A DNA stretch of 64,000 bases from Phycisphaeraceae bacterium. GTDB lineage: Bacteria; Planctomycetota; Phycisphaerae; Phycisphaerales; Zrk34. Shown piece by piece: positions 1-64,000 of the stretch. The notes under the pieces were generated by a model that ran no database searches, was not told the origin of the DNA, and saw nothing but the letters and a program-made list of their open reading frames with translations. The stretch is from positions 62,001 through 126,000 of the forward strand of contig JANQHD010000009.1 of NCBI GenBank assembly GCA_028282805.1. Reading direction: 5' to 3'. A program made the position numbers and the translations under genes. The first letter of the stretch is position 1; every line of letters starts with the position of its first letter.

Positions 1-829
1 CCAGGTAAGCATACGCCCGCCGCGCCACTTCCTCCGCGCTCGACGTGTACGGGTACAGTTCCACCGTCACAAATCCGTCGTACCCCACCGCGTCGAGCGC
101 CGCAAAGATTGCTGCGTAATCCATCGCCCCGTCGCCCGGCACCAGGTGCTGGTGCACACGGTTCGCCGCGATGTCTTCCAAATGAACATGGTTGATCACG
201 TCACGATGAGTCCGCAGCACCTCTGCCGGGTCTTCCCGCACGCAATAATGATGCCCCAGGTCGCAGTTCATCACCACCATCGGCTCATCGGCGAAGTAAC
301 CGCGTTTGAGCCGTTGAAACTGCTCGGCCGTTTCGATGAGCAAGCCCGGCTCTGGCTCCACGCCCAGCCACACCCCCACATCCCGCGCCACCGGCAGGCA
401 CGCCGCCAATCCCTCGGCGAACAAGTCGTACAACTCATCGACGTCGCGCCCCGTGTACGGCCCGCCGGGTTGCAGCGAAATGTGGTTGCCGCCGATCATC
501 GCCGTCAGTTCGATGGCCCGCTTCGTGTAATCGACCCGCCGCTGCCGCTCGGCCGGGTCGCCCTCGACCCACGTCGGGTGGTACGTGTCACCGCTCGCAA
601 AGCAAAACCCGGTAAACGCGTTGACGTTGCTCACCGTCAACCCGAGTTCGGCGATCAGTTCACCCAACTCACGAGCTTGCGCGTCGGTGAACGTATCGGC
701 CCGCATGTGTGGCGAATCGGCCATCACCTCGACGCCCGTGTAACCAATCTCGGCGATCACGCGCACCGCGTCGCTCACGGTCGTCTGCTTGAAAGCGTTG
801 GTTGAAAAAGCCAATCGGTCGAGGCGCAT
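1..829 (-). CDS. Sugar phosphate isomerase/epimerase family protein (partial, 3' end outside window)
   Basis: This gene runs off the left edge of the window, so only the first 276 codons are visible. The start is the ATG whose complement lies at 827-829 (MRLDRLAFSTNAFKQTT). The protein reads as a xylose-isomerase-like TIM barrel: MADSPHMRAD and NAFTGFCFASGD early, then a VGVWLGVEPEPG strand with a glutamate typical of metal binding, MNCDLGHHYC, a VINHVHLEDI strand and GDGAMDYAAIFAALDAVGYDGFVTVELYPY near the edge. Such enzymes isomerise or epimerise sugars using a divalent metal and are cytoplasmic. The substrate cannot be told. The ASCH gene ends five bases upstream on the same strand, so the two may be co-transcribed. 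Family assignment is confident; specific function is not. Confidence 0.85.
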   Translation of the reverse strand, partial: MRLDRLAFSTNAFKQTTVSDAVRVIAEIGYTGVEVMADSPHMRADTFTDAQARELGELIAELGLTVSNVNAFTGFCFASGDTYHPTWVEGDPAERQRRVDYTKRAIELTAMIGGNHISLQPGGPYTGRDVDELYDLFAEGLAACLPVARDVGVWLGVEPEPGLLIETAEQFQRLKRGYFADEPMVVMNCDLGHHYCVREDPAEVLRTHRDVINHVHLEDIAANRVHQHLVPGDGAMDYAAIFAALDAVGYDGFVTVELYPYTSSAEEVARRAYAYL

Positions 830-834
830 GGTGC

Positions 835-1524
835 TCACTGTCGCATACGAATCGGGCGGACGCGGAACGACCGCGCCCCCTCAGGCGTGAATTGTACCCG
901 GTCGCCCGCCCGGAGGCGTTGGGCGTTGAACCACGCGCCAAACCCCTTCCAGCGCAGCATCTTCTTGTTGCGGTCAAATCGTGGCTCAACGACCTCGCCG
1001 TCGGGCATGACCAGCGTCACCCCGCCCCGCGCCGGTAGTCGGTCAACCATCTTGCGTACGATCACGTAGTTGCTCCGCAGCGCCCCACCCGTCAGTTCCA
1101 CCTCGAACACGTCGTCGTTCACCCGCGCCTCGTCGTCGATCACGTACCACGCCTTCATGTGTTGCGTGCGGTAGGCCGGACGCTCCGTGCTGGGCTCGAC
1201 GTCACGCAACCAAGTCAGCGTCACGTAGCGCGTGCTGTTGCGTTTCTCGGTCCAATACGACTCGGGCGCACCGATCCATCGGTTGTAACGCTTGGCGATC
1301 TGGTCGATCTCCGCGGGGCTGTGCACCTCCGCCATGAGCACACGCGACACCACGGCCCTGGCCACGAACGGCCCCGCCGAGCGCTTGATGTGCACGCGAT
1401 CGCCGGGCTTGATCAGGCCGAACGGCGGGCACGGCGTGACCGTCAACCGGCTCTCGATGCGCTTGCGGCCGTCGAGGATCATGCGGTCGTACGGCGGTTG
1501 AACGATGGCGACGTGTCGCGTCAA
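835..1524 (-). CDS. ASCH-domain protein with C-terminal B3-like pseudobarrel region
   Basis: The open frame extends to 1845, but its upstream part runs antisense through scpB and has no domain character. I choose the TTG at 1524 because GGGGAG lies a few bases before it and the ASCH domain starts directly after (TRHVAIVQPPYDRMILDGRKRIESRL), giving 229 residues. ASCH domains are PUA-like beta barrels thought to bind RNA or nucleotides. The C-terminal third (GGVTLVMPDGEVVEPRF, then WKGFGAWFNAQRLRAGDRVQF) resembles the 'GW..F...N.L..GD.v.F' pattern of B3/EcoRII-N DNA-binding pseudobarrels; that part is my inference. It probably lies in an operon with the sugar isomerase and is divergent from scpB. 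Substrate and function are unknown. Confidence 0.75.
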   Translation of the reverse strand: MTRHVAIVQPPYDRMILDGRKRIESRLTVTPCPPFGLIKPGDRVHIKRSAGPFVARAVVSRVLMAEVHSPAEIDQIAKRYNRWIGAPESYWTEKRNSTRYVTLTWLRDVEPSTERPAYRTQHMKAWYVIDDEARVNDDVFEVELTGGALRSNYVIVRKMVDRLPARGGVTLVMPDGEVVEPRFDRNKKMLRWKGFGAWFNAQRLRAGDRVQFTPEGARSFRVRPIRMRQ

Positions 1525-1627
1525 ATCAGCTCCCCAAAAATGTGCTGGGCACGTCGAGCGTATCACACCACGCACCTGGCGCAAAGCCGCGCTCGCCGAC
1601 GCCCGAACCCATCGGTACAATGATCGC

Positions 1628-2197
1628 ATGACCGAACCCGAAACGAAAACCAACGCCCCTTCCATGGCCGCCACCGACCCGGCCGAGTTCGCCCGCTCCG
1701 TCGAAGCGGTGCTGATGACCGTCGACCGCCCGATCAACGCCGGAAAGGTCGCCGACGTGCTCGAGCTCGACTCGCCCAAACCCGTGAGCGAGGCGATCAA
1801 GCGGCTCAACGCCGAGTACGAGCAGACCAACCGATCCTTCCGCATCGAGCAGGTCGCCGGCGGGTATCAGATCCTCACCCTCGCCAAGTACAAGGACGCG
1901 CTCGGCCGGCTGCACAAAACCAAGGTCGACAACAAGCTCTCCCCCGCCGCGATGGAGACGCTCGCCATCGTCGCCTACCGCCAGCCCATCCTCCGGGCCA
2001 ACATCGAGGCGGTGCGCGGCGTGTCGAGCGGCGAGGTCCTGCGCAGCCTCATGGACCGCAACCTCATCAAGATCGTCGGCCGCGCCGAAGAGATCGGCCG
2101 ACCCATGCTCTACGGCACCACCAAGCGCTTCCTCGAAGTATTCGGCCTGGCCACCATCAAAGACCTACCCAAGGCCGAGGAGCTGGTCAAGCCATGA
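1628..2197 (+). CDS. scpB: Segregation and condensation protein B (ScpB)
   Basis: The product is 189 residues, normal for ScpB. It is the winged-helix subunit that binds the kleisin ScpA and SMC to form the chromosome-condensing complex. Two winged-helix modules are visible: FARSVEAVLMTVDRPINAGKVADVL with VSEAIKRLNAEYE in the first half, and LSPAAMETLAIVAYRQPILRANIEAVRG with RNLIKIVGRAEEIGRPMLYGTTKRFLEVFGL in the second, which is the family signature. An in-frame codon at 1505 would add 41 residues without domain character that cross the ASCH promoter region, so I take the ATG at 1628. The next gene overlaps its stop by four bases (ATGA), so the pair is probably translationally coupled. No scpA or smc lies in the window. 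Confidence 0.93.
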   Translation: MTEPETKTNAPSMAATDPAEFARSVEAVLMTVDRPINAGKVADVLELDSPKPVSEAIKRLNAEYEQTNRSFRIEQVAGGYQILTLAKYKDALGRLHKTKVDNKLSPAAMETLAIVAYRQPILRANIEAVRGVSSGEVLRSLMDRNLIKIVGRAEEIGRPMLYGTTKRFLEVFGLATIKDLPKAEELVKP

Positions 2198-2661
2198 CCC
2201 GCAACGCGCTGACATTGCTCGCCCTCACCGGGTGCTTGGCCGCGATCGGTTGCGACGGCTACGCGTTGCGCGGCCACGTGATCGAAGGGCTCCGCTCCTC
2301 GGTCAGCATCGTCGACGACGACGACCCGCGCCTGCACTCGCTCGGCCTGGCCGACGCGCACGTCGAACTGACCCTCGATCCCGACTCGCTCCGCCGCAAG
2401 CGCATCGGCTCGGTCTACACCGATTCCAACGGCTCGTTCGTCATGCCCATCGACGAGCTATTGCCCGGGTTCCTCCAGCACGAGGTCCGGCTGGTCGGCA
2501 GCGCCGAACGGCACAACAGCGCCGTCGAACACTTCATCCTGCCGGGCGCGAACAAGCGGGTGCTGATCGTCCTTGCCCCCGGGCGCAACACCTACCGCGA
2601 ACCCGTAGACGAGATACGCAGCGCCAAGCGAGCCGCCGAGCGCTACAAGCCTAAGGAATGA
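2194..2661 (+). CDS. Putative lipoprotein with carboxypeptidase-regulatory-like fold
   Basis: This 155-residue protein has a short hydrophobic N-terminus (ALTLLALTGCLAAIGCDGYALRG) with a lipobox-like cysteine near residue 20, so it is probably an exported lipoprotein. The middle part (LADAHVELTLDPDSLRRKRIGSVYTDSNGSFVMPID) looks like a carboxypeptidase-regulatory/CNA-B-type beta sandwich, where 'YTDSNGSF' is the typical turn. It overlaps the scpB stop by four bases and its 3' end overlaps the convergent DUF5107 gene by 19 bases. Its role is unknown; the coupling to scpB may be only a promoter arrangement. Confidence 0.75.
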   Translation: MTRNALTLLALTGCLAAIGCDGYALRGHVIEGLRSSVSIVDDDDPRLHSLGLADAHVELTLDPDSLRRKRIGSVYTDSNGSFVMPIDELLPGFLQHEVRLVGSAERHNSAVEHFILPGANKRVLIVLAPGRNTYREPVDEIRSAKRAAERYKPKE

Positions 2662-5600
2662 GCCTCACCCGCTTCACACATCAACGCCCGGTGCAAGCGT
2701 GCGCCGGCGTGGTCCGCCTGTTGCGCGATCACCTCGTCGAACGCGCGCTGCGCCAAATCGGTGTTGCCCAGGCCGAACTGCCCCAACGCCAACATGTACT
2801 CACAATGCATCCGGTTGCGTTGGTTCAGGTCGTCTTCGAACACCATGAAGTCCGGCAACGACACCGCGAAGTAATCCATCCGCACGTCGTCGTCGATGTG
2901 TTCGTTGCCGTAGGCGGTCAACCTGTTAAACACCGCTTGCGCCTCGCGCTCGCGGCCTAGCTTGCGCATCGCTAGGCCGATATAGAAGATCATGTCCGGC
3001 GGTGCGTCGTTGTAATACATCGCCGAGGCCGGTTCGGTTGAGCCGCGCGAGGCCGATTCGAAGCACGCACAAGCCTGGCCGTCGTTGCCGAGCTTCTCGT
3101 GTGCGCAACCCGCCCAGTAGTCGATCTGGTTTTCACGTGCCCCGGCGAGCTTTCCCTCGGCCAGGTTGGGCGGGTAGCTGCGGGCGCGGTCGAGCAAGGC
3201 GATCGCTCCACCCGGGTCGCCCGACACGATCTGTTGCCGGGCCAGTTCGACCAGCGCGATCTCGTACTGGCGGGTGCTCTTGCCCTCGCCGCCCTCCCAT
3301 GGGTGGAAATTACGCCTGGTCAGCAACGACAGCGCCCGCTCGTGCCGCCGGGTCAGGTTCAGCAGCGCCACGTACTCGACCGTCAGGTCGTCGCGGTCGG
3401 CCACAAGGCCCTCGTGCTTATCAAGCTGCGCCAACCTCTCTTCGATCGACAGGTTGATCTTCTTGTACAGCTGATCCAGCTCGAACAACACGCGCGAATC
3501 CGTCGGGTCCAATACGAACGCGGTCTCCAACGCCGAACGCGCCTTGTCCGCGTCTTGCTGCACGTTCATGTACGCCAAACCCAGGTTGCGGTGCGCCGTC
3601 GGGTACTGGTTGTCGAGTTCGACGCTGCGCTGCCACGCGGCGATCGCTTCGTCATGCCGGCGGTGGCCGTACCAGAAATTGCCCAGGTAGTACGGGGCGC
3701 GGGCGTCGGCGGGGTTGAGCTGCTGCGCAACCCGCAACGCCGGCACGCACTCGATGCGGTTCGGCGCACAGAACTCGGCTTTGGTCTTCGCCGCCGCCTC
3801 AAACGTCCGTCGAGCTGTTTCCGCATCGCCCCGTTGCGATTGCATCCAACCGAGGTAGTACCTCGCCATCGGGTTCGTATCGGGCGCACACTCGAGCAGC
3901 GCGACGGATTCATCGAATAGCCCCGCGTGGGCGTAATCGAGCGCGATTTCGATGTAAGTGTGCACGTTACCCCGGCTGTTTTCGGCGAATGAATCGTCGC
4001 CGCCGAGCAGCGCCCGCTCGTTGATCGCGCCGTAGTTGAACCGGTCACGCCGCAACGCCTCGGCCAACTCATCGCGGGCTGCATCGGCGTGCCCGAGCTT
4101 CCGCAGCAACGCGATCCGCAGGTGACGGGCCTGGTGATGGCTGGCGTTGCGCTCGATCGATTGCTCAGCGAGCGCTAGCGCTTCGTCGTAGCGGCCATCC
4201 CTACAGGCGATCCGCGCAAGTTCGAAATAAGCCGCGGGCTTCCACGCGTCGTTCCACACCGCCTTGTAGTAGGCGTCGAACGCATCGGCGTATCGCCCCT
4301 GCATCACCAGCGCCCGGCCGAGGTTGTAGTACGGCTCGCCGTCGTACGGGTTGGGGTTGCGCAGCGTCAGCCTTTCGATCGCCTTTCGGAAGTACGCTTC
4401 TGCCTTGTCGAACTTGCCGCGCCGGTACAGCAACAGGCCCATGGCGTTGTTGCAACGCGCATCGCCCGCGTCTCGACGGAGCGCTTCTTGGTAGTACGGC
4501 TCGGGCGTGTACGTCGCGTGTCGATACTGCTCAAGGTGTTGGCCGTTGAGGTATAACTCCTCGTTCGTCGCGATCTCCGCCGGGGCCTTTGCCGACGATG
4601 CGGGCGAAGGGGTGATCGGCTCCTCGTCGGGCAACGGCGTGTACTGCACGAGCACACGCTCGCCACGCATCACGCGCAACGTCAGTTCCTGTGCCGTCGC
4701 GTCGTCGGGCAGGGCCAGGTCGTGCGTCCAGGCGGTCTCCGGCGTGAGCTCGACTTCGCACGCGTGCAATAGCGTGCCATCGCCGACGCTTGACCGCGTC
4801 ACGGCGGGCAGGTTCATGTTCTTGTGGTTGTGCACGCGGACCGGGTTGGGCTCGCTACGCCACAGCTCGATCATTACCGCACCGGGGCTCGTAGCGTACA
4901 CGCCCATGCGTGCCAGGTTCCGTTCGACGTCGAGCTTGATCACGGCCTCGTTCGTGGCATTGGTCGCCACGCCGATCAGCTTGTAAGGCATGAACACCTG
5001 CGTAAACGTCTTTTCTTCACCGGGCATCAGCCATGAAAAATCGGGTTGGTTGTCGGTGAACGCGCCGCACATCAGCTCGATGTACGGGCCGTCGGTGTCG
5101 GTCAACTGCCGGTCCCACGCACACCCGAAGTCGCCGTTGCCCCAGGTCCACTGCTTCTTGCCGGGCACGAGGTGGTGGTTGGCCACGTGCATCATGCCCG
5201 CCTGTTTGCCGTGGTCGTAACAACCCACGAAGTCGAAGTCGGAGTGATACGCCATGTACGACGTCGGCACGGGGATGTTCTTGTACCGAGAGATGTCGGC
5301 GCCGGGCGCGTAGTCGACCTTGTAGTACTCACCGGTGGCGATGGGGAACGTGCTCACGTCGCGTTTGCCGTGATCCATGACCGCGTGCACGTCGGGCGGG
5401 AAGACCGACTGGTAGTCGTCGTTGACGTGTACCGCCGGGTTCGCCCACCACAAGAACGTCTGCGGCGACCCGGTGCGGTTGTAGAGCTTGACGCCGATCT
5501 CGAGGTACGCCTTGTCGGGGTGCAGTGTAAACCCGTGCATGCCCTTGGTGCGAAACATCTGCTCCAACTCGCTGCACCACACGGTGGCGCCGCCGTCGTC

Positions 5601-6020
5601 GTGTTTTTCGATCGACCAATCGACCGGCTCGTACGTGCTCGGGCGGTGGTGTTGCGGCCAGTTGAACTCGATACCGCCGGACACCCAGGGCCCTGTCAAA
5701 CCCACCAGCGCGGGCTTGATCACCCGGTTGTAATACACGAAGTGGTAGTCGATGGTCTTGTCGAGCGCCATCTGCACGCGCCCGCCGAGGTCGGGCAGGA
5801 TCATGATCTTCAGCCAACGGTTTTCCAGGAACAGCGCCGTGTGCGTGGCGTCTTCGACCTCGTCGTACACCTTGTCGATGACCGGGTGCGGGTATACCGC
5901 GCCACTCGAACCCTGATAGACACGCTTCTCGAGGAACATCGGGTTACGGTTGTGCGGGCCGATCCTGTAGGTCGGGATGGTGACCCGCTCGCTCCACGCT
6001 TGAACGCGCTTGTCGGTCAT
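2643..6020 (-). CDS. DUF5107 domain protein with long TPR array
   Basis: This is a very large protein (1125 residues) starting MTDKRVQAWSERVTIPTYRIGPHNRNPMF. Residues about 10-340 match the pattern of the DUF5107 family (LPDLGGRVQMALD, WVSGGIEFNWPQHHRP, VWCSELEQMFRTKGMHGFTLHPDKAYLEI), an aldose-epimerase/glycoside-hydrolase-like beta sandwich found next to carbohydrate genes. Residues about 480-1110 are a run of tetratricopeptide repeats (YYNLGRALVMQGRYADAFDAYYKAV; YYLGNFWYGHRRHDEAIAAWQRSVELD). No signal peptide is seen, so it is likely cytoplasmic. It is divergent from the AraC-type regulator at 6145 across 124 AT-rich bases, so that regulator is the obvious candidate controller. The family is believed to act on carbohydrate, but no reaction can be stated. 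Confidence 0.9.
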   Translation of the reverse strand: MTDKRVQAWSERVTIPTYRIGPHNRNPMFLEKRVYQGSSGAVYPHPVIDKVYDEVEDATHTALFLENRWLKIMILPDLGGRVQMALDKTIDYHFVYYNRVIKPALVGLTGPWVSGGIEFNWPQHHRPSTYEPVDWSIEKHDDGGATVWCSELEQMFRTKGMHGFTLHPDKAYLEIGVKLYNRTGSPQTFLWWANPAVHVNDDYQSVFPPDVHAVMDHGKRDVSTFPIATGEYYKVDYAPGADISRYKNIPVPTSYMAYHSDFDFVGCYDHGKQAGMMHVANHHLVPGKKQWTWGNGDFGCAWDRQLTDTDGPYIELMCGAFTDNQPDFSWLMPGEEKTFTQVFMPYKLIGVATNATNEAVIKLDVERNLARMGVYATSPGAVMIELWRSEPNPVRVHNHKNMNLPAVTRSSVGDGTLLHACEVELTPETAWTHDLALPDDATAQELTLRVMRGERVLVQYTPLPDEEPITPSPASSAKAPAEIATNEELYLNGQHLEQYRHATYTPEPYYQEALRRDAGDARCNNAMGLLLYRRGKFDKAEAYFRKAIERLTLRNPNPYDGEPYYNLGRALVMQGRYADAFDAYYKAVWNDAWKPAAYFELARIACRDGRYDEALALAEQSIERNASHHQARHLRIALLRKLGHADAARDELAEALRRDRFNYGAINERALLGGDDSFAENSRGNVHTYIEIALDYAHAGLFDESVALLECAPDTNPMARYYLGWMQSQRGDAETARRTFEAAAKTKAEFCAPNRIECVPALRVAQQLNPADARAPYYLGNFWYGHRRHDEAIAAWQRSVELDNQYPTAHRNLGLAYMNVQQDADKARSALETAFVLDPTDSRVLFELDQLYKKINLSIEERLAQLDKHEGLVADRDDLTVEYVALLNLTRRHERALSLLTRRNFHPWEGGEGKSTRQYEIALVELARQQIVSGDPGGAIALLDRARSYPPNLAEGKLAGARENQIDYWAGCAHEKLGNDGQACACFESASRGSTEPASAMYYNDAPPDMIFYIGLAMRKLGREREAQAVFNRLTAYGNEHIDDDVRMDYFAVSLPDFMVFEDDLNQRNRMHCEYMLALGQFGLGNTDLAQRAFDEVIAQQADHAGARLHRALMCEAGEAHSLGL

Positions 6021-6063
6021 GTCGCGACTCCGGCGGAGTGACGGTGCTCACATCGCCACATAC

Positions 6064-6138
6064 ATGGACGATACAATGAATTAAATACTAATTTTAGCGG
6101 TATTAAATGGATTTTATCGTATTTTTTATGGATAATAT
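6064..6138. promoter_or_regulatory. Candidate AraC-type operator: three phased direct repeats
   Basis: In the AT-rich gap between the divergent DUF5107 and AraC genes, the 11-mer ATGGAYRATAY occurs at 6064-6074 and 6128-6138, with a weaker copy (9/11) at 6107-6117. Start-to-start spacings are 43 and 21 bases, about four and two helical turns. AraC proteins typically bind such phased direct half-sites. A short inverted repeat (AATAC/GTATT at 6084-6088 and 6100-6104) lies between them. Binding is inferred, not shown. Confidence 0.4.
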
Positions 6139-6144
6139 CATTTC

Positions 6145-7053
6145 ATGGCATTCCCATCGTCGAACCCGGTCCGCCCCGAGGGTTTCCCCGGCCAACAGAT
6201 CGCCGTGCTGCCGGCGCGGGCGATCGATCGGCTCGCCGCTCACCCGGTCATCGCGGGGCTGTTGCCTTCGGCCGCGGGTTTCTTCCCGCGCGCCGCTGGG
6301 CACCTTGTCCTCCGCGAACGTGGCATTGACGAAGCCATCGTGATGCTCTGCACCGAAGGGCGCGGCTGGGTTGAAATCGACCAGCGCCGTCACGCCGTCG
6401 AATCAAACCAAACCGCGTGGATACCCACGGGCCTTGCCCATCGCTACGGTGCCGACGCCGACCAACCCTGGACATTGGCGTGGGTTCATTTGCGAGGCAA
6501 CCAGGTTGACGAATTGAGCCAGTGGCTGGGCTTCGATCACGCCAACTGCGTCGGGCCCTCGCCCAACTGCGGCGACCTGATCCCACTGGTCGATCGCATC
6601 GGTCACCGGCTGCGCCCGCCGTATCATGAAACCGACCTGTTGCTCGCGGCGACGCTGACCCGACAACTGCTGATCCAACTCAAGCGGCTGTGCGACGCCC
6701 CACGCGATCACCACCCCGACCTCGCCGAGCGCGTCCGCGCGACCGCCGACTGGATGCGTGAGCGGCTCGATCGGCCGATCCGCCTGGCGGAGCTGGCCGG
6801 CCGCGCCCAGCTTTCGGCATCGCGTTACAACGAGGTGTTCAAACAGATCTACAACTGCACACCAATGGCGTTTTGCACCGCGCAGCGCATCCGCAGCGCG
6901 TGCGACCTGTTCACAACCACCCCGCTCAAGGTGCACGAGGTCGCCCGGCGTGTCGGGTTTGACGACCCGCTCTATTTCTCTCGCGTGTTCAAGAAGGTGA
7001 TGGGCACTTCGCCCCGTGACTACCAGCGGTTTATACGCGGCGGGTCAACCTAA
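6145..7053 (+). CDS. AraC family transcriptional regulator
   Basis: The product is 302 residues, usual for a one-component AraC sugar regulator. The N-terminal half is a cupin-like ligand pocket (RGWVEIDQRRHAVESNQTAWIPTGLAHRYGADADQPWTLAWVHLRG). The last 100 residues hold the double helix-turn-helix domain: IRLAELAGRAQLSASRYNEVFKQIYNCTPMAFCTAQRIRSA, then KVHEVARRVGFDDPLYFSRVFKKVMGTSPRDYQR. It probably senses a sugar and activates the flanking carbohydrate genes (DUF5107 upstream and divergent; the ABC/GH30 operon downstream and convergent). No clear Shine-Dalgarno sequence precedes the ATG at 6145. Its last nine bases overlap the convergent small ORF at 7045. Confidence 0.93.
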   Translation: MAFPSSNPVRPEGFPGQQIAVLPARAIDRLAAHPVIAGLLPSAAGFFPRAAGHLVLRERGIDEAIVMLCTEGRGWVEIDQRRHAVESNQTAWIPTGLAHRYGADADQPWTLAWVHLRGNQVDELSQWLGFDHANCVGPSPNCGDLIPLVDRIGHRLRPPYHETDLLLAATLTRQLLIQLKRLCDAPRDHHPDLAERVRATADWMRERLDRPIRLAELAGRAQLSASRYNEVFKQIYNCTPMAFCTAQRIRSACDLFTTTPLKVHEVARRVGFDDPLYFSRVFKKVMGTSPRDYQRFIRGGST

Positions 7054-7377
7054 CGTCCACGACACGTGCCATCGGCGCACCTGTCGTCCCTCCAGCACTG
7101 ACTGCGGTTGCTTGACCGGGTCGACCTTGTTGTTCGCGAGGCTGATGCGGCGTTGCAACCGCAAGGGCATCGTTGCCAATGCGATCGATGTGGTGATGCA
7201 ACCCCGCGCGATGTCGTTTTCGTTCAACGCCCATCCACGAGCCCACACCTCGCCGTGATCGGGCAGGGTCACCCCGTCGAGTTCGCACGGCGCGACCTTG
7301 ACCTCGACGGCGTCGTTCATCAGACCGACTACGCCGAAGCCGTCGAGCCTTTCGTGGCCAACACGAACGTCAGCCAT
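7045..7377 (-). CDS. Small hypothetical protein coupled to the GH30 gene
   Basis: This 110-residue frame (MADVRVGHERLDGFGVVGLMNDAVEVKVAPCELDG...) begins inside the GH30 stop region as an ATGGCTGA overlap, the usual sign of translational coupling. It fills exactly the gap up to the end of the convergent AraC gene. I do not recognise the family. There is no signal peptide and no membrane segment. The overlap and fit support a real gene; the lack of a recognisable domain and open frames on the other strand argue for caution. It could also be the remnant of a longer gene. Confidence 0.45.
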   Translation of the reverse strand: MADVRVGHERLDGFGVVGLMNDAVEVKVAPCELDGVTLPDHGEVWARGWALNENDIARGCITTSIALATMPLRLQRRISLANNKVDPVKQPQSVLEGRQVRRWHVSWTLG

Positions 7378-8764
7378 CGCTATTCTTCAACAGAACCGTG
7401 GTGACGCTGCGCGGCGGCAGCAGCAGCGAATCACCCTTGATTTCGTGGGGGTTCAGGCTAACGGACGCGCTGGTCGTGTACGCCGCATCGACCTTCATGG
7501 CGGCGGCTTCGACACGCACGGGCCGCGGTTCCGTCGCGGCGTTGATGATCACGCACGCGACCCGCCGAGCGTCGGCCGAACGGAACGCCACGGTGCGCAA
7601 AGCCTCGCTGTTGTCAGCCGATGCGACGCGTACGGCGCCGGGGCGCACGAACCGGCTGAAGTTCGCCATCACCCACAGGCGCTTGGTCTCGGTGATCCTC
7701 CGGCTGCGCCTGTCGATGTAGATCAGGCCGTCGCGGAAATTGTACGGCGACACCGCGATCCACTTCTGCCACGACACGACGCGCCCCACGGTCAGGTCTT
7801 CGTACATGACCTGCGCCATGGTCAGCGCCGAGTCCATGCCGGTGTCGCGCCCACCCACCATCTCGCACCACTCGGTCATCGCGATCGGGAGCTGAGGCCG
7901 GCGGCGGTCGACGAGCGCCCGCAGCTGTCGGCGTTGCGCGGTGTCCGAGAAATACGAGTGCACCGCCAGCTGGTGCAGCGCCCCGGCGATCTCGTCGTCG
8001 TTCAATATCGCGCGCACGTAGTCGAGCGTCTGTTTGCCCCACTGGCCGGCCTCGGGGCCTTCCAGTTGCAGCGGGGCTTTGCGTGCATTGATCTCGCGGG
8101 CGACCGCTCGCAACACCTCGACGGTTTCGCCGACGGTGTAATGGCAGCCCTCCTGGTTGCGGTGGTCGCCGCCCCAGTTCCACTGCGGCTCGTTGATCGG
8201 TGAGAGCACCGCCCTTTCGAGTTCCAGTTGCTTACGCCAATGCTCGGCGATGTCCACGCAATAGGTGGCGAACGCCCCGTAGTTCTCCGGCGCGAGGTTG
8301 GACCCGCCGCCTTGCCCGCCGCTGGCGCTGCCGCTGACGGTCAGTCGTTCGGGCGGGCTGTTGACGAAGAACACGAACTGGTCGACGCCGCGCTGCCGCA
8401 CCTCGCGCATGATCCGCACGGCGTTGGCGTCCGCGGCCCAGTCGTACTCGCCGGGCGCGGTTTCGAACGTCTCGGTCTTCCGCCAGGGCATAGGTGTGAA
8501 CTGTTGCAAGCCGCCCCCGATGTTGTAGCGATAGATCGACAGGTGCGCGCCCTTGTCGGTGAACAGCAGGTCGAGCAGTTGGTCGCGTTCTTCCTTCGGC
8601 CAGCCGCCCACGCCCTGCGCCCACCACGCGCCCGAGGCACCGAAGCCATCGATCGTCTGGTAGGTTTTTAACGCGTCGATCGTGATGACCCGCTCGCTGG
8701 CGCAGGCGGGCGTCGCGGCGCAAAGACACACCACCATCAACATGCTGTTTAGTTTGTGAATCAA
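7370..8764 (-). CDS. Secreted glycoside hydrolase, GH30-like
   Basis: This is a 464-residue enzyme with a signal peptide (MLMVVCLCAATPACAS) and then the GH30 opening TYQTIDGFGASGAWWAQ. The catalytic pair of a retaining clan-A glycosidase is visible: the acid/base Glu at about residue 192 in SPINEPQWNW and the nucleophile Glu at about 298 in IAMTEWCEM. The C-terminal about 100 residues form the small beta-sandwich domain expected in GH30 (RVACVIINAATEPRPVRVE...SLLLPPRSVTTVLL). The family includes beta-1,6-galactanase/glucanase and xylanase; the substrate is not determinable. It is the fourth gene of the ABC transporter operon, so its products are probably imported by that transporter. Confidence 0.88.
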   Translation of the reverse strand: MIHKLNSMLMVVCLCAATPACASERVITIDALKTYQTIDGFGASGAWWAQGVGGWPKEERDQLLDLLFTDKGAHLSIYRYNIGGGLQQFTPMPWRKTETFETAPGEYDWAADANAVRIMREVRQRGVDQFVFFVNSPPERLTVSGSASGGQGGGSNLAPENYGAFATYCVDIAEHWRKQLELERAVLSPINEPQWNWGGDHRNQEGCHYTVGETVEVLRAVAREINARKAPLQLEGPEAGQWGKQTLDYVRAILNDDEIAGALHQLAVHSYFSDTAQRRQLRALVDRRRPQLPIAMTEWCEMVGGRDTGMDSALTMAQVMYEDLTVGRVVSWQKWIAVSPYNFRDGLIYIDRRSRRITETKRLWVMANFSRFVRPGAVRVASADNSEALRTVAFRSADARRVACVIINAATEPRPVRVEAAAMKVDAAYTTSASVSLNPHEIKGDSLLLPPRSVTTVLLKNSDG

Positions 8765-8776
8765 CGCGGCCTTTCC

Positions 8777-9952
8777 TCAGCCCTTCATCCCCGTCGTGGC
8801 GATGCCCTCGATGAACGTCTTCTGGGTGATGAAGAAGAGCACGATGATCGGCGAGAATATCAAAACCGACGCGGCCATCACCAGGTTGTACGGCGAACCC
8901 TCGTGCTGCGACTGGAAGGTCTGCAGCCCGAGCACCAGCGTGTACTGTTGCTGGTCTTGGAGATAGACGAGCGGGCCGAGGAAATCGTTCCAAATAAACA
9001 TGAAAGTAAACAGCGCCACCACGGCCAGCGCGGGCCGGCTCAACGGCAAGGCGATGCGGAGGAAGATGCCCAATTCGCTGCACCCGTCGATGCGGGCGGC
9101 CTCGGACAGCTCGTTGGGCAGCGTGCGGAAGAACTGACGCAATAGAAAAATGTTGAACGCGGAGCCAAACCACATCGGCACCCACAGCGGCTTGAACGTG
9201 CCGAGCCATTGGCCGAGGTGGTGCTCGCCCATCCAGCGGAAGATCGCGAACATCGGCACCATGATCACGGGGAACGGGATCATCATCGTGGCGAGCATGA
9301 CGGCGAAGAGCAGCTTGCTGCCGCGGAAGTCGATCTTGGCAAAGCCGTAGGCCACGAGCGAGCTGGACACCAGCGTGCCGGTGACGCCGAGCACGGCGAT
9401 CAGCAGCGTGTTGCGGGCGAACAGCGGGAAGATCATGTTCTCGTCGTTGATCACGTCGGGGTAGTTCTGCCACTGCGGCGCGACGCTCTTGCGCAGGTGC
9501 GCGCCATCCACGGGCACGACCTGCCAGTCGCCCAGTTCCTTGTCACCGAGCTTCCGGCGGATGGGCGCGTAGGGCTGGTCTTCGCTCGCTTCGATCTTCT
9601 GGCGGAACGTGTGCTGCTCGGTCAAACGCGAGAAGGGCAGCAACTGTGAAACGCTTTCGCCTTCCTTGCGGGTGAGGTACAGCTCGCTGGTGATCTGTTT
9701 GCCCTCGTACTCGACGGCCACCCACGCGCCGTCTTCGCCCACCGGCGCTTCCCACTGGCGGGGGATCCACGTCGGGTCCGACTCGAGCAGTTGGTCTTTG
9801 GGTTTGACCGAGGTGCTGAACATCCACATGAACGGCAGGGAGAAGCTGGCGCAGATCATGAGCAGCGCCGCGGTGGCCGCGAACGCCTGGGGCCTGGACA
9901 GCGCGCGGCTGGAGCGGGGCTTGCGCAGCTTCTTGTTTCGCTTGTCCGCCAA
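8777..9952 (-). CDS. Carbohydrate ABC transporter permease (MalG/AraQ type)
   Basis: This 391-residue inner-membrane permease has an N-terminal TM segment (FAATAALLMICASFSLPFMWMFSTSVKP), a large periplasmic insert of about 110 residues, then five further TM segments. The EAA loop that contacts the ATPase is seen as ELSEAARIDGCSELGIFLRIALPLSRP. The start is a TTG at 9952: the upstream permease's TGA lies in frame just before it, so no earlier start is possible. An ATG at 9959 leads into a junk frame. It pairs with the permease encoded just upstream. No ATPase gene is present in the operon, so a shared MsmK/UgpC-type ATPase elsewhere is expected. Confidence 0.92.
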   Translation of the reverse strand: MADKRNKKLRKPRSSRALSRPQAFAATAALLMICASFSLPFMWMFSTSVKPKDQLLESDPTWIPRQWEAPVGEDGAWVAVEYEGKQITSELYLTRKEGESVSQLLPFSRLTEQHTFRQKIEASEDQPYAPIRRKLGDKELGDWQVVPVDGAHLRKSVAPQWQNYPDVINDENMIFPLFARNTLLIAVLGVTGTLVSSSLVAYGFAKIDFRGSKLLFAVMLATMMIPFPVIMVPMFAIFRWMGEHHLGQWLGTFKPLWVPMWFGSAFNIFLLRQFFRTLPNELSEAARIDGCSELGIFLRIALPLSRPALAVVALFTFMFIWNDFLGPLVYLQDQQQYTLVLGLQTFQSQHEGSPYNLVMAASVLIFSPIIVLFFITQKTFIEGIATTGMKG

Positions 9953-9955
9953 CGC

Positions 9956-10840
9956 TCATTCTCCCTGGTAGTGAACCCAGCGTTTCGAGGACCAGAACGC
10001 GATGCCCGTGAGCACGAGGATGATCAGCAGCTGCACCCACGCCATGGCGCTGGCGTAGCCGAACTCCTGGAACTCGAAGGCGGTTTGATAGAGGTACATG
10101 GTGTAGACGCGCGTCGAATCATCTGGGCCGCCCTTGGTCATGACGAAGGGTTGGAGGAAGACCTGGAGCGTGCCGATGATGGCCATGATGAGATTGAAGA
10201 AGATGACCGGCGATATGAACGGCAGCGTCACGTTCCACATCCGCGACCAGACGCCGGCGCCGTCGATCTCGGCCGCCTCGTAGAGCGAGGTCGGCACGTC
10301 CTGCAGGCCCGCGAGGTAGATCACGACCGTGTAACCCACGCCCCACAAGCTCATGAACGCCAGCGACGGCATCGCCCACCGCTTGTCGGTCAGCCAGCCG
10401 ATGCCGTCGAGCCCGACGAGGTTGAGCAGGCCGTTGAACACGCCGGTGTCCGGGTTCATCAGCACCAGCCACAGCATCGCCGAGGCCATGATCGGCACGA
10501 TCGACGGGATGAAGATGATGGTGCGGTAGATCGACTGGTTGGCGATGCGCGCGTTGAGCAACAGCGCCAAGCCCAGCGAGATCAGCATCGTCGCCGGCAG
10601 GGACAGCAGCGTGTAGTACACCGTGTTCCACAGCGTTTTCCAGAACAACGCGTCGCCCGTGAACAGGCGCTCGTAGTTGTCGGTCCCGATAAACACCGGC
10701 GGCTGGAACAGCGGGTAATCGGTCAGCGAATAGTAGAACGACAGCGCGATCGGCAACGCCATGAACAGCACAAACCCGATCAGCCACGGCGAGATGAACG
10801 CCATGCCCTTGATGAAGTTCCACCAGTCGCGTTTGGTCAT
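9956..10840 (-). CDS. Sugar ABC transporter permease (MalF/UgpA type)
   Basis: This 294-residue permease has six TM segments (GMAFISPWLIGFVLFMALPIALSFYYSLTDY; YYTLLSLPATMLISLGLALLL and so on) and the EAA motif VPTSLYEAAEIDGAGVWSRMWNVTLPFISP. The ATG at 10840 gives MTKRDWWNFIKG. A GTG nine bases upstream at 10849 forms a GTGA overlap with the stop of the binding-protein gene, so the true start may be 10849. A longer open frame to 11545 is the antisense-frame shadow of the binding-protein gene. It forms the transmembrane channel with the following permease. Confidence 0.93.
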   Translation of the reverse strand: MTKRDWWNFIKGMAFISPWLIGFVLFMALPIALSFYYSLTDYPLFQPPVFIGTDNYERLFTGDALFWKTLWNTVYYTLLSLPATMLISLGLALLLNARIANQSIYRTIIFIPSIVPIMASAMLWLVLMNPDTGVFNGLLNLVGLDGIGWLTDKRWAMPSLAFMSLWGVGYTVVIYLAGLQDVPTSLYEAAEIDGAGVWSRMWNVTLPFISPVIFFNLIMAIIGTLQVFLQPFVMTKGGPDDSTRVYTMYLYQTAFEFQEFGYASAMAWVQLLIILVLTGIAFWSSKRWVHYQGE

Positions 10841-10845
10841 GGCGT

Positions 10846-12297
10846 TCACGTGCCTGCCCCCGCTTCCCGGTCCTTGCGGACCTGCTGGATCGCCAAGAAG
10901 CGGTCGAGGCTGGACTGCAAACGCTGCTGGCTTTCGCGCAAAGCGTCGGCGGGCTCCATGGTCATCAGGTACACGCGCTCGACTAGCACGGACATCTCGT
11001 GGCGCATCTTCGGCAGGATCGGCACGTCGGGCGCGGTGTGCACGTTCGGGCTCGACGCCAACGACTCGAACACGTCGATGTACGGGTTGGAGTGGTTTTC
11101 GATAAACTCCGGGCTGACCTCGGCGAGCGGGGAGTTCTTGCCGTGCAGGCTGCAAATTTTCTCCATCACGTCGCGCCGGTTGACGTAGGCGATGAACGCG
11201 AACGCCTCTTCGGGGTGCTTGGCGCCGCGCGGGATGGCGAGCACGTCGGCGCTGGTGAAGGCGACGCGTTGCTTGCCGTCGGCCGAGGGGAACGGCGCGG
11301 CGCCCCACAGGTAGTTGGCCTTGCGCTGCTCGTAAGGGAGCTTGGCTTCCTCGGCCTTGCTCATGCGCCAGCGGTTGGCGGTCGGCCGGTACTGCTCGAA
11401 CTGGTTGACGACCCACGGCCCGCTCAGCTGCATGGCGAGCGTACCGATGATGAACGGGTCCTGCGCCTGGCCGCCTTGTACCGCGGACTGTTGGAACTTG
11501 TTGACCAGGCGCTTGCCGTATTTCTCGGAGTAGCTGCGGATCCACTCGTAGCCGGCCAGCGCCTCGGGCGAGTCAAACAGGATCTTGCGTTCGATCGGGT
11601 CGTACTGCGTGGCGCCGAACCAGTACGGGATGTTGCCCGTCAGCCACAGCGGGTACGACGGCATGTAACCCGCCTGCTCGATCTGGTCACCGGACGGGCT
11701 GTAGGTTGTAAGCACCTCGGCGTAGCGGTCGAGTTCCTCGATGGTGCGCGGCGGGCGCGTCGGGTCAAGCCCCGCGGCGCGGAGTTTGTCGGCGGCCTTT
11801 TCGAAGAGTTCCTTGTTCCAGTGCAGCGCGGTGACCCACGGCGTGGAGACCAGCGCGTACAGCTTCCCCTCGAAACAGCAGCCCTCCCAATACACGGGCT
11901 TGTAGTAGTCTTCGGTGATGCCCACCTCGGCCGCCCACTCGTCGAGCGGCAGCAGCGCGTCGAGCGAGCCGTACTGCGGGATGTCGTAGTCCCAGATGCC
12001 GGCCACGTCGGGCGGCACCTGCGCGGCGGTGGCGACCATGACCTTGATGTTCACGGAGCTGACGGTCAGGTAGTTGACCTTGATGACCTGGCCGTGCTTG
12101 TTTTTCGTCTTGGTGGCGTTGAAGTCCTCGACGATCTGGCGCATCTGCGCGCCCTCGCGGCCGCCCCATTTTTCCCAGTAGTTGATGATGACCACGCCCT
12201 CTTCGGCGCGTTCGATGTTGGGGCGCGGGCCGAACAACAGCAGCGCCACGGCGCCGAAGACAAACGCGTTGAGCAGACCGATGCGGATCCACTTCAT
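10846..12297 (-). CDS. ABC transporter extracellular sugar-binding protein
   Basis: This is a 483-residue solute-binding protein of the family 1 (MalE/UgpB-like) type. The start ATG at 12297 gives MKWIRIGLLNAFVFGAVALLLFG, a signal/anchor segment without a lipobox cysteine; the upstream 36 codons of the open frame have no signal-peptide character. Body motifs include VIINYWEKWGGREGAQMRQIVEDFNATK, PPDVAGIWDYDIPQYGSLDALLPLDEWA, LYALVSTPWVTALHWNKELFEKAA and the hinge region FIIGTLAMQLSGPWVV. It is the first gene of the operon binding protein - two permeases - GH30 - small ORF. It probably captures oligosaccharides released by the nearby glycosidases and sulfatases. Confidence 0.93.
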   Translation of the reverse strand: MKWIRIGLLNAFVFGAVALLLFGPRPNIERAEEGVVIINYWEKWGGREGAQMRQIVEDFNATKTKNKHGQVIKVNYLTVSSVNIKVMVATAAQVPPDVAGIWDYDIPQYGSLDALLPLDEWAAEVGITEDYYKPVYWEGCCFEGKLYALVSTPWVTALHWNKELFEKAADKLRAAGLDPTRPPRTIEELDRYAEVLTTYSPSGDQIEQAGYMPSYPLWLTGNIPYWFGATQYDPIERKILFDSPEALAGYEWIRSYSEKYGKRLVNKFQQSAVQGGQAQDPFIIGTLAMQLSGPWVVNQFEQYRPTANRWRMSKAEEAKLPYEQRKANYLWGAAPFPSADGKQRVAFTSADVLAIPRGAKHPEEAFAFIAYVNRRDVMEKICSLHGKNSPLAEVSPEFIENHSNPYIDVFESLASSPNVHTAPDVPILPKMRHEMSVLVERVYLMTMEPADALRESQQRLQSSLDRFLAIQQVRKDREAGAGT

Positions 12298-12545
12298 GGA
12301 CAAGCCCTGCCAGCTGCTGCCCGGTGGGGTTGAGGTGTTCCGGGACAGGCAAAATGTACCTGTTTTTACGCCTTTTCGCCAGTTTGGTGCGCGGTTGATA
12401 AGCAATCGACGTGCGGGCGTGTACCGAAGGTGAGCCCGGGCGCGGAGCCGGGTCGACTAAACCCTCGGCATGATTTGCTACTATGAAAGTTTGCTCATTG
12501 CATTCAACCTGGGGCCGATGCGCCCCGCATGCTGGAGGTGACACC

Positions 12546-13958
12546 GTGAACCATTCAACCGTTCGCCGATTGTTTGCCACGCTTACGATTGGGCTGCTGG
12601 TTCTGTTGGCGGCCGACACCCGCACGGCCCTTGCTGGCGAAGACAAGCCGAACATCATCTTCATCCTCGCCGACGACCTGGGCTACGGCGACCTGAGCTG
12701 TTACGGGCAACGCTTTTTCAAGACGCCCAACCTCGATCGCATGGCAAAGCAGGGCATGAAGTTCACGCAGCACTACAGCGGTTCGACGGTTTGCGCGCCG
12801 TCGCGGGCCTGCCTGATGACCGGCCACCACACCGGGCACGTCTGGCAGCGGGCGAACGGCAAGATCCGCTTCCGCCCCGACCCGCAAGACATCACCATCG
12901 CCACCCTGCTCAAGGACGCCGGTTACCACACGGCGCTGATCGGCAAGTCGGGCCTGGCGTGCAACGATGACGACCCCGGCCTGCCCAACACCAAGGGCTT
13001 CGATCATTTCTTCGGCTTCACCGCGCACGGCGCGGCGCACCGGTATTACCCCACGCGCCTCGCACGCAACGGCAAATGGGTCGAGTACCCGAACAACAAG
13101 GGCAAAGAAGGCGACACGTACAGCGGCGACCTGTTCCTCGCTGATGCGCTGAAGTACATCGAGCAGCACAAAGACGGCCCGTTCTTCTTGCACCTGTCGT
13201 TGCAGCAGCCGCACGCGGACCTGGCGGTGCCTCACGATTGGCGTAAGCCGTTCATCCGACGGTTCCCCGGCGACAAGCCCTTCAAGGGCGGCCACTACCG
13301 GGCCGAGCAGTTCCCCCGCGCCACGTTCGCGGGCATGGTCACGTACCTCGACGACACCGTCGGGCAGGTGCTGGCGAAGCTGAAGGAGCTGGGCATTGAC
13401 GACCACACGCTGGTCATCTTCTCCAGCGACAACGGCGCGATGAGCGAGGGCGGCTGGTCGCGCCACAACTTCGTCAGCTCGGGCCCGCTGCGCGGCGGCA
13501 AGCGCGACCTGTACGAGGGCGGCATCCGCGTGCCGACGATCGCGTGGTGGCCCGGTAAGATCAAGGCCGGCTCACGCACCGACCTGATCTCTGCGCACTG
13601 GGATTTCGTGCCCACGGCCTGCGACGCGGCGGGCATCGGCACGCCGGCGGGCCTCGACGGCATCTCGTACCTGCCCACGCTGTTGGGCGACTCGGCCGAT
13701 CAGAAACAGCACGCCTACCTCTACTGGGAGTTCTACGAGGGCGGCGCCAAGCAGGCGGTGCGCATGGGCAAGTGGAAAGGCGTCCGCCTGAACGTGCGCA
13801 AGAACCCCAACGGGCCGATCGAGCTGTACGACCTGAGCCAGGACCTCGGCGAGAAGCGCAACGTTGCCAAACACAACGCCGCGATCGTGAAGAAGATCGC
13901 GGCGATCATGGATGAGGCGCACGTGCCGAACGAGCGATTCTCGCTGCAGCCCAAGTAA
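12546..13958 (+). CDS. Secreted type I sulfatase (1)
   Basis: I take the GTG at 12546 because a complete GGAGGTGA Shine-Dalgarno (12534-12541) sits four bases before it, giving 470 residues. The signal peptide is RRLFATLTIGLLVLLAADTRTALA. The alkaline-phosphatase-superfamily core begins PNIIFILADDLGYGDLSCYG (metal-binding Asp pair), and the formylglycine signature is TVCAPSRACLMTG with the modifiable cysteine at about residue 83. Further active-site elements are IGKSG, FSSDNGAMSEGG and the C-terminal ELYDLSQDLGEKRNVA. It hydrolyses sulfate esters, probably on polysaccharide, after conversion of the Cys by a formylglycine-generating enzyme not in this window. It is a close paralogue of the sulfatase at 25501. 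Confidence 0.94.
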   Translation: MNHSTVRRLFATLTIGLLVLLAADTRTALAGEDKPNIIFILADDLGYGDLSCYGQRFFKTPNLDRMAKQGMKFTQHYSGSTVCAPSRACLMTGHHTGHVWQRANGKIRFRPDPQDITIATLLKDAGYHTALIGKSGLACNDDDPGLPNTKGFDHFFGFTAHGAAHRYYPTRLARNGKWVEYPNNKGKEGDTYSGDLFLADALKYIEQHKDGPFFLHLSLQQPHADLAVPHDWRKPFIRRFPGDKPFKGGHYRAEQFPRATFAGMVTYLDDTVGQVLAKLKELGIDDHTLVIFSSDNGAMSEGGWSRHNFVSSGPLRGGKRDLYEGGIRVPTIAWWPGKIKAGSRTDLISAHWDFVPTACDAAGIGTPAGLDGISYLPTLLGDSADQKQHAYLYWEFYEGGAKQAVRMGKWKGVRLNVRKNPNGPIELYDLSQDLGEKRNVAKHNAAIVKKIAAIMDEAHVPNERFSLQPK

Positions 13959-13984
13959 ACGACGAACCGTTCTAACACGCCAAA

Positions 13985-14017
13985 CACACGCGATCGCCCG
14001 ATCCGCGTGTGGTTTTT
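13985..14017 (+). terminator. Intrinsic terminator of sulfatase 1
   Basis: CACACGCG (13985-13992) pairs with CGCGTGTG (14004-14011) across an 11-base loop and is followed by GTTTTT. It lies 27 bases after the sulfatase stop. Confidence 0.8.
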
Positions 14018-14180
14018 CGTGACTGTGATCGGCTGAAACCACGGGCGTAATATGGAACAAGCAATCGGTGACTCGTGCGTCACCACTACGATAAACGCAA
14101 GCGGGGAAGAAACGGGAGAGCGGGCAGAAGCCCACGGAAACAATCGAGGCGCAAAACGCAATACGGAAGAGGACGTAAAG

Positions 14181-14219
14181 AACGGCCGCCCGTTGCAAGC
14201 AACGGGCGGCCGTTTATTT
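14181..14219. terminator. Strong hairpin between convergent genes (bidirectional terminator)
   Basis: A perfect 16-bp inverted repeat (14181-14196 with 14199-14214, AACGGCCGCCCGTTGC on the left arm) is followed on the plus strand by TATTTC. It separates the plus-strand sulfatase from the minus-strand PEP-CTERM gene ending at 14242 and can serve both. Confidence 0.7.
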
Positions 14220-14241
14220 CAGTCGTGTGGTCGATCGCGGA

Positions 14242-14919
14242 TCAGCGACGACGGGTCATCGCCAGAGCGCCGAGGCCGAGCAGAGCCAGCGAAGCGGGCT
14301 CGGGAACGATCGGCACCTCAACACCATTGATGACGGCCTTGGGGACGAAGGTGCGCTCTTCGAAGACACCCGAACCCGGCTCGGTCTCGGCCAGGGTCAC
14401 AAAGCCTTCGAACATCGCCCTGGGAGCCGGGTCGCCGGCAGGGACGGCGAGGACGGCGACGGCCGTCGGAACGCCATTGGGGACCAACACCAAGCCGCCC
14501 TCGGTGGTGTACGCGGAGTTCAGGATGGTGTTGTCATCCACCGTACCGACGGCGAGGATGCCGGCGCCGGTGGGGTTCAGGAAGAACGAATCGGGCACGA
14601 TGCCGTTGTTCAGCAGGGTCGGCGCGGGGTTGGTGGCCGCGGGGATATTCTGGAAGGCGACATTGGTCAGAAAGTTACCGGGGGTCAGGAAGTTGCCGGT
14701 GAAGGGCAGTTCCAGCGAGCTGATGTCGCCCTGATCCGACGTGACGATGGCATGGTAGGCATCGTAATTACCGGGGGTCAAACTGCCGAAGCCCGCGGTG
14801 GCAGGATCGAGCGTCACGGTGTCGATGAATTGGATGTCGAGCAGCACTGTCGCCTTCGCGGCCGGGGCGAAACCAGCCACAACAGCGAGCACACAACCAA
14901 TAGCACTGATTCTAAACAT
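14242..14919 (-). CDS. PEP-CTERM sorting domain surface protein (copy A)
   Basis: The ATG at 14919 is preceded by GGAAGGAGA and starts a clear signal peptide (MFRISAIGCVLAVVAGFAPAAKA), giving 225 residues; the frame open further upstream crosses the promoter. The C-terminus is the classic exosortase-recognised anchor VPEPASLALLGLGALAM followed by TRRR. The middle is a beta-rich domain of unknown function (VTLDPATAGFGSLTPGNYDAYHAIVTSDQGDISSLELPF). The protein is probably exported, processed and attached to the cell surface or exopolysaccharide. It is a tandem paralogue of the gene at 15131; the two share most of their sequence, including VPDSFFLNPTGAG and LAETEPGSGVFEERTF. No exosortase gene is in the window. 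Confidence 0.9.
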   Translation of the reverse strand: MFRISAIGCVLAVVAGFAPAAKATVLLDIQFIDTVTLDPATAGFGSLTPGNYDAYHAIVTSDQGDISSLELPFTGNFLTPGNFLTNVAFQNIPAATNPAPTLLNNGIVPDSFFLNPTGAGILAVGTVDDNTILNSAYTTEGGLVLVPNGVPTAVAVLAVPAGDPAPRAMFEGFVTLAETEPGSGVFEERTFVPKAVINGVEVPIVPEPASLALLGLGALAMTRRR

Positions 14920-14995
14920 GTTTCTCGTCTCCTTCCCACTGCAACTCGGCACGATACGCGAGCCAGGCACAGCGATGAATTCTCTAGTTGGTGAA

Positions 14996-15024
14996 TATAT
15001 ACCACGCGATCGCAGAGTGGGCAA
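14996..15024 (-). promoter_or_regulatory. Sigma-70 type promoter of PEP-CTERM gene A
   Basis: On the minus strand, -35 TTGCCC (15019-15024), a 17-base spacer and -10 TATATA (14996-15001) lie about 77 bases before the start codon. The second PEP-CTERM gene has the same architecture (TTGCCT, 17, TATCTT). Confidence 0.65.
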
Positions 15025-15048
15025 TTATTTTTTCGGGTTTTTGCCTCC

Positions 15049-15083
15049 AAAAAGACGGACGCCCGCCAAAATGGCGGGCGTCC
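15049..15083 (-). terminator. Intrinsic terminator of PEP-CTERM gene B
   Basis: On the minus strand GGACGCCCGCC (complement of 15073-15083) and GGCGGGCGTCC (complement of 15057-15067) form an 11-bp stem, followed by GTCTTTTT. A second short hairpin (15105-15120) followed by TTTTT on the plus strand lies between it and the stop codon at 15131. Confidence 0.8.
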
Positions 15084-15130
15084 TTCAACTTTCTCGATCC
15101 TGATGGCCCTGCTGAGGGCCTTTTTGTCGA

Positions 15131-15817
15131 TTAGCGACGACGGATCATCGCCAGGGCACCCAGGCCGAGCAGAGCCAGCGAAGCGGGCTCGGGCACGATG
15201 GGCACTTCCTGGTCACCGGAGCCGTCGTTGACCACAGCCTTCGGCGTGAAGGTGCGTTCTTCGAAGACACCAGAGCCGGGCTCGGTTTCGGCGAGCGTGG
15301 TGAACTCAGGCAGCAACTGCGGCACCGGGGCACCGGTCGGGACGGCGAGGACCGCCACGGCGGTGGGGATGTTGTTCGCCGCGATCGTCAGGCCACCTTC
15401 GGTCGTCCAGGCACCGTTGAGGGTGGTGTTGTTGTCGACCGTACCGACAGCCAGGACACCAGCACCCGTGGGGTTCAGGAAGAACGAATCGGGCACGATG
15501 CCGTTGTTCAGGAACGTCGGCGCGGGGTTGGTGGCCGCGGGGATCGGCTGGTAGGCAATGTTCGTCAAGAAGTTGCCAGGAGTCTGGAAGGCGCCGCCAA
15601 ACGACAGTTCCAGAGCCGTGATATTGCCCAAGTCCGACGTAACGACGGCGTGATAGACATCGTAATCACCGGCGACCAAGCTACCGAAGAACGCGGTACC
15701 GGGATCAAGGGTGACCGTGGCAATGGGCACGATATCGATAATCACGTCTGCCTTGGCGTTGGGCGCAAACGCCGCAGCAACAGCTAAAACACAAACGAGA
15801 GCACTCTTCCTCAACAT
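15131..15817 (-). CDS. PEP-CTERM sorting domain surface protein (copy B)
   Basis: The ATG at 15817 follows AAGGAAGGAGAA and starts the signal peptide MLRKSALVCVLAVAAAFAPNAKA, giving 228 residues. The C-terminal anchor is VPEPASLALLGLGALAM followed by IRRR. The mature domain is the same unknown beta-rich fold as copy A (PGTAFFGSLVAGDYDVYHAVVTSDLGNITALELSFGGAFQTPGNF...). The strong ribosome-binding site and own promoter suggest good expression. The tandem pair probably arose by local duplication. The molecular role of the domain is unknown; surface location is inferred from the PEP-CTERM motif. Confidence 0.9.
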   Translation of the reverse strand: MLRKSALVCVLAVAAAFAPNAKADVIIDIVPIATVTLDPGTAFFGSLVAGDYDVYHAVVTSDLGNITALELSFGGAFQTPGNFLTNIAYQPIPAATNPAPTFLNNGIVPDSFFLNPTGAGVLAVGTVDNNTTLNGAWTTEGGLTIAANNIPTAVAVLAVPTGAPVPQLLPEFTTLAETEPGSGVFEERTFTPKAVVNDGSGDQEVPIVPEPASLALLGLGALAMIRRR

Positions 15818-15906
15818 AATACGGTTCTCCTTCCTTAGCGACACCTGATGCGGTGACCGCTTTCCATGGGTTCAGATGATCGAGAGTCCTGCAAAAGACT
15901 GCGAAA

Positions 15907-15935
15907 AAGATAACCCACGATTCAGGGGTAGGCAA
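15907..15935 (-). promoter_or_regulatory. Sigma-70 type promoter of PEP-CTERM gene B
   Basis: On the minus strand, -35 TTGCCT (15930-15935), a 17-base spacer and -10 TATCTT (15907-15912) lie about 90 bases before the start codon. The rest of the 313-base gap up to the sulfatase stop at 16131 is AT-richer than its surroundings, and I see no gene in it. Confidence 0.6.
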
Positions 15936-16130
15936 GCGAAAGTCCAAATATCTTGCACTTTTCTTGGGCCTCCGGGTGGACATAAAAGTCGCTTTAACGC
16001 ATCAAAATTACCGATTCTTCGCTAACGCGCAGCCGACTTACCGAAGAATATGACAGATTCTCGGACAAACCCGAACCCAATGATCCAGCATTAACGCAAA
16101 ACGCCCCTTTGAGCGGATCAGGTGTGCCAG

Positions 16131-17585
16131 CTATTTGTCAGTTTCAACTCGCAGGCTTGCTTTGAGTTTCTTGTTGATTGGTTTTCCGCGTCGATTGATC
16201 CGTTCCGTTGCGTCACCTTGATCGCCTTGCTGGCGCATCCAGCGGTCAAGCTCGCGCTGCAAACGCGCGATTACGCGTGCTTGAGCGGGGTCGTCGGCGA
16301 GGTCATTCAGCTCGTGAGGATCGGTTTTCAGGTCGTAAAGCTCGATCGTCGGGCGGTGCTGGTAGCGTTTAACCAGCATCGCGGCCAATTCATCGCCCTC
16401 CGCAGCGGCTCTCTTCCAATCGGCCCACAGGCCGTTGGTATCGTTTTCCGTGACAATGTTTGTAAACCTCGCAGTGTGGTTGAGGTTCAAAATGAGCTTG
16501 AATCGGCGATCGCGCACCGAGCGGATCGGGTAGGACTCCGAGCCGGAGATGATGCCCCGGGTGGTGTGCACGCCGAAGACAAGATCGCGGTGGCGGTCGG
16601 CCTGGCCTTGCAGCACATTGATAAAGCTGCGGCCGTCGAACCCCCTGCCGCCGTCGGGTGCACCGGGCCGGCCGGAATCGATGCTCGCCGGTTCCCCGCC
16701 GGCGGCCTCGATGAGCGTGGGGACCAGATCGACATACTGCGTCATCGCATCCGTGGTCGAGCCGGCTTTGACCTTGCCAGGCCACTTGACGATGAAGGCG
16801 GTCCGCAGGCCCTGGTCGTAGCACGTCCACTTGCCGCGCGGCATCTGGATGCCTTGTTCGCTGGTGAAGATCGTGAGGGTCGAGTCGGCCAACCCCGCCT
16901 GTTCGACCAATCCCATCGCCCGGCCGAGCTGCGCATCGAGGCAGGTGATCTCGGCGTAGTAGCGGGCCAATTGCTGGCGTGTGGCGGGAGTATCGGGCAG
17001 GCAGGTCGGCAGCGTGAACGACGCGGGGTCGTAGGCGGCCGCGTCGCCCTTGTCCCAGGGCATGTGCGGCGAGCTCGAGGCGATCACCAGGCAAAACGGC
17101 TGATCGCGGTCGCGCTCGATGAAGGCCTTGATCTGCTGCCAAGGCTGCGGCTTGTCGGCGATCCCTCTGCCGGCAACGGTTTCGAACGGGAACGACTCCT
17201 TCGGGCCGAAGTGGGTCTTGCCGGCGATGCCGACGCGATAGCCCAACGCCCGCAGGTGGTGGACCATGGATTTCGTGCCCGCGTGGACCCGGCTGTGGTT
17301 GGGGTAGGCGCCGTTGCGCACGGGGAACAGGCCCGTGTAGAGCTGCTGGCGGGTCGGGGCACACATCGCCGTGGCGGTGAACATGTGTGTGAACTTCATG
17401 CCATCGCCCGCCAGGCGGTCGATGTTCGGGGTCTTGACGTCCTTGTTGCCGTAGGCGCCGCAGTCGTACCACGTCATGTCGTCGCCGATCACGAGCAGGA
17501 TGTTCGGCTTCGGCCCGGCGCAGGCGACCGCGGCCGCGAACGCGACCACTGCAAAGCATGCGTACAGAGTATTTGATTTTAGCAT
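16131..17585 (-). CDS. Secreted type I sulfatase (2)
   Basis: This 484-residue sulfatase starts MLKSNTLYACFAVVAFAAAVACAGPKPNILLVIGDDMTWYDCGAYG: signal peptide, then the metal-binding core. The modification site is TAMCAPTRQQLYTG with the cysteine at about residue 75. Threonine replaces the usual serine in CxPSR, which still fits the CxPxR rule for formylglycine formation. Further elements are GIAGKTHFGP, SSPHMPWDKGD and FTSEQGIQMPRGKWTCYDQGLRTAFIVKWPG, the last resembling heparan/N-sulfoglucosamine-type sulfatases of planctomycetes. It is less similar to the other two sulfatases here than they are to each other, so it probably has a different substrate. No maturase gene lies nearby. Confidence 0.93.
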   Translation of the reverse strand: MLKSNTLYACFAVVAFAAAVACAGPKPNILLVIGDDMTWYDCGAYGNKDVKTPNIDRLAGDGMKFTHMFTATAMCAPTRQQLYTGLFPVRNGAYPNHSRVHAGTKSMVHHLRALGYRVGIAGKTHFGPKESFPFETVAGRGIADKPQPWQQIKAFIERDRDQPFCLVIASSSPHMPWDKGDAAAYDPASFTLPTCLPDTPATRQQLARYYAEITCLDAQLGRAMGLVEQAGLADSTLTIFTSEQGIQMPRGKWTCYDQGLRTAFIVKWPGKVKAGSTTDAMTQYVDLVPTLIEAAGGEPASIDSGRPGAPDGGRGFDGRSFINVLQGQADRHRDLVFGVHTTRGIISGSESYPIRSVRDRRFKLILNLNHTARFTNIVTENDTNGLWADWKRAAAEGDELAAMLVKRYQHRPTIELYDLKTDPHELNDLADDPAQARVIARLQRELDRWMRQQGDQGDATERINRRGKPINKKLKASLRVETDK

Positions 17586-17748
17586 GGAGTTTATGACGCC
17601 AACCGCGTTGCGATGGCGTCAATCTGCTGCTCGATTGGCCGAGCAACAACCCGTCGGCCGACGCCCTGCTCGCCCGGCAAAACCCACGCGCCGGTTGGTA
17701 CGCTTAAGCCGCCGGCGGCCACCGCCCCACGCACGGGATCGGCCCGCT

Positions 17749-18453
17749 CTAGTCCGCGTTGCCCTCCGTGATCCGGACGCGCTGGTACAAGCCGCCCGAG
17801 CCGAAGAACAGGTGCGTGTTGGTGCTGGTCAGGTTCGGGGCGAATGCGCGGATGTCCGCGATCGTGATCGACATGTCTTCGGCATACTCGCCGTCGTACT
17901 CGTGGTCGATGGCCAGGGTCACCCGGTCGCCACGCTTCTGGATCCGCGCCAGGTGCGTGCCTTCGACCGTCATGTAGCCGATCTTCTTGTTGTCGAAGGG
18001 CTGCTTGCCGACGCCGACGAACCCCTCGGCGTAACCGGGCGCGTGGATGCGCATCATGACCGAGTTGCCGGGCTCCTTGTACGGCCCGGCGCCGACGCCC
18101 TCGCCCAAGCCGACGAACATGATCCCCGGGTTGCGGTCGTTGACGAACACGACGTCGAACGTGAAGTCTCGGTCGAGGTAATCGCCGCGCCGCGTGCGCA
18201 GGTACGTGCGCGATCGTGTGCGTGCCCCGTCCGCTTCGAGCGTCGCCGTCGCGGCCGGTTCGAGGAACTCTGGGACCGGGTTGTCACTGTTCAACACCGC
18301 CCACGCGGGAGCGGCGGCCGCCTGCGTAGTTGGGCCGCCGTCTTGCGTCTTGGGTTGAGCGCATGCGCCCAATGACATCAATAGCGTGCAGGCCGTGATC
18401 CCTAACAGGCCGCGTGCTTTCGCGCCCATGGCTTGCCGTCGTCCGGGTTTCAT
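17749..18453 (-). CDS. Hypothetical lipoprotein
   Basis: The ATG at 18453 follows AGGGGAT at a good distance and begins MKPGRRQAMGAKARGLLGITACTLLMSLGACAQ, a lipoprotein signal with lipobox LGAC, giving 234 residues. The upstream 61 codons of the open frame run into the tRNA promoter region and are rejected. The mature part is beta-rich (DFTFDVVFVNDRNPGIMFVGLGEG; NSVMMRIHAPGYAEGFVGVG; HLARIQKRGDRVTLAIDHEYDGEY), suggesting a jelly-roll or LamG-like carbohydrate-binding fold. That is inference from pattern only. It lies between a sulfatase and tRNA-Ile and probably acts in the periplasm or on the outer surface. Confidence 0.75.
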   Translation of the reverse strand: MKPGRRQAMGAKARGLLGITACTLLMSLGACAQPKTQDGGPTTQAAAAPAWAVLNSDNPVPEFLEPAATATLEADGARTRSRTYLRTRRGDYLDRDFTFDVVFVNDRNPGIMFVGLGEGVGAGPYKEPGNSVMMRIHAPGYAEGFVGVGKQPFDNKKIGYMTVEGTHLARIQKRGDRVTLAIDHEYDGEYAEDMSITIADIRAFAPNLTSTNTHLFFGSGGLYQRVRITEGNAD

Positions 18454-18603
18454 TTTGTATCCCCTGTCTAAGAAATGACGCCGTCGGGCGTCGCGAGACG
18501 GTTCGATTTTACCCATGACGGCGAGGGTCTCCGACACAATTATGTGACCGAGCGCCCTCGGCTGCGCACCAAAAAGCCCCGCCGCTCGGCGGGGCCTGGA
18601 TAG

Positions 18604-19939
<1,336 letters not shown>

Positions 19940-19963
19940 GCCTCTCGCTTCAACGCGAACCCC

Positions 19964-20001
19964 AAAGCCCACCCATGGCCATGGGTGGGCTTTATTTATT
20001 T
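19964..20001 (+). terminator. Intrinsic terminator of gap (perfect palindrome)
   Basis: A perfect 30-base palindrome at 19964-19993 (left arm AAAGCCCACCCATGG) is followed by ATTTATTT. The same 30-base palindrome recurs after rpoD at 44674-44703. Confidence 0.9.
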
Positions 20002-20089
20002 GTGCAGTCATTGCGTGCAACAAAGCATCGGTACGCCGTCTGGTACGGTAAACAAACACACCGCTGGGCCGCCCATTCTGGAGACACGC

Positions 20090-20434
20090 ATGAAACGCCT
20101 TGCCACCGCCCTGTTGCTCACCGCCCTGCTCGCCGGTTGCCAGACCGCCAACAAGCACGCCAACCTGACCGCCGACGACCACATTGTCGGTGGCGGCTAC
20201 GCGATCGAGTTCACCGCCCCCTTCGCCGGCACCGCGATCCTCGTCGACAACTCGACCGGCAAGTATGTGGCCACGAAGTCCATGGAAGCCGGCGACGATT
20301 TTGAGATGTCCCTCGACCCCTCGGAAGAGCACGTCCAACAGTTGCTCGGCGAAGACCTCTCAAGCACCAACCTGATCCTGTACTTCGTGCCCAATGAATG
20401 GGACGATGAATCGGCCTATAAATCAGCCGAGTGA
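20090..20434 (+). CDS. Small hypothetical lipoprotein
   Basis: The ATG at 20090 follows GGAG (20080-20083) and starts MKRLATALLLTALLAGCQTANKH, a textbook lipoprotein signal peptide with lipobox LAGC; the product is 114 residues. The mature part is acidic (VGGGYAIEFTAPFAGTAILVDNSTGKYVATKSMEAGDDFEMSLDPSEEHVQQLL). I recognise no named family. The in-frame stretch upstream to 19985 lies in the gap terminator and is rejected. It is probably anchored in a cell membrane; function unknown. Confidence 0.75.
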   Translation: MKRLATALLLTALLAGCQTANKHANLTADDHIVGGGYAIEFTAPFAGTAILVDNSTGKYVATKSMEAGDDFEMSLDPSEEHVQQLLGEDLSSTNLILYFVPNEWDDESAYKSAE

Positions 20435-20469
20435 GACACACGCCAAGCGCGTTCACAAGCACCCCGAAC

Positions 20470-20528
20470 AGCCGGCGGCATACCTGCCGCCGGTTCCGGA
20501 AGCGGCGCCTGTAAGGTGCCGGCTACCG
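20470..20528 (+). repeat. REP-like two-hairpin repeat, copy 1
   Basis: A 59-base element made of two hairpins: CCGGCGGCA-TACC-TGCCGCCGG (20472-20493) and GGCGCC-TGTAA-GGTGCC (about 20504-20520). A second copy of identical length lies in opposite orientation at 61429-61487. The first 31 bases match at 30 positions, and the second stem is conserved as structure rather than sequence. It lies between the convergent lipoprotein and GH16 genes and may also act in termination. Confidence 0.75.
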
Positions 20529-20539
20529 TTGGTGCATGC

Positions 20540-21364
20540 TTACTCGACCGGTTTGTAGAACCGGAAGTAGTCGTAGTACGCGACCGACTGCTCCGGCTGC
20601 TTGTCGCACCACTTGGCGGCGATGGCGGTGAGCCAGACGTTGACCATGTCGTGGGTGAACTGGTCGGCCGGGTATTCGCCGACCTGCGTCACCTCGCCGT
20701 CGACGTAGAACGTGACGGCCTGCTCGTCCCACTTGAACGCGTAGGTGTGCCACTGGCTGGCGTCGAAGCCCTCGATCTTCGTGTGGTCCGCGGGCGGCTT
20801 GGGGCGTCGGCCGAACTCCTTGCCGTCGGGCTTCCAGATGATGATGTGCTGCGTGAACTGGTTGTAGTCCGGGTCGGCGTTCTCGTAACAGTCGATCTCG
20901 GTCCGGCGGATGTCGGGGTACGTGGTCGACACGTGGCCCTTGTCGTTGCCGACCGCGGCCATGGCCCAGAACGCGTGGTGCCAGCCCTCGTCAACTTTGC
21001 CGTCGTTGTCGTGGTCGACGCCGTCGCCGAGCTTGGCGCGCACCTCGTAGTAGCCGTAGCGGAACCGCTCGCGGGTGACGATGCCGGCGCCGGAGTTTCT
21101 CTTGCCGGCGATGGGTTGGTCGTGCCTGTTCAACGACAGCACGAGCGAACCGTCTTTGACCGACACGTTTTCCGGCAGTTGCACCGAGCGGTGCTTGTTG
21201 TCGGCGCGGTAGTACCAGCGGTCGGTGTCGAGCTTGTCGCCGTCGAACTCGTCGGCCCACGCGAGTTCGTAGCCCTCGGGTGCAGCCGGCGGGTCGGCGA
21301 TCGAAGAGCAGGCGGAAGCCGCGGCGAACAACGCGGCGATCAAAACGAAGTGGTGAAAACGCAT
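20540..21364 (-). CDS. Secreted glycoside hydrolase family 16 enzyme
   Basis: This 274-residue protein starts MRFHHFVLIAALFAAASACSS (lipoprotein-type signal) with AGGAGA before the ATG. The GH16 jelly-roll opens with YELAWADEFDGDKLDTDRWYY. The catalytic motif ExDxxE is seen as EIDCYE (Glu about 156, Asp 158, Glu 161). The stretch RFRYGYYEVRAKLG...GWHHAFWAM and WHTYAFKWDEQAVTFYVDGEV are family landmarks. GH16 enzymes cleave laminarin, agarose, porphyran or carrageenan; the extra DGVDHDNDGKVDEG loop could bind calcium. Substrate is undecided, but the sulfatase neighbours suggest algal glycan. Its start codon lies 33 bases after an intrinsic terminator of the candidate RNA upstream, so its own promoter is not obvious. 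Confidence 0.92.
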   Translation of the reverse strand: MRFHHFVLIAALFAAASACSSIADPPAAPEGYELAWADEFDGDKLDTDRWYYRADNKHRSVQLPENVSVKDGSLVLSLNRHDQPIAGKRNSGAGIVTRERFRYGYYEVRAKLGDGVDHDNDGKVDEGWHHAFWAMAAVGNDKGHVSTTYPDIRRTEIDCYENADPDYNQFTQHIIIWKPDGKEFGRRPKPPADHTKIEGFDASQWHTYAFKWDEQAVTFYVDGEVTQVGEYPADQFTHDMVNVWLTAIAAKWCDKQPEQSVAYYDYFRFYKPVE

Positions 21365-21396
21365 AACGAGTCTCCTGTGGTGAGCACCCCATTATG

Positions 21397-21438
21397 CAAA
21401 AACAAAGACGCACCGTGCAAATGCGACACGGCGCGTCT
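21397..21438 (-). terminator. Intrinsic terminator closing the candidate large RNA
   Basis: On the minus strand 21426-21438 and 21406-21418 pair over 13 bp (with two G.U) around a 7-base loop. The run TTGTTTTT follows immediately. It lies 33 bases before the GH16 start codon and 10 bases after the proposed closing helix of the RNA. Confidence 0.88.
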
Positions 21439-22655
21439 GTATTTGCGTGCTGCTTCGGGCAGCCCCGACTTCTCGTTCCCGCGTTTGTCGAACCCGTCAG
21501 GGCCCGGCGATCGCGGGGCGGTCTTTGAAACACGTGATCTCGGCAGGCGTCCCCGCCTTACCCAGTGCACGGTGGGCGCGTCGAGCATTCCAAGACTGTT
21601 CCACGACCTTTGGCCAAGGCCGCGTGACGTCCCTCTGAGCTGCACCGATCCCATAAGGCCCATGGTTTCACCCGCCACCCCGTCGGGTGCGCGAGATACC
21701 TCGGTCATCGATGCCGGCTTGTGCACCCGGTCGCCGTTTGTGTCGGGTGATCAAACCCGACGTTGACCTGTACCCGTGCGCCGCCGCCCGCTTACGCGAA
21801 CGGTGCGCCGTGGCCTGGGGCCCGGCCGACCGAACGTGCCAGTCGCAATGCCATCTGCGGGAACCGCCGGCCCGGTCCGACCTAGTTGAACGCGTTCGTC
21901 GTCGCGCGGCCTTTCAACCACGCTGCGATCCCGTGTTCGCCGAATCGGGGGCGCTTCTCGCAGACGCACTGCCCTCAGTCCGTCCGCCCGTGGCGATGAG
22001 GTTTCCCGGCCAAGCCCGTAGGCCCGCCCGTTTCACCGCCCGGTCTCGAACTGGAACACCTCAAGTCCGACCGACCTCACCCGCCGCTGCTCGCGCCGCG
22101 TTGGATGTTGGACCGATCAAACCGCTGTGGTGATCCCGGGTTCGCTCAGCTTGGTGTCCCTCCGCCGCAAGCGGCCGAGTTCGTGTCCATAGCCGATCTT
22201 GATTCCGGGATTGGCCCGTGCGCCCGTACGGCTTTCCTTTGGGGCCTCGGCTCTTCCAAGCCTTCGGCCCACCGCCGGTGCGCCCGGCATCGACACCGCC
22301 GGTCGATCGCTTGCGTGCTTTGCCGCTTGCGTCCGCTGCCAGCGCTTTCGCGGTGGGCTGCGACGTCAAACGTGCGTCAACCTGCGCGGTGCCGCCATTC
22401 ACAGCCCCGCACTCGGCCTCGTCGACCGACAACCAACGGGGGTTCTCGGCCGCTTGTGCTCGCGTGCGGGCGATGGTTACGACGGGGTTTCGCTCGCCGT
22501 GCGACGTCAAGTCCCTTTCGGTCCACTTGCGCGTCTTGCCGGTTCGCTACCCGGGTTTCCCTGGGAATCCCGTCGTTTCTCGACGTGTGTTTCACATGTC
22601 AAAGACCATCCGATCAGACGAGGCTGCCCGAAACAGCAGGCATGAAATGAACTGA
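21397..22655 (-). ncRNA. Candidate large structured non-coding RNA (about 1.25 kb), class unknown
   Basis: No convincing protein gene covers this stretch. All three plus frames stay open over about 22218-22645 simply because stop triplets are absent, and no frame shows a domain. On the minus strand the ends 22619-22638 and 21448-21467 can form a 20-bp closing helix with two G.U pairs. Many local hairpins follow: 22508-22529 (GAAA loop), 22339-22356 (GAAA), 22164-22175 (CUUG), 21963-21984, 21904-21923 (8 bp, GAAA, three G.U), 21784-21803 (8 bp, GUAA, two G.U), 21742-21761 (7 bp), 21602-21624 (9 bp, two G.U), 21545-21558 (GGGA). The G.U pairs would be A.C mismatches on the plus strand, so the RNA is on the minus strand. 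A promoter-like sequence precedes it and an intrinsic terminator ends it. It does not match rRNA, RNase P, tmRNA or group I intron cores that I can recall. Transcription is inferred. Confidence 0.65.
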
Positions 22656-22664
22656 CCAAAGCCG

Positions 22665-22692
22665 AATCTAACGCACGCCCCACTGGGCTCAA
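22665..22692 (-). promoter_or_regulatory. Candidate promoter of the large RNA
   Basis: On the minus strand, -35-like TTGAGC (22687-22692), a 16-base spacer and -10-like TAGATT (22665-22670) each match the consensus at four of six bases. They place a start near 22655, about 17 bases before the closing helix. The rest of the gap up to 22902 holds only a small GGCG/CGCC hairpin near 22771-22786. Confidence 0.4.
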
Positions 22693-22902
22693 AACGAAAA
22701 ATCGACTATTTGCCCGACTTGTGAACAAGCGGTGTCGATTGTGCATAGCGGTGGAAAAGTTGTCGCGCTAAGGCGTCGAAACGCCGCGCCGCACCACACT
22801 AACCGACGGGATCGGCAGGTCGTTTTAGGCCATCGATTTACGTGTGGCCCGCGCCGCCATGCGATCCGTTTTCCCCGGGCGATCGGCGTGCAGTGACCCG
22901 AG

Positions 22903-23400
22903 TTATCCCCTTATCCACCGCCGAGCTTCGGCCAAGCCCGCCCGCCATTCGACGTACCGGTAAGCGATACCTTGCCCTTCGTGCAACACACGCAAGCGCT
23001 CGAGGTGGTGTTCATAAACGTCGTTTTGCCAGTCCTGCGCCGCGGGGTCGCAGAAATACACCCGGCAGCCCAACGGCCGCAGCGCATGCACGCCGCACAA
23101 CTTGTCGTTTTGAAACGGGCAACCGTCGAGTTGAGGCAGCTCCGCCACAAACAAAGCATCGCGCTGTGTGTCGTCGAGTTGTTCGACCAGCCACGCGATC
23201 TCCAACGCCGTGACCCACAGCTGGTGCCCGTACGTTTCGAAGTGGCAACACTTGCCGCTGAGCCAACACGTGGGCTTTCGCGCGGCGACGTCTTTGTCGA
23301 GTTCGTCATACGCCGCGCGCAACGCAGAACCGACCGTCTCGCGCCGAGCCGCGTGGAACCAGCACGACCAATCCCCTTGCGCCTCAGTGTTCGGTGGCAT
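22903..23400 (-). CDS. YkgJ-family cysteine-cluster protein (1)
   Basis: This 165-residue cytoplasmic protein carries scattered cysteines typical of the YkgJ/UPF0153 zinc- or iron-binding family: CWLSGKCCHFETYGHQLWVT, then LDGCPFQNDKLCGVHALRPLGCRVYFCDP. The pattern Cx4CC...Cx6Cx8Cx4C could hold a metal or Fe-S cluster. It overlaps the 3' end of the next cysteine-cluster gene by 17 bases, so the two are surely in one operon. The biochemical role of the family is not established. Confidence 0.85.
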   Translation of the reverse strand: MPPNTEAQGDWSCWFHAARRETVGSALRAAYDELDKDVAARKPTCWLSGKCCHFETYGHQLWVTALEIAWLVEQLDDTQRDALFVAELPQLDGCPFQNDKLCGVHALRPLGCRVYFCDPAAQDWQNDVYEHHLERLRVLHEGQGIAYRYVEWRAGLAEARRWIRG

Positions 23401-23851
23401 CGCGCCGGATCCGGATCTGTTCGATGGGGTAGAAGTCGCCCTGTCCGTCCAGGCCCTTGGTCATGCCCGGGCAGTCGTGCGACGCACGCACGTAGTCCTC
23501 CGGCGTGTCCAGGTTCTCGGGCCAGAAGGGCCAGGTCCGGCACTGCGTCGGCCGCACACCGTAGATCGAACACAGCGCCCGGCCCTGCGCGTCGCGCTCG
23601 AGGAACACGCAGTCGTACTGGCCGCCCACCTTGACCTCACCTAGCGACCACCGGCCCTGCACCTTATGGCAGTAGGTTCGCAGAAACTCGTCGCGCGTCA
23701 TCGCGAAGTGTTCGGCCATCGCGTCGAGTTCGTCGTCGGTGAACCACACGTAACCCGGCGGCCCCGTGCAACAGTTGCCGCATTGCGTGCACGTGAAGCG
23801 CAAACCCTCGGCGTACCACTCGTCCTGTTGCGTGATCGCGCGGCGTCCCAT
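23384..23851 (-). CDS. YkgJ-family cysteine-cluster protein (2)
   Basis: The product is 155 residues. The hallmark FTCTQCGNCCTGPPGYVWFTDDELDAMAEHF is followed by YDCVFLERDAQGRALCSIYGVRPTQCRTWPFWPENL, the CxxCxxCC...C...C pattern of YkgJ/UPF0153 proteins, thought to chelate zinc or an Fe-S cluster. It starts MGRRAITQQDEWYAEGL at 23851, four bases after the stop of the deacetylase-like gene, and its end overlaps its paralogue. The operon deacetylase - YkgJ - YkgJ may hint at a metal-dependent modification system, but this is speculation. Confidence 0.88.
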   Translation of the reverse strand: MGRRAITQQDEWYAEGLRFTCTQCGNCCTGPPGYVWFTDDELDAMAEHFAMTRDEFLRTYCHKVQGRWSLGEVKVGGQYDCVFLERDAQGRALCSIYGVRPTQCRTWPFWPENLDTPEDYVRASHDCPGMTKGLDGQGDFYPIEQIRIRRDATEH

Positions 23852-23855
23852 GCGC

Positions 23856-24800
23856 TCAGTTTAGCAGCGCCCGCAGGTAAGTCGACACACACCGCGCCAG
23901 CGACGCGAGGTTGTAGCCGCCCTCGAGCGTGCTGACGACCCGCCCCCCCGCGTGGCGGTCGGCGACCTCGCACAGCTTGCCGGCCAACCAATCGAACGTG
24001 TCGGTCGTCCACGCCAACCCGCCCAGCGGGTCGTCGGCCTCGGCGTCGAAGCCCGCGCTGATCAGAAGCACCTGGGGCTCGAACGCCTCGAGCCTCGGCA
24101 GCACCTGCTTCTCGTACGCCTCGCGTGCCTCCGCGTCGCCCGTGCCCGGCAACAGCGTCACGTTGAGCGTCGCCCCCGCGCCGTCGCCGTTGCCGGTTTC
24201 GTGCTCGAAGCCCGTGCCGGGGAACTGGAAGCGCGGGTGCTCGTGCGTGCTGACGAACAGCACGTCGCCGCGCTGGTCGAACACGTGCTGCGTGCCGTTG
24301 CCGTGGTGCACGTCGAAATCGACGATCGCCACGCGCTCCATGCCGTGGGCGCGCACCAGGTGCTCGGCGGCGATCGCGATGTTGTTGAACAAACAGAAGC
24401 CCATCGCCTGCGACCGCTCGGCGTGGTGGCCGGGCGGCCGGCCCATGCTGAAAGCACGCTGGACCGTGCCCGCCATCACCGTGTCCGCCGCGGCGATCGC
24501 GCCGCCCGCCGACAGCAGCGCGACTTCGTAGCTGGCGGGGCAGATCGGTGTGTCGAGCGAATCGAGGTACCCCGGGGCGCTGGCGCACTGCTCGGCCACA
24601 CGCTCCACGTACTCGGGCGAGTGGATCGCCGTAATCGCATCAACCGCGGCGAGCTTCGCCTCGATGCGCATCAACCGCTCGAGCAGGCCGTCTTCGGTCA
24701 GCTTTTCCATGATCGCCCGCAGCCGGTCGGCCCGCTCGGGGTGCCCGTGGCCGGTGTCGTGCGTCAGGTAACGTTCGTCGTAAACCAAGCCCACACTCAT
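23856..24800 (-). CDS. Histone deacetylase-like amidohydrolase (AcuC/HDAC superfamily)
   Basis: With the ATG at 24800 the product is 314 residues (MSVGLVYDERYLTHDTGHGHPERADRLRAI); an ATG at 24812 would add four residues. The zinc-dependent deacetylase core is complete: RPPGHHAERSQAMGFCLFNNIAIAA (catalytic His pair), VDFDVHHGNGTQHVF (Asp-x-His zinc ligands), STHEHPRFQFPGTGFEHETG, and LISAGFDAEADDPLGGL (third ligand Asp), ending in STLEGGYNLASLARCV. Bacterial members deacetylate acetylated lysines, polyamines or acetoin-pathway proteins; the substrate here is unknown. It heads an operon with the two cysteine-cluster genes and is divergent from the PD-(D/E)XK-like gene. Confidence 0.93.
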   Translation of the reverse strand: MSVGLVYDERYLTHDTGHGHPERADRLRAIMEKLTEDGLLERLMRIEAKLAAVDAITAIHSPEYVERVAEQCASAPGYLDSLDTPICPASYEVALLSAGGAIAAADTVMAGTVQRAFSMGRPPGHHAERSQAMGFCLFNNIAIAAEHLVRAHGMERVAIVDFDVHHGNGTQHVFDQRGDVLFVSTHEHPRFQFPGTGFEHETGNGDGAGATLNVTLLPGTGDAEAREAYEKQVLPRLEAFEPQVLLISAGFDAEADDPLGGLAWTTDTFDWLAGKLCEVADRHAGGRVVSTLEGGYNLASLARCVSTYLRALLN

Positions 24801-24870
24801 GCCCGCAATCATACCGCCGCTTGTGGTGCGCGTCTGCGGGCCGTAACTTCCGGGGGTGGATTGGAACGCC

Positions 24871-25497
24871 ATGAACATTGTCGAGGCGGTGGCCGACGCG
24901 CTAAGCCGGCAAGCGGCTGCGGACGACGCTGAACAGGCGGTGTACTCCATCGATGCGCTCGACGAGCTCCGGTTGCACCCGCCGATCCAGCGGGCCCTGC
25001 GCGACGCGGGCTTCGGCGTCCACCCCGAGCAGCGCTACCCCGCCGACCGGACGAAGCGGAAGAAGAGCCACGGCAAACGCTGCGACCTCGTGCTCACGCC
25101 GGGCGGTCGGGCCCTGATGGAGCCGGACGTGGAAACGACGCTCTTCGAACCGCCCGACGCGGTGGTGCTCGAGGCGGCATTCTGGCTGGAAGTGAAGACC
25201 GTCAGCCAGTTCACCACGGATGGGCCGTTCGCGCGGTACTCGGCCGAGTTGCTCAGCCCCGTCTCGCAAGACATCAAGAAGATGGCCTCCGACCGCATGA
25301 TCTTTCACGCCGGGTTGATGCTCGTGCTGTTCACCGCCGACGAACCGACGGCACGCCACGACTTTGCCGCGTGGGAAGCCCGCGTGCTCAAACGCGGCTA
25401 CCCCGTCGCCCCACCGATCACACGAGGCTTCGACCTGACCGACCGCATGGGCAACACCCGATGCACGGTCGCGCTGTTCCCCGTCCGCCGGCTGTGA
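24871..25497 (+). CDS. PD-(D/E)XK nuclease-superfamily-like protein
   Basis: I take the ATG at 24871 (208 residues); an in-frame GTG at 24856 lacks a ribosome site. I do not recognise a named family. An all-helical start is followed by GFGVHPEQRYP, KRCDLVLTPGG with Asp at about 72, and FWLEVKTVSQF with Glu 107 and Lys 109. This D...ExK spacing on predicted strands is the active-site layout of the PD-(D/E)XK fold, so a nuclease or nuclease-derived role is likely (inference). It is divergent from the deacetylase-like gene and convergent with sulfatase 3, with three bases between the stops. Confidence 0.65.
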   Translation: MNIVEAVADALSRQAAADDAEQAVYSIDALDELRLHPPIQRALRDAGFGVHPEQRYPADRTKRKKSHGKRCDLVLTPGGRALMEPDVETTLFEPPDAVVLEAAFWLEVKTVSQFTTDGPFARYSAELLSPVSQDIKKMASDRMIFHAGLMLVLFTADEPTARHDFAAWEARVLKRGYPVAPPITRGFDLTDRMGNTRCTVALFPVRRL

Positions 25498-25500
25498 CAA

Positions 25501-26901
25501 TCACTGCGGGAAGTTGAACTTCGCGATCGGGCTGGGTGTGCGGGATTCCTTGAACAGCTTGCGGGCCTTGGCGACGAGGTCGGGGCGCTTTGAAGCAAGG
25601 TTATGAGTTTCGCCGATGTCGCGCGACAGGTCGTAGATCTCGACCGGGCCGTTCGGGTTCTTCTTGACGTTGTACTGCACGGCTTTGTAGTCGCCGAAGC
25701 GCACGGCGCGGCGGCCGCCCCTCTCGAAAAACTCCCAGTAAAGGTGGGTGTGCTGTTTTTGCTCGCCCTTTTGCAGCACGGTGGGCAGGTACGAGATGCC
25801 ATCCAAGCCCTCGGGCGTTTCGATGCCCGCCAGGTCGCAGGCGGTGGGAAGAAAATCCCAGAACGCGGATACGTGATCGCTCTCGCTGCCGGGCTCAACG
25901 GTGTCGGGCCACCAGACGATCATGGGCGTGCGGATGCCGCCCTCGTACATGTCGCGCTTGGCGCCGCGCAGCGGGCCGGACGAATTGAAGTCGGACTCGC
26001 GGTGGCCGCCGGCCTCGGTGGCGCCGTTGTCGGAGGCGAAGATGACGATCGTGTTCTTCTCGAGGCCGTGCTCGCGCAGCTTGGCGACGATCTGGCCGAC
26101 CTCCCAGTCGAGGCGGCTGATCATGGCGGCCCAGGTGGCGTTGGGCTCGTCGGTGCCCCGGTAGTGGCCCTGCTTAACCTTGCGTTCGGGGAACTTGCCG
26201 CGGTACTTGGCGACCCACTTCTCGGGCGCGTACAGCGAGACGTGGGGGATCAGCGACGAGTAGTGCAGGAAGAACGGCCCGTCCTTGTTGTCGTCGATGA
26301 ATTGCAGCGCATCCTTGATCACGATGTCGTGGATGTAGGTGTCGCCCTCGTGCTTGTGGTTGTTGGGCAGGTCGATGGTCTTGCCGTTCTTGTAGATGCG
26401 CGGCGGGAAGTAGTGGTGGGCCTCGGCGTGGCCGAGCACGCCGGAGAAGAAGTCGAAGCCCTTGTCGTGCGGGTGCTGCGGGCCTGGCACATTGCACGAG
26501 AGCGACGACTTGCCCACCATCGCGGTCTTGTAGCCGGCGTTCTTGAGCAGGCGTGCGACGGTGATGTCTTGCGGGTCGGGTCGGAGGGCGACGTTGCCGT
26601 TGCCGCGCATGTAGGTGTGGCCGGTGTGCAGGCCGGTCATCAGGCAGCTGCGCGACGGGGCGCAGACGGTCGAACCGCTGTAGTGCTGGGTGAACTTCAT
26701 GCCCTGCTCACACAGCCGGTCGATGTGCGGGGTTTCGATCTGTTTCTGGCCGTAGCAGCCGAGGTCGCCGTAGCCGAGGTCGTCGGCGAGGATGAAGATG
26801 ATGTTCGGCTTGGCCTGCTCGGCGCGGGCGACGCCGTTGCTGAACAACAGCAATGCGAAAACGAAAAGACAGCCGAGCGTACGGTACGTGGATGCGATCA
26901 T
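25501..26901 (-). CDS. Secreted type I sulfatase (3)
   Basis: This 466-residue sulfatase starts MIASTYRTLGCLFVFALLLFSNGVARA at an ATG preceded by GAGGG. Core motifs are PNIIFILADDLGYGDLGCYG, the formylglycine site STVCAPSRSCLMTG (Cys at about 80), MVGKSSLSCN, FASDNGATEAGG and the C-terminal EIYDLSRDIGETHNLA. It is strikingly similar in order and wording to sulfatase 1 at 12546 (HYSGSTVCAPSR, FFLHYSSLIPHVSLYAPEKW, GGIRTPMIVWWPDTVEPGS), so the two are paralogues. It is likely exported to act on sulfated polysaccharide. A TGGTGT-AC-ACACCA inverted repeat at 26925-26938 just upstream of the start may be an operator. Confidence 0.94.
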   Translation of the reverse strand: MIASTYRTLGCLFVFALLLFSNGVARAEQAKPNIIFILADDLGYGDLGCYGQKQIETPHIDRLCEQGMKFTQHYSGSTVCAPSRSCLMTGLHTGHTYMRGNGNVALRPDPQDITVARLLKNAGYKTAMVGKSSLSCNVPGPQHPHDKGFDFFSGVLGHAEAHHYFPPRIYKNGKTIDLPNNHKHEGDTYIHDIVIKDALQFIDDNKDGPFFLHYSSLIPHVSLYAPEKWVAKYRGKFPERKVKQGHYRGTDEPNATWAAMISRLDWEVGQIVAKLREHGLEKNTIVIFASDNGATEAGGHRESDFNSSGPLRGAKRDMYEGGIRTPMIVWWPDTVEPGSESDHVSAFWDFLPTACDLAGIETPEGLDGISYLPTVLQKGEQKQHTHLYWEFFERGGRRAVRFGDYKAVQYNVKKNPNGPVEIYDLSRDIGETHNLASKRPDLVAKARKLFKESRTPSPIAKFNFPQ

Positions 26902-27049
26902 GACATGCCCTCATGGTCTGGTCGTGGTGTACACACCATAACCGCACAAACGCATGCACGACAGTCTTTGCAGCCACCGGCCGTTTGCGGTTTGCGCAGC
27001 GGGTCATCGGGTTGGCCATCATCAGGGGGTTGACCGCGGGTTCGCCGAC

Positions 27050-28084
27050 TTACACGCGGTCTTTGGTGTTGACCGGGCGGGTGACGCGCAGGGCGCGGCG
27101 GCCCTTGAACTGGCCGAGGTGGGCGAGGAACTTGGGCCTGCCCTCGACGCTCAGCACGGCGGGTTGGGTCGCGGGCTTTTCGGTGACGATCACGTCGCCG
27201 GGCGCCATGTTCATCAGGTCACGCACGGTGATCGTCGTGCCGGCGAGCAGGCCGGTGGCGTGGATGGTGGCGCTGTCGAGCTTGGCCTCGACCTTTTGGC
27301 GCGAGGTGGCGTCGCCCTTGGTGTGCTGGCTGGAGCGCCAGGCCTGGCTGGCGAGCTTCTCGACGATCGGCTCGATCACGTTGAACGGGATGCATAGCGA
27401 CATCGTGCCGGCCCGGCCGCCCATCTTCAGCTCGAAGCCCACCACGACGACGACCTCGTTGGGCGGGACGATCTGCACGAACTGCGGATTGGACTCGGTC
27501 TGCTCGAGCGTGAACTCGACGGGGTAGACGTTCTCCCACGCCTCGGACAGCGCGGTCATCGCGCGGTCGGTGATCTTGGACACGAGGCGCTGCTCGATCA
27601 TGGTCAGCGGGCGCTGGGGGATGAACAGCTCCGCGTTGGACCCGCCCATGAGCCGGTCGATGATCGGGTAGATGATCAGCGGGCTGATCTCGAGGCAGAC
27701 CTGGCCTTCGAGCGGGTTGCAGGCGAGCAGGTTGAAGCTGGTGGGGTTGGGCAGGGCCTGGATGAACTCGCCGTAGGTCAGCTGCTCGATGCGTGCGACG
27801 CGGACCTCAACGATCGTGCGGAGGAAGCCCGACAGGGCGGCGCCAATGTTGCGGCTGAAACCTTCGTGGAGGGTTTCCAGCGAGCGCATCTGGTCCTTGC
27901 TGACGCGCTCGGGACGCTTGAAGTCGTAGGCGGTGACCTCAACGAGGCCCTTGCGCGTCGCCTCGCTGGCGGCGAAGATGCTGGGCTCGCTGGATTCGTT
28001 CTCTTCGGCCTCGGTAGCCGCCGCCTCTTCGCCAACCGCGGCGAGCAGGGCATCGACTTCGTTTTGATCGAGGACTTCGGCCAT
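27050..28084 (-). CDS. fliM: Flagellar motor switch protein FliM
   Basis: The product is 344 residues, normal length. The N-terminal LDQNEVDALLAAV is the CheY-P binding motif of FliM. A variable linker follows, then the CheC-like middle domain (MRSLETLHEGFSRNIGAALSGFLRTIVEVRVARIEQLTYGEFIQALPNPT; MIEQRLVSKITDRAMTALSEAWENV) and a C-terminal SpoA/FliN-like domain (LLAGTTITVRDLMNMAPGDVIVTEKP). It forms the rotor C-ring that sets rotation direction. No other flagellar gene is in the window, so flagellar genes must be scattered. Confidence 0.95.
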   Translation of the reverse strand: MAEVLDQNEVDALLAAVGEEAAATEAEENESSEPSIFAASEATRKGLVEVTAYDFKRPERVSKDQMRSLETLHEGFSRNIGAALSGFLRTIVEVRVARIEQLTYGEFIQALPNPTSFNLLACNPLEGQVCLEISPLIIYPIIDRLMGGSNAELFIPQRPLTMIEQRLVSKITDRAMTALSEAWENVYPVEFTLEQTESNPQFVQIVPPNEVVVVVGFELKMGGRAGTMSLCIPFNVIEPIVEKLASQAWRSSQHTKGDATSRQKVEAKLDSATIHATGLLAGTTITVRDLMNMAPGDVIVTEKPATQPAVLSVEGRPKFLAHLGQFKGRRALRVTRPVNTKDRV

Positions 28085-28218
28085 GGTTTAGCTCTTATCG
28101 GACAGGTCGCCCGCCCCGCTTTACCCGGCGGGAATCAAACCGCGGTTTTGGGCCACTACGGGGTGGCCGGATATCGTGGAGATGCCGGCTCGTTCACCCC
28201 TAAGAGAGGAGCATCGTT

Positions 28219-28686
28219 ATGAACCCCCATGCCCACACGAGTTATCGCCGATACTGGCATTTGCTGCCCGCGTTGATGCTGGTCGGCCTGGTCGCGCTGA
28301 GCGGGGCGACGGCCACCCAACCCAACGACGAGAAGCCTCCCACCGCCGAGGCCCCGAAGGTGATCGCGCTCAAGCTGCACGCCGACTGGTGCGGCTCTTG
28401 CAAGGCGATGGGCCCGGTGTTCACCGACTTGGCCAACAAGTTCGACACCGAGCCGGTCTTGTTCGTGACGCTCGACATGACCACCCAGTCGCAGCGGAAG
28501 CAGGCCGAGTACCACGCCGCGGCCCTGGGCATCGGCGACCTTTGGCCGACCTACGGCAAGAAGACGGGCCTGATCCTGCTGATCGACGCCCAGAGCCGGA
28601 AGGTCGTGGGGACGCTGAACAAGACCCACGACATCAAGCAGATGGGCTCGGCGCTCAAGCGGGCGATCGCCGACGCCTCGGATTGA
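28219..28686 (+). CDS. Exported thioredoxin-family protein
   Basis: This 155-residue protein starts at ATG 28219, seven bases after a GGAG site. The hydrophobic N-terminus (WHLLPALMLVGLVALSGATA) is a signal peptide or anchor. The thioredoxin active site is HADWCGSCKAMGP (Cys 58 and 61), followed by VLFVTLDMTTQSQRKQAEYHAAALGI. It is probably a periplasmic thiol-disulfide oxidoreductase. The dsbD gene follows 68 bases downstream, which suggests DsbD keeps it reduced. Confidence 0.9.
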   Translation: MNPHAHTSYRRYWHLLPALMLVGLVALSGATATQPNDEKPPTAEAPKVIALKLHADWCGSCKAMGPVFTDLANKFDTEPVLFVTLDMTTQSQRKQAEYHAAALGIGDLWPTYGKKTGLILLIDAQSRKVVGTLNKTHDIKQMGSALKRAIADASD

Positions 28687-28754
28687 CGCGCAAAGCCCGG
28701 ATCGCGGACCGTCTGGATCACGAATAGAATCATGGCCTGAAAGGAGCGTGATCT

Positions 28755-30611
28755 TTGCGCGCTGTGACCGGATATCTGTTTGTCGCCATCGCCCTGTGCC
28801 TGGTTACCCTCGCATGGGGCCAGTTCGATCCGCTTGATTTCGACCAGCCGCTGGACGGCCCGACGGTGGCGGTCGAAGCGGTGCTCAGCCACGACGGCGT
28901 CGAACCCGGCGGGCAGGTCGTGCTGGCGGCGGTGTTTGACATCGCCCCCAACTGGCACATCCAGGTCAACAACCCGAGCGACGAGAACCTCATCGCCACC
29001 AAGGTCCAACTCAAGGACTTGCCCCCCGGCGTGGTCGCGGGTGATGTGCAATGGCCCCAGCCACACCCGATCGATTTCGGTGATCTGGGCATGATCGACT
29101 TCTACACGGGCAAGGCGCCGGTGTTCACGAAGCTGTCGGTGGGCGAGGCCGTCAAGCCCGGGCGATACGAGTTCGAGGTCTTCGTCGAGTGGCAGGCTTG
29201 TGATGACCAGCACTGCGACCCGCCCGCCGACCAGACGTTCAACCTGGTGCTCAACGTCGTCGCGCCCGGCACGGCGATCACCGCGAACCAGCCCGACCTG
29301 TTCGCCGAGTACCGGGCCGACGCCCCGCCCGAACCCGAGTCGCTCACGTTCCGCCTGTTCGGCTGGACGGTCACAATCGACCCGAACGTTCTGTGGCTGT
29401 TGCTGCCGCTGGCGGCGATCGGCGGGTTCCTGTTGAACCTCACGCCGTGCGTGTTGCCGATGATCCCGATCAAGATCATGGGCATCAGCCAGTCGGCCGA
29501 GCACCACGGGCGGGCGCTGCTGCTGGGGGCGATCATGTCGTTGGGGGTGGTGGCGTTCTGGCTGGCGATCGGCGGCGGGATCGCGTTCATCGCCGATTTC
29601 GACGCGATCAACGAGCTGTTCCAGAAGACGTGGTTCGCGATCGGCGTAGGCGTGGTCATCGCGCTGATGGCGCTGGGCATGTTCGGCCTGTTCGCCGCAC
29701 GCCTGCCGCAGTGGGTGTACCGCATCAACCCGTCGCAGAAGACGCTGCACGGCTCGTTCGGGTTCGGCATCATGACGGCGGTGCTATCGACGCCGTGCAC
29801 CGCGCCGTTCATGGGCACCGCCGCGGCGTGGGCGGCCAAGCAGGCGCCGTCTACCACGCTCGCCACGTTCAGCGCCATCGGCGTGGGCATGGCGCTGCCG
29901 TACCTGGTGCTGGCCGCGTTCCCCAAACTCGTCGACCGCATGCCCCGCACGGGCCCGGCGAGCGAGTTGATCAAACAGGTCATGGGCCTGCTGATGCTCG
30001 CGGCGGCGGCGTTCTTTGCCGGCACGGGCTTAAGCGGGCTGCTCAACGAACCGCCCGACCCGCCGAGCAAGGCGTACTGGTGGCCGGTGGGCGCGTGTAT
30101 CGCCGCGGGGGGCGTCTGGCTGGCGTGGCGAACGCTGGGCATCACGCGCTCGGCGCTGCGGCGGATGGTTTACGTGGGCCTCGGGGTCGTGTTCATCGCG
30201 GCCGGCGGCGCGACGGGCTACGGCCTGACGCGCAAGAGCCCGGTCAACTGGGTGTACTTCACGCCCGAGCGTTTAGCCGCTGCGCAACAGAGCGGCGACG
30301 TGGTCGTGCTCGACTTCACCGCCGAGTGGTGCCTGAATTGCCACACGCTCGAACGCGCCGTGCTGCACAAACGCGAGGTGGTCACACAGCTCAACGCCGA
30401 GGGGGTCACGGCCATCAAGGTCGACATCACCAATGACAAACCGGCGCAGGCGTACCTGACCGAGGTCGGCAGCACGACCATCCCCCTGCTGATCGTCTAC
30501 GACGCGCAGGGCAACGAGGTGTTCCGGTCCGATGCCTATACCAGGAAACAAGTGATCGACGCGGTCAGTTCAGCGCGACGATCAAAAGCACCACCAGCAG
30601 CAGCAGGTTGA
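28755..30611 (+). CDS. dsbD: Thiol:disulfide interchange protein DsbD-like
   Basis: The TTG at 28755 lies eight bases after AAGGAG; the product is 618 residues. A signal peptide (TGYLFVAIALCLVTLAWG) leads to a periplasmic DsbD-alpha type domain (residues about 30-175, VEWQACDDQHCDPPADQTFNL with its Cys pair). A block of about eight TM segments follows, including LLNLTPCVLPMIPIKIMG and MTAVLSTPCTAPFMGTAAAW (the two membrane cysteines). The C-terminal thioredoxin-like domain has DFTAEWCLNCHTLE near residues 525-528. It moves electrons from cytoplasmic thioredoxin to periplasmic partners. The 3' end overlaps the convergent kinase gene by 47 bases. Confidence 0.93.
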   Translation: MRAVTGYLFVAIALCLVTLAWGQFDPLDFDQPLDGPTVAVEAVLSHDGVEPGGQVVLAAVFDIAPNWHIQVNNPSDENLIATKVQLKDLPPGVVAGDVQWPQPHPIDFGDLGMIDFYTGKAPVFTKLSVGEAVKPGRYEFEVFVEWQACDDQHCDPPADQTFNLVLNVVAPGTAITANQPDLFAEYRADAPPEPESLTFRLFGWTVTIDPNVLWLLLPLAAIGGFLLNLTPCVLPMIPIKIMGISQSAEHHGRALLLGAIMSLGVVAFWLAIGGGIAFIADFDAINELFQKTWFAIGVGVVIALMALGMFGLFAARLPQWVYRINPSQKTLHGSFGFGIMTAVLSTPCTAPFMGTAAAWAAKQAPSTTLATFSAIGVGMALPYLVLAAFPKLVDRMPRTGPASELIKQVMGLLMLAAAAFFAGTGLSGLLNEPPDPPSKAYWWPVGACIAAGGVWLAWRTLGITRSALRRMVYVGLGVVFIAAGGATGYGLTRKSPVNWVYFTPERLAAAQQSGDVVVLDFTAEWCLNCHTLERAVLHKREVVTQLNAEGVTAIKVDITNDKPAQAYLTEVGSTTIPLLIVYDAQGNEVFRSDAYTRKQVIDAVSSARRSKAPPAAAG

Positions 30612-31827
30612 TCACGATCGAGCCCGCGGCGATCCAGAACACGGGGTGCTCCATGATCGTCGGCGGCGTGGGCTGTTCGACCATCTGCGTCTCGGCGCTC
30701 TCCTCGATCGCGGCGAGCTTCGACAGGTCGAACTTACGGCGGGCCTGGAGCGGCGGCTCGCCGCGCTCGATGGCCTTGAGGTCCTCCAGCAGGGCCGCGG
30801 TGTCGTCGTAGCGCTCGTTGCGGTCCTTGGCCATCATGACCTCGATGACCTCGCTGATGCCCACCGACAGGTCGGGGTTGACGTGGTCGGGCGGCGTGAG
30901 CGTGTCCTTGAGGTGCTTGTGCATGACGGCCGAGGGGTTGGGCCCGTCGAACGGCACCTGCCCGGCGACCATGTGGTAGAACGTCGCGCCCAGGCCGTAG
31001 ATGTCGGCGCGGAAGTCGATGTCGACCTCGCCGCGGATCTGCTCGGGCGCGATGTAGTACGGGGTGCCGTAGGCCTTGCCGGCCTCGGCCTCGGCGGCGG
31101 CGGTGTCGGTGATCTGCCGGGCGAGGCCCATGTCGGCCAGCTTCGAGACGCCCTGCTTGGTGATCATGATGTTCTTGGGCTTCACGTCGCGGTGCATGAA
31201 GCCCTTGCTGTGCGCGTGCTGCAGCGCGGCGGCCATGTCGATGATGATCCGCAACGCCTCGCTCTCGGAGTACGGCCCCTTGTTGACCAGGTGGTCGTAG
31301 ACCGTGTGGCCCTCGACGTATTCCATCACGAAGTAGTGGTGCTCGCCGGCCTGCCCCACGTCGATCGCCTGCACGATGTTCGGGTGGTTGAGCTTGGCGG
31401 CGGCGCGGCCCTCGGCGTAAAAGCGCTCGATGAACTGCGGGTCCGACATGTACTTCTTCGGCAGCACCTTGATGGCGACCATGCGGTCGAGCGAGACCTG
31501 GCGCGCCTTGTAGACTTTTGCCATCGCGCCGGCGCCGAGCGGGCCGACGATCTTGTACCCGGGGATCTGCTGGGTGCCGCGCTGCGCGTCGACCTCCTGG
31601 CGCACGCGGATCATCTGCGACTCGGTCACGTAGCCGTTGTCGACCAGCAGGTCGGCCAGCGACTTGTGGCTGGCGCTCTCGACCATCTGTTCCTGAATCG
31701 AGGCGCACGCATCGACCTCGTCGCGCGTAGCCAGACCCGACTCGACCACCATGCGGCCAAGGATGGTATCGACGTTCGTCGAACCGGCAATGCTTGCGGC
31801 GTTGTCCGGTGATGCGTTCTCAGACAT
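30565..31827 (-). CDS. Membrane-anchored Ser/Thr protein kinase with N-terminal MshEN-like domain
   Basis: The product is 420 residues. Residues about 18-80 (TILGRMVVESGLATRDEVDACASIQEQM...SLADLLVDNGYVTESQM) look like the small helical MshEN/GspE N-terminal module often fused to planctomycete kinases; related modules bind cyclic di-GMP (inference). The kinase domain spans about 90-350: glycine loop GPLGAGAMAKVYKA, VAIK lysine at about 120, HRDVKPKN (Asp about 214), an unusual DMG in place of DFG (about 232-234) and YIAPEQ. A C-terminal TM segment (FWIAAGSIVINLLLLVVLLIVAL) anchors it, leaving the kinase in the cytoplasm. It overlaps dsbD by 47 bases at the 3' end. Confidence 0.93.
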   Translation of the reverse strand: MSENASPDNAASIAGSTNVDTILGRMVVESGLATRDEVDACASIQEQMVESASHKSLADLLVDNGYVTESQMIRVRQEVDAQRGTQQIPGYKIVGPLGAGAMAKVYKARQVSLDRMVAIKVLPKKYMSDPQFIERFYAEGRAAAKLNHPNIVQAIDVGQAGEHHYFVMEYVEGHTVYDHLVNKGPYSESEALRIIIDMAAALQHAHSKGFMHRDVKPKNIMITKQGVSKLADMGLARQITDTAAAEAEAGKAYGTPYYIAPEQIRGEVDIDFRADIYGLGATFYHMVAGQVPFDGPNPSAVMHKHLKDTLTPPDHVNPDLSVGISEVIEVMMAKDRNERYDDTAALLEDLKAIERGEPPLQARRKFDLSKLAAIEESAETQMVEQPTPPTIMEHPVFWIAAGSIVINLLLLVVLLIVALN

Positions 31828-32009
31828 ACAAATGGGGCCCTAGCCTAATCCCATTCTAACCATCGGCCTGCGCGGATTCGCGGTTTACCGGAGACAATTT
31901 GGTGCGGCCGATTCCAGACGCTTGTCAATCATACACATAGGTGCGACTTGACAGCAAATCCCTACTTGGGCAATTTACACCACCAAACGACCCGAAGCCT
32001 AATCAGATT

Positions 32010-32957
32010 ATGATAGAACTCGCACATTTATCCAAGTGGTATGGCCCGATCCTCGCCCTCGACGCGATCGATCTGAACGTGCCCAAGGGCCGGATCGCCG
32101 GGTTCCTCGGGCCCAACGGCGCGGGCAAGACCACCACCATACGCATACTCACTTGCTTCATGCCCGCCAGCGATGGCCGGGCGGCGGTCAACGGCTTCGA
32201 TGTCTTCAAAGACTCCGCCCAGGTCCGCCGGAGCATCGGCTACCTGCCCGAGTCCAACCCGCTCTACCCCGAGATGCGCGTCGACGAGCACCTGCACTAC
32301 TTCGGCAAGCTCCACGGCCTCCGCCGTGCCGATCGCCGCGCCCGCATCGGCACACTCACCGAACGCTGCGGATTATCGGCCATCATCCAACGCCCCATCG
32401 GCCACCTGTCCAAGGGCAACAAGCAACGCGTCGGCCTCGCCCAGGCCCTGCTCCACGACCCACCCGTGCTCATCCTCGACGAGCCGACGGCCGGCCTCGA
32501 CCCCGCCCAGATCCGCGAGGTGCGGGAGCTGATCTGCTCGCTGAGCCGAGAGAAAACCATCCTCCTGTCCACGCACATCCTGCCCGAAGCGGAGATGACG
32601 TGCGACGAGTTGACCATCATCGCCCGCGGCCGGGTCGTCGCCCAAGGCACCCCCGACCAGCTCAAGCAACGGGCCCGCGCCAGCTCGCGGATCGTCATGG
32701 AAATCCAGGCCCCGCCAGCCCACGTCCAGCAGGTGCTCAACGAACTGCCGCAGGTCGCCCGGACCGACACCGACGAAGCCGACGGCTGGTGCGTCACGCA
32801 CGTGACCCCCGCCGACAGCGCCGACGACATCCGCCCCGCGCTCGGCCAAGCCGCCAGCCAGCAACGCTGGATCGTCCGCGAGATCCGGCACGAGGTCGGC
32901 TCGCTGGAAGAGTTTTTCATCCAAGCCGTGGAACCCGACTTCAAACAGTCCGCCTGA
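32010..32957 (+). CDS. ABC transporter ATP-binding protein (GldA-like)
   Basis: The ATG at 32010 gives 315 residues (MIELAHLSKWYGPILALDAIDLNV). Walker A is GPNGAGKTT, the signature LSKGNKQRVGLAQALLHDP, Walker B VLILDEPTAGLDP, and the switch histidine lies in STHILPEAE. About 90 extra C-terminal residues are typical of drug/Gld-type exporters. It is the first of four collinear genes: ATPase, ABC-2 permease, GldG-like and DUF4340. In Bacteroidetes the related GldAFG set supports gliding; in other bacteria the operon's substrate is unknown. No good Shine-Dalgarno precedes the start. Confidence 0.93.
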   Translation: MIELAHLSKWYGPILALDAIDLNVPKGRIAGFLGPNGAGKTTTIRILTCFMPASDGRAAVNGFDVFKDSAQVRRSIGYLPESNPLYPEMRVDEHLHYFGKLHGLRRADRRARIGTLTERCGLSAIIQRPIGHLSKGNKQRVGLAQALLHDPPVLILDEPTAGLDPAQIREVRELICSLSREKTILLSTHILPEAEMTCDELTIIARGRVVAQGTPDQLKQRARASSRIVMEIQAPPAHVQQVLNELPQVARTDTDEADGWCVTHVTPADSADDIRPALGQAASQQRWIVREIRHEVGSLEEFFIQAVEPDFKQSA

Positions 32958-32978
32958 CCCCAACGGAACCCGCTCCAC

Positions 32979-33893
32979 ATGCGAAACACCCTGGCCATCG
33001 CCCAACGCGAGATGAACAGCCTCTTCTTCTCGCCCATCGCCTATGTGCTGCTGACGCTCTTCACGATCCCCGCGGCGTTGTTCTTCTTCTTCGTCACCTT
33101 CACCGCCAACGCCACCGCGGAGCTCGGCGAGGTCTTCCGCCTGCTTAATCACTACGTGCTGATCCCCCTCGTGCCCGCGATCAGCATGCGGCTGATGAGC
33201 GAAGAGCTCCGTAGCGGCACCGTCGAAACCCTGATGACCGCCCCGGTACGCGACGCGCAGGTCGTGCTCGGCAAGTGGCTGGGCGCGATGGGCTTCTTCG
33301 CCGTGCTGCTGATCCCCACGCTCGCGTTCGTCTTCACGCTCGAGATCTACGCCAGCCCCGACTACGGCCCGATCGTCACCGCCTACGTCGGGCTGTTGCT
33401 CGTCGGCGGGCTGTACCTCGCCATCGGCACCTTCGCCTCGGTGATCACGCGCAGCCAGGTCATCGCCTTCGTGATCACGCTGTTCGTGATCCTCATGATC
33501 ACCCTGCTCACGTTCCTGCTGCCGAGCGTCATCGGCCCGTCGCCCCGGCCGCTGATCGAGCTCGACACCAGGGGGCAGGTCACCCTGTTCGCCGCCCTGG
33601 CGGTCGTGGGCGGGTGCCTGGGCGTGCTCGCCGCCTTGACCACGCGTAGCCGGGTCGGCGGCCTGATGTGCGGGCTTGGTTCGATCGTGCTGCTCGCGGC
33701 GATCGCGACGCCGATGGTCTACCTGCCGGCCAAGCAACTGAGCGAGGCGACCCGTTACCTCAACGTCACCGTGCACCTCGACGACTTCCTCAAGGGCGTG
33801 GTGGACCTGGCCGACTTCACGTTCTTCCTCAGCGGCATCGCGCTGTTCCTCGTGTTAGCCACCATCACCTTCGAGTCCCGCCGCTGGCGCTAA
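32979..33893 (+). CDS. ABC-2 type permease (GldF-like)
   Basis: This 304-residue membrane protein has about six TM segments (FFSPIAYVLLTLFTIPAALFFFFVTF; LGAMGFFAVLLIPTLAFVFTLEIY; VIAFVITLFVILMITLLTFLLPSVIG; GLGSIVLLAAIATPMVYLPA; FTFFLSGIALFLVLATITFE). The conserved ABC-2 stretch MRLMSEELRSGTVETLMTAPVRDAQVVLGKWLG follows the second segment. It partners the ATPase 21 bases upstream and the GldG-like subunit downstream. The exported substrate is unknown. Confidence 0.93.
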   Translation: MRNTLAIAQREMNSLFFSPIAYVLLTLFTIPAALFFFFVTFTANATAELGEVFRLLNHYVLIPLVPAISMRLMSEELRSGTVETLMTAPVRDAQVVLGKWLGAMGFFAVLLIPTLAFVFTLEIYASPDYGPIVTAYVGLLLVGGLYLAIGTFASVITRSQVIAFVITLFVILMITLLTFLLPSVIGPSPRPLIELDTRGQVTLFAALAVVGGCLGVLAALTTRSRVGGLMCGLGSIVLLAAIATPMVYLPAKQLSEATRYLNVTVHLDDFLKGVVDLADFTFFLSGIALFLVLATITFESRRWR

Positions 33894-33915
33894 AGCCGCA
33901 GGAGCGCAACCGTTC

Positions 33916-36018
33916 ATGGCACCGACGAACCACGACAACCACAAGGCCGCCTGGGACCGCCGGTTCTTCTACGGCGCAAACGTCGCCGCGATGATGCTCG
34001 GCGTGCTGGTGATCCTGGTGTTCGCCAACTGGCTGGCCGAGCGTTCGGCCGTGCGTATCGACCGCACCTCCACGCGGCGGTATTCGCTCAGCGAGCAGAC
34101 CCGGCAGATCCTCGGCCGGCTCGACCGGGACGTCACCATCACCACGGTGTTCGGCTCGGGCCTCAACCTCGACGAGCGGGCCGCGACCAACAAACAGCAC
34201 TTCCGCGACCTGCTCGACGAGTACGAGCGGCGCGGCGGCGGCCGCATCGCCGTTGAGCACATCGAGGCCACCGACCACCGCGCGCTCGACCGCTTCAAGC
34301 TGCAAGTCGCCGAGTCTTACGCCGAAGAGCTGAACGCTGCGCGTCAGACCATCGAGGCCTCGCTCGCGCTGCTCGACGACTTCGCCGCGTACAGCCGGCA
34401 GCAAGCGCCCCGTTTCGCCGCCGCCGCCGAGAAGTTCGGCGACAGCGCGCCCGGCCTGAGCGACCAGCTCAAAGCCCTGTCCGATCGGTTCGCGCAGATG
34501 GCCGAGTCCGAGCAGTACGGCAAGGCGAGAGCAGAGGTCGAACGCCTGCTCGGCGAGCCGCTGCCGGAGTACGAGCAGACACTGGGCGACATCCGGTTGC
34601 TGACCCAACAGGTCAACGACGGCAGCGTGCGTCACCTCGCGGCGATGTTCATCAACGAAGCCCAGGCTGATGACAACACACCCGAGCTCAAGTCGTTCTT
34701 TGCCGAATCGCTGGTCCAGACCCGGCCGCTCGAGGAGAAGTTCGCCGCGGTGCTCGCGCGCTACGAGGGCATCGACCTGACCGAGTACAACGCGATCCGC
34801 ACGAACCTCGCGTCGCACGACTCGGCGGTCGTCATGGCCGGGGGGAAGCTGGTCACGGTGGCGCTGCGCGACGTGTACACGATGGTGGCTGAAGATAACC
34901 CCAACGGCACGACGATCGAGCAGCGCTACCGCAGCGAAGAAGCGGTGACCGGTGCGGTGTTGAGCCTGACGTCCGGCAAGCGCACCAAGGTGGTGTTTGT
35001 GTATGCCTTGGGTTACCCCGCGACGAAACGGATCGCGGCGGACAGTTTCAGCTACAGCCACCTCGCCGATCGCTTGCGGGGCGCGGGCATGGAAGTCGTC
35101 GACTGGAACCCCGCGCCGCGCAGCACGCGTTCGGGCGTGACGGTGCAGCCGCCCCCTACCGCCGAAGAGGGCCAGACGCTGGTGTGGGTCTTCCTGCGCA
35201 GCCCGCCGCTCGACCCGCAACGGCCCGGCGGGCTCGCGCTCGTGCAGGTCAACGAAGCGCTCAAGCGGACCGTTGAGGGTAACGACCCCGTGCTGGTGAT
35301 GGCCACGCCCACGCGGTTGCCCGGCGACCCGGTGGCCGAGCACCTGCGGGCGCTGGGCATCGAGGCGGACACCGCCCGCGCGGTGCACCAGGAACGGCTC
35401 GACCCCGAGGGCAACGTCGGTGTTTTCCGTGGTCACGAAGTGGTCGTGCGAGCGGGTGAACACCCCGTCAGCAAGGCCGTGGCCGGGCAACTGGTGCTGA
35501 CGGTCGGTCTGCCGTTGAGCGCGGCAAGCGAAGAGGCACAAGCCAACACGCAATTTTGGCCGCTGGTGCAGACCGGGCGCGACACGTGGGCGGACAACCC
35601 GTTCGGCCAAGTCAAGCGCGACCCCGGCGACCCGACCGGCCCGTTCACGATCGCGGCCGCGTCACAGGTCGGCGACCGCCGCGCCGTCGTGCTTTCCGAT
35701 TTTGCGTTGGACCTCAACCGACCACGCCCGTCCATGTACGACGACGCGCGCTTGGTGAGACGCCTCATGAACGCGGCCACCGGGCAGGTTTACGAGCAGA
35801 TGCAGTTGCCCGGCAACGCGGAGCTGTTTGTCAACAGCGTGTATTGGTTGGCCGGGCGCGACGAGTTGATCGCCACCAGCGCCCGCAGCCAGGACGTGCG
35901 ACGGATGCAGAACATCAGCCCCGCGGCAAAGACGGTCGTGGGATGGGTGTTGTTGGCGGGCCTGCCGTTCGGTTGCATCGTTACGGGGCTGTGCGTCGGA
36001 CTGCTGCGCCGCAAGTAA
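33916..36018 (+). CDS. GldG-family ABC transporter auxiliary protein
   Basis: The product is 700 residues, with AGGAG before the ATG. One TM segment near the N-terminus (GANVAAMMLGVLVILVFANWLA) is followed by RTSTRRYSLSEQTRQILGRLDRDVTITTVFGSG, the opening of the GldG/ABC_transp_aux domain. A coiled-coil region (about 90-300) and a Rossmann-like part (TKVVFVYALGYPATKR; LAEHLRALGIEADTARAVH) follow. A C-terminal TM (TVVGWVLLAGLPFGCIVTGLCVGLL) closes the protein, which ends RRK. Most of it is extracytoplasmic. It is thought to assist the ATPase/permease pair; mechanism unknown. Confidence 0.9.
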   Translation: MAPTNHDNHKAAWDRRFFYGANVAAMMLGVLVILVFANWLAERSAVRIDRTSTRRYSLSEQTRQILGRLDRDVTITTVFGSGLNLDERAATNKQHFRDLLDEYERRGGGRIAVEHIEATDHRALDRFKLQVAESYAEELNAARQTIEASLALLDDFAAYSRQQAPRFAAAAEKFGDSAPGLSDQLKALSDRFAQMAESEQYGKARAEVERLLGEPLPEYEQTLGDIRLLTQQVNDGSVRHLAAMFINEAQADDNTPELKSFFAESLVQTRPLEEKFAAVLARYEGIDLTEYNAIRTNLASHDSAVVMAGGKLVTVALRDVYTMVAEDNPNGTTIEQRYRSEEAVTGAVLSLTSGKRTKVVFVYALGYPATKRIAADSFSYSHLADRLRGAGMEVVDWNPAPRSTRSGVTVQPPPTAEEGQTLVWVFLRSPPLDPQRPGGLALVQVNEALKRTVEGNDPVLVMATPTRLPGDPVAEHLRALGIEADTARAVHQERLDPEGNVGVFRGHEVVVRAGEHPVSKAVAGQLVLTVGLPLSAASEEAQANTQFWPLVQTGRDTWADNPFGQVKRDPGDPTGPFTIAAASQVGDRRAVVLSDFALDLNRPRPSMYDDARLVRRLMNAATGQVYEQMQLPGNAELFVNSVYWLAGRDELIATSARSQDVRRMQNISPAAKTVVGWVLLAGLPFGCIVTGLCVGLLRRK

Positions 36019-36048
36019 ACCCACCACGAAGGAATCAAAGCGAGAGCC

Positions 36049-38124
36049 ATGAACACACGCGTGACATTGGTTGTGTTGATCACCGCCGCCCTTTTGGCGG
36101 GGTATTTCGTGGTGTTTGAGTCGGGCCTGTTGCGCGACAACCCCGACACGAACGGCAACGGGACCGACCGGGCCGGCACGCCGCTGTTCAAAGCCGGCCA
36201 ACTGCCCCCGGCGGGTGTTCAGCGCATCAAGCTGAAGCTAGGTGATGACGCGCCGGTCGTGGTCAGCCGTGACGCAAACGGTACGGCATGGCGGCAGACC
36301 CACCCGTTCGCGTTCGCGGTCAACGGCGCCGTGTTCGATCAATTCGTAAACATCGCCTCGGCGTTGCGTTACACCAGCAAGGACCCGATCGGCGACGACG
36401 CAAAAGCACTTGGGCTCGCGCCGCCGCGTTTTGCCCTGACGGTTTCGGGCGAACACGAGGGCAAGGCGTTCGAGTACACGCTCAAGTTCGGCCGCGCCAG
36501 CGTTGCCGGCCTTGCGTACCTGGCGCTCGACGATGGCGAGACGGCCTACCTGGTTGACGCGGCGCTGCACCAGGCGCTCGACGGGCTAACGCCCGAATCG
36601 TACCGCGCAACGCTGCTGCCCGAGGTGGCAGCAAACACCGTCGAAAGCGTTACGCTCGTGCGCGAGCGCAAGCCAATCACACTCGACCGCAAAGAAAACC
36701 GTTGGGCCCTAGTCGCGCCCCACCACGGGCGTGCGTCGGACGTTGCGGCGATGAGCCTGATCAGCGTGTTCGGGCGGACCTCGATCGACAAGTTCGTCGA
36801 CGACCAACCCAAAAACCTCGCCAGGTATGGCCTCGACAAGCCCGCCGTCGAGCTGCGCCTGCGTGAACGCGCGGCCAACGGTCGCCCGGCACGCACGCAC
36901 ACGCTACGCATCGGTGCGCCAGCGGACCTCTCCAACGCGACCTACTACGCGCAGCTCGACGAACTGACGGCCGTGTTCACGCTGCGCGGCGGCGACGTGG
37001 AGCGGCTGCTGCTGACCGCCGACGACCTGCGCGACCCCCGGCTGACGCCCGTGCGACACGCCGATTTGCGCGAGATCGAACTTGAACCGAAGGCCGGTGC
37101 GCCGATGCGTTTCGCGATGAGCGCGGGCAGGTGGGTGTTCGGCGAACCCAAGCCGGACTTCGCCATCGAATCGACCGCGGTTACCGACTTGATCAACGCC
37201 TTGCTCGTCGCGAACGCCGAACGGTTTCAAGCGGTCACCGACGACGTCGCGCACGACGTGACCGTCACGCTCACCACGGCCGGCGGCCGGGCGGAGGTGC
37301 TGCGCATCACACGCTACGAAACCCACGACGCGGTGGTGCGCGGCGACGAAGGCGTGACCTATATCGTCAAGCGCGGTTTGCTCGACGGCGCGTTCGGCGA
37401 TGCGCAGGCGTTCCGTGCTCGGCAGGTGCTTTCGGTCACGCCCGCGAAGGTCAAGCAATTGTCGATCGAACGCACCGGCAAATACGCCGCCAAACACGAA
37501 CTGGCCAAGGCCGACGGCAGGTGGCGGTTCGAAGGCTTCGAACGCAACGCGATCGATGCGCTGGTCGTGTCGTTGAACCCGTTGAGATGCGAGCGTTGGG
37601 TAACACCCAATCAACCGCTGACTTTCGACCTGACGATCACACTCGTGACCGAAGCGGGCGACACGTACAAACTTCAAGTCGACACGCAGGCGCGGATCGG
37701 CACGATGGGCGATGGCTATTTTGTGCTCGACGCGGCCGCGGTCGAACGCCTCGCCGCCGAGTTGCGCAACCGCGACCTGCTGCCGGTAACGATCGACGAG
37801 ATCGCCTCGGTGGGCGTGAACGACGAGCGGTACGACCGCTCGGCCGAGGGCATGTACACGCTTGCGGGCGGCGGCGCGTTTGACGAACGCACGGCCGGCG
37901 CATTGTTCGACACGCTGGCCGGGCTTCGCGCCGAGCGTTACATCACGCCAGCGCGGGCGCAGGCCGCAAGCACCGCGCCGGTCATACTGACAATTGAGTT
38001 GCGCGACGGCGCGCGGCACGAGTTGAAGGTGTGGCAAGGCGCAACACCGCACGGTCAGCTCGGCGATCGGCATTTCACGTTGAAACCGGCGACGGTTGCG
38101 CCGTTGGTGGCGCTAAGCCGCTAG
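36049..38124 (+). CDS. DUF4340 domain protein of the Gld-type ABC operon
   Basis: This 691-residue protein has an N-terminal anchor (TLVVLITAALLAGYFVVFESGLL) and repeated DUF4340-type units, for example WRQTHPFAFAVNGAVFDQFVNIASALRYTSKDPIGDDAKALGLAPP, WALVAPHHGRASDVAAMSLISVFGRTSIDKFVDDQPKNLARYGLDKP and WRFEGFERNAIDALVVSLNPLRCERWV. It is extracytoplasmic and beta-rich. It always seems to accompany GldG-like ABC systems in planctomycetes; its role is not known. It ends four bases before the convergent purF stop. Confidence 0.9.
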   Translation: MNTRVTLVVLITAALLAGYFVVFESGLLRDNPDTNGNGTDRAGTPLFKAGQLPPAGVQRIKLKLGDDAPVVVSRDANGTAWRQTHPFAFAVNGAVFDQFVNIASALRYTSKDPIGDDAKALGLAPPRFALTVSGEHEGKAFEYTLKFGRASVAGLAYLALDDGETAYLVDAALHQALDGLTPESYRATLLPEVAANTVESVTLVRERKPITLDRKENRWALVAPHHGRASDVAAMSLISVFGRTSIDKFVDDQPKNLARYGLDKPAVELRLRERAANGRPARTHTLRIGAPADLSNATYYAQLDELTAVFTLRGGDVERLLLTADDLRDPRLTPVRHADLREIELEPKAGAPMRFAMSAGRWVFGEPKPDFAIESTAVTDLINALLVANAERFQAVTDDVAHDVTVTLTTAGGRAEVLRITRYETHDAVVRGDEGVTYIVKRGLLDGAFGDAQAFRARQVLSVTPAKVKQLSIERTGKYAAKHELAKADGRWRFEGFERNAIDALVVSLNPLRCERWVTPNQPLTFDLTITLVTEAGDTYKLQVDTQARIGTMGDGYFVLDAAAVERLAAELRNRDLLPVTIDEIASVGVNDERYDRSAEGMYTLAGGGAFDERTAGALFDTLAGLRAERYITPARAQAASTAPVILTIELRDGARHELKVWQGATPHGQLGDRHFTLKPATVAPLVALSR

Positions 38125-38128
38125 CGGC

Positions 38129-39544
38129 TCAGCGGAACATTTTCAGCTGGTAGCGTTCGAGGTCGAGCTTGCCGATGGGGTGCGAGACGTCGAGGCGGTA
38201 GTCGCCCGACCAGCAGGCGGTGCAGTAGTGGTCGGCGGGCTTGCTGACGCAGCTGAGCAGGCCGTCGAGCGAGAGGAAGTGCAGCGAGTCGACGCCGAGG
38301 AACTCGGCGATCTCGTCAACGCTGCGGTTGTTGGCGATGAGTTGGCTGGTATCGGGGAAGTCGACGCCGAAGAAGCAGCCGTGGCGGATGGGCGGGCACG
38401 AGATGCGGAAGTGAATCTCTTTGACGCCGGCGCGTCGCAGCTGCGCCATCTTGCCGCGGGTGGTGGTGCCGCGCACGATCGAGTCGTCGACGACGATGAT
38501 GCGCTTGTCGCGCACGATGTCTTCCACGACGTTGAGCTTGAGCTGCACGGCGGTGTTGCGCTGGGCCTGGGTGGGCTTGATGAACGTGCGCCCCACGTAA
38601 CGGTTGGGCACGATGCCCTCGCGGTACGGGATACCGCTGGCCCGCGCGTACCCCAGCGCCGCCGACCGGCCGGAGTCGGGCATGGGGATCACGTAGTCGG
38701 CCTCGACCGGCGCTTCGGCGGCGAGCTGTTCGCCCATGTGTTCGCGCGCGACCTGCACGGTGTCGCCGAACATCTTGCTCGAGGGGTTGGCGAAGTACAC
38801 GTGCTCGAAGACGCAATGGCAAGGGGTGACCGGTTCGCTGAACCGGCGCGATTCGACGCCCGCGTCGGAGAGCGTGATGATCTCGCCGGGCTCGACCTCA
38901 CGCACCAGGTGCGCGCCGATCGCGTCGAGCGCCACCGATTCGCTGGCCACACAATCGAAGCCGTCGGCGGTCTTGCCGAGCACGAGCGGCCGCCAGCCCC
39001 ACGGGTCGCGCACGGCCTCGATGCGGTCGGGCTTGAGGATCACCAGCGAGTAGGCGCCTTGCAGGTGTTGCAGCGCGTGGTAGAGCGGGTCCTGCTTGGA
39101 GGCGTGGTTCGGGGCCGCGAGCAGGTGGAAGATGATCTCGGTGTCGGTGGTGGTGTGGAAGATGTGGCCCTGCTCTTCGAAGTGGGCACGGAGCAGGCCG
39201 GCGTTGATGAGGTTGCCGTTGTGGGCGATGGCCATCTGCCCGCCGCTGAACGACTGGAGCAGGGGCTGGGCGTTGTTGCAGTGGCTGGAGCCGGTGGTCG
39301 AGTAGCGGTTGTGGCCGATGGCGGCCTTGCCGGTCAGCGCTTCGAGCACGCGCGCGTTGAACACCTCGCTGACCAGGCCCATGCCGGTATGGGCGTCGAG
39401 CGTGTCGCCGTCGGTCACGGCGATGCCGGCCGATTCCTGGCCGCGGTGCTGCTGGGCGTAGAGCGCGTGGAAGGCGTGGAGCGAGGCGTCGGGCGCGCCC
39501 CAGATGCCGAAGACACCACATTTATCTTTCTTCTCGTCGTGCAT
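38129..39544 (-). CDS. purF: Amidophosphoribosyltransferase
   Basis: The product is 471 residues. After an eight-residue propeptide (MHDEKKDK) the N-terminal nucleophile Cys 9 begins CGVFGIWG, the glutaminase active site; HRGQESAGIAV and HNRYSTTG follow. The phosphoribosyltransferase half has the PRPP loop IIVVDDSIVRGTTT. Cysteines in PCHCVFEH, ISCPPIRHGC and YCTACWSGDY fit the [4Fe-4S]-containing, propeptide-processed (Bacillus-type) enzyme. It makes 5-phosphoribosylamine, the first committed step of purine synthesis. purB lies at 55451, so the pathway genes are dispersed. Confidence 0.96.
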   Translation of the reverse strand: MHDEKKDKCGVFGIWGAPDASLHAFHALYAQQHRGQESAGIAVTDGDTLDAHTGMGLVSEVFNARVLEALTGKAAIGHNRYSTTGSSHCNNAQPLLQSFSGGQMAIAHNGNLINAGLLRAHFEEQGHIFHTTTDTEIIFHLLAAPNHASKQDPLYHALQHLQGAYSLVILKPDRIEAVRDPWGWRPLVLGKTADGFDCVASESVALDAIGAHLVREVEPGEIITLSDAGVESRRFSEPVTPCHCVFEHVYFANPSSKMFGDTVQVAREHMGEQLAAEAPVEADYVIPMPDSGRSAALGYARASGIPYREGIVPNRYVGRTFIKPTQAQRNTAVQLKLNVVEDIVRDKRIIVVDDSIVRGTTTRGKMAQLRRAGVKEIHFRISCPPIRHGCFFGVDFPDTSQLIANNRSVDEIAEFLGVDSLHFLSLDGLLSCVSKPADHYCTACWSGDYRLDVSHPIGKLDLERYQLKMFR

Positions 39545-39664
39545 CCGGGTGGCAACGCTCGCGGGAGGTAAAGACGAACATTAGCGGCGTGTTTCTTGGC
39601 GGTCAAGATTGGATAGAATCAACCGGCAAGGGACATCCGGCCACCGTCATTTCACGGAATTGCG

Positions 39665-40624
39665 ATGAACGAAACACCCCCCAAAACGCCCCGGCCCACG
39701 CGCGTCGTGGTGATCGGCTCGGTCAACATGGACCTGATCGTGCGGACCAACAACCTGCCCGAAGCGGGCGAGACCGTGATCGGCACCGACCTGATCACCG
39801 TGCCCGGCGGCAAAGGCGCCAACCAGGCGGTGGCCGCGGCGCGGCTGGGGGCTCGCGTGGACATGGTCGGCCGGGTGGGCAACGACGTGTTCGGTCGCAC
39901 GTTGCTCGACCAGTTGCGCGACGCCGGCGTGCACACCGAACACGTCGCACGCACCGCCGACTGCCCCAGCGGCCTAGCGGTGATCAGCGTCGACGCGCAG
40001 GGCGAGAACGCGATCACGGTGGTCAGCGGCGCCAACGCGCGGTTGAGCCCCGACGACGTGGAAGATGTTGAGCCGCTGATCGAGCGGGCGGACGTGGTGT
40101 TGATGCAGTTGGAGGTGCCGTTGCCGAGCTTGTGCGTGGCGGCGGAGCTGGCGCGCAAGCACAAGGTCATGTCCGTGCTCGACCCCGCGCCGGCGCCGGC
40201 GCGGGGGTGCGGGCTGCCGACGCCGTTGCGGCAGGTCGACGTGATCTGCCCGAACCGCGGCGAGGCGGAGTTGCTGACCGGCGAACGCGTGCGCGATGCG
40301 CAGGAAGCGAAGCTCGTGGCCACGGAGCTGATCCGCCAGGGCGCCCGTTTTGCGGTGGTCAAGCTTGGGGCGCACGGGGCGGTGGCGGTGTGTGCCGACG
40401 GGACCGTGCTTCACGAGCCGGGTTTTCGCGTCAGCGTGGAGGACACCACCGCGGCGGGCGACGCGTTTGCCGCGGCGCTGGCGATCGGCCGGGCCGAGGG
40501 ACAGCCATGGGCCAAGGCGGTGCGGCTGGGGTGTGCCGCGGGGGCCTTGGCGACGACCAAGCTGGGGGCGCAGGTGGCGATGCCGACCCGCGACGAGGTC
40601 ATGCAACTCGCCCGGCGGGCCTGA
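39665..40624 (+). CDS. rbsK: Ribokinase (PfkB family)
   Basis: The product is 319 residues. The opening VVVIGSVNMDLIVRTNNLPEAGETVIG and VPGGKGANQAVAAARLGARVDMVGRVGNDVFG are the first PfkB signature. The C-terminal VEDTTAAGDAFAAALAIGRAEG contains the anion hole GAGD variant AAGD with the catalytic Asp. It phosphorylates ribose (or another sugar) with ATP in the cytoplasm. It is divergent from purF across 120 bases, which links ribose use and PRPP demand by position only. Substrate choice between ribose and similar sugars is not certain. Confidence 0.9.
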   Translation: MNETPPKTPRPTRVVVIGSVNMDLIVRTNNLPEAGETVIGTDLITVPGGKGANQAVAAARLGARVDMVGRVGNDVFGRTLLDQLRDAGVHTEHVARTADCPSGLAVISVDAQGENAITVVSGANARLSPDDVEDVEPLIERADVVLMQLEVPLPSLCVAAELARKHKVMSVLDPAPAPARGCGLPTPLRQVDVICPNRGEAELLTGERVRDAQEAKLVATELIRQGARFAVVKLGAHGAVAVCADGTVLHEPGFRVSVEDTTAAGDAFAAALAIGRAEGQPWAKAVRLGCAAGALATTKLGAQVAMPTRDEVMQLARRA

Positions 40625-40748
40625 TAATGACCACGAATCCGTCATTAGCAGATCATTTCGCGCAAATTACTGACGTTCGCGCAGCATTTCATCACTGAAA
40701 CTTCTTGAATGACAATGGTTTGGCATCGAAAAAATATCCGCTAAATCA

Positions 40749-40776
40749 TTGACTTAAAGCTGGAAGGTGCTATTTT
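40749..40776 (+). promoter_or_regulatory. Sigma-70 type promoter upstream of dnaG
   Basis: -35 TTGACT (40749-40754), a 16-base spacer and -10 TATTTT (40771-40776) lie in an AT-rich part of the 332-base gap between rbsK and dnaG. The remaining gap sequence shows no gene; it holds a GGCCGG/CCGGGCC-rich stretch near 40800-40840 in the presumed leader. Confidence 0.6.
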
Positions 40777-40956
40777 TTTAAGGTTACGGCATGGTCAACG
40801 GCCGGGGACCTTCCGAACCCTCGTCCGGGCCGACTACATGACCTGCCGTCATAGCCCCGCCAAGGGGAACGCACAGCCCGGACTTTTTGAGGCGTAAATT
40901 GATTGTCAGCCGTGGCACTGCACTTGCGGTGCGCGGCCACTACAGGCGCGGTTGGT

Positions 40957-42801
40957 GTGAACCGAGACGACGCAAAACGTCAGGTCCAGCAGTCTACCGA
41001 TATCGTCCGGCTGATCGGCGAACAGGTGGCCCTGCGCCCCAAAGGCAAGGAGTTCGCGGGCCTCTGCCCGTTCCACGAGGACAGCAATCCATCGATGTAC
41101 GTCAGCCCGGCCAAACAGATCTACAAGTGCTTCGCCTGCGGCGCAGGGGGAGACGTTTTCAGCTTCGTCATGGACTACCACAAGATGTCCTTCGTCGAGG
41201 CGTTGAAGTATCTGGCCGACCGCGCCGGCATCGAGCTGCCCCGCCACCGCAGCGACGCCCCGGCCGAGCCGAGCGACTCGCCCACCTCGCGCGACGCGAT
41301 GCGCAAGGCCAGCGAGGCGGCGCTGAAGTACTTCCGCCGTGAGCTGGCTGATGAAATGCACGGCGCTATAGCACGAGACTACCTCCAGCGGCGCGGTATC
41401 AGCGACGAGATGATCGAGGCCTTCGCCATCGGTTACGCGCCAGATGGCTGGGAGAACCTGACCGAAGCCGTCAAAAAAGGCGGCGGCGACCTCCGCACGT
41501 ACGAGGCGGTCGGCCTGACCGGCAGCCGCAACGACGGCAGCGGGTTCGACAAGTTCCGCCACCGGTTGATTTTTCCGATCTTCGACGCGATCGGCCGGCC
41601 CATCGCGTTCGGCGGGCGCAAGCTGCGTGAGGAAGACGAGCCGAAGTACCTCAACAGCGCCGAGCACGCGCTGTTCAACAAGTCGGCGACGCTGTTCGGC
41701 CTGCACCTGGCGAAGAAGCCGATCATCGACAGCCGGACCGCGGTCATCGTCGAGGGCTACACCGACGTGATCGCCGCACACCAGGCGGGCTTCGCGAACG
41801 TGGTCGCTACACTCGGCACAGCCCTCACACGCCAGCACGCGATCGAACTTCGACGCTACTGCGACCGCGTGTTGCTGGTCTTTGATGCCGATGAAGCGGG
41901 ACAGAAGGCCGCGGACCGGGCGTTGGAGGTGTTCTTCAGCGAGCCGATCGACGTGGCGATCGCGGTTTTGCCCGAAGGACTGGACCCAGCCGATTTGCTC
42001 GCCAATGATGACGGACCCCAACGGTGGCGCGACGCGATGGACGGCGCGACGGACGCGATGGCGTTCCATTTCGCGCGTGTGCGGCGGGCGTTCGAGGCGA
42101 TCGACACCACCTCGGGCAAGCAGCGGATCGCCACCGACTACCTGCGGACGCTGGTTCAGCTGGGCCTGCGGCAGCTGGAGCCGACCCGCAAGGGCATGGT
42201 GCTCCACCAAGTGGCACAGCTATTGCGGCTGGACTTGGCGACGGTGGACCGTATGCTACGCGACCTCGCCGGCGTCGCCTCGGCCGCCCGTAGGCAGGTC
42301 GAAGCCCCCGCCCCGCCGGTCGAGCAGCCGGCCACCCGCCACCGGGTGGAGCAGCTTTTGATCGGCTGCCTGCTGAACAGGCCCGACCTGTTCCACGCCC
42401 AGATGCCCGATGGCCGGCCGTTGGACGAGTCGATCCTGCCCGACGACCTGCAACACGGAGCCACGGCGAACGTCTATTCGTTAGTGCACGAGTGGCTCAG
42501 CCAGCACGGGCAGTTCGATGCGTTCGACCTGCGGTCCATGATCGCCGACGAAACGCTGCTGCGGCACGCGTTGGACCTGAAGCTGGAAGCCGAGCGCCTG
42601 CACGGCGACGCGACCGACGCGATCGAGCGCGGCCTGCACGCGGCGGCCGAACAGTTCGCCACCATCCAGGCGCGCGAACGTTACGAGACGGAAAAACACG
42701 AAAGCCCAGAAGATGACGATATCGACGCCCGGCTACTGCAACTGCGCGAGCATGTAAAAACACACAAGGACATGTCCCGTTTGCCCCGGATGTCGAATTA
42801 A
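40957..42801 (+). CDS. dnaG: DNA primase
   Basis: I take the GTG at 40957 ([26 protein letters not shown]), giving 614 residues; a TTG at 40903 would add 18 residues of no homology character, so the start is uncertain. The CHC2 zinc ribbon is complete: [15 protein letters not shown]...[17 protein letters not shown]. The TOPRIM catalytic core follows: [17 protein letters not shown] and [20 protein letters not shown], plus [10 protein letters not shown] and [18 protein letters not shown]. The C-terminal helical part contacts the DnaB helicase. It makes RNA primers at the replication fork. It is followed by rpoD, echoing the widespread dnaG-rpoD arrangement. Confidence 0.95.
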
Positions 42802-42893
42802 CCAGTGAACCACTGAACCTATTAGCTTCCAATCACGCCGCGACAGGAGGGCACGCGGCAAGAGCGAGAACGACCAGGAAGGCAAGACCGACA

Positions 42894-44636
<1,743 letters not shown>

Positions 44637-44656
44637 ACCCCGCCCCCATCAACCAC

Positions 44657-44706
44657 AAAGCCCACCCATGGCCAAAGCCCACCCATGGCCATGGGTGGGC
44701 TTTTTC
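44657..44706 (+). terminator. Terminator of rpoD with duplicated left arm
   Basis: The perfect 30-base palindrome at 44674-44703 (left arm AAAGCCCACCCATGG) is followed by TTCTGTG, and the last TTT of the palindrome adds to the T-run. A 17-base duplicate of the left half sits just before it at 44657-44673. The same palindrome terminates gap. Confidence 0.88.
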
Positions 44707-44731
44707 TGTGCGCTCGTTGTGCGTCGTCACG

Positions 44732-45256
44732 TCACACCGCCGCCGCCGGCACTTCGAACGGGTTCTCGTCGGCGCTGGGCCCGATGACCGAAGGCACCGG
44801 CACGTCCAAACAACGGAAGTACGTCGTCAACTGCCCGCGGTGGTGCACGAGATGGTCGATCAGGATCATGCGCAACCACGCCAGGCGCGGCATCGACATC
44901 AGTTCGATCTCACCGTTGTACACCGCCCAGGTCGCCGTGGCTTGCGCATCGGTCATCGCCTCGAGGTTCGCGATGCCCGCAGCCATGCCCTGGTCGAACG
45001 CCGCAAGGATTTCTTCAACGCGCTCGGGCTGCGGCAGCGTGCGATCGATCGCCGCGAAGTCGACGCCCTCTTCCTGCAGAAGCCCCGTGCCGATCGCCGG
45101 GCCCGTGGCCAGGTGCAGCGCCAGCTCGCCCAGCGTCATCGCCTTCGGACCCGGCCGCCAATCGAGTTTGTCCGCGGGCACACGCTCCAAACACCGCCGG
45201 GTCACCGGCTCGTAGGCTTTCAGTTCTTCGATAAACGATTGCGTCAATCCGGGCAT
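44732..45256 (-). CDS. DinB-superfamily protein
   Basis: The ATG at 45256 follows AGGGAG and gives 174 residues (MPGLTQSFIEELKAYEPVTRRCLERV). It is the four-helix DinB/YfiT fold: LDWRPGPKAMTLGELALHLAT carries the first metal-ligand histidine, and MILIDHLVHHRGQLTTYFRCLDVPVP the other two. Members are metal-binding proteins or thiol transferases using mycothiol, bacillithiol or glutathione. It is divergent from an HxlR regulator with a twin palindrome between them, so it is probably the regulator's target. Confidence 0.88.
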   Translation of the reverse strand: MPGLTQSFIEELKAYEPVTRRCLERVPADKLDWRPGPKAMTLGELALHLATGPAIGTGLLQEEGVDFAAIDRTLPQPERVEEILAAFDQGMAAGIANLEAMTDAQATATWAVYNGEIELMSMPRLAWLRMILIDHLVHHRGQLTTYFRCLDVPVPSVIGPSADENPFEVPAAAV

Positions 45257-45318
45257 GTCGTGCTCCCTTTTCAAGTTCGAAATACGGTTTTCCAGTGCGG
45301 CGCCCACTCAGGCCTTGT

Positions 45319-45371
45319 GCTTGCATATTGCAAGTGACTAATGTTATCCCTATACTTGCATATTGCAAGTG
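45319..45371. promoter_or_regulatory. Twin palindromic operator between DinB-like and HxlR genes
   Basis: CTTGCA-TAT-TGCAAG occurs twice, at 45320-45334 and 45355-45369 (the second extends to ACTTGCA...TGCAAGT). Centres are 35 bases apart. Winged-helix HxlR dimers bind such inverted repeats, so this is very likely the autoregulatory and DinB-controlling operator. Confidence 0.75.
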
Positions 45372-45392
45372 GAAAATGCCGATAAGCTGAAA

Positions 45393-45770
45393 ATGCCTGC
45401 CAAAGCCAGAAAAACCGCCGTTGAGTTGCGATCCCAGTGCCCGGTGTGCGGCGCGCTGGATGTGCTGGGCGACAAGTGGACGCTGCTGATCGTGCGCGAC
45501 ATGCTCTACATGGGCAAGACGCGCTACGGTCAGTTCGCCAAATCGATGGAGGGCATCCCCACCAACATCCTCGCCGACCGCCTGAAGAAGATGCAGAAGC
45601 TCGGCCTGATCACCGCCAAGCCCTACCAGAAACACCCCCCCCGCTACGAGTACCGCCTCACCCCTATGGGCGAGGGCCTGCGCCCCGTGCTCGTCGAGCT
45701 GATGCGCTGGTCCAACACCCACATCCCCGGCACCATGGTCCCGCCCCCGGAAGTGTTCAACCAATCCTGA
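45393..45770 (+). CDS. HxlR family transcriptional regulator
   Basis: The family signature is complete: CPVCGALDVLGDKWTLLIVRDMLYMGKTRYGQFAKSMEGIPTNILADRLKKMQKLGLITAKPYQKHPPRYEYRLTPMGEGL, a MarR-like winged helix. The ATG at 45393 gives 125 residues; earlier in-frame TTG (45363) and GTG (45369) codons lie inside the second palindrome, so I reject them. HxlR proteins sense electrophiles or redox state, often via the conserved Cys in CPVC (Cys 16 here). It probably represses itself and the divergent DinB-like gene. Confidence 0.9.
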   Translation: MPAKARKTAVELRSQCPVCGALDVLGDKWTLLIVRDMLYMGKTRYGQFAKSMEGIPTNILADRLKKMQKLGLITAKPYQKHPPRYEYRLTPMGEGLRPVLVELMRWSNTHIPGTMVPPPEVFNQS

Positions 45771-45794
45771 TATGTAATTGATTCCCCGTAGGGT

Positions 45795-46448
45795 TTATGA
45801 AATCCCTACCATCCTCACGTGTAGTGTTTTCTCACCACATTGCGGACAAGTTAATGCACGCCGACTTGTTACCTTAGAGTAATTTTTATTGCTGCATTTC
45901 GGACAAGCCGTTGGGCCATCAACTGAATATTGTCTTTCACGATACTTAAGATGCAAGAAGATCCTTCCTGCGACACTACTCAATAAAGCGAAACAGACCG
46001 TTAGCCCATATGCGATAATCAATCCCCACCAAAAGCTGGCGAGCCAAACGCCCATCCCGATTCCTACAACGATACCCACCAACAGTGTTGATAAACAGCC
46101 TGTACCCGATGGGATCGATAGCTTACGTATATCAAAATGGTGTCCGCATGCGTCACAAATTACTCTCTGCACAAAGACATACCTACCCTCCCGAGCCAAT
46201 TTGAGCCAAGTATACCCTTCCTGTTCAAGGATCATTTGTTCACCAGGGTGGGCCAATACGACCAGATGGGGATCATAGATGGACTCAATCCTTGCATCCC
46301 CTGTGGGCTCGTGTAAAACAGCTCCCGCAACTACCGTTTCACCGGTAGCCGTACGCGGCTCATCGACCCATATCGCACCATAGGCCTCTGAATACAAATC
46401 ACTGATGTATGAACAGCGATCGCATGTAGATTGATAGATTGTCGGCAT
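45795..46448 (-). CDS. Hypothetical zinc-ribbon membrane protein (AT-richer than neighbours)
   Basis: This 217-residue protein is not a family I can name. It has an N-terminal CDRC pair, a central CDACGHHFDIRKL pair, two or three TM segments (TLLVGIVVGIGMGVWLASFWWGLIIAYGLTVCFALLSSVAG), and a C-terminal rubredoxin-like zinc ribbon CPKCSNKNYSK...LTCPQCGEKTLHV. The DNA is visibly richer in A and T than the flanking genes, with codons such as ATA and AGA, which suggests recent acquisition. It is convergent with the HxlR gene, and no partner gene is evident. Confidence 0.8.
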   Translation of the reverse strand: MPTIYQSTCDRCSYISDLYSEAYGAIWVDEPRTATGETVVAGAVLHEPTGDARIESIYDPHLVVLAHPGEQMILEQEGYTWLKLAREGRYVFVQRVICDACGHHFDIRKLSIPSGTGCLSTLLVGIVVGIGMGVWLASFWWGLIIAYGLTVCFALLSSVAGRIFLHLKYRERQYSVDGPTACPKCSNKNYSKVTSRRALTCPQCGEKTLHVRMVGIS

Positions 46449-46505
46449 AAACCATGCCCCACTGCGAATAAGAACCTAACGCGATTGTATCACGTGTGGC
46501 AGCAG

Positions 46506-48494
46506 TTAAGCGAAATCTTCTTCCGTGGCGAACTGGCGTTGGCGCTCGACCATGGCGGTGTAGACGCCCTCTTGCGCCATCAGCTCGTCGTGGGTGCCGG
46601 TCTCGACGATGCGGCCGCGGTCCATGACGACGATCATGTCCGCGTGCGTCACCGTGCTCAAACGGTGGGCGATCACGAACGTCGTGCGGTTGGCGTACAG
46701 GTCCTGAAGTGCCGCCTGGATGAGCTGTTCGCTCTCGGAGTCGAGGTTGGAGGTGGCCTCGTCCAAAATCAGAATCTGCGGGTCGGCGAGGATGGCGCGG
46801 GCGATGGAGATGCGTTGGCGTTGGCCGCCGGAGAGCTTGACGCCGCGCTCGCCGATGAGGGTGTCCAGGCCGCGCGGCAGCTTCTGGATGAACTCCCAGG
46901 CGTTGGCGCGCCTCGCCGCGTCGATGATGGCGGCGTCTTCCGTGCCGCGTTTGCCGTAGGCGATGTTGTCGCGCACGGTGCCGTCGAACAAAAAGACCTC
47001 TTGCTGCACCACGGCGATCAATCGGCGGTAGCTGGCGAGCTTGAGGTCGCGCAGGTCGGTGCCGTTGAGCCGGATCGCGCCGGCGGTCGGATCGTAGAAC
47101 CGGGCGATGAGGTCGGTCATGGTCGTCTTGCCCGCGCCGCTGGCGCCAACTAGGGCGACCACCGCCCCGCCGGGCACGTCGAGGTCGAAGTCGGTGATCA
47201 CCTGCACCTCGGGCCCGTAGCTGAAGTCGACGTGGTCGAACGTGATGCGTTCGACGCTCGCGGGGGCCTCGACGGCGTCGGGCTTGTCGGGCTTGTCCGG
47301 GGGCATCTCGAAGACCTCGAACACGCGCTCCATCGCGGCCAGCGCTTCCTGCGTCTGGTTCAACGAGCTGACGATGCGGAAGATCGGCATCAGCAGCTGC
47401 GGCATCAGCGCGTAGAAGGCCATGATCTGCCCGATGGTCGTGCGGTCCGCTTCGGGCACGGTCGATGTCGCGGCGTGGTCGTGGATATAGAGGAACCCGC
47501 CGACGATCACGATCAGCAGTACGCTCACCGGGATGAGCAGCTGCCAGATGCCGTCGATGATCATCGCGGTGTACAGCCCGAACAGGCGCTTTCGGATCAT
47601 GGTGTCATCGGCGACGGTGTAGTCCAACCGCTCGCGCGGCTCCCGGCGGAACGCCCGCACCACACGGATGCCGGTGAAGGTCTCGGTCGCCCGGCCGTCG
47701 ATGATGTTCCGGTCGCGCCCCGCCGAGCGGAAGATCGGCCGGATACGCTTCACCCACACCAGCGACACGACCAGCATGAACGGCAGCACCGCCCACGCGG
47801 CCAGCGCCAGCTTCCAGTTGGCGATGAACAACACGATGGTCGCAAAGAACACGCGCCACGCCGCGGCGGCGGGCGACATGACGGCCATCTGCATCAGGCC
47901 CGTGCCCTTGTCGACGTCGTTGGACAGCCGGCTGACCACGGTGCCGGTCTTCATGTCGTACAGGTCGCCCAGCGACAGGCCAAGCAGGTGCTTGAGCAGC
48001 CGTCGGCGGAGGCGGACGATGATCTTGTGGTTCAGCGAGATGGTGTTGATGTTGCGGTACATGTCCAAGCACCGCGCGCCGAGCACGAGGGCCAGGCCCA
48101 GGCCGCCGAGCAGGGACAGGCCCAGCACCTTTTTGCCGACGGACATGGTCTCCACGAGCAGCACGTCGTCGACGATGAACTTGATGAGGAACGGTCCAGC
48201 GATGTCGCACGCGGCCGCGGCGGCGCCGATGCCGATGAGGATCAGCACCGCCTTGAGGTAGGGGCGGACGATGCGCCAGTACTGTCGGAGGTAGCCGCGG
48301 CGGTCGTCGGATTCGAGGCGGGCGCGGTCGTCGGCCGAGCCTTCGCCCTCGTGGGTGTCGGTCCACTCACGCGAGGCGCGGAACTGGCGGTAACGCTGCT
48401 TGCTGGAACGCAACGGTCGGTCGGGCGAGCCGTCGGCGTCGCGGCCGTCGCCGGGGGGCGTGTGGGGTGTTAATGAGCCGCCGTGTCTGGGCAT
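46506..48494 (-). CDS. ABC transporter, fused permease/ATPase (MsbA/LmrA type)
   Basis: This 662-residue half-transporter has an unusually long charged N-terminus (about 80 residues), six TM segments (AVLILIGIGAAAAACDIAGPFLIKFIVDDVLL; VFFATIVLFIANWKLALAAWAVLPFMLVVSLVWV; IWQLLIPVSVLLIVIVGGFLYI) and a C-terminal ATPase. The ATPase has Walker A GASGAGKTT, the signature LSGGQRQRISIARAILADP, Walker B ILILDEATSNLD and the H-loop VIAHRLSTV. It acts as a homodimer exporting lipid, peptide or drug; MsbA-like lipid A-core flipping is possible but not shown. It lies downstream of dnaN on the same strand. Confidence 0.93.
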   Translation of the reverse strand: MPRHGGSLTPHTPPGDGRDADGSPDRPLRSSKQRYRQFRASREWTDTHEGEGSADDRARLESDDRRGYLRQYWRIVRPYLKAVLILIGIGAAAAACDIAGPFLIKFIVDDVLLVETMSVGKKVLGLSLLGGLGLALVLGARCLDMYRNINTISLNHKIIVRLRRRLLKHLLGLSLGDLYDMKTGTVVSRLSNDVDKGTGLMQMAVMSPAAAAWRVFFATIVLFIANWKLALAAWAVLPFMLVVSLVWVKRIRPIFRSAGRDRNIIDGRATETFTGIRVVRAFRREPRERLDYTVADDTMIRKRLFGLYTAMIIDGIWQLLIPVSVLLIVIVGGFLYIHDHAATSTVPEADRTTIGQIMAFYALMPQLLMPIFRIVSSLNQTQEALAAMERVFEVFEMPPDKPDKPDAVEAPASVERITFDHVDFSYGPEVQVITDFDLDVPGGAVVALVGASGAGKTTMTDLIARFYDPTAGAIRLNGTDLRDLKLASYRRLIAVVQQEVFLFDGTVRDNIAYGKRGTEDAAIIDAARRANAWEFIQKLPRGLDTLIGERGVKLSGGQRQRISIARAILADPQILILDEATSNLDSESEQLIQAALQDLYANRTTFVIAHRLSTVTHADMIVVMDRGRIVETGTHDELMAQEGVYTAMVERQRQFATEEDFA

Positions 48495-48596
48495 AGATGC
48501 GTGATCTTAGGCGAGGGATAAGCGCGGGGGAAACAACATGGGTTTGATGCAGACCTGGTCAGAGCGGTTACACGGGACGACAGACAGCGGCGCGGC

Positions 48597-49697
48597 TCAG
48601 CTCAGGCTGATGGGCATGACGACGTAGAGGAAGTCGCCGCCGACCTTGAGCACGCCGGGCTTGTTGGTGGCCTTCATCTCGATAGTCACCTGGTCGGCGT
48701 CGACGACCTTGAGCACATCGGTGACGAACTGCGGGTTGAAGCCGATCTCGATGTCGTCGCCGTTGAAGCTGTCGACGGGCACGACGACCTCGGCCTCGCC
48801 CATCTCGGGAGCCCGGCTGGTGAGGGTCAACTGCTCGCCCGAGAACGTGAGCTTCACGCCCTTTGATTCCTCGTTGGTCAACAGCGCCGCGCGGCGGACG
48901 CCCGAGGCCAGCACGTCGGTGGCGAACGTGGCCTTGCGGTCCTGGTCCTTGGGGATCACGTCCTTGTAGGGCGGGAAGTTGCCCTCGACGAGGTTGGTCG
49001 TCAGCGTCGCCAGCTCGGTGGCGAACTGGGCCTGGTTCTCGGTGATCTTCACCTTGACGGTTTCGCCGGGGTCGTCGAGCAGGCGGGCCAGCAGGTTCAG
49101 CGCCTTGGTGGGGATGATGACGGACTGGCTGTCGCCAGAGCCGGAGCCGACCGAGCCCTTGGCCATAGCCAGGCGCCGGCCGTCGGTGGCGACCATGGTC
49201 AGCTTCTTGCCGTCGCGCTCGACGAGCACGCCGTTGATCGCGTACCGGCTGTTCTCACGCGCGGTGGCGAAGAGCGTCTTGTTGATCAGGTCGACCAGGT
49301 CGCCGGCGGGGATCTCGTAGTCGGCGTCGCCCTCGGCGGCGCCGACGGGCGGGTACTCGGCGACGGGGTAGCCGAAGATCTTGAAGTGCGAATCGGCGCC
49401 GCGCACGTGAGCGGCCTCGGCGTCGGTCTCGATGGTCAGCGTGGGGTCGACGGACTCGCGGACGATGGAGGTCAGCTTGTCGGCGGGGATCAGCGCCTCG
49501 CCCGGCTCCTGGACCTCGACCTGGTTGATCGACAGGTGGATGGCCACCTCGAGGTCGGTCGAGTCGAGGGTGAGCGTGCCCTCGTCGGCGGTGAGCTTGA
49601 TGCAGGTGAGCACCGGCTTGGGCGTGCGCGCCACCACCGCGGCGCCCGCCAAGTTCAGGGCTTCAACCAACGCTCCGCGATCGCAGATGACCTTCAT
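48597..49697 (-). CDS. dnaN: DNA polymerase III beta subunit (sliding clamp)
   Basis: The product is 366 residues with the three repeated clamp domains: MKVICDRGALVEALNLAGAAVVARTPKPVLTCIKLTADEGTLTLDSTDLEVAI, the second around LVDLINKTLFATARENSRYAINGVLVERDGKKLTMVATDGRRLAMAKG, and the third ending VLKVGGDFLYVVMPISLS. The C-terminal V-M-P-I pocket that binds clamp partners is intact. It forms the ring that tethers polymerase III. No dnaA or recF lies beside it here, so the usual origin-proximal cluster is broken up or lies elsewhere. Confidence 0.96.
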   Translation of the reverse strand: MKVICDRGALVEALNLAGAAVVARTPKPVLTCIKLTADEGTLTLDSTDLEVAIHLSINQVEVQEPGEALIPADKLTSIVRESVDPTLTIETDAEAAHVRGADSHFKIFGYPVAEYPPVGAAEGDADYEIPAGDLVDLINKTLFATARENSRYAINGVLVERDGKKLTMVATDGRRLAMAKGSVGSGSGDSQSVIIPTKALNLLARLLDDPGETVKVKITENQAQFATELATLTTNLVEGNFPPYKDVIPKDQDRKATFATDVLASGVRRAALLTNEESKGVKLTFSGEQLTLTSRAPEMGEAEVVVPVDSFNGDDIEIGFNPQFVTDVLKVVDADQVTIEMKATNKPGVLKVGGDFLYVVMPISLS

Positions 49698-49856
49698 GCC
49701 AACCCGTCCTTCCGTGAGTATCTTTGAACGCCATACGTTACCGCGCAGGCGCTGGAAATCAAAGCCAGCGGACGGCCCGGCACGCCCCTCCGACCCGGAC
49801 CTTGGGCGCAGACTCGCCGCGCCGGGTCCCCCGCCCTGCCTGGGCTTTGGTGGAAC

Positions 49857-49896
49857 AAAAAAGCACCGTGCCCTGAGCGGATTCGGGGCACGGTGC
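49857..49896 (-). terminator. Intrinsic terminator of the lipoprotein gene upstream of dnaN
   Basis: GCACCGTGCCC (49863-49873) pairs with GGGCACGGTGC (49886-49896), 11 bp. On the minus strand the stem is followed by TTTTTT (complement of 49857-49862). It closes the gene ending at 49923. Confidence 0.9.
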
Positions 49897-49922
49897 GCTT
49901 AAGTCCGTTTTCAACGCGGCGA

Positions 49923-50801
49923 TCAGAACATGCCGGGGATCATGCCGCCCATCATGTTCATCAAACCGGCGACCGTCTGGTCGAACTCGGCCTGCGTCTT
50001 CGCCGCCGCCAGCTGGTCGAGCACGGCGTTCACGGTGGCCAGGACACTCATCACCTGGACCTTCTGAGCCTGCATCACCTCGGGGGTGAGCGAATCGATC
50101 CGGGCGCGGGCCTCGGTCATCGCCTCTTCCCAATCCTCGGACATCTCGACGGGGATCCACCGGCCCTCGACCTGCGTGAAGTCTTCGGTCTCGACCGTGG
50201 CCTCGCCCCGGGTGATCTTGAGGCTGACCACGCCGTCTTCGGTGGTCTCGACGATCTCCGCCTTCATCTGGGCCAGGTCCTTCAGCGGGCTGTCGGGCAG
50301 GTTCTGCATGCCGGCCATGACCTTCGAACCCGTGCCCTTGAGGAACTTGCGGATGTCGACGGTCTTGAGGCCGTCGAGGCTCTTGATCTCGCTGTTGGCC
50401 ACGGCGTCGAGCATGCCGACGATCGTGTCCCAGTTCGCCGACAGCGCCGCCTTGTCGTCGGCCGGCATCTGGGCCAGCATCTGCGAGTTGAGGAAGAACT
50501 CTTTCTTGTCGGTGAGCAGCTTGGCGGCCTTGGCCAGGGTTTCCATCGACTTGTCGTACATCTCCGCGTCGAGCTTGCCGGCGAAGTCGTGGACCAGCTT
50601 GGTCACGTCTTGCTGGTAGCTGGCGGGCAGCATCGCGTCCCACACCGCCTCGGGCTTGTTCTGGGCGAGGTTCTCGATCACGTAGTTGACCGAACCGTCG
50701 GCGGTCTCGGGGATCTGCGGCGGCTCATCGCCGTTACCACAGCCGACCAGCGACGCGGCAAACAGAAGACTGAAGACATTCAGCAATGCGAAACGTTTCA
50801 T
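49923..50801 (-). CDS. Hypothetical lipoprotein
   Basis: The ATG at 50801 follows GGAG and gives 292 residues with signal MKRFALLNVFSLLFAASLVGCGNGDEPP (lipobox LVGC). An in-frame ATG twelve bases upstream lacks the site. The mature protein is helical and acidic (VNYVIENLAQNKPEAVWDAMLPASYQQDVTKLVHDFAGKLDAEMYDKSMETLAKAAKLLTDKKEFFL), followed by a beta region (VVSLKITRGEATVETEDFTQVEGRWIPVEM) and a methionine-rich tail (LMNMMGGMIPGMF). I know no function. It sits between thrC and dnaN with its own terminator. Confidence 0.8.
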   Translation of the reverse strand: MKRFALLNVFSLLFAASLVGCGNGDEPPQIPETADGSVNYVIENLAQNKPEAVWDAMLPASYQQDVTKLVHDFAGKLDAEMYDKSMETLAKAAKLLTDKKEFFLNSQMLAQMPADDKAALSANWDTIVGMLDAVANSEIKSLDGLKTVDIRKFLKGTGSKVMAGMQNLPDSPLKDLAQMKAEIVETTEDGVVSLKITRGEATVETEDFTQVEGRWIPVEMSEDWEEAMTEARARIDSLTPEVMQAQKVQVMSVLATVNAVLDQLAAAKTQAEFDQTVAGLMNMMGGMIPGMF

Positions 50802-50836
50802 GATTTGCTCCAATGGGTGCGACCCTCTAAGGCCAA

Positions 50837-52234
50837 TCAGGCCAGTTGTTGTTTAATATAACTGATTACGGCGTTTAAGTCGTTGGGTAATACCTCAAAC
50901 CGCTCTTCGCGCTCGTACAGGTCGGCCAGCTTGTCCGGCAGGGCCGGGCGGTGGCCGATGGCCTTCTCCACGGCGTCGGGGAACTTGGCCGGGTGGGCGG
51001 TGGAGAGCACGACCATGGGCACCTGTGGCTCGGCCGGGTGCTCCCGCCGTGCGGCGCCCACGCCCACGGCGGTGTGCGGGTCGACGATGTAGTGCGCCGA
51101 CCGGTCGTACACGCGTTTGATCACGTCGAGCGTCTGCGCCTCGTCAACACGCTCGGCGGCGAACAGCTCTTGCGCCTTTGCCACGCGGGCCGGGTCGATC
51201 GTAAACGCGCCGGTCTGCGCCAGCTGTTCCATCAGGGCCGCCACCGCCCCGCCGTCGCGGTCGTACAGGTCGAACAGCAACCGCTCGAAGTTGCTGGAGA
51301 CCTGGATGTCCATCGACGGGCTCATCGTCGGGTGCACGTCGCCGAGCGTGTGGTCGCCGGTCTGCATGGCCCGCGTGAGGATGTCGTTGATGTTCGAGGC
51401 GATGACCAGCTTGGTGATGGGCAGGCCCATCTGCCGCGCGGCGTAGCCGGCGTAGATGTCGCCGAAGTTGCCGGTCGGCACGGCGAACGCAACCGAGCGC
51501 GACGGCGCGCCCAGCGACAGCGCCGCCCAGACGTAGTACACGACCTGCGGCATCACCCGCGCCCAGTTGATCGAGTTCACGCCCGACATGCTCACCGATT
51601 CGCGGAACGCGTGGTCGTTGAACATCGCCTTGACCAGGTTCTGGCAGTCGTCGAAGGTGCCCTCGAGCGCGATGTTGTGCACGTTGGGCGCGTCGACGGT
51701 GGTCATCTGCCTGCGCTGCACGTCTGACGTGCGGTTGTGCGGGTGGAGGATGAAGATGTCGGCGTGCTCGCGGCCGCGCGTCGCCTCGATCGCCGCCGAG
51801 CCTGTGTCACCGGAGGTGGCGCCGATGAGCGTGACGCGTTGGCCCCGCTTGCCGAGCACGTGGTCGTAGAGCCGGCCGAGCACCTGCATGGCCACGTCCT
51901 TGAACGCGAGCGTCGGGCCGTGCCACAGCTCCATGAGGTATTCGTTGGGGCCGGTCTGCACGAGGGGCGCGACCAGCTCGTGGTCGAACTGCGCGTAGGC
52001 GTCGGCGATGATCGCGCCGAGCGTGTCGCCGTCGATGCAATCGCCGACGAATGGCTTGAGCACGGCGAAGGCGACGTCGGTGTAGGGCCGGCCGCGCAGG
52101 TGGCGCAGCTGCTCGGTGGTCAGCTCGGGCCATTCAACCGGCACGTACAGCCCACCGTCGCGCGCCAGGCCGTTGAGCATGGCGGCTTCGAAGTCGACCG
52201 GTCCGTCATTGCCTCGTGTGCTGATGTACTGCAC
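50837..52234 (-). CDS. thrC: Threonine synthase
   Basis: The product is 465 residues. It opens MQYISTRGNDGPVDFEAAMLNGLARDGGLYVP, typical of the E. coli-type long threonine synthase. The PLP lysine lies in LMELWHGPTLAFKDVAMQVLGRL, and VTLIGATSGDTGSAAIEATRGR and VAFAVPTGNFGDIYAGYAARQMGLPI bind cofactor and phosphate. It converts O-phosphohomoserine to threonine in the cytoplasm. It is followed 35 bases later by the lipoprotein gene; no other threonine genes are present. Confidence 0.96.
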   Translation of the reverse strand: MQYISTRGNDGPVDFEAAMLNGLARDGGLYVPVEWPELTTEQLRHLRGRPYTDVAFAVLKPFVGDCIDGDTLGAIIADAYAQFDHELVAPLVQTGPNEYLMELWHGPTLAFKDVAMQVLGRLYDHVLGKRGQRVTLIGATSGDTGSAAIEATRGREHADIFILHPHNRTSDVQRRQMTTVDAPNVHNIALEGTFDDCQNLVKAMFNDHAFRESVSMSGVNSINWARVMPQVVYYVWAALSLGAPSRSVAFAVPTGNFGDIYAGYAARQMGLPITKLVIASNINDILTRAMQTGDHTLGDVHPTMSPSMDIQVSSNFERLLFDLYDRDGGAVAALMEQLAQTGAFTIDPARVAKAQELFAAERVDEAQTLDVIKRVYDRSAHYIVDPHTAVGVGAARREHPAEPQVPMVVLSTAHPAKFPDAVEKAIGHRPALPDKLADLYEREERFEVLPNDLNAVISYIKQQLA

Positions 52235-52261
52235 GGCTCACGTCGCTCCAACAGATTGAAA

Positions 52262-52372
52262 CTCCCCTCCCGCCGGGAGGGGCTGGGGGAGGGGGGACTG
52301 CGGCGCGCCGAGGCGTCCCCTCACCCGACCTCGCTGCGCTCGGCCACCCTCTCTCGGTGGGAGAGGGGTTTG
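52262..52372. repeat. Dispersed intergenic repeat element (two GC-rich inverted repeats)
   Basis: Two palindromic parts lie between the LOG and thrC genes: CCCCTCCCGCCGGGAGGGG near 52264-52282, and CCCTCTCTC-GGTGG-GAGAGGG near 52350-52368, joined by CTCACCCGACCTCGCTGCGCTCGGCC. Elements with this wording are spread through many bacterial genomes; here only one copy is in the window. Mobility is inferred. Confidence 0.55.
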
Positions 52373-52399
52373 GCATGGTAACAGGCGTGGGGGTTAGCG

Positions 52400-53179
52400 T
52401 CACTGCTGCGGGTGGCCGTTGGACTTGGGCAGCGGGCCGCCGCGGCGGGGGGCGATGCCCATGCGAGTGCCCTCGCCGGTGGGCCGGACGACCTCGTAGG
52501 GCAGTTCCTCGTAGGCGGGCCCGAGCGTGCGCTTGCCGTCGTAGCAGTCGCGGATCAGCTGGGCGACGTGGTCGACGTCATCGGTGACGATGAAGCGGTC
52601 CATGTCTTCGGGGCTGATGTTGGCTTCGCGTTCGAGCATGACCTCGCGGACCCAGTCGATCAGGCCCGACCAGAACTCCGTGCCCATGCAGATCACGGGG
52701 AACGGCGCGATCTTGAGCGTCTGGATCAGCGTCATGGACTCGAAGAACTCGTCCATGGTGCCGAACCCGCCGGGGAAGATCACGAACGCGCTGGCGTGCT
52801 TGACGAACATGACCTTGCGGACGAAGAAGTAGTGGAAGTTCAGCTCGAGGTTCTGGTAGGGGTTGGGCTGCTGCTCCATGGGCAGGGAGATGTTCAGGCC
52901 CACGCTGCAACCCCCCGCTTCCATCGCGCCCTTGTTCGCCGCCTCCATAATGCCCGGCCCCCCGCCGGTGATCACGGCGAACTCCCGCTCGACCAGCTTC
53001 GCGCTTAAGTCGACGGCCATCTGGTAGTACGGGTTGTCGGGCAGCGTGCGGGCCGAGCCGAACACGGTCACGGCCGGGCCGATCTCCTGCATCGCCTCGA
53101 AGCCCTCGACGAACTCCGCCATGATGCGGAAGATGCGCCACGTCTCTTTGTTCAAATCCACCTGAGCAACGGTCGCCAT
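52400..53179 (-). CDS. LOG/TIGR00730-family Rossmann-fold nucleotide hydrolase-like protein
   Basis: The product is 259 residues. FGSARTLPDNPYYQMAVDLSAKLVEREFAVITGGGPGIMEAANKGAMEAGG and VIFPGGFGTMDEFFESMTLIQT contain the two family motifs, GGGxGxMEA and PGGxGTxxE, that form the nucleotide site. Members include LOG cytokinin-activating 5'-monophosphate phosphoribohydrolases and PpnN-like pyrimidine/purine nucleotide 5'-monophosphate nucleosidases. Which reaction occurs here is not decidable. The extra N-terminal 35 and C-terminal 30 residues are not in the core family. Confidence 0.9.
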   Translation of the reverse strand: MATVAQVDLNKETWRIFRIMAEFVEGFEAMQEIGPAVTVFGSARTLPDNPYYQMAVDLSAKLVEREFAVITGGGPGIMEAANKGAMEAGGCSVGLNISLPMEQQPNPYQNLELNFHYFFVRKVMFVKHASAFVIFPGGFGTMDEFFESMTLIQTLKIAPFPVICMGTEFWSGLIDWVREVMLEREANISPEDMDRFIVTDDVDHVAQLIRDCYDGKRTLGPAYEELPYEVVRPTGEGTRMGIAPRRGGPLPKSNGHPQQ

Positions 53180-53269
53180 GTCAACCTCCAGTTGAGCGGC
53201 ACATGATACCGCAAGCGGCGGCGCGCACGAAACCGAAGCGCTGCGCGACCACCGCGGTCGTCGGATCGT

Positions 53270-54694
53270 TTATTTCGCTTGGTTCGGGGCGGGCTCTTCC
53301 GGCGTGGTGGCCGCGGGTTGCGCCGGCGGCGTGCGCTGCTCGACGATCACCTCGATCCGCTGCTGTTCAGCCGCGGCGATGCGCTGGGCCGGGCCCTCGT
53401 CGACCGGCACGACACGCTTGAGGATCGCGCGGTAGTCGGGCGAATAGCTCGGCCAAAGGTCGCTGCGGTAGCGGTCCCGCTCGGCGTCGGTCAGCTGCCG
53501 GCGGGCGATGGTGACCTGGGCGTTGGTCGCGGTCGGCGCCTGGTCGGCGCGAGCGACAAGCCCCTCGTCACGCAGGCGGTCGATCAACGCGTTGGCCTGC
53601 GCACGGGGCACGACGAGTTGGAAGTTGTTGACCGCCAAGCCCGGGCCCGGCAGCTCGGGGCCGGTATCGGCGGCGGCTTTCGCCCGGTCGCGGGGCGCGG
53701 TCTTCGCGGTCGTCGCTTCGGCGTGTTGTGTTTCGGCGTCGGTCGCATCGGCCACGCTCACGTTCGCCACGGCGTCGTCGAATGCTCGCCTGTTCTGCCG
53801 CTGCCCCACGGCCGGCGCGGCGGCGACCTGTTGCACCTCGATTTCCTCGAACTCGTTGACAAGGTTGTTGATGTTCAGCGCGGTCAGTTCCAGGTCGTCG
53901 GTGGTAATGGTGACTTCGATGTGCTCCGGCTCGCTGTCGCGCACCAGTCGGCCGGCGGGGCGCAGCGGGTGCGGGTCGGTTTGGGTTTCCACCGCCGCGA
54001 TCATCACGCCTTGCTGCCGGGGGTCGGCTTGGGCGTGGCCCACATCGGCGGGCCGCTCGGCGGTGAATTGCTTGTCGTTCTTGCCGATCGCGCCGTGCCC
54101 GCCCTTGCCGACGAACACCCGCTCGGTGGGTTCGCCGCCGGCCGCTTTCTTGTGGGTTACCGTTTCGGTTTCGACCGCGTCGATTTCGGACCCGCCCTTG
54201 CTGCGCACGTTGGCGACATCGCCACCGACCGCGGAGCGCGGCTGGATATCGTCCATCGCGACCTCGCCGTCGGTGTGCGGCGTGTTGTCTTCGGTTTCGG
54301 TCGCGTCGTCGACGGCGACGTTTTCCGGGTGCAGGTCGAGCAGTGGTTGGACGACGAAGAACACGCCGAGCAACAGCATCGCGGCGATCGCGCCGTAGGT
54401 GCTGAGGCGGACGAGCACGTTACGCTTCTGTTCGATAACCGAGGCGTCGGTTTCGTAGCCTTCCTCGAGCAGCATCGAGCGTTCGAGCCCGCTGTCGATA
54501 TCGTCGAGCACCCAATCGGGCGTGGGAGGGTCCGACAGCTCGCGCAGGGCCTTGCGGTCTTCAACCATGCCGGCCAGCAGCGAAGCGAGGCCCGGGTCGA
54601 CGGCGATCCACTGCTCGACGCGGGCGCGTTCGACGTCGGTCAGTTCGCCTTCGACGTAGCCGAGCAAGAGGTTTTCGTCGTATTCCTGACGCAT
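53270..54694 (-). CDS. Membrane partner (putative anti-sigma factor) of the ECF sigma gene
   Basis: This 474-residue protein has an N-terminal helical cytoplasmic part (DENLLLGYVEGELTDVERARVEQWIAVDPGLASLLAGMVEDRKALREL) that looks like an anti-sigma domain but lacks the HxxxCxxC zinc motif. One TM segment follows (YGAIAAMLLLGVFFVVQPLL, residues about 98-118), then a long low-complexity periplasmic region and a C-terminal domain (VNNFQLVVPRAQANALIDRLRDEGLVARADQAP...). It starts two bases after the sigma gene's stop, so the two are co-transcribed and probably interact. The signal sensed is unknown. Confidence 0.75.
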   Translation of the reverse strand: MRQEYDENLLLGYVEGELTDVERARVEQWIAVDPGLASLLAGMVEDRKALRELSDPPTPDWVLDDIDSGLERSMLLEEGYETDASVIEQKRNVLVRLSTYGAIAAMLLLGVFFVVQPLLDLHPENVAVDDATETEDNTPHTDGEVAMDDIQPRSAVGGDVANVRSKGGSEIDAVETETVTHKKAAGGEPTERVFVGKGGHGAIGKNDKQFTAERPADVGHAQADPRQQGVMIAAVETQTDPHPLRPAGRLVRDSEPEHIEVTITTDDLELTALNINNLVNEFEEIEVQQVAAAPAVGQRQNRRAFDDAVANVSVADATDAETQHAEATTAKTAPRDRAKAAADTGPELPGPGLAVNNFQLVVPRAQANALIDRLRDEGLVARADQAPTATNAQVTIARRQLTDAERDRYRSDLWPSYSPDYRAILKRVVPVDEGPAQRIAAAEQQRIEVIVEQRTPPAQPAATTPEEPAPNQAK

Positions 54695-54696
54695 GG

Positions 54697-55335
54697 TTAT
54701 CCGTCCGCCCCCGTGGGTTTCTCGGCGTTTGGACGCTCCAAGTCCACCATCGCCTGCCGCAGCGCCAGCCTGGCGCGGAACAGCCGGCTTTTTACCGTGC
54801 CGATCGGCAGGCCCAGCACCTCGGCGATCTGGCTGTATTCCATCTCCTGCAGGTCCCGCAGCAGGATCACGCCGCGGAGGCCCTCGTCGAGTTGTTCGAT
54901 CGCCGCGAGCAACCGATCGACCTGTTCACTGGTTTGGACGCTCAACTGCGGCCCGGGTTCCCGCTCGTCGGCGATCATCGATTTCAGGGCCGCGGCCTGG
55001 TCGTCGCCGCCGTCGCCCGCAGACTCCAGGCTGACCGCTTTTCGGACCTTCCGCTTGCGCAGGTGGCTGATCGACAGGTTCATGGCGATGCGGAACAGCC
55101 AGGTGCGGAACTTGCTGCCGCCGCGGAAATCATCGATGTGCTCGATGACCTTCAGCAGCACGTCCTGGGCGAGGTCGGCGGCGTCCGAGGGGTTGGAGAC
55201 CATCCGCAAGCACAGGTGATAGACCTGCTTGTGGTAGGCCCCCAGCAGCTCGCCCAGCGCCCCCCGGTTGCCGGCGCGCACCTGTTCCAGCAACTGGTTC
55301 TCGCGCTGCGGGCTGAGCGGGGGGTGGTGCACCAT
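54697..55335 (-). CDS. ECF-type RNA polymerase sigma factor
   Basis: The product is 212 residues. Region 2 is GALGELLGAYHKQVYHLCLRMVSNPSDAADLAQDVLLKVIEHIDDFRGGSKFRTWLFRIAMNLSISHLRKRK; region 4 is AAIEQLDEGLRGVILLRDLQEMEYSQIAEVLGLPIGTVKSRLFRARLALRQ. It directs RNA polymerase to a small regulon. The next gene on the strand encodes a membrane protein that probably holds it inactive. It is divergent from purB across 115 bases. The regulon is unknown. Confidence 0.94.
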   Translation of the reverse strand: MVHHPPLSPQRENQLLEQVRAGNRGALGELLGAYHKQVYHLCLRMVSNPSDAADLAQDVLLKVIEHIDDFRGGSKFRTWLFRIAMNLSISHLRKRKVRKAVSLESAGDGGDDQAAALKSMIADEREPGPQLSVQTSEQVDRLLAAIEQLDEGLRGVILLRDLQEMEYSQIAEVLGLPIGTVKSRLFRARLALRQAMVDLERPNAEKPTGADG

Positions 55336-55450
55336 ACAAAACTACGATATCAGGCGATTCTAAGCCGGTTGCGCCGCCGGTCGGCTACCGCCGAATGCGG
55401 CTGGTTGCTACTATGACCGACCGCCGAAACCCGGTCAAACGGACCCACCG

Positions 55451-56887
55451 ATGACGACCCACGATACCTACGTCTCTCCGCTCGCTTCGCGTAACGCCTC
55501 ACCGGCCATGCAGGCCATCTGGTCGCCCCACCGTAAGTTTACGACGTGGCGGCGGCTTTGGTTGGCCCTGGCCGAGGCGGAAAAGCAATTAGGCCTGGCC
55601 ATCACCGACCAGCAACTCGACGAGATTCGAGCCAAACTGGACGACATCGACTACGCCAAGGCCGCCGAATACGAAAAACAGCTCCGCCACGACGTGATGG
55701 CCCACGTGCACGCGCTGGGCGACGTCGCCCCACAGGCCCGGCCGATCATCCACCTCGGAGCGACCAGCCAGTTCGTCAACTGCAACACGGAGCTGATTTT
55801 GATCCGCGATGCGCTGCGGCTGACCGCCGGCAAGCTCGCCGCAGCCATCGACGCCTTGGCCAGTTTTGCCGCCCAGCACCGCGACCTGCCCACGCTCGGC
55901 TTCACGCACTACCAGCCCGCCCAGCCGACCACCGTGGGCAAGCGGGCGACGCTGTGGGCGCAGGACCTGGCCATCGCACTCGAAGAGGTCGAGCACCGCA
56001 TCGATTCGCTTCGCTTCCGCGGCGTCAAGGGCACGACAGGCACGCAGGCCTCGTTCCTCGAACTGTTCGACAACGACCACGACAAGGTCGAGCAGCTCGA
56101 CCGCCTCGTCACCGAAAAGATGGGCTGGCCCCCGGAAAAAAGGTTCGCCGTCACAGGTCAGACCTACCCGCGGGTGATCGACGGGCTGGTCGGCTCGTCG
56201 CTTGCCGCCGCCGCCGCCGCGTGCGCGAAGTTCGCCACCGACATGCGCCTGTTGGCCAACCGCAAGGAGCTCGAAGAACCGTTCGAGAAAAGCCAGATCG
56301 GCTCGTCGGCCATGCCCTACAAGCGCAACCCGATGCGCAGCGAGCGCATCTGTGGCCTGGCGCGGTTCGTCATCGGCTTGGTGCAGGTGCCCTTCACCAC
56401 CGCCGCCGAGCAGTGGATGGAGCGCACGCTCGACGACTCGTCGGTCCGCCGCCTGTCGCTGCCCGAGCCGTTCCTCGCGCTCGACGGCGTGCTGGACCTG
56501 GTGATCAACGTCAGCCGGAGCATCGTGGTGTACGAAAAGACCGTCGCGGCCAACCTCGACGCCGAGCTGCCGTTCATGGCCAGCGAGAACCTGCTGATGG
56601 CCGCCGTGCAACACGGCGCCGACCGCCAGGAAGTGCACGAGCTGATCCGCCAGCACGCCCAGGCCGCGGCCTTGCAGGTCAAGCAGGAAGGCGCCGCCAA
56701 CGACCTGATCGACCGGCTCAAAGCAGAACCGGCTTTCGCGGGCATCGATCTGTCAGATGTGCTCGACGCGAAGCGGTATGTTGGCCGTGCGCCGCAACAG
56801 GTGGACGCGTTCATCGGCGAGGTCGTCGGGCCCATCCGCCGGCGCTACCGCGATGAGTTGGGCAAGGAAGTTGAACTGAAGGTCTGA
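55451..56887 (+). CDS. purB: Adenylosuccinate lyase
   Basis: The product is 478 residues. The superfamily signature SSAMPYKRNPMRSE (catalytic serine loop) and HLGATSQFVNCN, FTHYQPAQPTTVGKRATLW and GVKGTTGTQASFLELFDNDHDKVEQLD are present, matching the eukaryote-like/Bacteroidetes-type purB. It splits SAICAR and adenylosuccinate, releasing fumarate, in purine synthesis. The next gene starts 25 bases downstream, so the antiporter may be co-transcribed without a functional link. Confidence 0.95.
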   Translation: MTTHDTYVSPLASRNASPAMQAIWSPHRKFTTWRRLWLALAEAEKQLGLAITDQQLDEIRAKLDDIDYAKAAEYEKQLRHDVMAHVHALGDVAPQARPIIHLGATSQFVNCNTELILIRDALRLTAGKLAAAIDALASFAAQHRDLPTLGFTHYQPAQPTTVGKRATLWAQDLAIALEEVEHRIDSLRFRGVKGTTGTQASFLELFDNDHDKVEQLDRLVTEKMGWPPEKRFAVTGQTYPRVIDGLVGSSLAAAAAACAKFATDMRLLANRKELEEPFEKSQIGSSAMPYKRNPMRSERICGLARFVIGLVQVPFTTAAEQWMERTLDDSSVRRLSLPEPFLALDGVLDLVINVSRSIVVYEKTVAANLDAELPFMASENLLMAAVQHGADRQEVHELIRQHAQAAALQVKQEGAANDLIDRLKAEPAFAGIDLSDVLDAKRYVGRAPQQVDAFIGEVVGPIRRRYRDELGKEVELKV

Positions 56888-56912
56888 ACACCCACAGGGG
56901 TTAGGCGATAAC

Positions 56913-57908
56913 GTGAACATGATGCACCTGGTTTACCTGGTGGGCGGGTTCGTGCTTCTGGTCGCCGGCGGCGAGTGGCTGGTGCGCGGCTCGGTCAGCC
57001 TCGCCCGCGCGATGGGCGTCAGCACGCTGCTGATCTCGCTGACCGTCGTGGCGTTCGGCACCAGCGCCCCGGAGCTGGCCGTCAACGTCATCGCCGCGCT
57101 CAACGACAACCCCGGCATCAACTTCGGCAACATCATCGGGTCCAACATCGCCAACGTCGGCCTGATCCTCGGCGTCGCCGCCCTGCTCGCGCCGATCCAG
57201 GTGCACAAGTCCGTCATCCTGCGCGAGATCCCGATCATGCTCATCGCCACGTTCGCCACGCTGGCGCTGGCGATGGACTCGGTCTGGCTCGATTCGCAGA
57301 CCAACCGCCTGCAACGGCACGACGGCGTCGCGCTGCTGGGCGCCTTCGCCGGGTTCATGGTGTACACGCTGCTTGTGGCGCGGCGGCAACGACAGAACGG
57401 CGACGCGTTCGCCGACGACGTCGAAGCCGAGGTGCTCGCGAAGACCCCGGGCACGGGCAAGGCCGTGTTGCTGACCGTGTTGGGCCTCGCGGGCGTGATC
57501 ATCGGCGGCGACCTGGTCGTCCGGGGCGCCGTGGGGATCGCGCTGGGCCTGGGGGTCGGTGAAGAAATCGTCGGCCTGACCATCGTGGCGATCGGCACCA
57601 GCCTGCCGGAACTGGTCACCTGCCTCATCGCCGTGCGGCACGGCCACACCGACCTGGCCATCGGCAACATCGTCGGGTCCAACATCTGGAACCTGCTGCT
57701 GATCCTCGGCGTGTCGGTCGTGATCGGCCCGTTCGCCCTGCCCCCCGGCGGCGCGATGGACGTGATGGTCATGCTCGGCCTGTCGATCGTGCTGCTGCCG
57801 ATCACGGTCAGCCAGCGACAGGTCGGCCGGCTCGAAGGCGGCGCGCTGTTCGTGCTGTACCTCGGCTATATGTCCTACCGCACGGCCGAGGCGCTGGGCA
57901 AGGTTTAA
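56913..57908 (+). CDS. Calcium/sodium antiporter (CaCA family, YrbG-like)
   Basis: This 331-residue membrane protein has about ten TM segments and both alpha-repeat signatures: LTVVAFGTSAPELAVNVIAALNDNPGINFGNIIGSNIANVGLILG in the first half and LTIVAIGTSLPELVTCLIAVRHGHTDLAIGNIVGSNIWNLLLILG in the second. The G-T-S-x-P-E and G-N-x-x-G-S-N motifs bind the ions. It exchanges Na+ for Ca2+ across the inner membrane. The start is GTG at 56913 with ATGs 6 and 9 bases on, so the exact start is open. Its last four bases overlap the convergent gene. Confidence 0.93.
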   Translation: MNMMHLVYLVGGFVLLVAGGEWLVRGSVSLARAMGVSTLLISLTVVAFGTSAPELAVNVIAALNDNPGINFGNIIGSNIANVGLILGVAALLAPIQVHKSVILREIPIMLIATFATLALAMDSVWLDSQTNRLQRHDGVALLGAFAGFMVYTLLVARRQRQNGDAFADDVEAEVLAKTPGTGKAVLLTVLGLAGVIIGGDLVVRGAVGIALGLGVGEEIVGLTIVAIGTSLPELVTCLIAVRHGHTDLAIGNIVGSNIWNLLLILGVSVVIGPFALPPGGAMDVMVMLGLSIVLLPITVSQRQVGRLEGGALFVLYLGYMSYRTAEALGKV

Positions 57909-58855
57909 TAGATCGAGCGCCCCGCCTCGGCGGCCTTCTGCCCCTGCGCACGCTCGCGCAGCAAGTCGATCCGCTCGCGGACCTCGTCGGCCATCTTCGA
58001 GTTGGGGAAGTCGCGGATGATCTGCTCGCCGACCGACAGGGCCGCGACCCAGTCGCGGTCGCCGATGGCCATCTGGAAACGCACGCCGAGGTTCTCGCGC
58101 GCCTGGCCCACTACGCCGCGCGCCACCTCCTTGTACTTATCGGCTTCCTGCGGCGTGAGGTACAGGTCCAACTCCTTGAGCAGCTGCATCGCCTTGTCGG
58201 TGTCGCCGGCCTCGGCGGCTTGGAGGAAATCACGCTCCAGCTCGCGCTTGTGGTTGTCCTTGGCCTGCTCGATGCGGATCGGCAACGCCGCCACGCGCGG
58301 CACGTCCGGGTACAGGCGGTTGAGCCGTTCGATCTCACGAAGCGCCCGGTCCCAGTCGTAGGCGTTGCACATCGTGTCGACCTTCGAGATCGCTTCGTCG
58401 ATCTGTAACTCCTGGCGGCGCGAGCGGGCGTCGATGATCTGCTGGCGGTATTGCTCGGCTTCCTCGCGGTAGCCGAACTCGCCGACCATCTGGTCCACCA
58501 ACGCGAGGGCGGCCTCGAAGTCCTGCTTGGCGATGTCGTCGAGGATGGCCTTGCGGAGGTTCTCGCGGTCGCGCTGGCGGTCGATCATGCGGCGTTCGAG
58601 GTCGCTGAGCGACAGGCGTTCGAGGATCGCCCGCAGCAGCTGGGCCTGGTCGCCGCCGGCGGAACTCGGACGGTTGGTCAGCGCCGCCGCCGAAGCCGCC
58701 ACGATCACCGCCAACACGCCGATCGCCAGCACCGTGAAGCCCTCGCCCTTGCCGATCACCACGATCCCGAGGATCACCAGCCCCAGCGCCCCCAACAGCA
58801 GCAGCCCGAACAGCACCGTCATCCACAGGTCGCCTTGCTTGCGTGGCTCACTCAT
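57905..58855 (-). CDS. Membrane protein with helical repeat (TPR-like) domain
   Basis: The ATG at 58855 has GAGG nine bases upstream; the product is 316 residues. Two TM segments at the N-terminus (MTVLFGLLLLGALGLVILGIVVIG and FTVLAIGVLAVIVAASAAAL) are followed by a charged, all-helical cytoplasmic domain (LLRAILERLSLSDLERRMIDRQRDRENLRKAILDDIAKQDFEAALALVDQMVGEFGYREEAEQYRQQI...). This domain reads as degenerate TPR/coiled coil. Proteins like this are common in planctomycetes, but I know no function. The reading frame upstream of 58855 has no coding character. Confidence 0.8.
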   Translation of the reverse strand: MSEPRKQGDLWMTVLFGLLLLGALGLVILGIVVIGKGEGFTVLAIGVLAVIVAASAAALTNRPSSAGGDQAQLLRAILERLSLSDLERRMIDRQRDRENLRKAILDDIAKQDFEAALALVDQMVGEFGYREEAEQYRQQIIDARSRRQELQIDEAISKVDTMCNAYDWDRALREIERLNRLYPDVPRVAALPIRIEQAKDNHKRELERDFLQAAEAGDTDKAMQLLKELDLYLTPQEADKYKEVARGVVGQARENLGVRFQMAIGDRDWVAALSVGEQIIRDFPNSKMADEVRERIDLLRERAQGQKAAEAGRSIY

Positions 58856-59080
58856 TGCTTCGATCCTCAAGTTGATGCGCTTAGCGGGTACAGCGATATG
58901 CCCTGATCCTGCCCCGGCGGGCCGCCCGTCGCCGCCCGCTCCTACCCCATTGTATCGGTCCAACGGCCCTGGGCATACGACAATCGGCCCGACTTGCCCC
59001 GGTGTGGCCGGCGGATTACTCTTTACGGCTTGCATGGCATGGAAATGCCAGCCCTAAACCAGACATGGAGCTTAGCGCAT

Positions 59081-60019
59081 ATGGCCGACGCAACGGGCAA
59101 CGATGTTCTGATCGAAAGCGACCCCTTGGCCGGTGACCCGGTCGGTTCGAAGGCGGCGTTCGATCAAGGCCGCGCCGCGGAAGAAGCGGGCGACCGGTGG
59201 CAAGCCATCGAATACTACGAGCAGGCCTTCGAGCTGAACCCGGACGACGAGAACGTCTGCTTCCGCCTGGCGTACAACCTCGACCTGGTCGGCGAAGATA
59301 TCGAAGCCCTCGGCCTGTACGAGCAGTGCTGCGCCGAGACGCCGGCCCGGATCAACGCGCTGATCAACCTCGCGATCATGTACGAGGACAGCAGCCGGTA
59401 CAACGAGGCCGAGAAGTGCCTCCGCCAGGTCATCGAGACCGACCCCAACCACCCGCGGGCGCGCCTGTTCATGAAGGACGTGCTCGCCAGCCGGGAGATG
59501 TACTACGACGAAGACCAGCAGAAGCTGCGCGAGAAACAGAACTCGCTGATCGAGACGCCGGTCACCGACTTCGAGCTGTCGGTGCGGGCGCGGAACTGCT
59601 TGAAGAAGATGAACATCCGCACCCTCGGCGACCTGCTCCGCACCACCGAGGCCGAGCTGCTGGCCTACAAGAACTTCGGCGAGACCTCGCTCCAGGAGAT
59701 CCGGGCGATGCTCGCGCAGAAGGGCTTGAGCCTCGGCCAGAGCATCGACGACCACCAGTCCGCCGTCCGCGAAGAGGTCTACCAGCAGCTGGCCGGCACC
59801 GAACAGGGCGAATCGCTCAGCCAGCCCGTCAGCAGCCTCGACCTGAGCGTGCGTGCCCGCAAGGCGCTGTCGCTGCTGAACATCCAGACCATCGGCGACC
59901 TCGTCAGCCGCACCGAGGCCGAGCTGCTCGGCATCAAGAACTTCGGCGCCACCTCGCTGACCGAGATCAAGGAGAAGCTCTCGGACAACGGCCTGTCCCT
60001 CCGCGTGCTCGAAGACTAA
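59081..60019 (+). CDS. TPR protein with two RNA polymerase alpha-CTD-like domains
   Basis: The ATG at 59081 (MADATGNDVLIESDPLAG) gives 312 residues. Residues about 25-145 are three TPR units (KAAFDQGRAAEEAGDRWQAIEYYEQAFELNPDDE; INALINLAIMYEDSSRYNEAEKCLRQVIETDPNHP). Two copies of the alpha-CTD helix-hairpin-helix follow: TPVTDFELSVRARNCLKKMNIRTLGDLLRTTEAELLAYKNFGETSLQEIRAMLAQKGLSLG and the near-copy SSLDLSVRARKALSLLNIQTIGDLVSRTEAELLGIKNFGATSLTEIKEKLSDNGLSL. Alpha-CTDs bind UP elements and activators, so this may be a transcription-associated adaptor. That role is inferred; the fusion is known from planctomycetes. Confidence 0.9.
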   Translation: MADATGNDVLIESDPLAGDPVGSKAAFDQGRAAEEAGDRWQAIEYYEQAFELNPDDENVCFRLAYNLDLVGEDIEALGLYEQCCAETPARINALINLAIMYEDSSRYNEAEKCLRQVIETDPNHPRARLFMKDVLASREMYYDEDQQKLREKQNSLIETPVTDFELSVRARNCLKKMNIRTLGDLLRTTEAELLAYKNFGETSLQEIRAMLAQKGLSLGQSIDDHQSAVREEVYQQLAGTEQGESLSQPVSSLDLSVRARKALSLLNIQTIGDLVSRTEAELLGIKNFGATSLTEIKEKLSDNGLSLRVLED

Positions 60020-60050
60020 AACCGGCGTTATGTCGAACCCGCGATTCACA

Positions 60051-60079
60051 ACCCCGCCGCGCGTGCGGGGTTTTTATTT
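60051..60079 (+). terminator. Intrinsic terminator of the TPR/alpha-CTD gene
   Basis: ACCCCGC (60051-60057) pairs with GCGGGGT (60065-60071) and is followed by TTTTATTTG. It lies 32 bases after the stop. Confidence 0.85.
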
Positions 60080-60095
60080 GGGTATGATCTGCGAC

Positions 60096-61319
60096 ATGGC
60101 CCCGCGACTGACGCTGCTCATCTTGCTTTTCGCCGTGACCGGCTGTGGTGAATCGGACCCCGTCACGCCGCCGCCTTTGGCCGGCGAACCGACGGTGCGC
60201 GTGCGCATCGGCCGCGCGGTCAACCGCGTGGCGATCAGCGGTGGGCGTGTGGCCACCGTGCTGCCCGTGGGCGCGGCCGAGGCCGAGCTGCTCGACCTGC
60301 CGCTCGCGTTCCAATTGCAGCAAGGCGTCTGGCTGGTCAACGGCCAGGCGAAGCCCGACTGGTCGCGCGCGATGCTGATCATCGCCCTGCCCGGCGGCGA
60401 ACCCCTGGCGGTCGACAACCGCACCCACGCCGGCCAGGTCCACCTCGTGCCGGCCTCGGGCGAGCGCAGCCGGTTCGACGTGATCAACGCGGTGGGGCTG
60501 GAGACGTACCTGCCGGGCGTGCTCAAGAAAGAGCTGCCCGACCGCTGGCACGTGGTCACGCACCAGGCCCAGGCGATCGCGGCCCGGTCGTACGCGCTGT
60601 ACAAGCTCCAGCGCACCCCCGTCGGGCGGGCGTGGGACGTGGAGAACACGCAGGCCTCGCAGGCCTACGTGGGCCTGACCGACCACGCCAAGTCCGTGCG
60701 GGCCGTGCGCGACACGACAGGCCTGGTGCTCAGCTACGACAACCGCGTGCTGTGCGCGTATTACGCGTCGAACAGCGGCGGGCAGGGCCTCTCGCCGGAC
60801 GATGCGTTCAACGAATCGCCCTTCCCCACGCCTTTGAAGCCAACCCACCGCAAGGACTGGACCACCGACACGCCCGGTGCGCGCTGGGGCCCGATCGAGC
60901 GCCACTGCGACACGCTCGCCCAGCGCTTCGCCGCGTTCGGAAAACGCCGCGGCCTGCCGCTGGCGAAGATCGACGGCATCAAATCGATCACGGTCAGCCG
61001 ATACAACGACGTCGGCCGACCGGCGCGGTTCACGATCACCGACCAGCGGGGTGAGTCGTACACCCTGGCGGCGGACAACTTCCGTGTGGCGTGCAACACC
61101 TCGGCCGGGCAAGCGCTGGCGTCGAAACACAAGCTGCCCAGCGCCTCGGTGCAGGTGCGCGTGCGCGACGGCGTGGCGACGTTCTACGCCGGCCGCGGCC
61201 GCGGGCACGGCGTGGGCCTCTGCCAGCACGGTGCGCAGCAGATGGCCAAGGCCGATCACGATGCGCTGGAAATACTTGAAACCTACTACCCCGGCGCGAA
61301 GGTCGAGCGGGCGTACTAA
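60096..61319 (+). CDS. SpoIID/LytB-domain lipoprotein
   Basis: The ATG at 60096 starts MAPRLTLLILLFAVTGCGESDP, a lipoprotein signal (lipobox VTGC); upstream codons run into the terminator and are rejected. The product is 407 residues. The SpoIID/LytB domain runs from about residue 130 to the end: GLETYLPGVLKKELPDRWHVVTHQAQAIAARSYALYK, YYASNSGGQGLSPDDAF, and RGRGHGVGLCQHGAQQMAK near the C-terminus. SpoIID is a peptidoglycan lytic transglycosylase in sporulation, and LytB an amidase enhancer. Here a cell-wall role in the periplasm is likely. Confidence 0.92.
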   Translation: MAPRLTLLILLFAVTGCGESDPVTPPPLAGEPTVRVRIGRAVNRVAISGGRVATVLPVGAAEAELLDLPLAFQLQQGVWLVNGQAKPDWSRAMLIIALPGGEPLAVDNRTHAGQVHLVPASGERSRFDVINAVGLETYLPGVLKKELPDRWHVVTHQAQAIAARSYALYKLQRTPVGRAWDVENTQASQAYVGLTDHAKSVRAVRDTTGLVLSYDNRVLCAYYASNSGGQGLSPDDAFNESPFPTPLKPTHRKDWTTDTPGARWGPIERHCDTLAQRFAAFGKRRGLPLAKIDGIKSITVSRYNDVGRPARFTITDQRGESYTLAADNFRVACNTSAGQALASKHKLPSASVQVRVRDGVATFYAGRGRGHGVGLCQHGAQQMAKADHDALEILETYYPGAKVERAY

Positions 61320-61428
61320 TCGTCGGCCACCGCCCCGGACCCGAGTGCGTTGAAACGATCGCCCATGGGTCGCGTCCTCCGCTTGCCGACGAGCGGTATT
61401 CGATCGCATCCTGCATCACCCGCTCGAA

Positions 61429-61487
61429 CGATAGCCGGCACCATACCTGGTGCCGGTCCGGGACCGGCGGCAGGTATGCCGCCGGCT
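61429..61487 (-). repeat. REP-like two-hairpin repeat, copy 2
   Basis: The inverted copy of the 59-base element at 20470-20528. Hairpin 1 is 61464-61485; hairpin 2 (7 bp, loop AGGTAT on the minus strand) is about 61436-61455. It lies in the 195-base gap before hslU. Confidence 0.75.
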
Positions 61488-61514
61488 AACCGCACCTGCT
61501 ATGATGCGGCCGCC

Positions 61515-62882
61515 ATGGAAGACTTAACCCCCCGACAGATCGTCGAACAGCTCGACCGGTACATCGTCGGCCAGGCGGACGCGAAGCGCGCCGTGGCCGT
61601 GGCCATCCGCAACCGCTGGCGTCGCCAGCAGCTGGCCCCCGAGATCGCCCGCGAGGTCTCGCCGAAGAACATCGTCATGATCGGCCCGACCGGCGTGGGC
61701 AAGACCGAGATCGCCCGCCGGATCGCCAGCCTCACCGGCGCCCCGTTCATCAAGATCGAAGCCTCGAAGTTCACCGAGGTCGGCTACCACGGGCGCGACG
61801 TGGAATCGATGATCCGTGACCTGCTCGAACACGCGATCAGCATGGTCCGCGCCGAGCACGCCGAGAAGGTCACCGAGTCGGCCGAGGTCGCGGTTGAAGA
61901 GCAGCTGTTGGACCTGCTGCTGCCCGGTGCAACGACGCAGGTCGTGGCCGCCGGCGAGGATTACGACCCGCAAGAGGCGGCGGAGAAGCGTGAGAAGATG
62001 CGCGACCGCATGCGCCAACAGCTCCGCGAGGGGTTGCTCGACGACCGCGAGGTCGAGATCAACACCTCGAGCAAGGCGGTGCCCGTGGCGATGTTCGCCA
62101 ACATGGGCCTCGACCAGATGGACCCGGACATGAGCAAGATGTTCGAGAACCTGATCCCCGACCAGACCAAGCAGCGGCGAGTGAAGATCGCCGACGCCCG
62201 GCGACTGCTGCTCGCGGAAGAAATCGATCGCCAGGTCGACCGCGACAAGATCACCGCCGAGGCGATCGAGCGCACGGAGCAGACGGGCATCGTGTTCCTC
62301 GACGAGATCGACAAGATCTGCGCCAGCTCCGAGGGCTCGGGCAAGGGGCCGGACGTGTCGCGGCAAGGCGTGCAGCGCGACCTGCTGCCGATCGTCGAGG
62401 GCACGACCGTGACCACCCGCCACGGCCTGGTCAACACCGACCACATCCTGTTCATCGCGGCCGGCGCGTTCCACATGGCGTCGGTCAGCGACCTGATGCC
62501 GGAGTTGCAGGGCCGGTTCCCGATCCGCGTGGAGCTGAGTGCGCTGACGCGGGACGACTTCGTGCGGATCCTGACCGAGCCGAGCAACGCCCTGACCGCG
62601 CAACACGAAGCGCTGCTGTCGACCGAGGGGTTGCGGGTGAAGTTCGAGAAGGACGCCATCGAGGCCATGGCGGACCTGGCGGCACAGGTCAACGCCACGC
62701 ACGAGAACATCGGCGCCCGCCGGCTGATGACGATCATGGAGCGCGTGTTCGAGGACATCTCGTTCGACGCCCCGGAGATGGCGCTGCGCGGCGAGAAGAA
62801 GCTGACCATCGACGCGGAGCTGGTTAACCGGCGCCTGGCCGACGTGGTGGCGGACGAAGATTTGAGCAGGTTCGTGCTGTAG
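61515..62882 (+). CDS. hslU: ATP-dependent protease ATPase subunit HslU
   Basis: The ATG at 61515 (MEDLTPRQIVEQLDRYIVGQADAKRAVAVAIRNRWRRQQL) gives 455 residues, normal for HslU. Walker A is GPTGVGKTE (about 57-65). A long I-domain follows, with QVVAAGEDYDPQEAAEKREKMRDRMRQQLREGLLDDREVEI. Walker B is IVFLDEIDKIC, sensor 1 LFIAAGAFH, and the C-terminal tail EDLSRFVL inserts into HslV. It unfolds substrates for the HslV peptidase. hslV, usually immediately upstream, is absent from the 195 bases before this gene and from the rest of the window. Confidence 0.96.
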   Translation: MEDLTPRQIVEQLDRYIVGQADAKRAVAVAIRNRWRRQQLAPEIAREVSPKNIVMIGPTGVGKTEIARRIASLTGAPFIKIEASKFTEVGYHGRDVESMIRDLLEHAISMVRAEHAEKVTESAEVAVEEQLLDLLLPGATTQVVAAGEDYDPQEAAEKREKMRDRMRQQLREGLLDDREVEINTSSKAVPVAMFANMGLDQMDPDMSKMFENLIPDQTKQRRVKIADARRLLLAEEIDRQVDRDKITAEAIERTEQTGIVFLDEIDKICASSEGSGKGPDVSRQGVQRDLLPIVEGTTVTTRHGLVNTDHILFIAAGAFHMASVSDLMPELQGRFPIRVELSALTRDDFVRILTEPSNALTAQHEALLSTEGLRVKFEKDAIEAMADLAAQVNATHENIGARRLMTIMERVFEDISFDAPEMALRGEKKLTIDAELVNRRLADVVADEDLSRFVL

Positions 62883-62915
62883 CGTGTGGTTCATCGAGCC
62901 GAATACGAAACACCG

Positions 62916-64000
62916 CTATTCGGCCGTAGATCCTGATTCGCTTGAGCCATATCGCGCCATAATATCTGCAGGGATATTCTCTCCCATCGCTTCGAGCAGT
63001 CCGATTGCGCGAGGCCAAGGCACCAACTCAACGCTGTTCCATTTGGCGTAAGCCATGTAAATGCCGTCATCGAACTGCAGGGTGGGGCGCTCGTAAATCA
63101 GGATCGTGTTTTGTCGTTGACTGAGACTACCGCCAGGTCGATAGACATAATCGCTGTGTTTGTTGATCCACTCAACCAACGATTGTTCATTCAAGTTTCC
63201 GGGCACGTCTTTGGAACCAACAGCCCAATTGATGACGTGGTGTGGCCGAATCTGATATCGAGGAGATGCGTTGAATCGTCCCAATTCGCCGAGCGTTTTG
63301 GGTAGCATTCCTGAGTGGAGTTCGGAATAGATATAGCTAGCCTCGAGCAACTTTTTCATGCTAGCCAATCGATCAGCACGGGTTAAGAGCGTCGTATCGA
63401 CAATCTCCTGCGCCTTGATGTGGATGGCTGACCACAGGATCAACGCATCAACCGGTCTCTTGAATAGCGGACCGGGATAAGTGATCCGTACGGTCGCGCC
63501 TGTGCGTTTAACGGTGAAACCGGGGACGGGCGATGAGCTGTCGCCGCACCTGACGTGTTCCGAAAAGATTGTGAGATAGAAATAGGCGTTGAAGTACGCC
63601 TGCTGCGCGGCTGACTCAACCCGCACCGCGTCGCTCAGTGATACATAGTGCAGGACCATGGCGGTTTCCTGCTCGGGATAGAACGTGATCGCCACATCCA
63701 GCCCTTTTAACCGTGACAAGAGCAACGGCGGCACACGCAGGTCCTGCGGGATCTCAGGGCTCGTTTCGGCGACCATTCGACGAAACTCTTCGGGGAAATT
63801 GCATACCACTCGGAGATCCGCCAGAGGCAGCGCGTTCAGGCGTTCCACCATGTTGTTTTCGGCCGTCGTCTCGGCGATCACGACCTTCTGATCGGGCGTG
63901 CGCCAAACACCAGCCGTGGTATGCAGCATGACTTGCTTTGCTTTGTGTTCGTGCGGCCAATAGCCGTACAAATCCTCTCGCAACTTATGCGGGGCGGTCG
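62916..64000 (-). CDS. Hypothetical protein (partial, 5' end outside window)
   Basis: The frame is open to the right edge of the window, so the true start is not seen; at least 361 codons are present. I do not recognise the family. The visible sequence begins TAPHKLREDLYGYWPHEHKAKQVMLHTTAGVW. The middle part has FYPEQETAMVLHYVSLSDAVRVESAAQQAYFNAYFYL. The C-terminal stretch (YVYRPGGSLSQRQNTILIYERPTLQFDDGIYMAYAKWNSVELVPW) echoes the end of planctomycete prepilin-like proteins ('..VFADGHVE.V'). The DNA is noticeably less GC-rich than hslU. Confidence 0.7.
   Translation of the reverse strand, partial: TAPHKLREDLYGYWPHEHKAKQVMLHTTAGVWRTPDQKVVIAETTAENNMVERLNALPLADLRVVCNFPEEFRRMVAETSPEIPQDLRVPPLLLSRLKGLDVAITFYPEQETAMVLHYVSLSDAVRVESAAQQAYFNAYFYLTIFSEHVRCGDSSSPVPGFTVKRTGATVRITYPGPLFKRPVDALILWSAIHIKAQEIVDTTLLTRADRLASMKKLLEASYIYSELHSGMLPKTLGELGRFNASPRYQIRPHHVINWAVGSKDVPGNLNEQSLVEWINKHSDYVYRPGGSLSQRQNTILIYERPTLQFDDGIYMAYAKWNSVELVPWPRAIGLLEAMGENIPADIMARYGSSESGSTAE

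Follow-up and report, generated by a model that had tools for sequence, protein, structure and literature searches.

The question raised by this locus is whether an intergenic gap of 1.26 kb in a planctomycete genome harbours a large structured RNA, as had been proposed in a preliminary description, which named homologues in related genomes and covariation among the checks to be made. The window, i.e. the whole stretch of 64,000 nucleotides that was analysed, is situated on contig 45 of a 3.9-Mb Phycisphaeraceae genome, and the neighbours of the gap are a GH16 gene, two YkgJ-type genes and a histone-deacetylase-family gene. The candidate RNA gene, ~1.25 kb in size, would run from right to left on the minus strand, from start to terminator (21398-22660), and its sequence occurs once in the genome. 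The minus strand gave an MFE of -648.7 kcal/mol compared to -564.6 +/- 7.1 kcal/mol for 24 dinucleotide shuffles (z = -11.8), against a z of -4.6 for the plus strand (dinucleotide shuffles), and three homologues gave z values of -12.5, -10.7 and -7.2. Together with the homologues, the covariation measured against controls and the differing open reading frames, described below, this bears out the proposal of a large structured minus-strand RNA, and we put the probability that 21398-22660 encodes a genuine class of structured RNA that had not been catalogued before at roughly 90%, judged from sequence comparison.

A search of 101 genomes (the own genome and those of relatives) at the DNA level produced six matches, all of them short except for the window itself. 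Upon re-alignment, locus L008 (genome G003, same family, E ~1e-15) and locus L007 (G066, another family, E ~1e-18) turned out to be homologous over most of the RNA. L009, L010 and L011 (G073, G001 and G052) were discarded as short matches that lacked the remainder of the RNA. With R1, a covariance model built on the 3' core, the RNA was located in G692, in G412 and in seven species of the genus g300. Tracing the upstream YkgJ gene within the own family revealed the RNA directly after YkgJ in G007, where the model had missed it. R3, a short model of the core, then confirmed the G007 copy and added a further one in G008. R3 matches below ~33 bits looked like background, and matches were accepted only at 36 bits or more, with the flanks read. 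Because models R1 and R2 at a strict filter missed G007 and G008, which were recovered by synteny and R3, a single genome without a model match cannot be taken as reliably lacking the RNA. The pattern matches L012 and L015 were judged to be chance, as were L016, L040, L041, L055-L058 and L095-L100. The RNA was thus traced to at least 14 species of Phycisphaerales in 8 genera and 3 families; the copy in G618 is truncated at a contig end.

The complete RNAs, eleven of which were taken end to end, measure 764-1379 nt, where the 764 nt of G412 stops at the closing helix because the G412 terminator was not identified. Conserved segments are found at each end, in one central element (21978-21845) and in the 3' third (21715-21534), and the middle is variable. 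The interior hairpins named in the preliminary description are present, although most of the GNRA hairpins among them fall in this variable middle. The 11-base repeat TTGACGTCGCA at 22500-22510 and 22359-22369 is real. Two further repeats were seen at homologous loci: in G007 a long inverted repeat, CACTGGCGGCTTGTCCGCCAGTG, is located just downstream of the RNA (L077 1865-1930), and at L008 8952-9048 the MIR2600 model matches both strands below its cut-off, presumably reflecting a long inverted repeat.

Covariation was assessed in an alignment of 11 RNAs taken end to end, and helix P3 and the core hairpin were rechecked in 13 homologues. The controls were made by sliding one strand by 1-3 columns, which retains kinship; the correction for phylogeny is only partial, and seven homologues are from one genus. 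All elements described here are on the minus strand. The 20-bp closing helix P1 is exactly as claimed earlier (5' strand TGCTGTTTCGGGCAGCCTCG, 22638-22619, with 3' strand CGGGGCTGCCCGAAGCAGCA, 21467-21448). Double compensatory changes were found in 17 of its 19 aligned pairs, 93% of the cells in 11 homologues were paired, and the covariation score was 0.606 versus 0.047-0.185 for the slid controls. The 3' domain showed double changes in 21 of 32 pairs, was 90% paired in the 11 aligned RNAs, and scored 0.507 versus 0.073-0.135 for the slid controls. Within this domain, a three-helix arm (21640-21715; GGCAUCGAU...GAUCGGUGCAG, apical loop CCGACGG near 21682) carried double changes in 16 of 18 pairs. 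In the core hairpin GGCGGGGACGCCUGCC (21557-21542), 76 of 78 cells were paired in 13 homologues and 15 were double-change cells; its stem reads GUGUUG/CAACAC in G008 versus GGCGGG/CCUGCC in the window. The 5' end is linked to the 3' core by a long-range helix, P3 (5' strand CGUCGAG, 22579-22585; 3' strand CUCGACG, 21579-21585), in which the 3' strand was the best partner of the 5' columns across the full alignment, with 73 of 77 cells paired. When extended to 13 homologues, 87 of 91 P3 cells were paired, including 10 double-change cells, which was matched by none of 2000 partner shuffles, a control that ignores kinship. A conserved central motif, CTGAGGGCAGTGCGTCTGCGAGA (21956-21978), contributes the 5' strand (21972-21966) to a 7-bp helix whose other strand is GCAUUGC (21851-21845); in this helix all 77 cells were paired and 5 of the 7 pairs showed double changes.

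A probable additional helix, P2, was read by eye from the alignment and may pair GUGA (22592-22595) with UCAC (21537-21534); the corresponding strands are GCGA/UCGC in G412 and GAUGA/UCAUC in G445, with one mismatch in most of g300. The fourth helix proposed by RNAalifold, a 3-bp GCUC/GAG pairing that together with P3 would form a pseudoknot, is unproven because it never varies. The covariation that had been named as a check was strong against the controls in P1 and the 3' domain, and present in P3 and the central helix as well, and it shows the predicted fold to be closed and multi-branched, the two ends of the molecule being anchored to the conserved 3' core.

A promoter-like sequence precedes the RNA (22692-22665, minus strand), composed of a -35 hexamer TTGAGC (22692-22687), a spacer of 16 bp and a -10 hexamer TAGATT (22670-22665). 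Equivalent hexamers are found at the same place in G003 (TTGAGG-17-TTTAAT), G692 (TTGCAC-16-TTTAAT) and most members of g300 (TTGCNN-17-TATYAC). A promoter scan at 9 of 12 consensus positions found none at the RNA gene; the promoter-like sequence reported earlier is present, and a similar hexamer pair is in register in most homologues, but it is weak by consensus. The intrinsic terminator described 10 bases past the closing helix was also found (21438-21398), with a 13-bp stem (21438-21406) followed by TTTGTTTTT, and terminator hairpins with T runs end most homologues too. From these in-register hexamers and terminator sequences we infer that the RNA probably forms its own transcription unit. 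Most of genus g300 (L034, L035, L037-L039) has an extra conserved hairpin, with GGGGGAGGAGAGAAGAAG after it, between closing helix and terminator, which are absent from the other families.

What could such an RNA do? It would be transcribed from its own promoter, stopped at its own terminator and folded as one closed unit, in which P1 would join the two ends, and P2 and P3 would place the conserved 5' segment beside the conserved 3' core. A multi-branched interior of variable length would then result in RNAs of 764 to 1379 nt. We consider the most likely role of the RNA to be that of a structural scaffold, in preference to a coding function or to cis regulation of a neighbouring gene.

Two or more copies of this scaffold might join through the loop of a core hairpin (GCCCACCGUGCACUGGGU, 21560-21577) that contains the palindrome GUGCAC. 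This palindrome is there in all 14 homologues, and the RNA is therefore predicted to self-pair by a kissing loop, a pairing that lacks covariation support because GUGCAC is invariant. There are precedents for such a contact. Symmetric palindromic kissing loops contribute to the association of GOLLD and of OLE, in whose dimer such a loop is present, and high conservation also marks two more symmetric kissing loops, one set of contacts being in GOLLD and ROOL (PMC12286853). GUGCAC is, moreover, one of the three prevalent HIV-1 dimerisation loops (PMC5874298); the palindromic hairpin loop shared with the HIV-1 dimerisation initiation site is a one-loop analogy between unrelated molecules. A second GUGCAC is present in the window at 21726-21721, within GUGCACARGCCGGCRUCG, and occupies this place only in the own genome, G003 and G066, where it could pair with the loop GUGCAC inside one molecule. 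It is absent from seven of the eight other complete RNAs, which leaves the loop GUGCAC no such intramolecular partner in these seven, and G445 has two. At the place of this second GUGCAC the f3 homologues have a CUUGCCAAG hairpin. We tentatively suggest that two or more RNA copies may join via the GUGCAC loop. That an RNA-only dimer or larger complex formed in this way would be a further natural homo-oligomeric large RNA class is a more doubtful proposition, and a protein or another RNA is an equally conceivable partner for the loop.

A protein partner is the essence of the alternative that survives best, in which the RNA would form the core of a ribonucleoprotein together with a protein of Phycisphaerales, and which differs from the scaffold reading only in cargo. 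The conserved short motifs UCUUUGACA, GAGGG, GGGUAAG and GAGAUCA could be protein sites, and OLE RNA with OapA and OapC provides a precedent (PMC9723947). However, no gene was a constant neighbour across the carrier families, a Ysc84-like gene adjoining the RNA in some g300 species and a mandelate-racemase-family gene in G066, and therefore no candidate partner protein is indicated. We regard a ribonucleoprotein as a possibility to be taken seriously, though not as the favoured one.

An RNA of phages or mobile elements, as GOLLD and ROOL are, would fit the patchy distribution, as only four of the nine genomes of the own family carry the RNA and most of the order is without a match. G001, which belongs to the same genus as the window, has no RNA, and its YkgJ gene is followed after ~70 bp by a convergent GAPDH gene. 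Given this clean absence, the RNA is dispensable in G001, and either the G001 line has lost it or other lines have acquired it. At the syntenic site in G001 (L075 2630-2710), YkgJ and GAPDH converge around a GCCCCGCGCG/CGCGCGGGGC hairpin. The exact core pattern matched nine times among 84,980 bacterial and archaeal species, and all nine records were titled Phycisphaerales, Phycisphaera, Phycisphaeraceae or Planctomycetota, while model R2 found nothing outside Phycisphaerales in the sampled 397 genomes of the class and 294 of the phylum. Against a mobile origin, neither the 50,697 phage records nor the 72,556 plasmid records searched contained a match, and carriers have one RNA copy per genome. 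The sole IMG/VR match to the core pattern, L051, is a chance match with the rest of the RNA missing, and a second viral pattern found nothing. Furthermore, the neighbours are ordinary chromosomal genes that are conserved between genera, with the YkgJ-RNA order preserved in G003 and G007, and one tRNA is situated 2.7 kb away; the phage carriage that marks GOLLD and ROOL was not found here. A mobile RNA is therefore improbable, and the scaffold is better seen as a chromosomal gene product.

The position of the GH16 gene, which shares the strand of the RNA and has its start 34 bp downstream of it, would be compatible with the RNA being a long leader that controls GH16 in cis. However, the strong terminator intervenes and the downstream genes differ among the homologues, being convergent GAPDH in G003 and different again in others, and for these reasons a leader is very unlikely. 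Compared to G003, the window has GH16 and a small unassigned gene between RNA and GAPDH (19985-21364).

Just as unlikely is a diverged copy of RNase P, tmRNA, a group II intron, OLE, GOLLD or ROOL, despite the similar size and closed architecture. A permissive scan of 21365-22902 with Rfam 15 gave no match up to E = 1, and seven homologous loci gave no relevant match up to E = 0.5, where the only matches were a tRNA and chance matches to miRNA models outside the RNA core. The whole window contains a single Rfam match, a tRNA at 18604-18677, 2.7 kb from the RNA. In addition, class A RNase P is encoded elsewhere in the genome in all seven carriers tested, and tmRNA above the Rfam cut-off in five of the seven. 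G692 and G412 gave no tmRNA over this cut-off, perhaps since their assemblies are fragmented. The literature searched, with many subscription papers outside its reach, contained no description of such an RNA in Phycisphaerales. The earlier remark that no known class was recognised is thus upheld: because no known RNA family matched, we regard the class as new, and descriptively its kind is that of OLE, GOLLD and ROOL. The last explanation, a decayed or unrecognised protein gene suggested by open reading frames of 100-280 codons in the homologues, has a negligible probability, as the longest frames differ in strand, frame and length, in agreement with the earlier claim that the gap has no credible protein gene, and the compensatory changes track base pairs.

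With OLE, GOLLD and ROOL the preliminary description had drawn a likeness, of which the layout holds and nothing beyond it. Like the new RNA, OLE is bacterial, large and intricately folded and stands alone, but it is ~600 nt and occurs mostly in Bacillota (PMC9723947, PMC12054373), and the new RNA has neither a match to the OLE covariance model nor a constant protein neighbour. GOLLD is often >800 nt, with a conserved 3' region, a less conserved 5' region and symmetric kissing loops (PMC12286853), and thus resembles the new RNA in its large size and conserved 3' region. However, its genes are carried by phages or prophages and are often close to tRNA islands, whereas the new RNA is chromosomal and does not match the Rfam GOLLD model. 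ROOL is also a large, ornate RNA, and its inter-subunit loops are conserved, but it is borne by phages or prophages, measures 659 nt in the solved example and has no match in the new RNA. In descriptive terms the new RNA is a large structured noncoding RNA, compensatory changes showing that its secondary structure is conserved.

Few bacterial RNAs outside ribosomes, introns and RNase P are this large and complex, and three recently solved large bacterial RNAs are dimers or cages (PMC12286853). A class of ~1.2 kb with a natural 764-nt form in G412 and a genome of the same genus that is without the RNA makes a tractable system for studying the function of such RNAs. If the kissing-loop reading is true, it would be a homo-oligomeric large RNA that is encoded as a chromosomal gene of planctomycetes.
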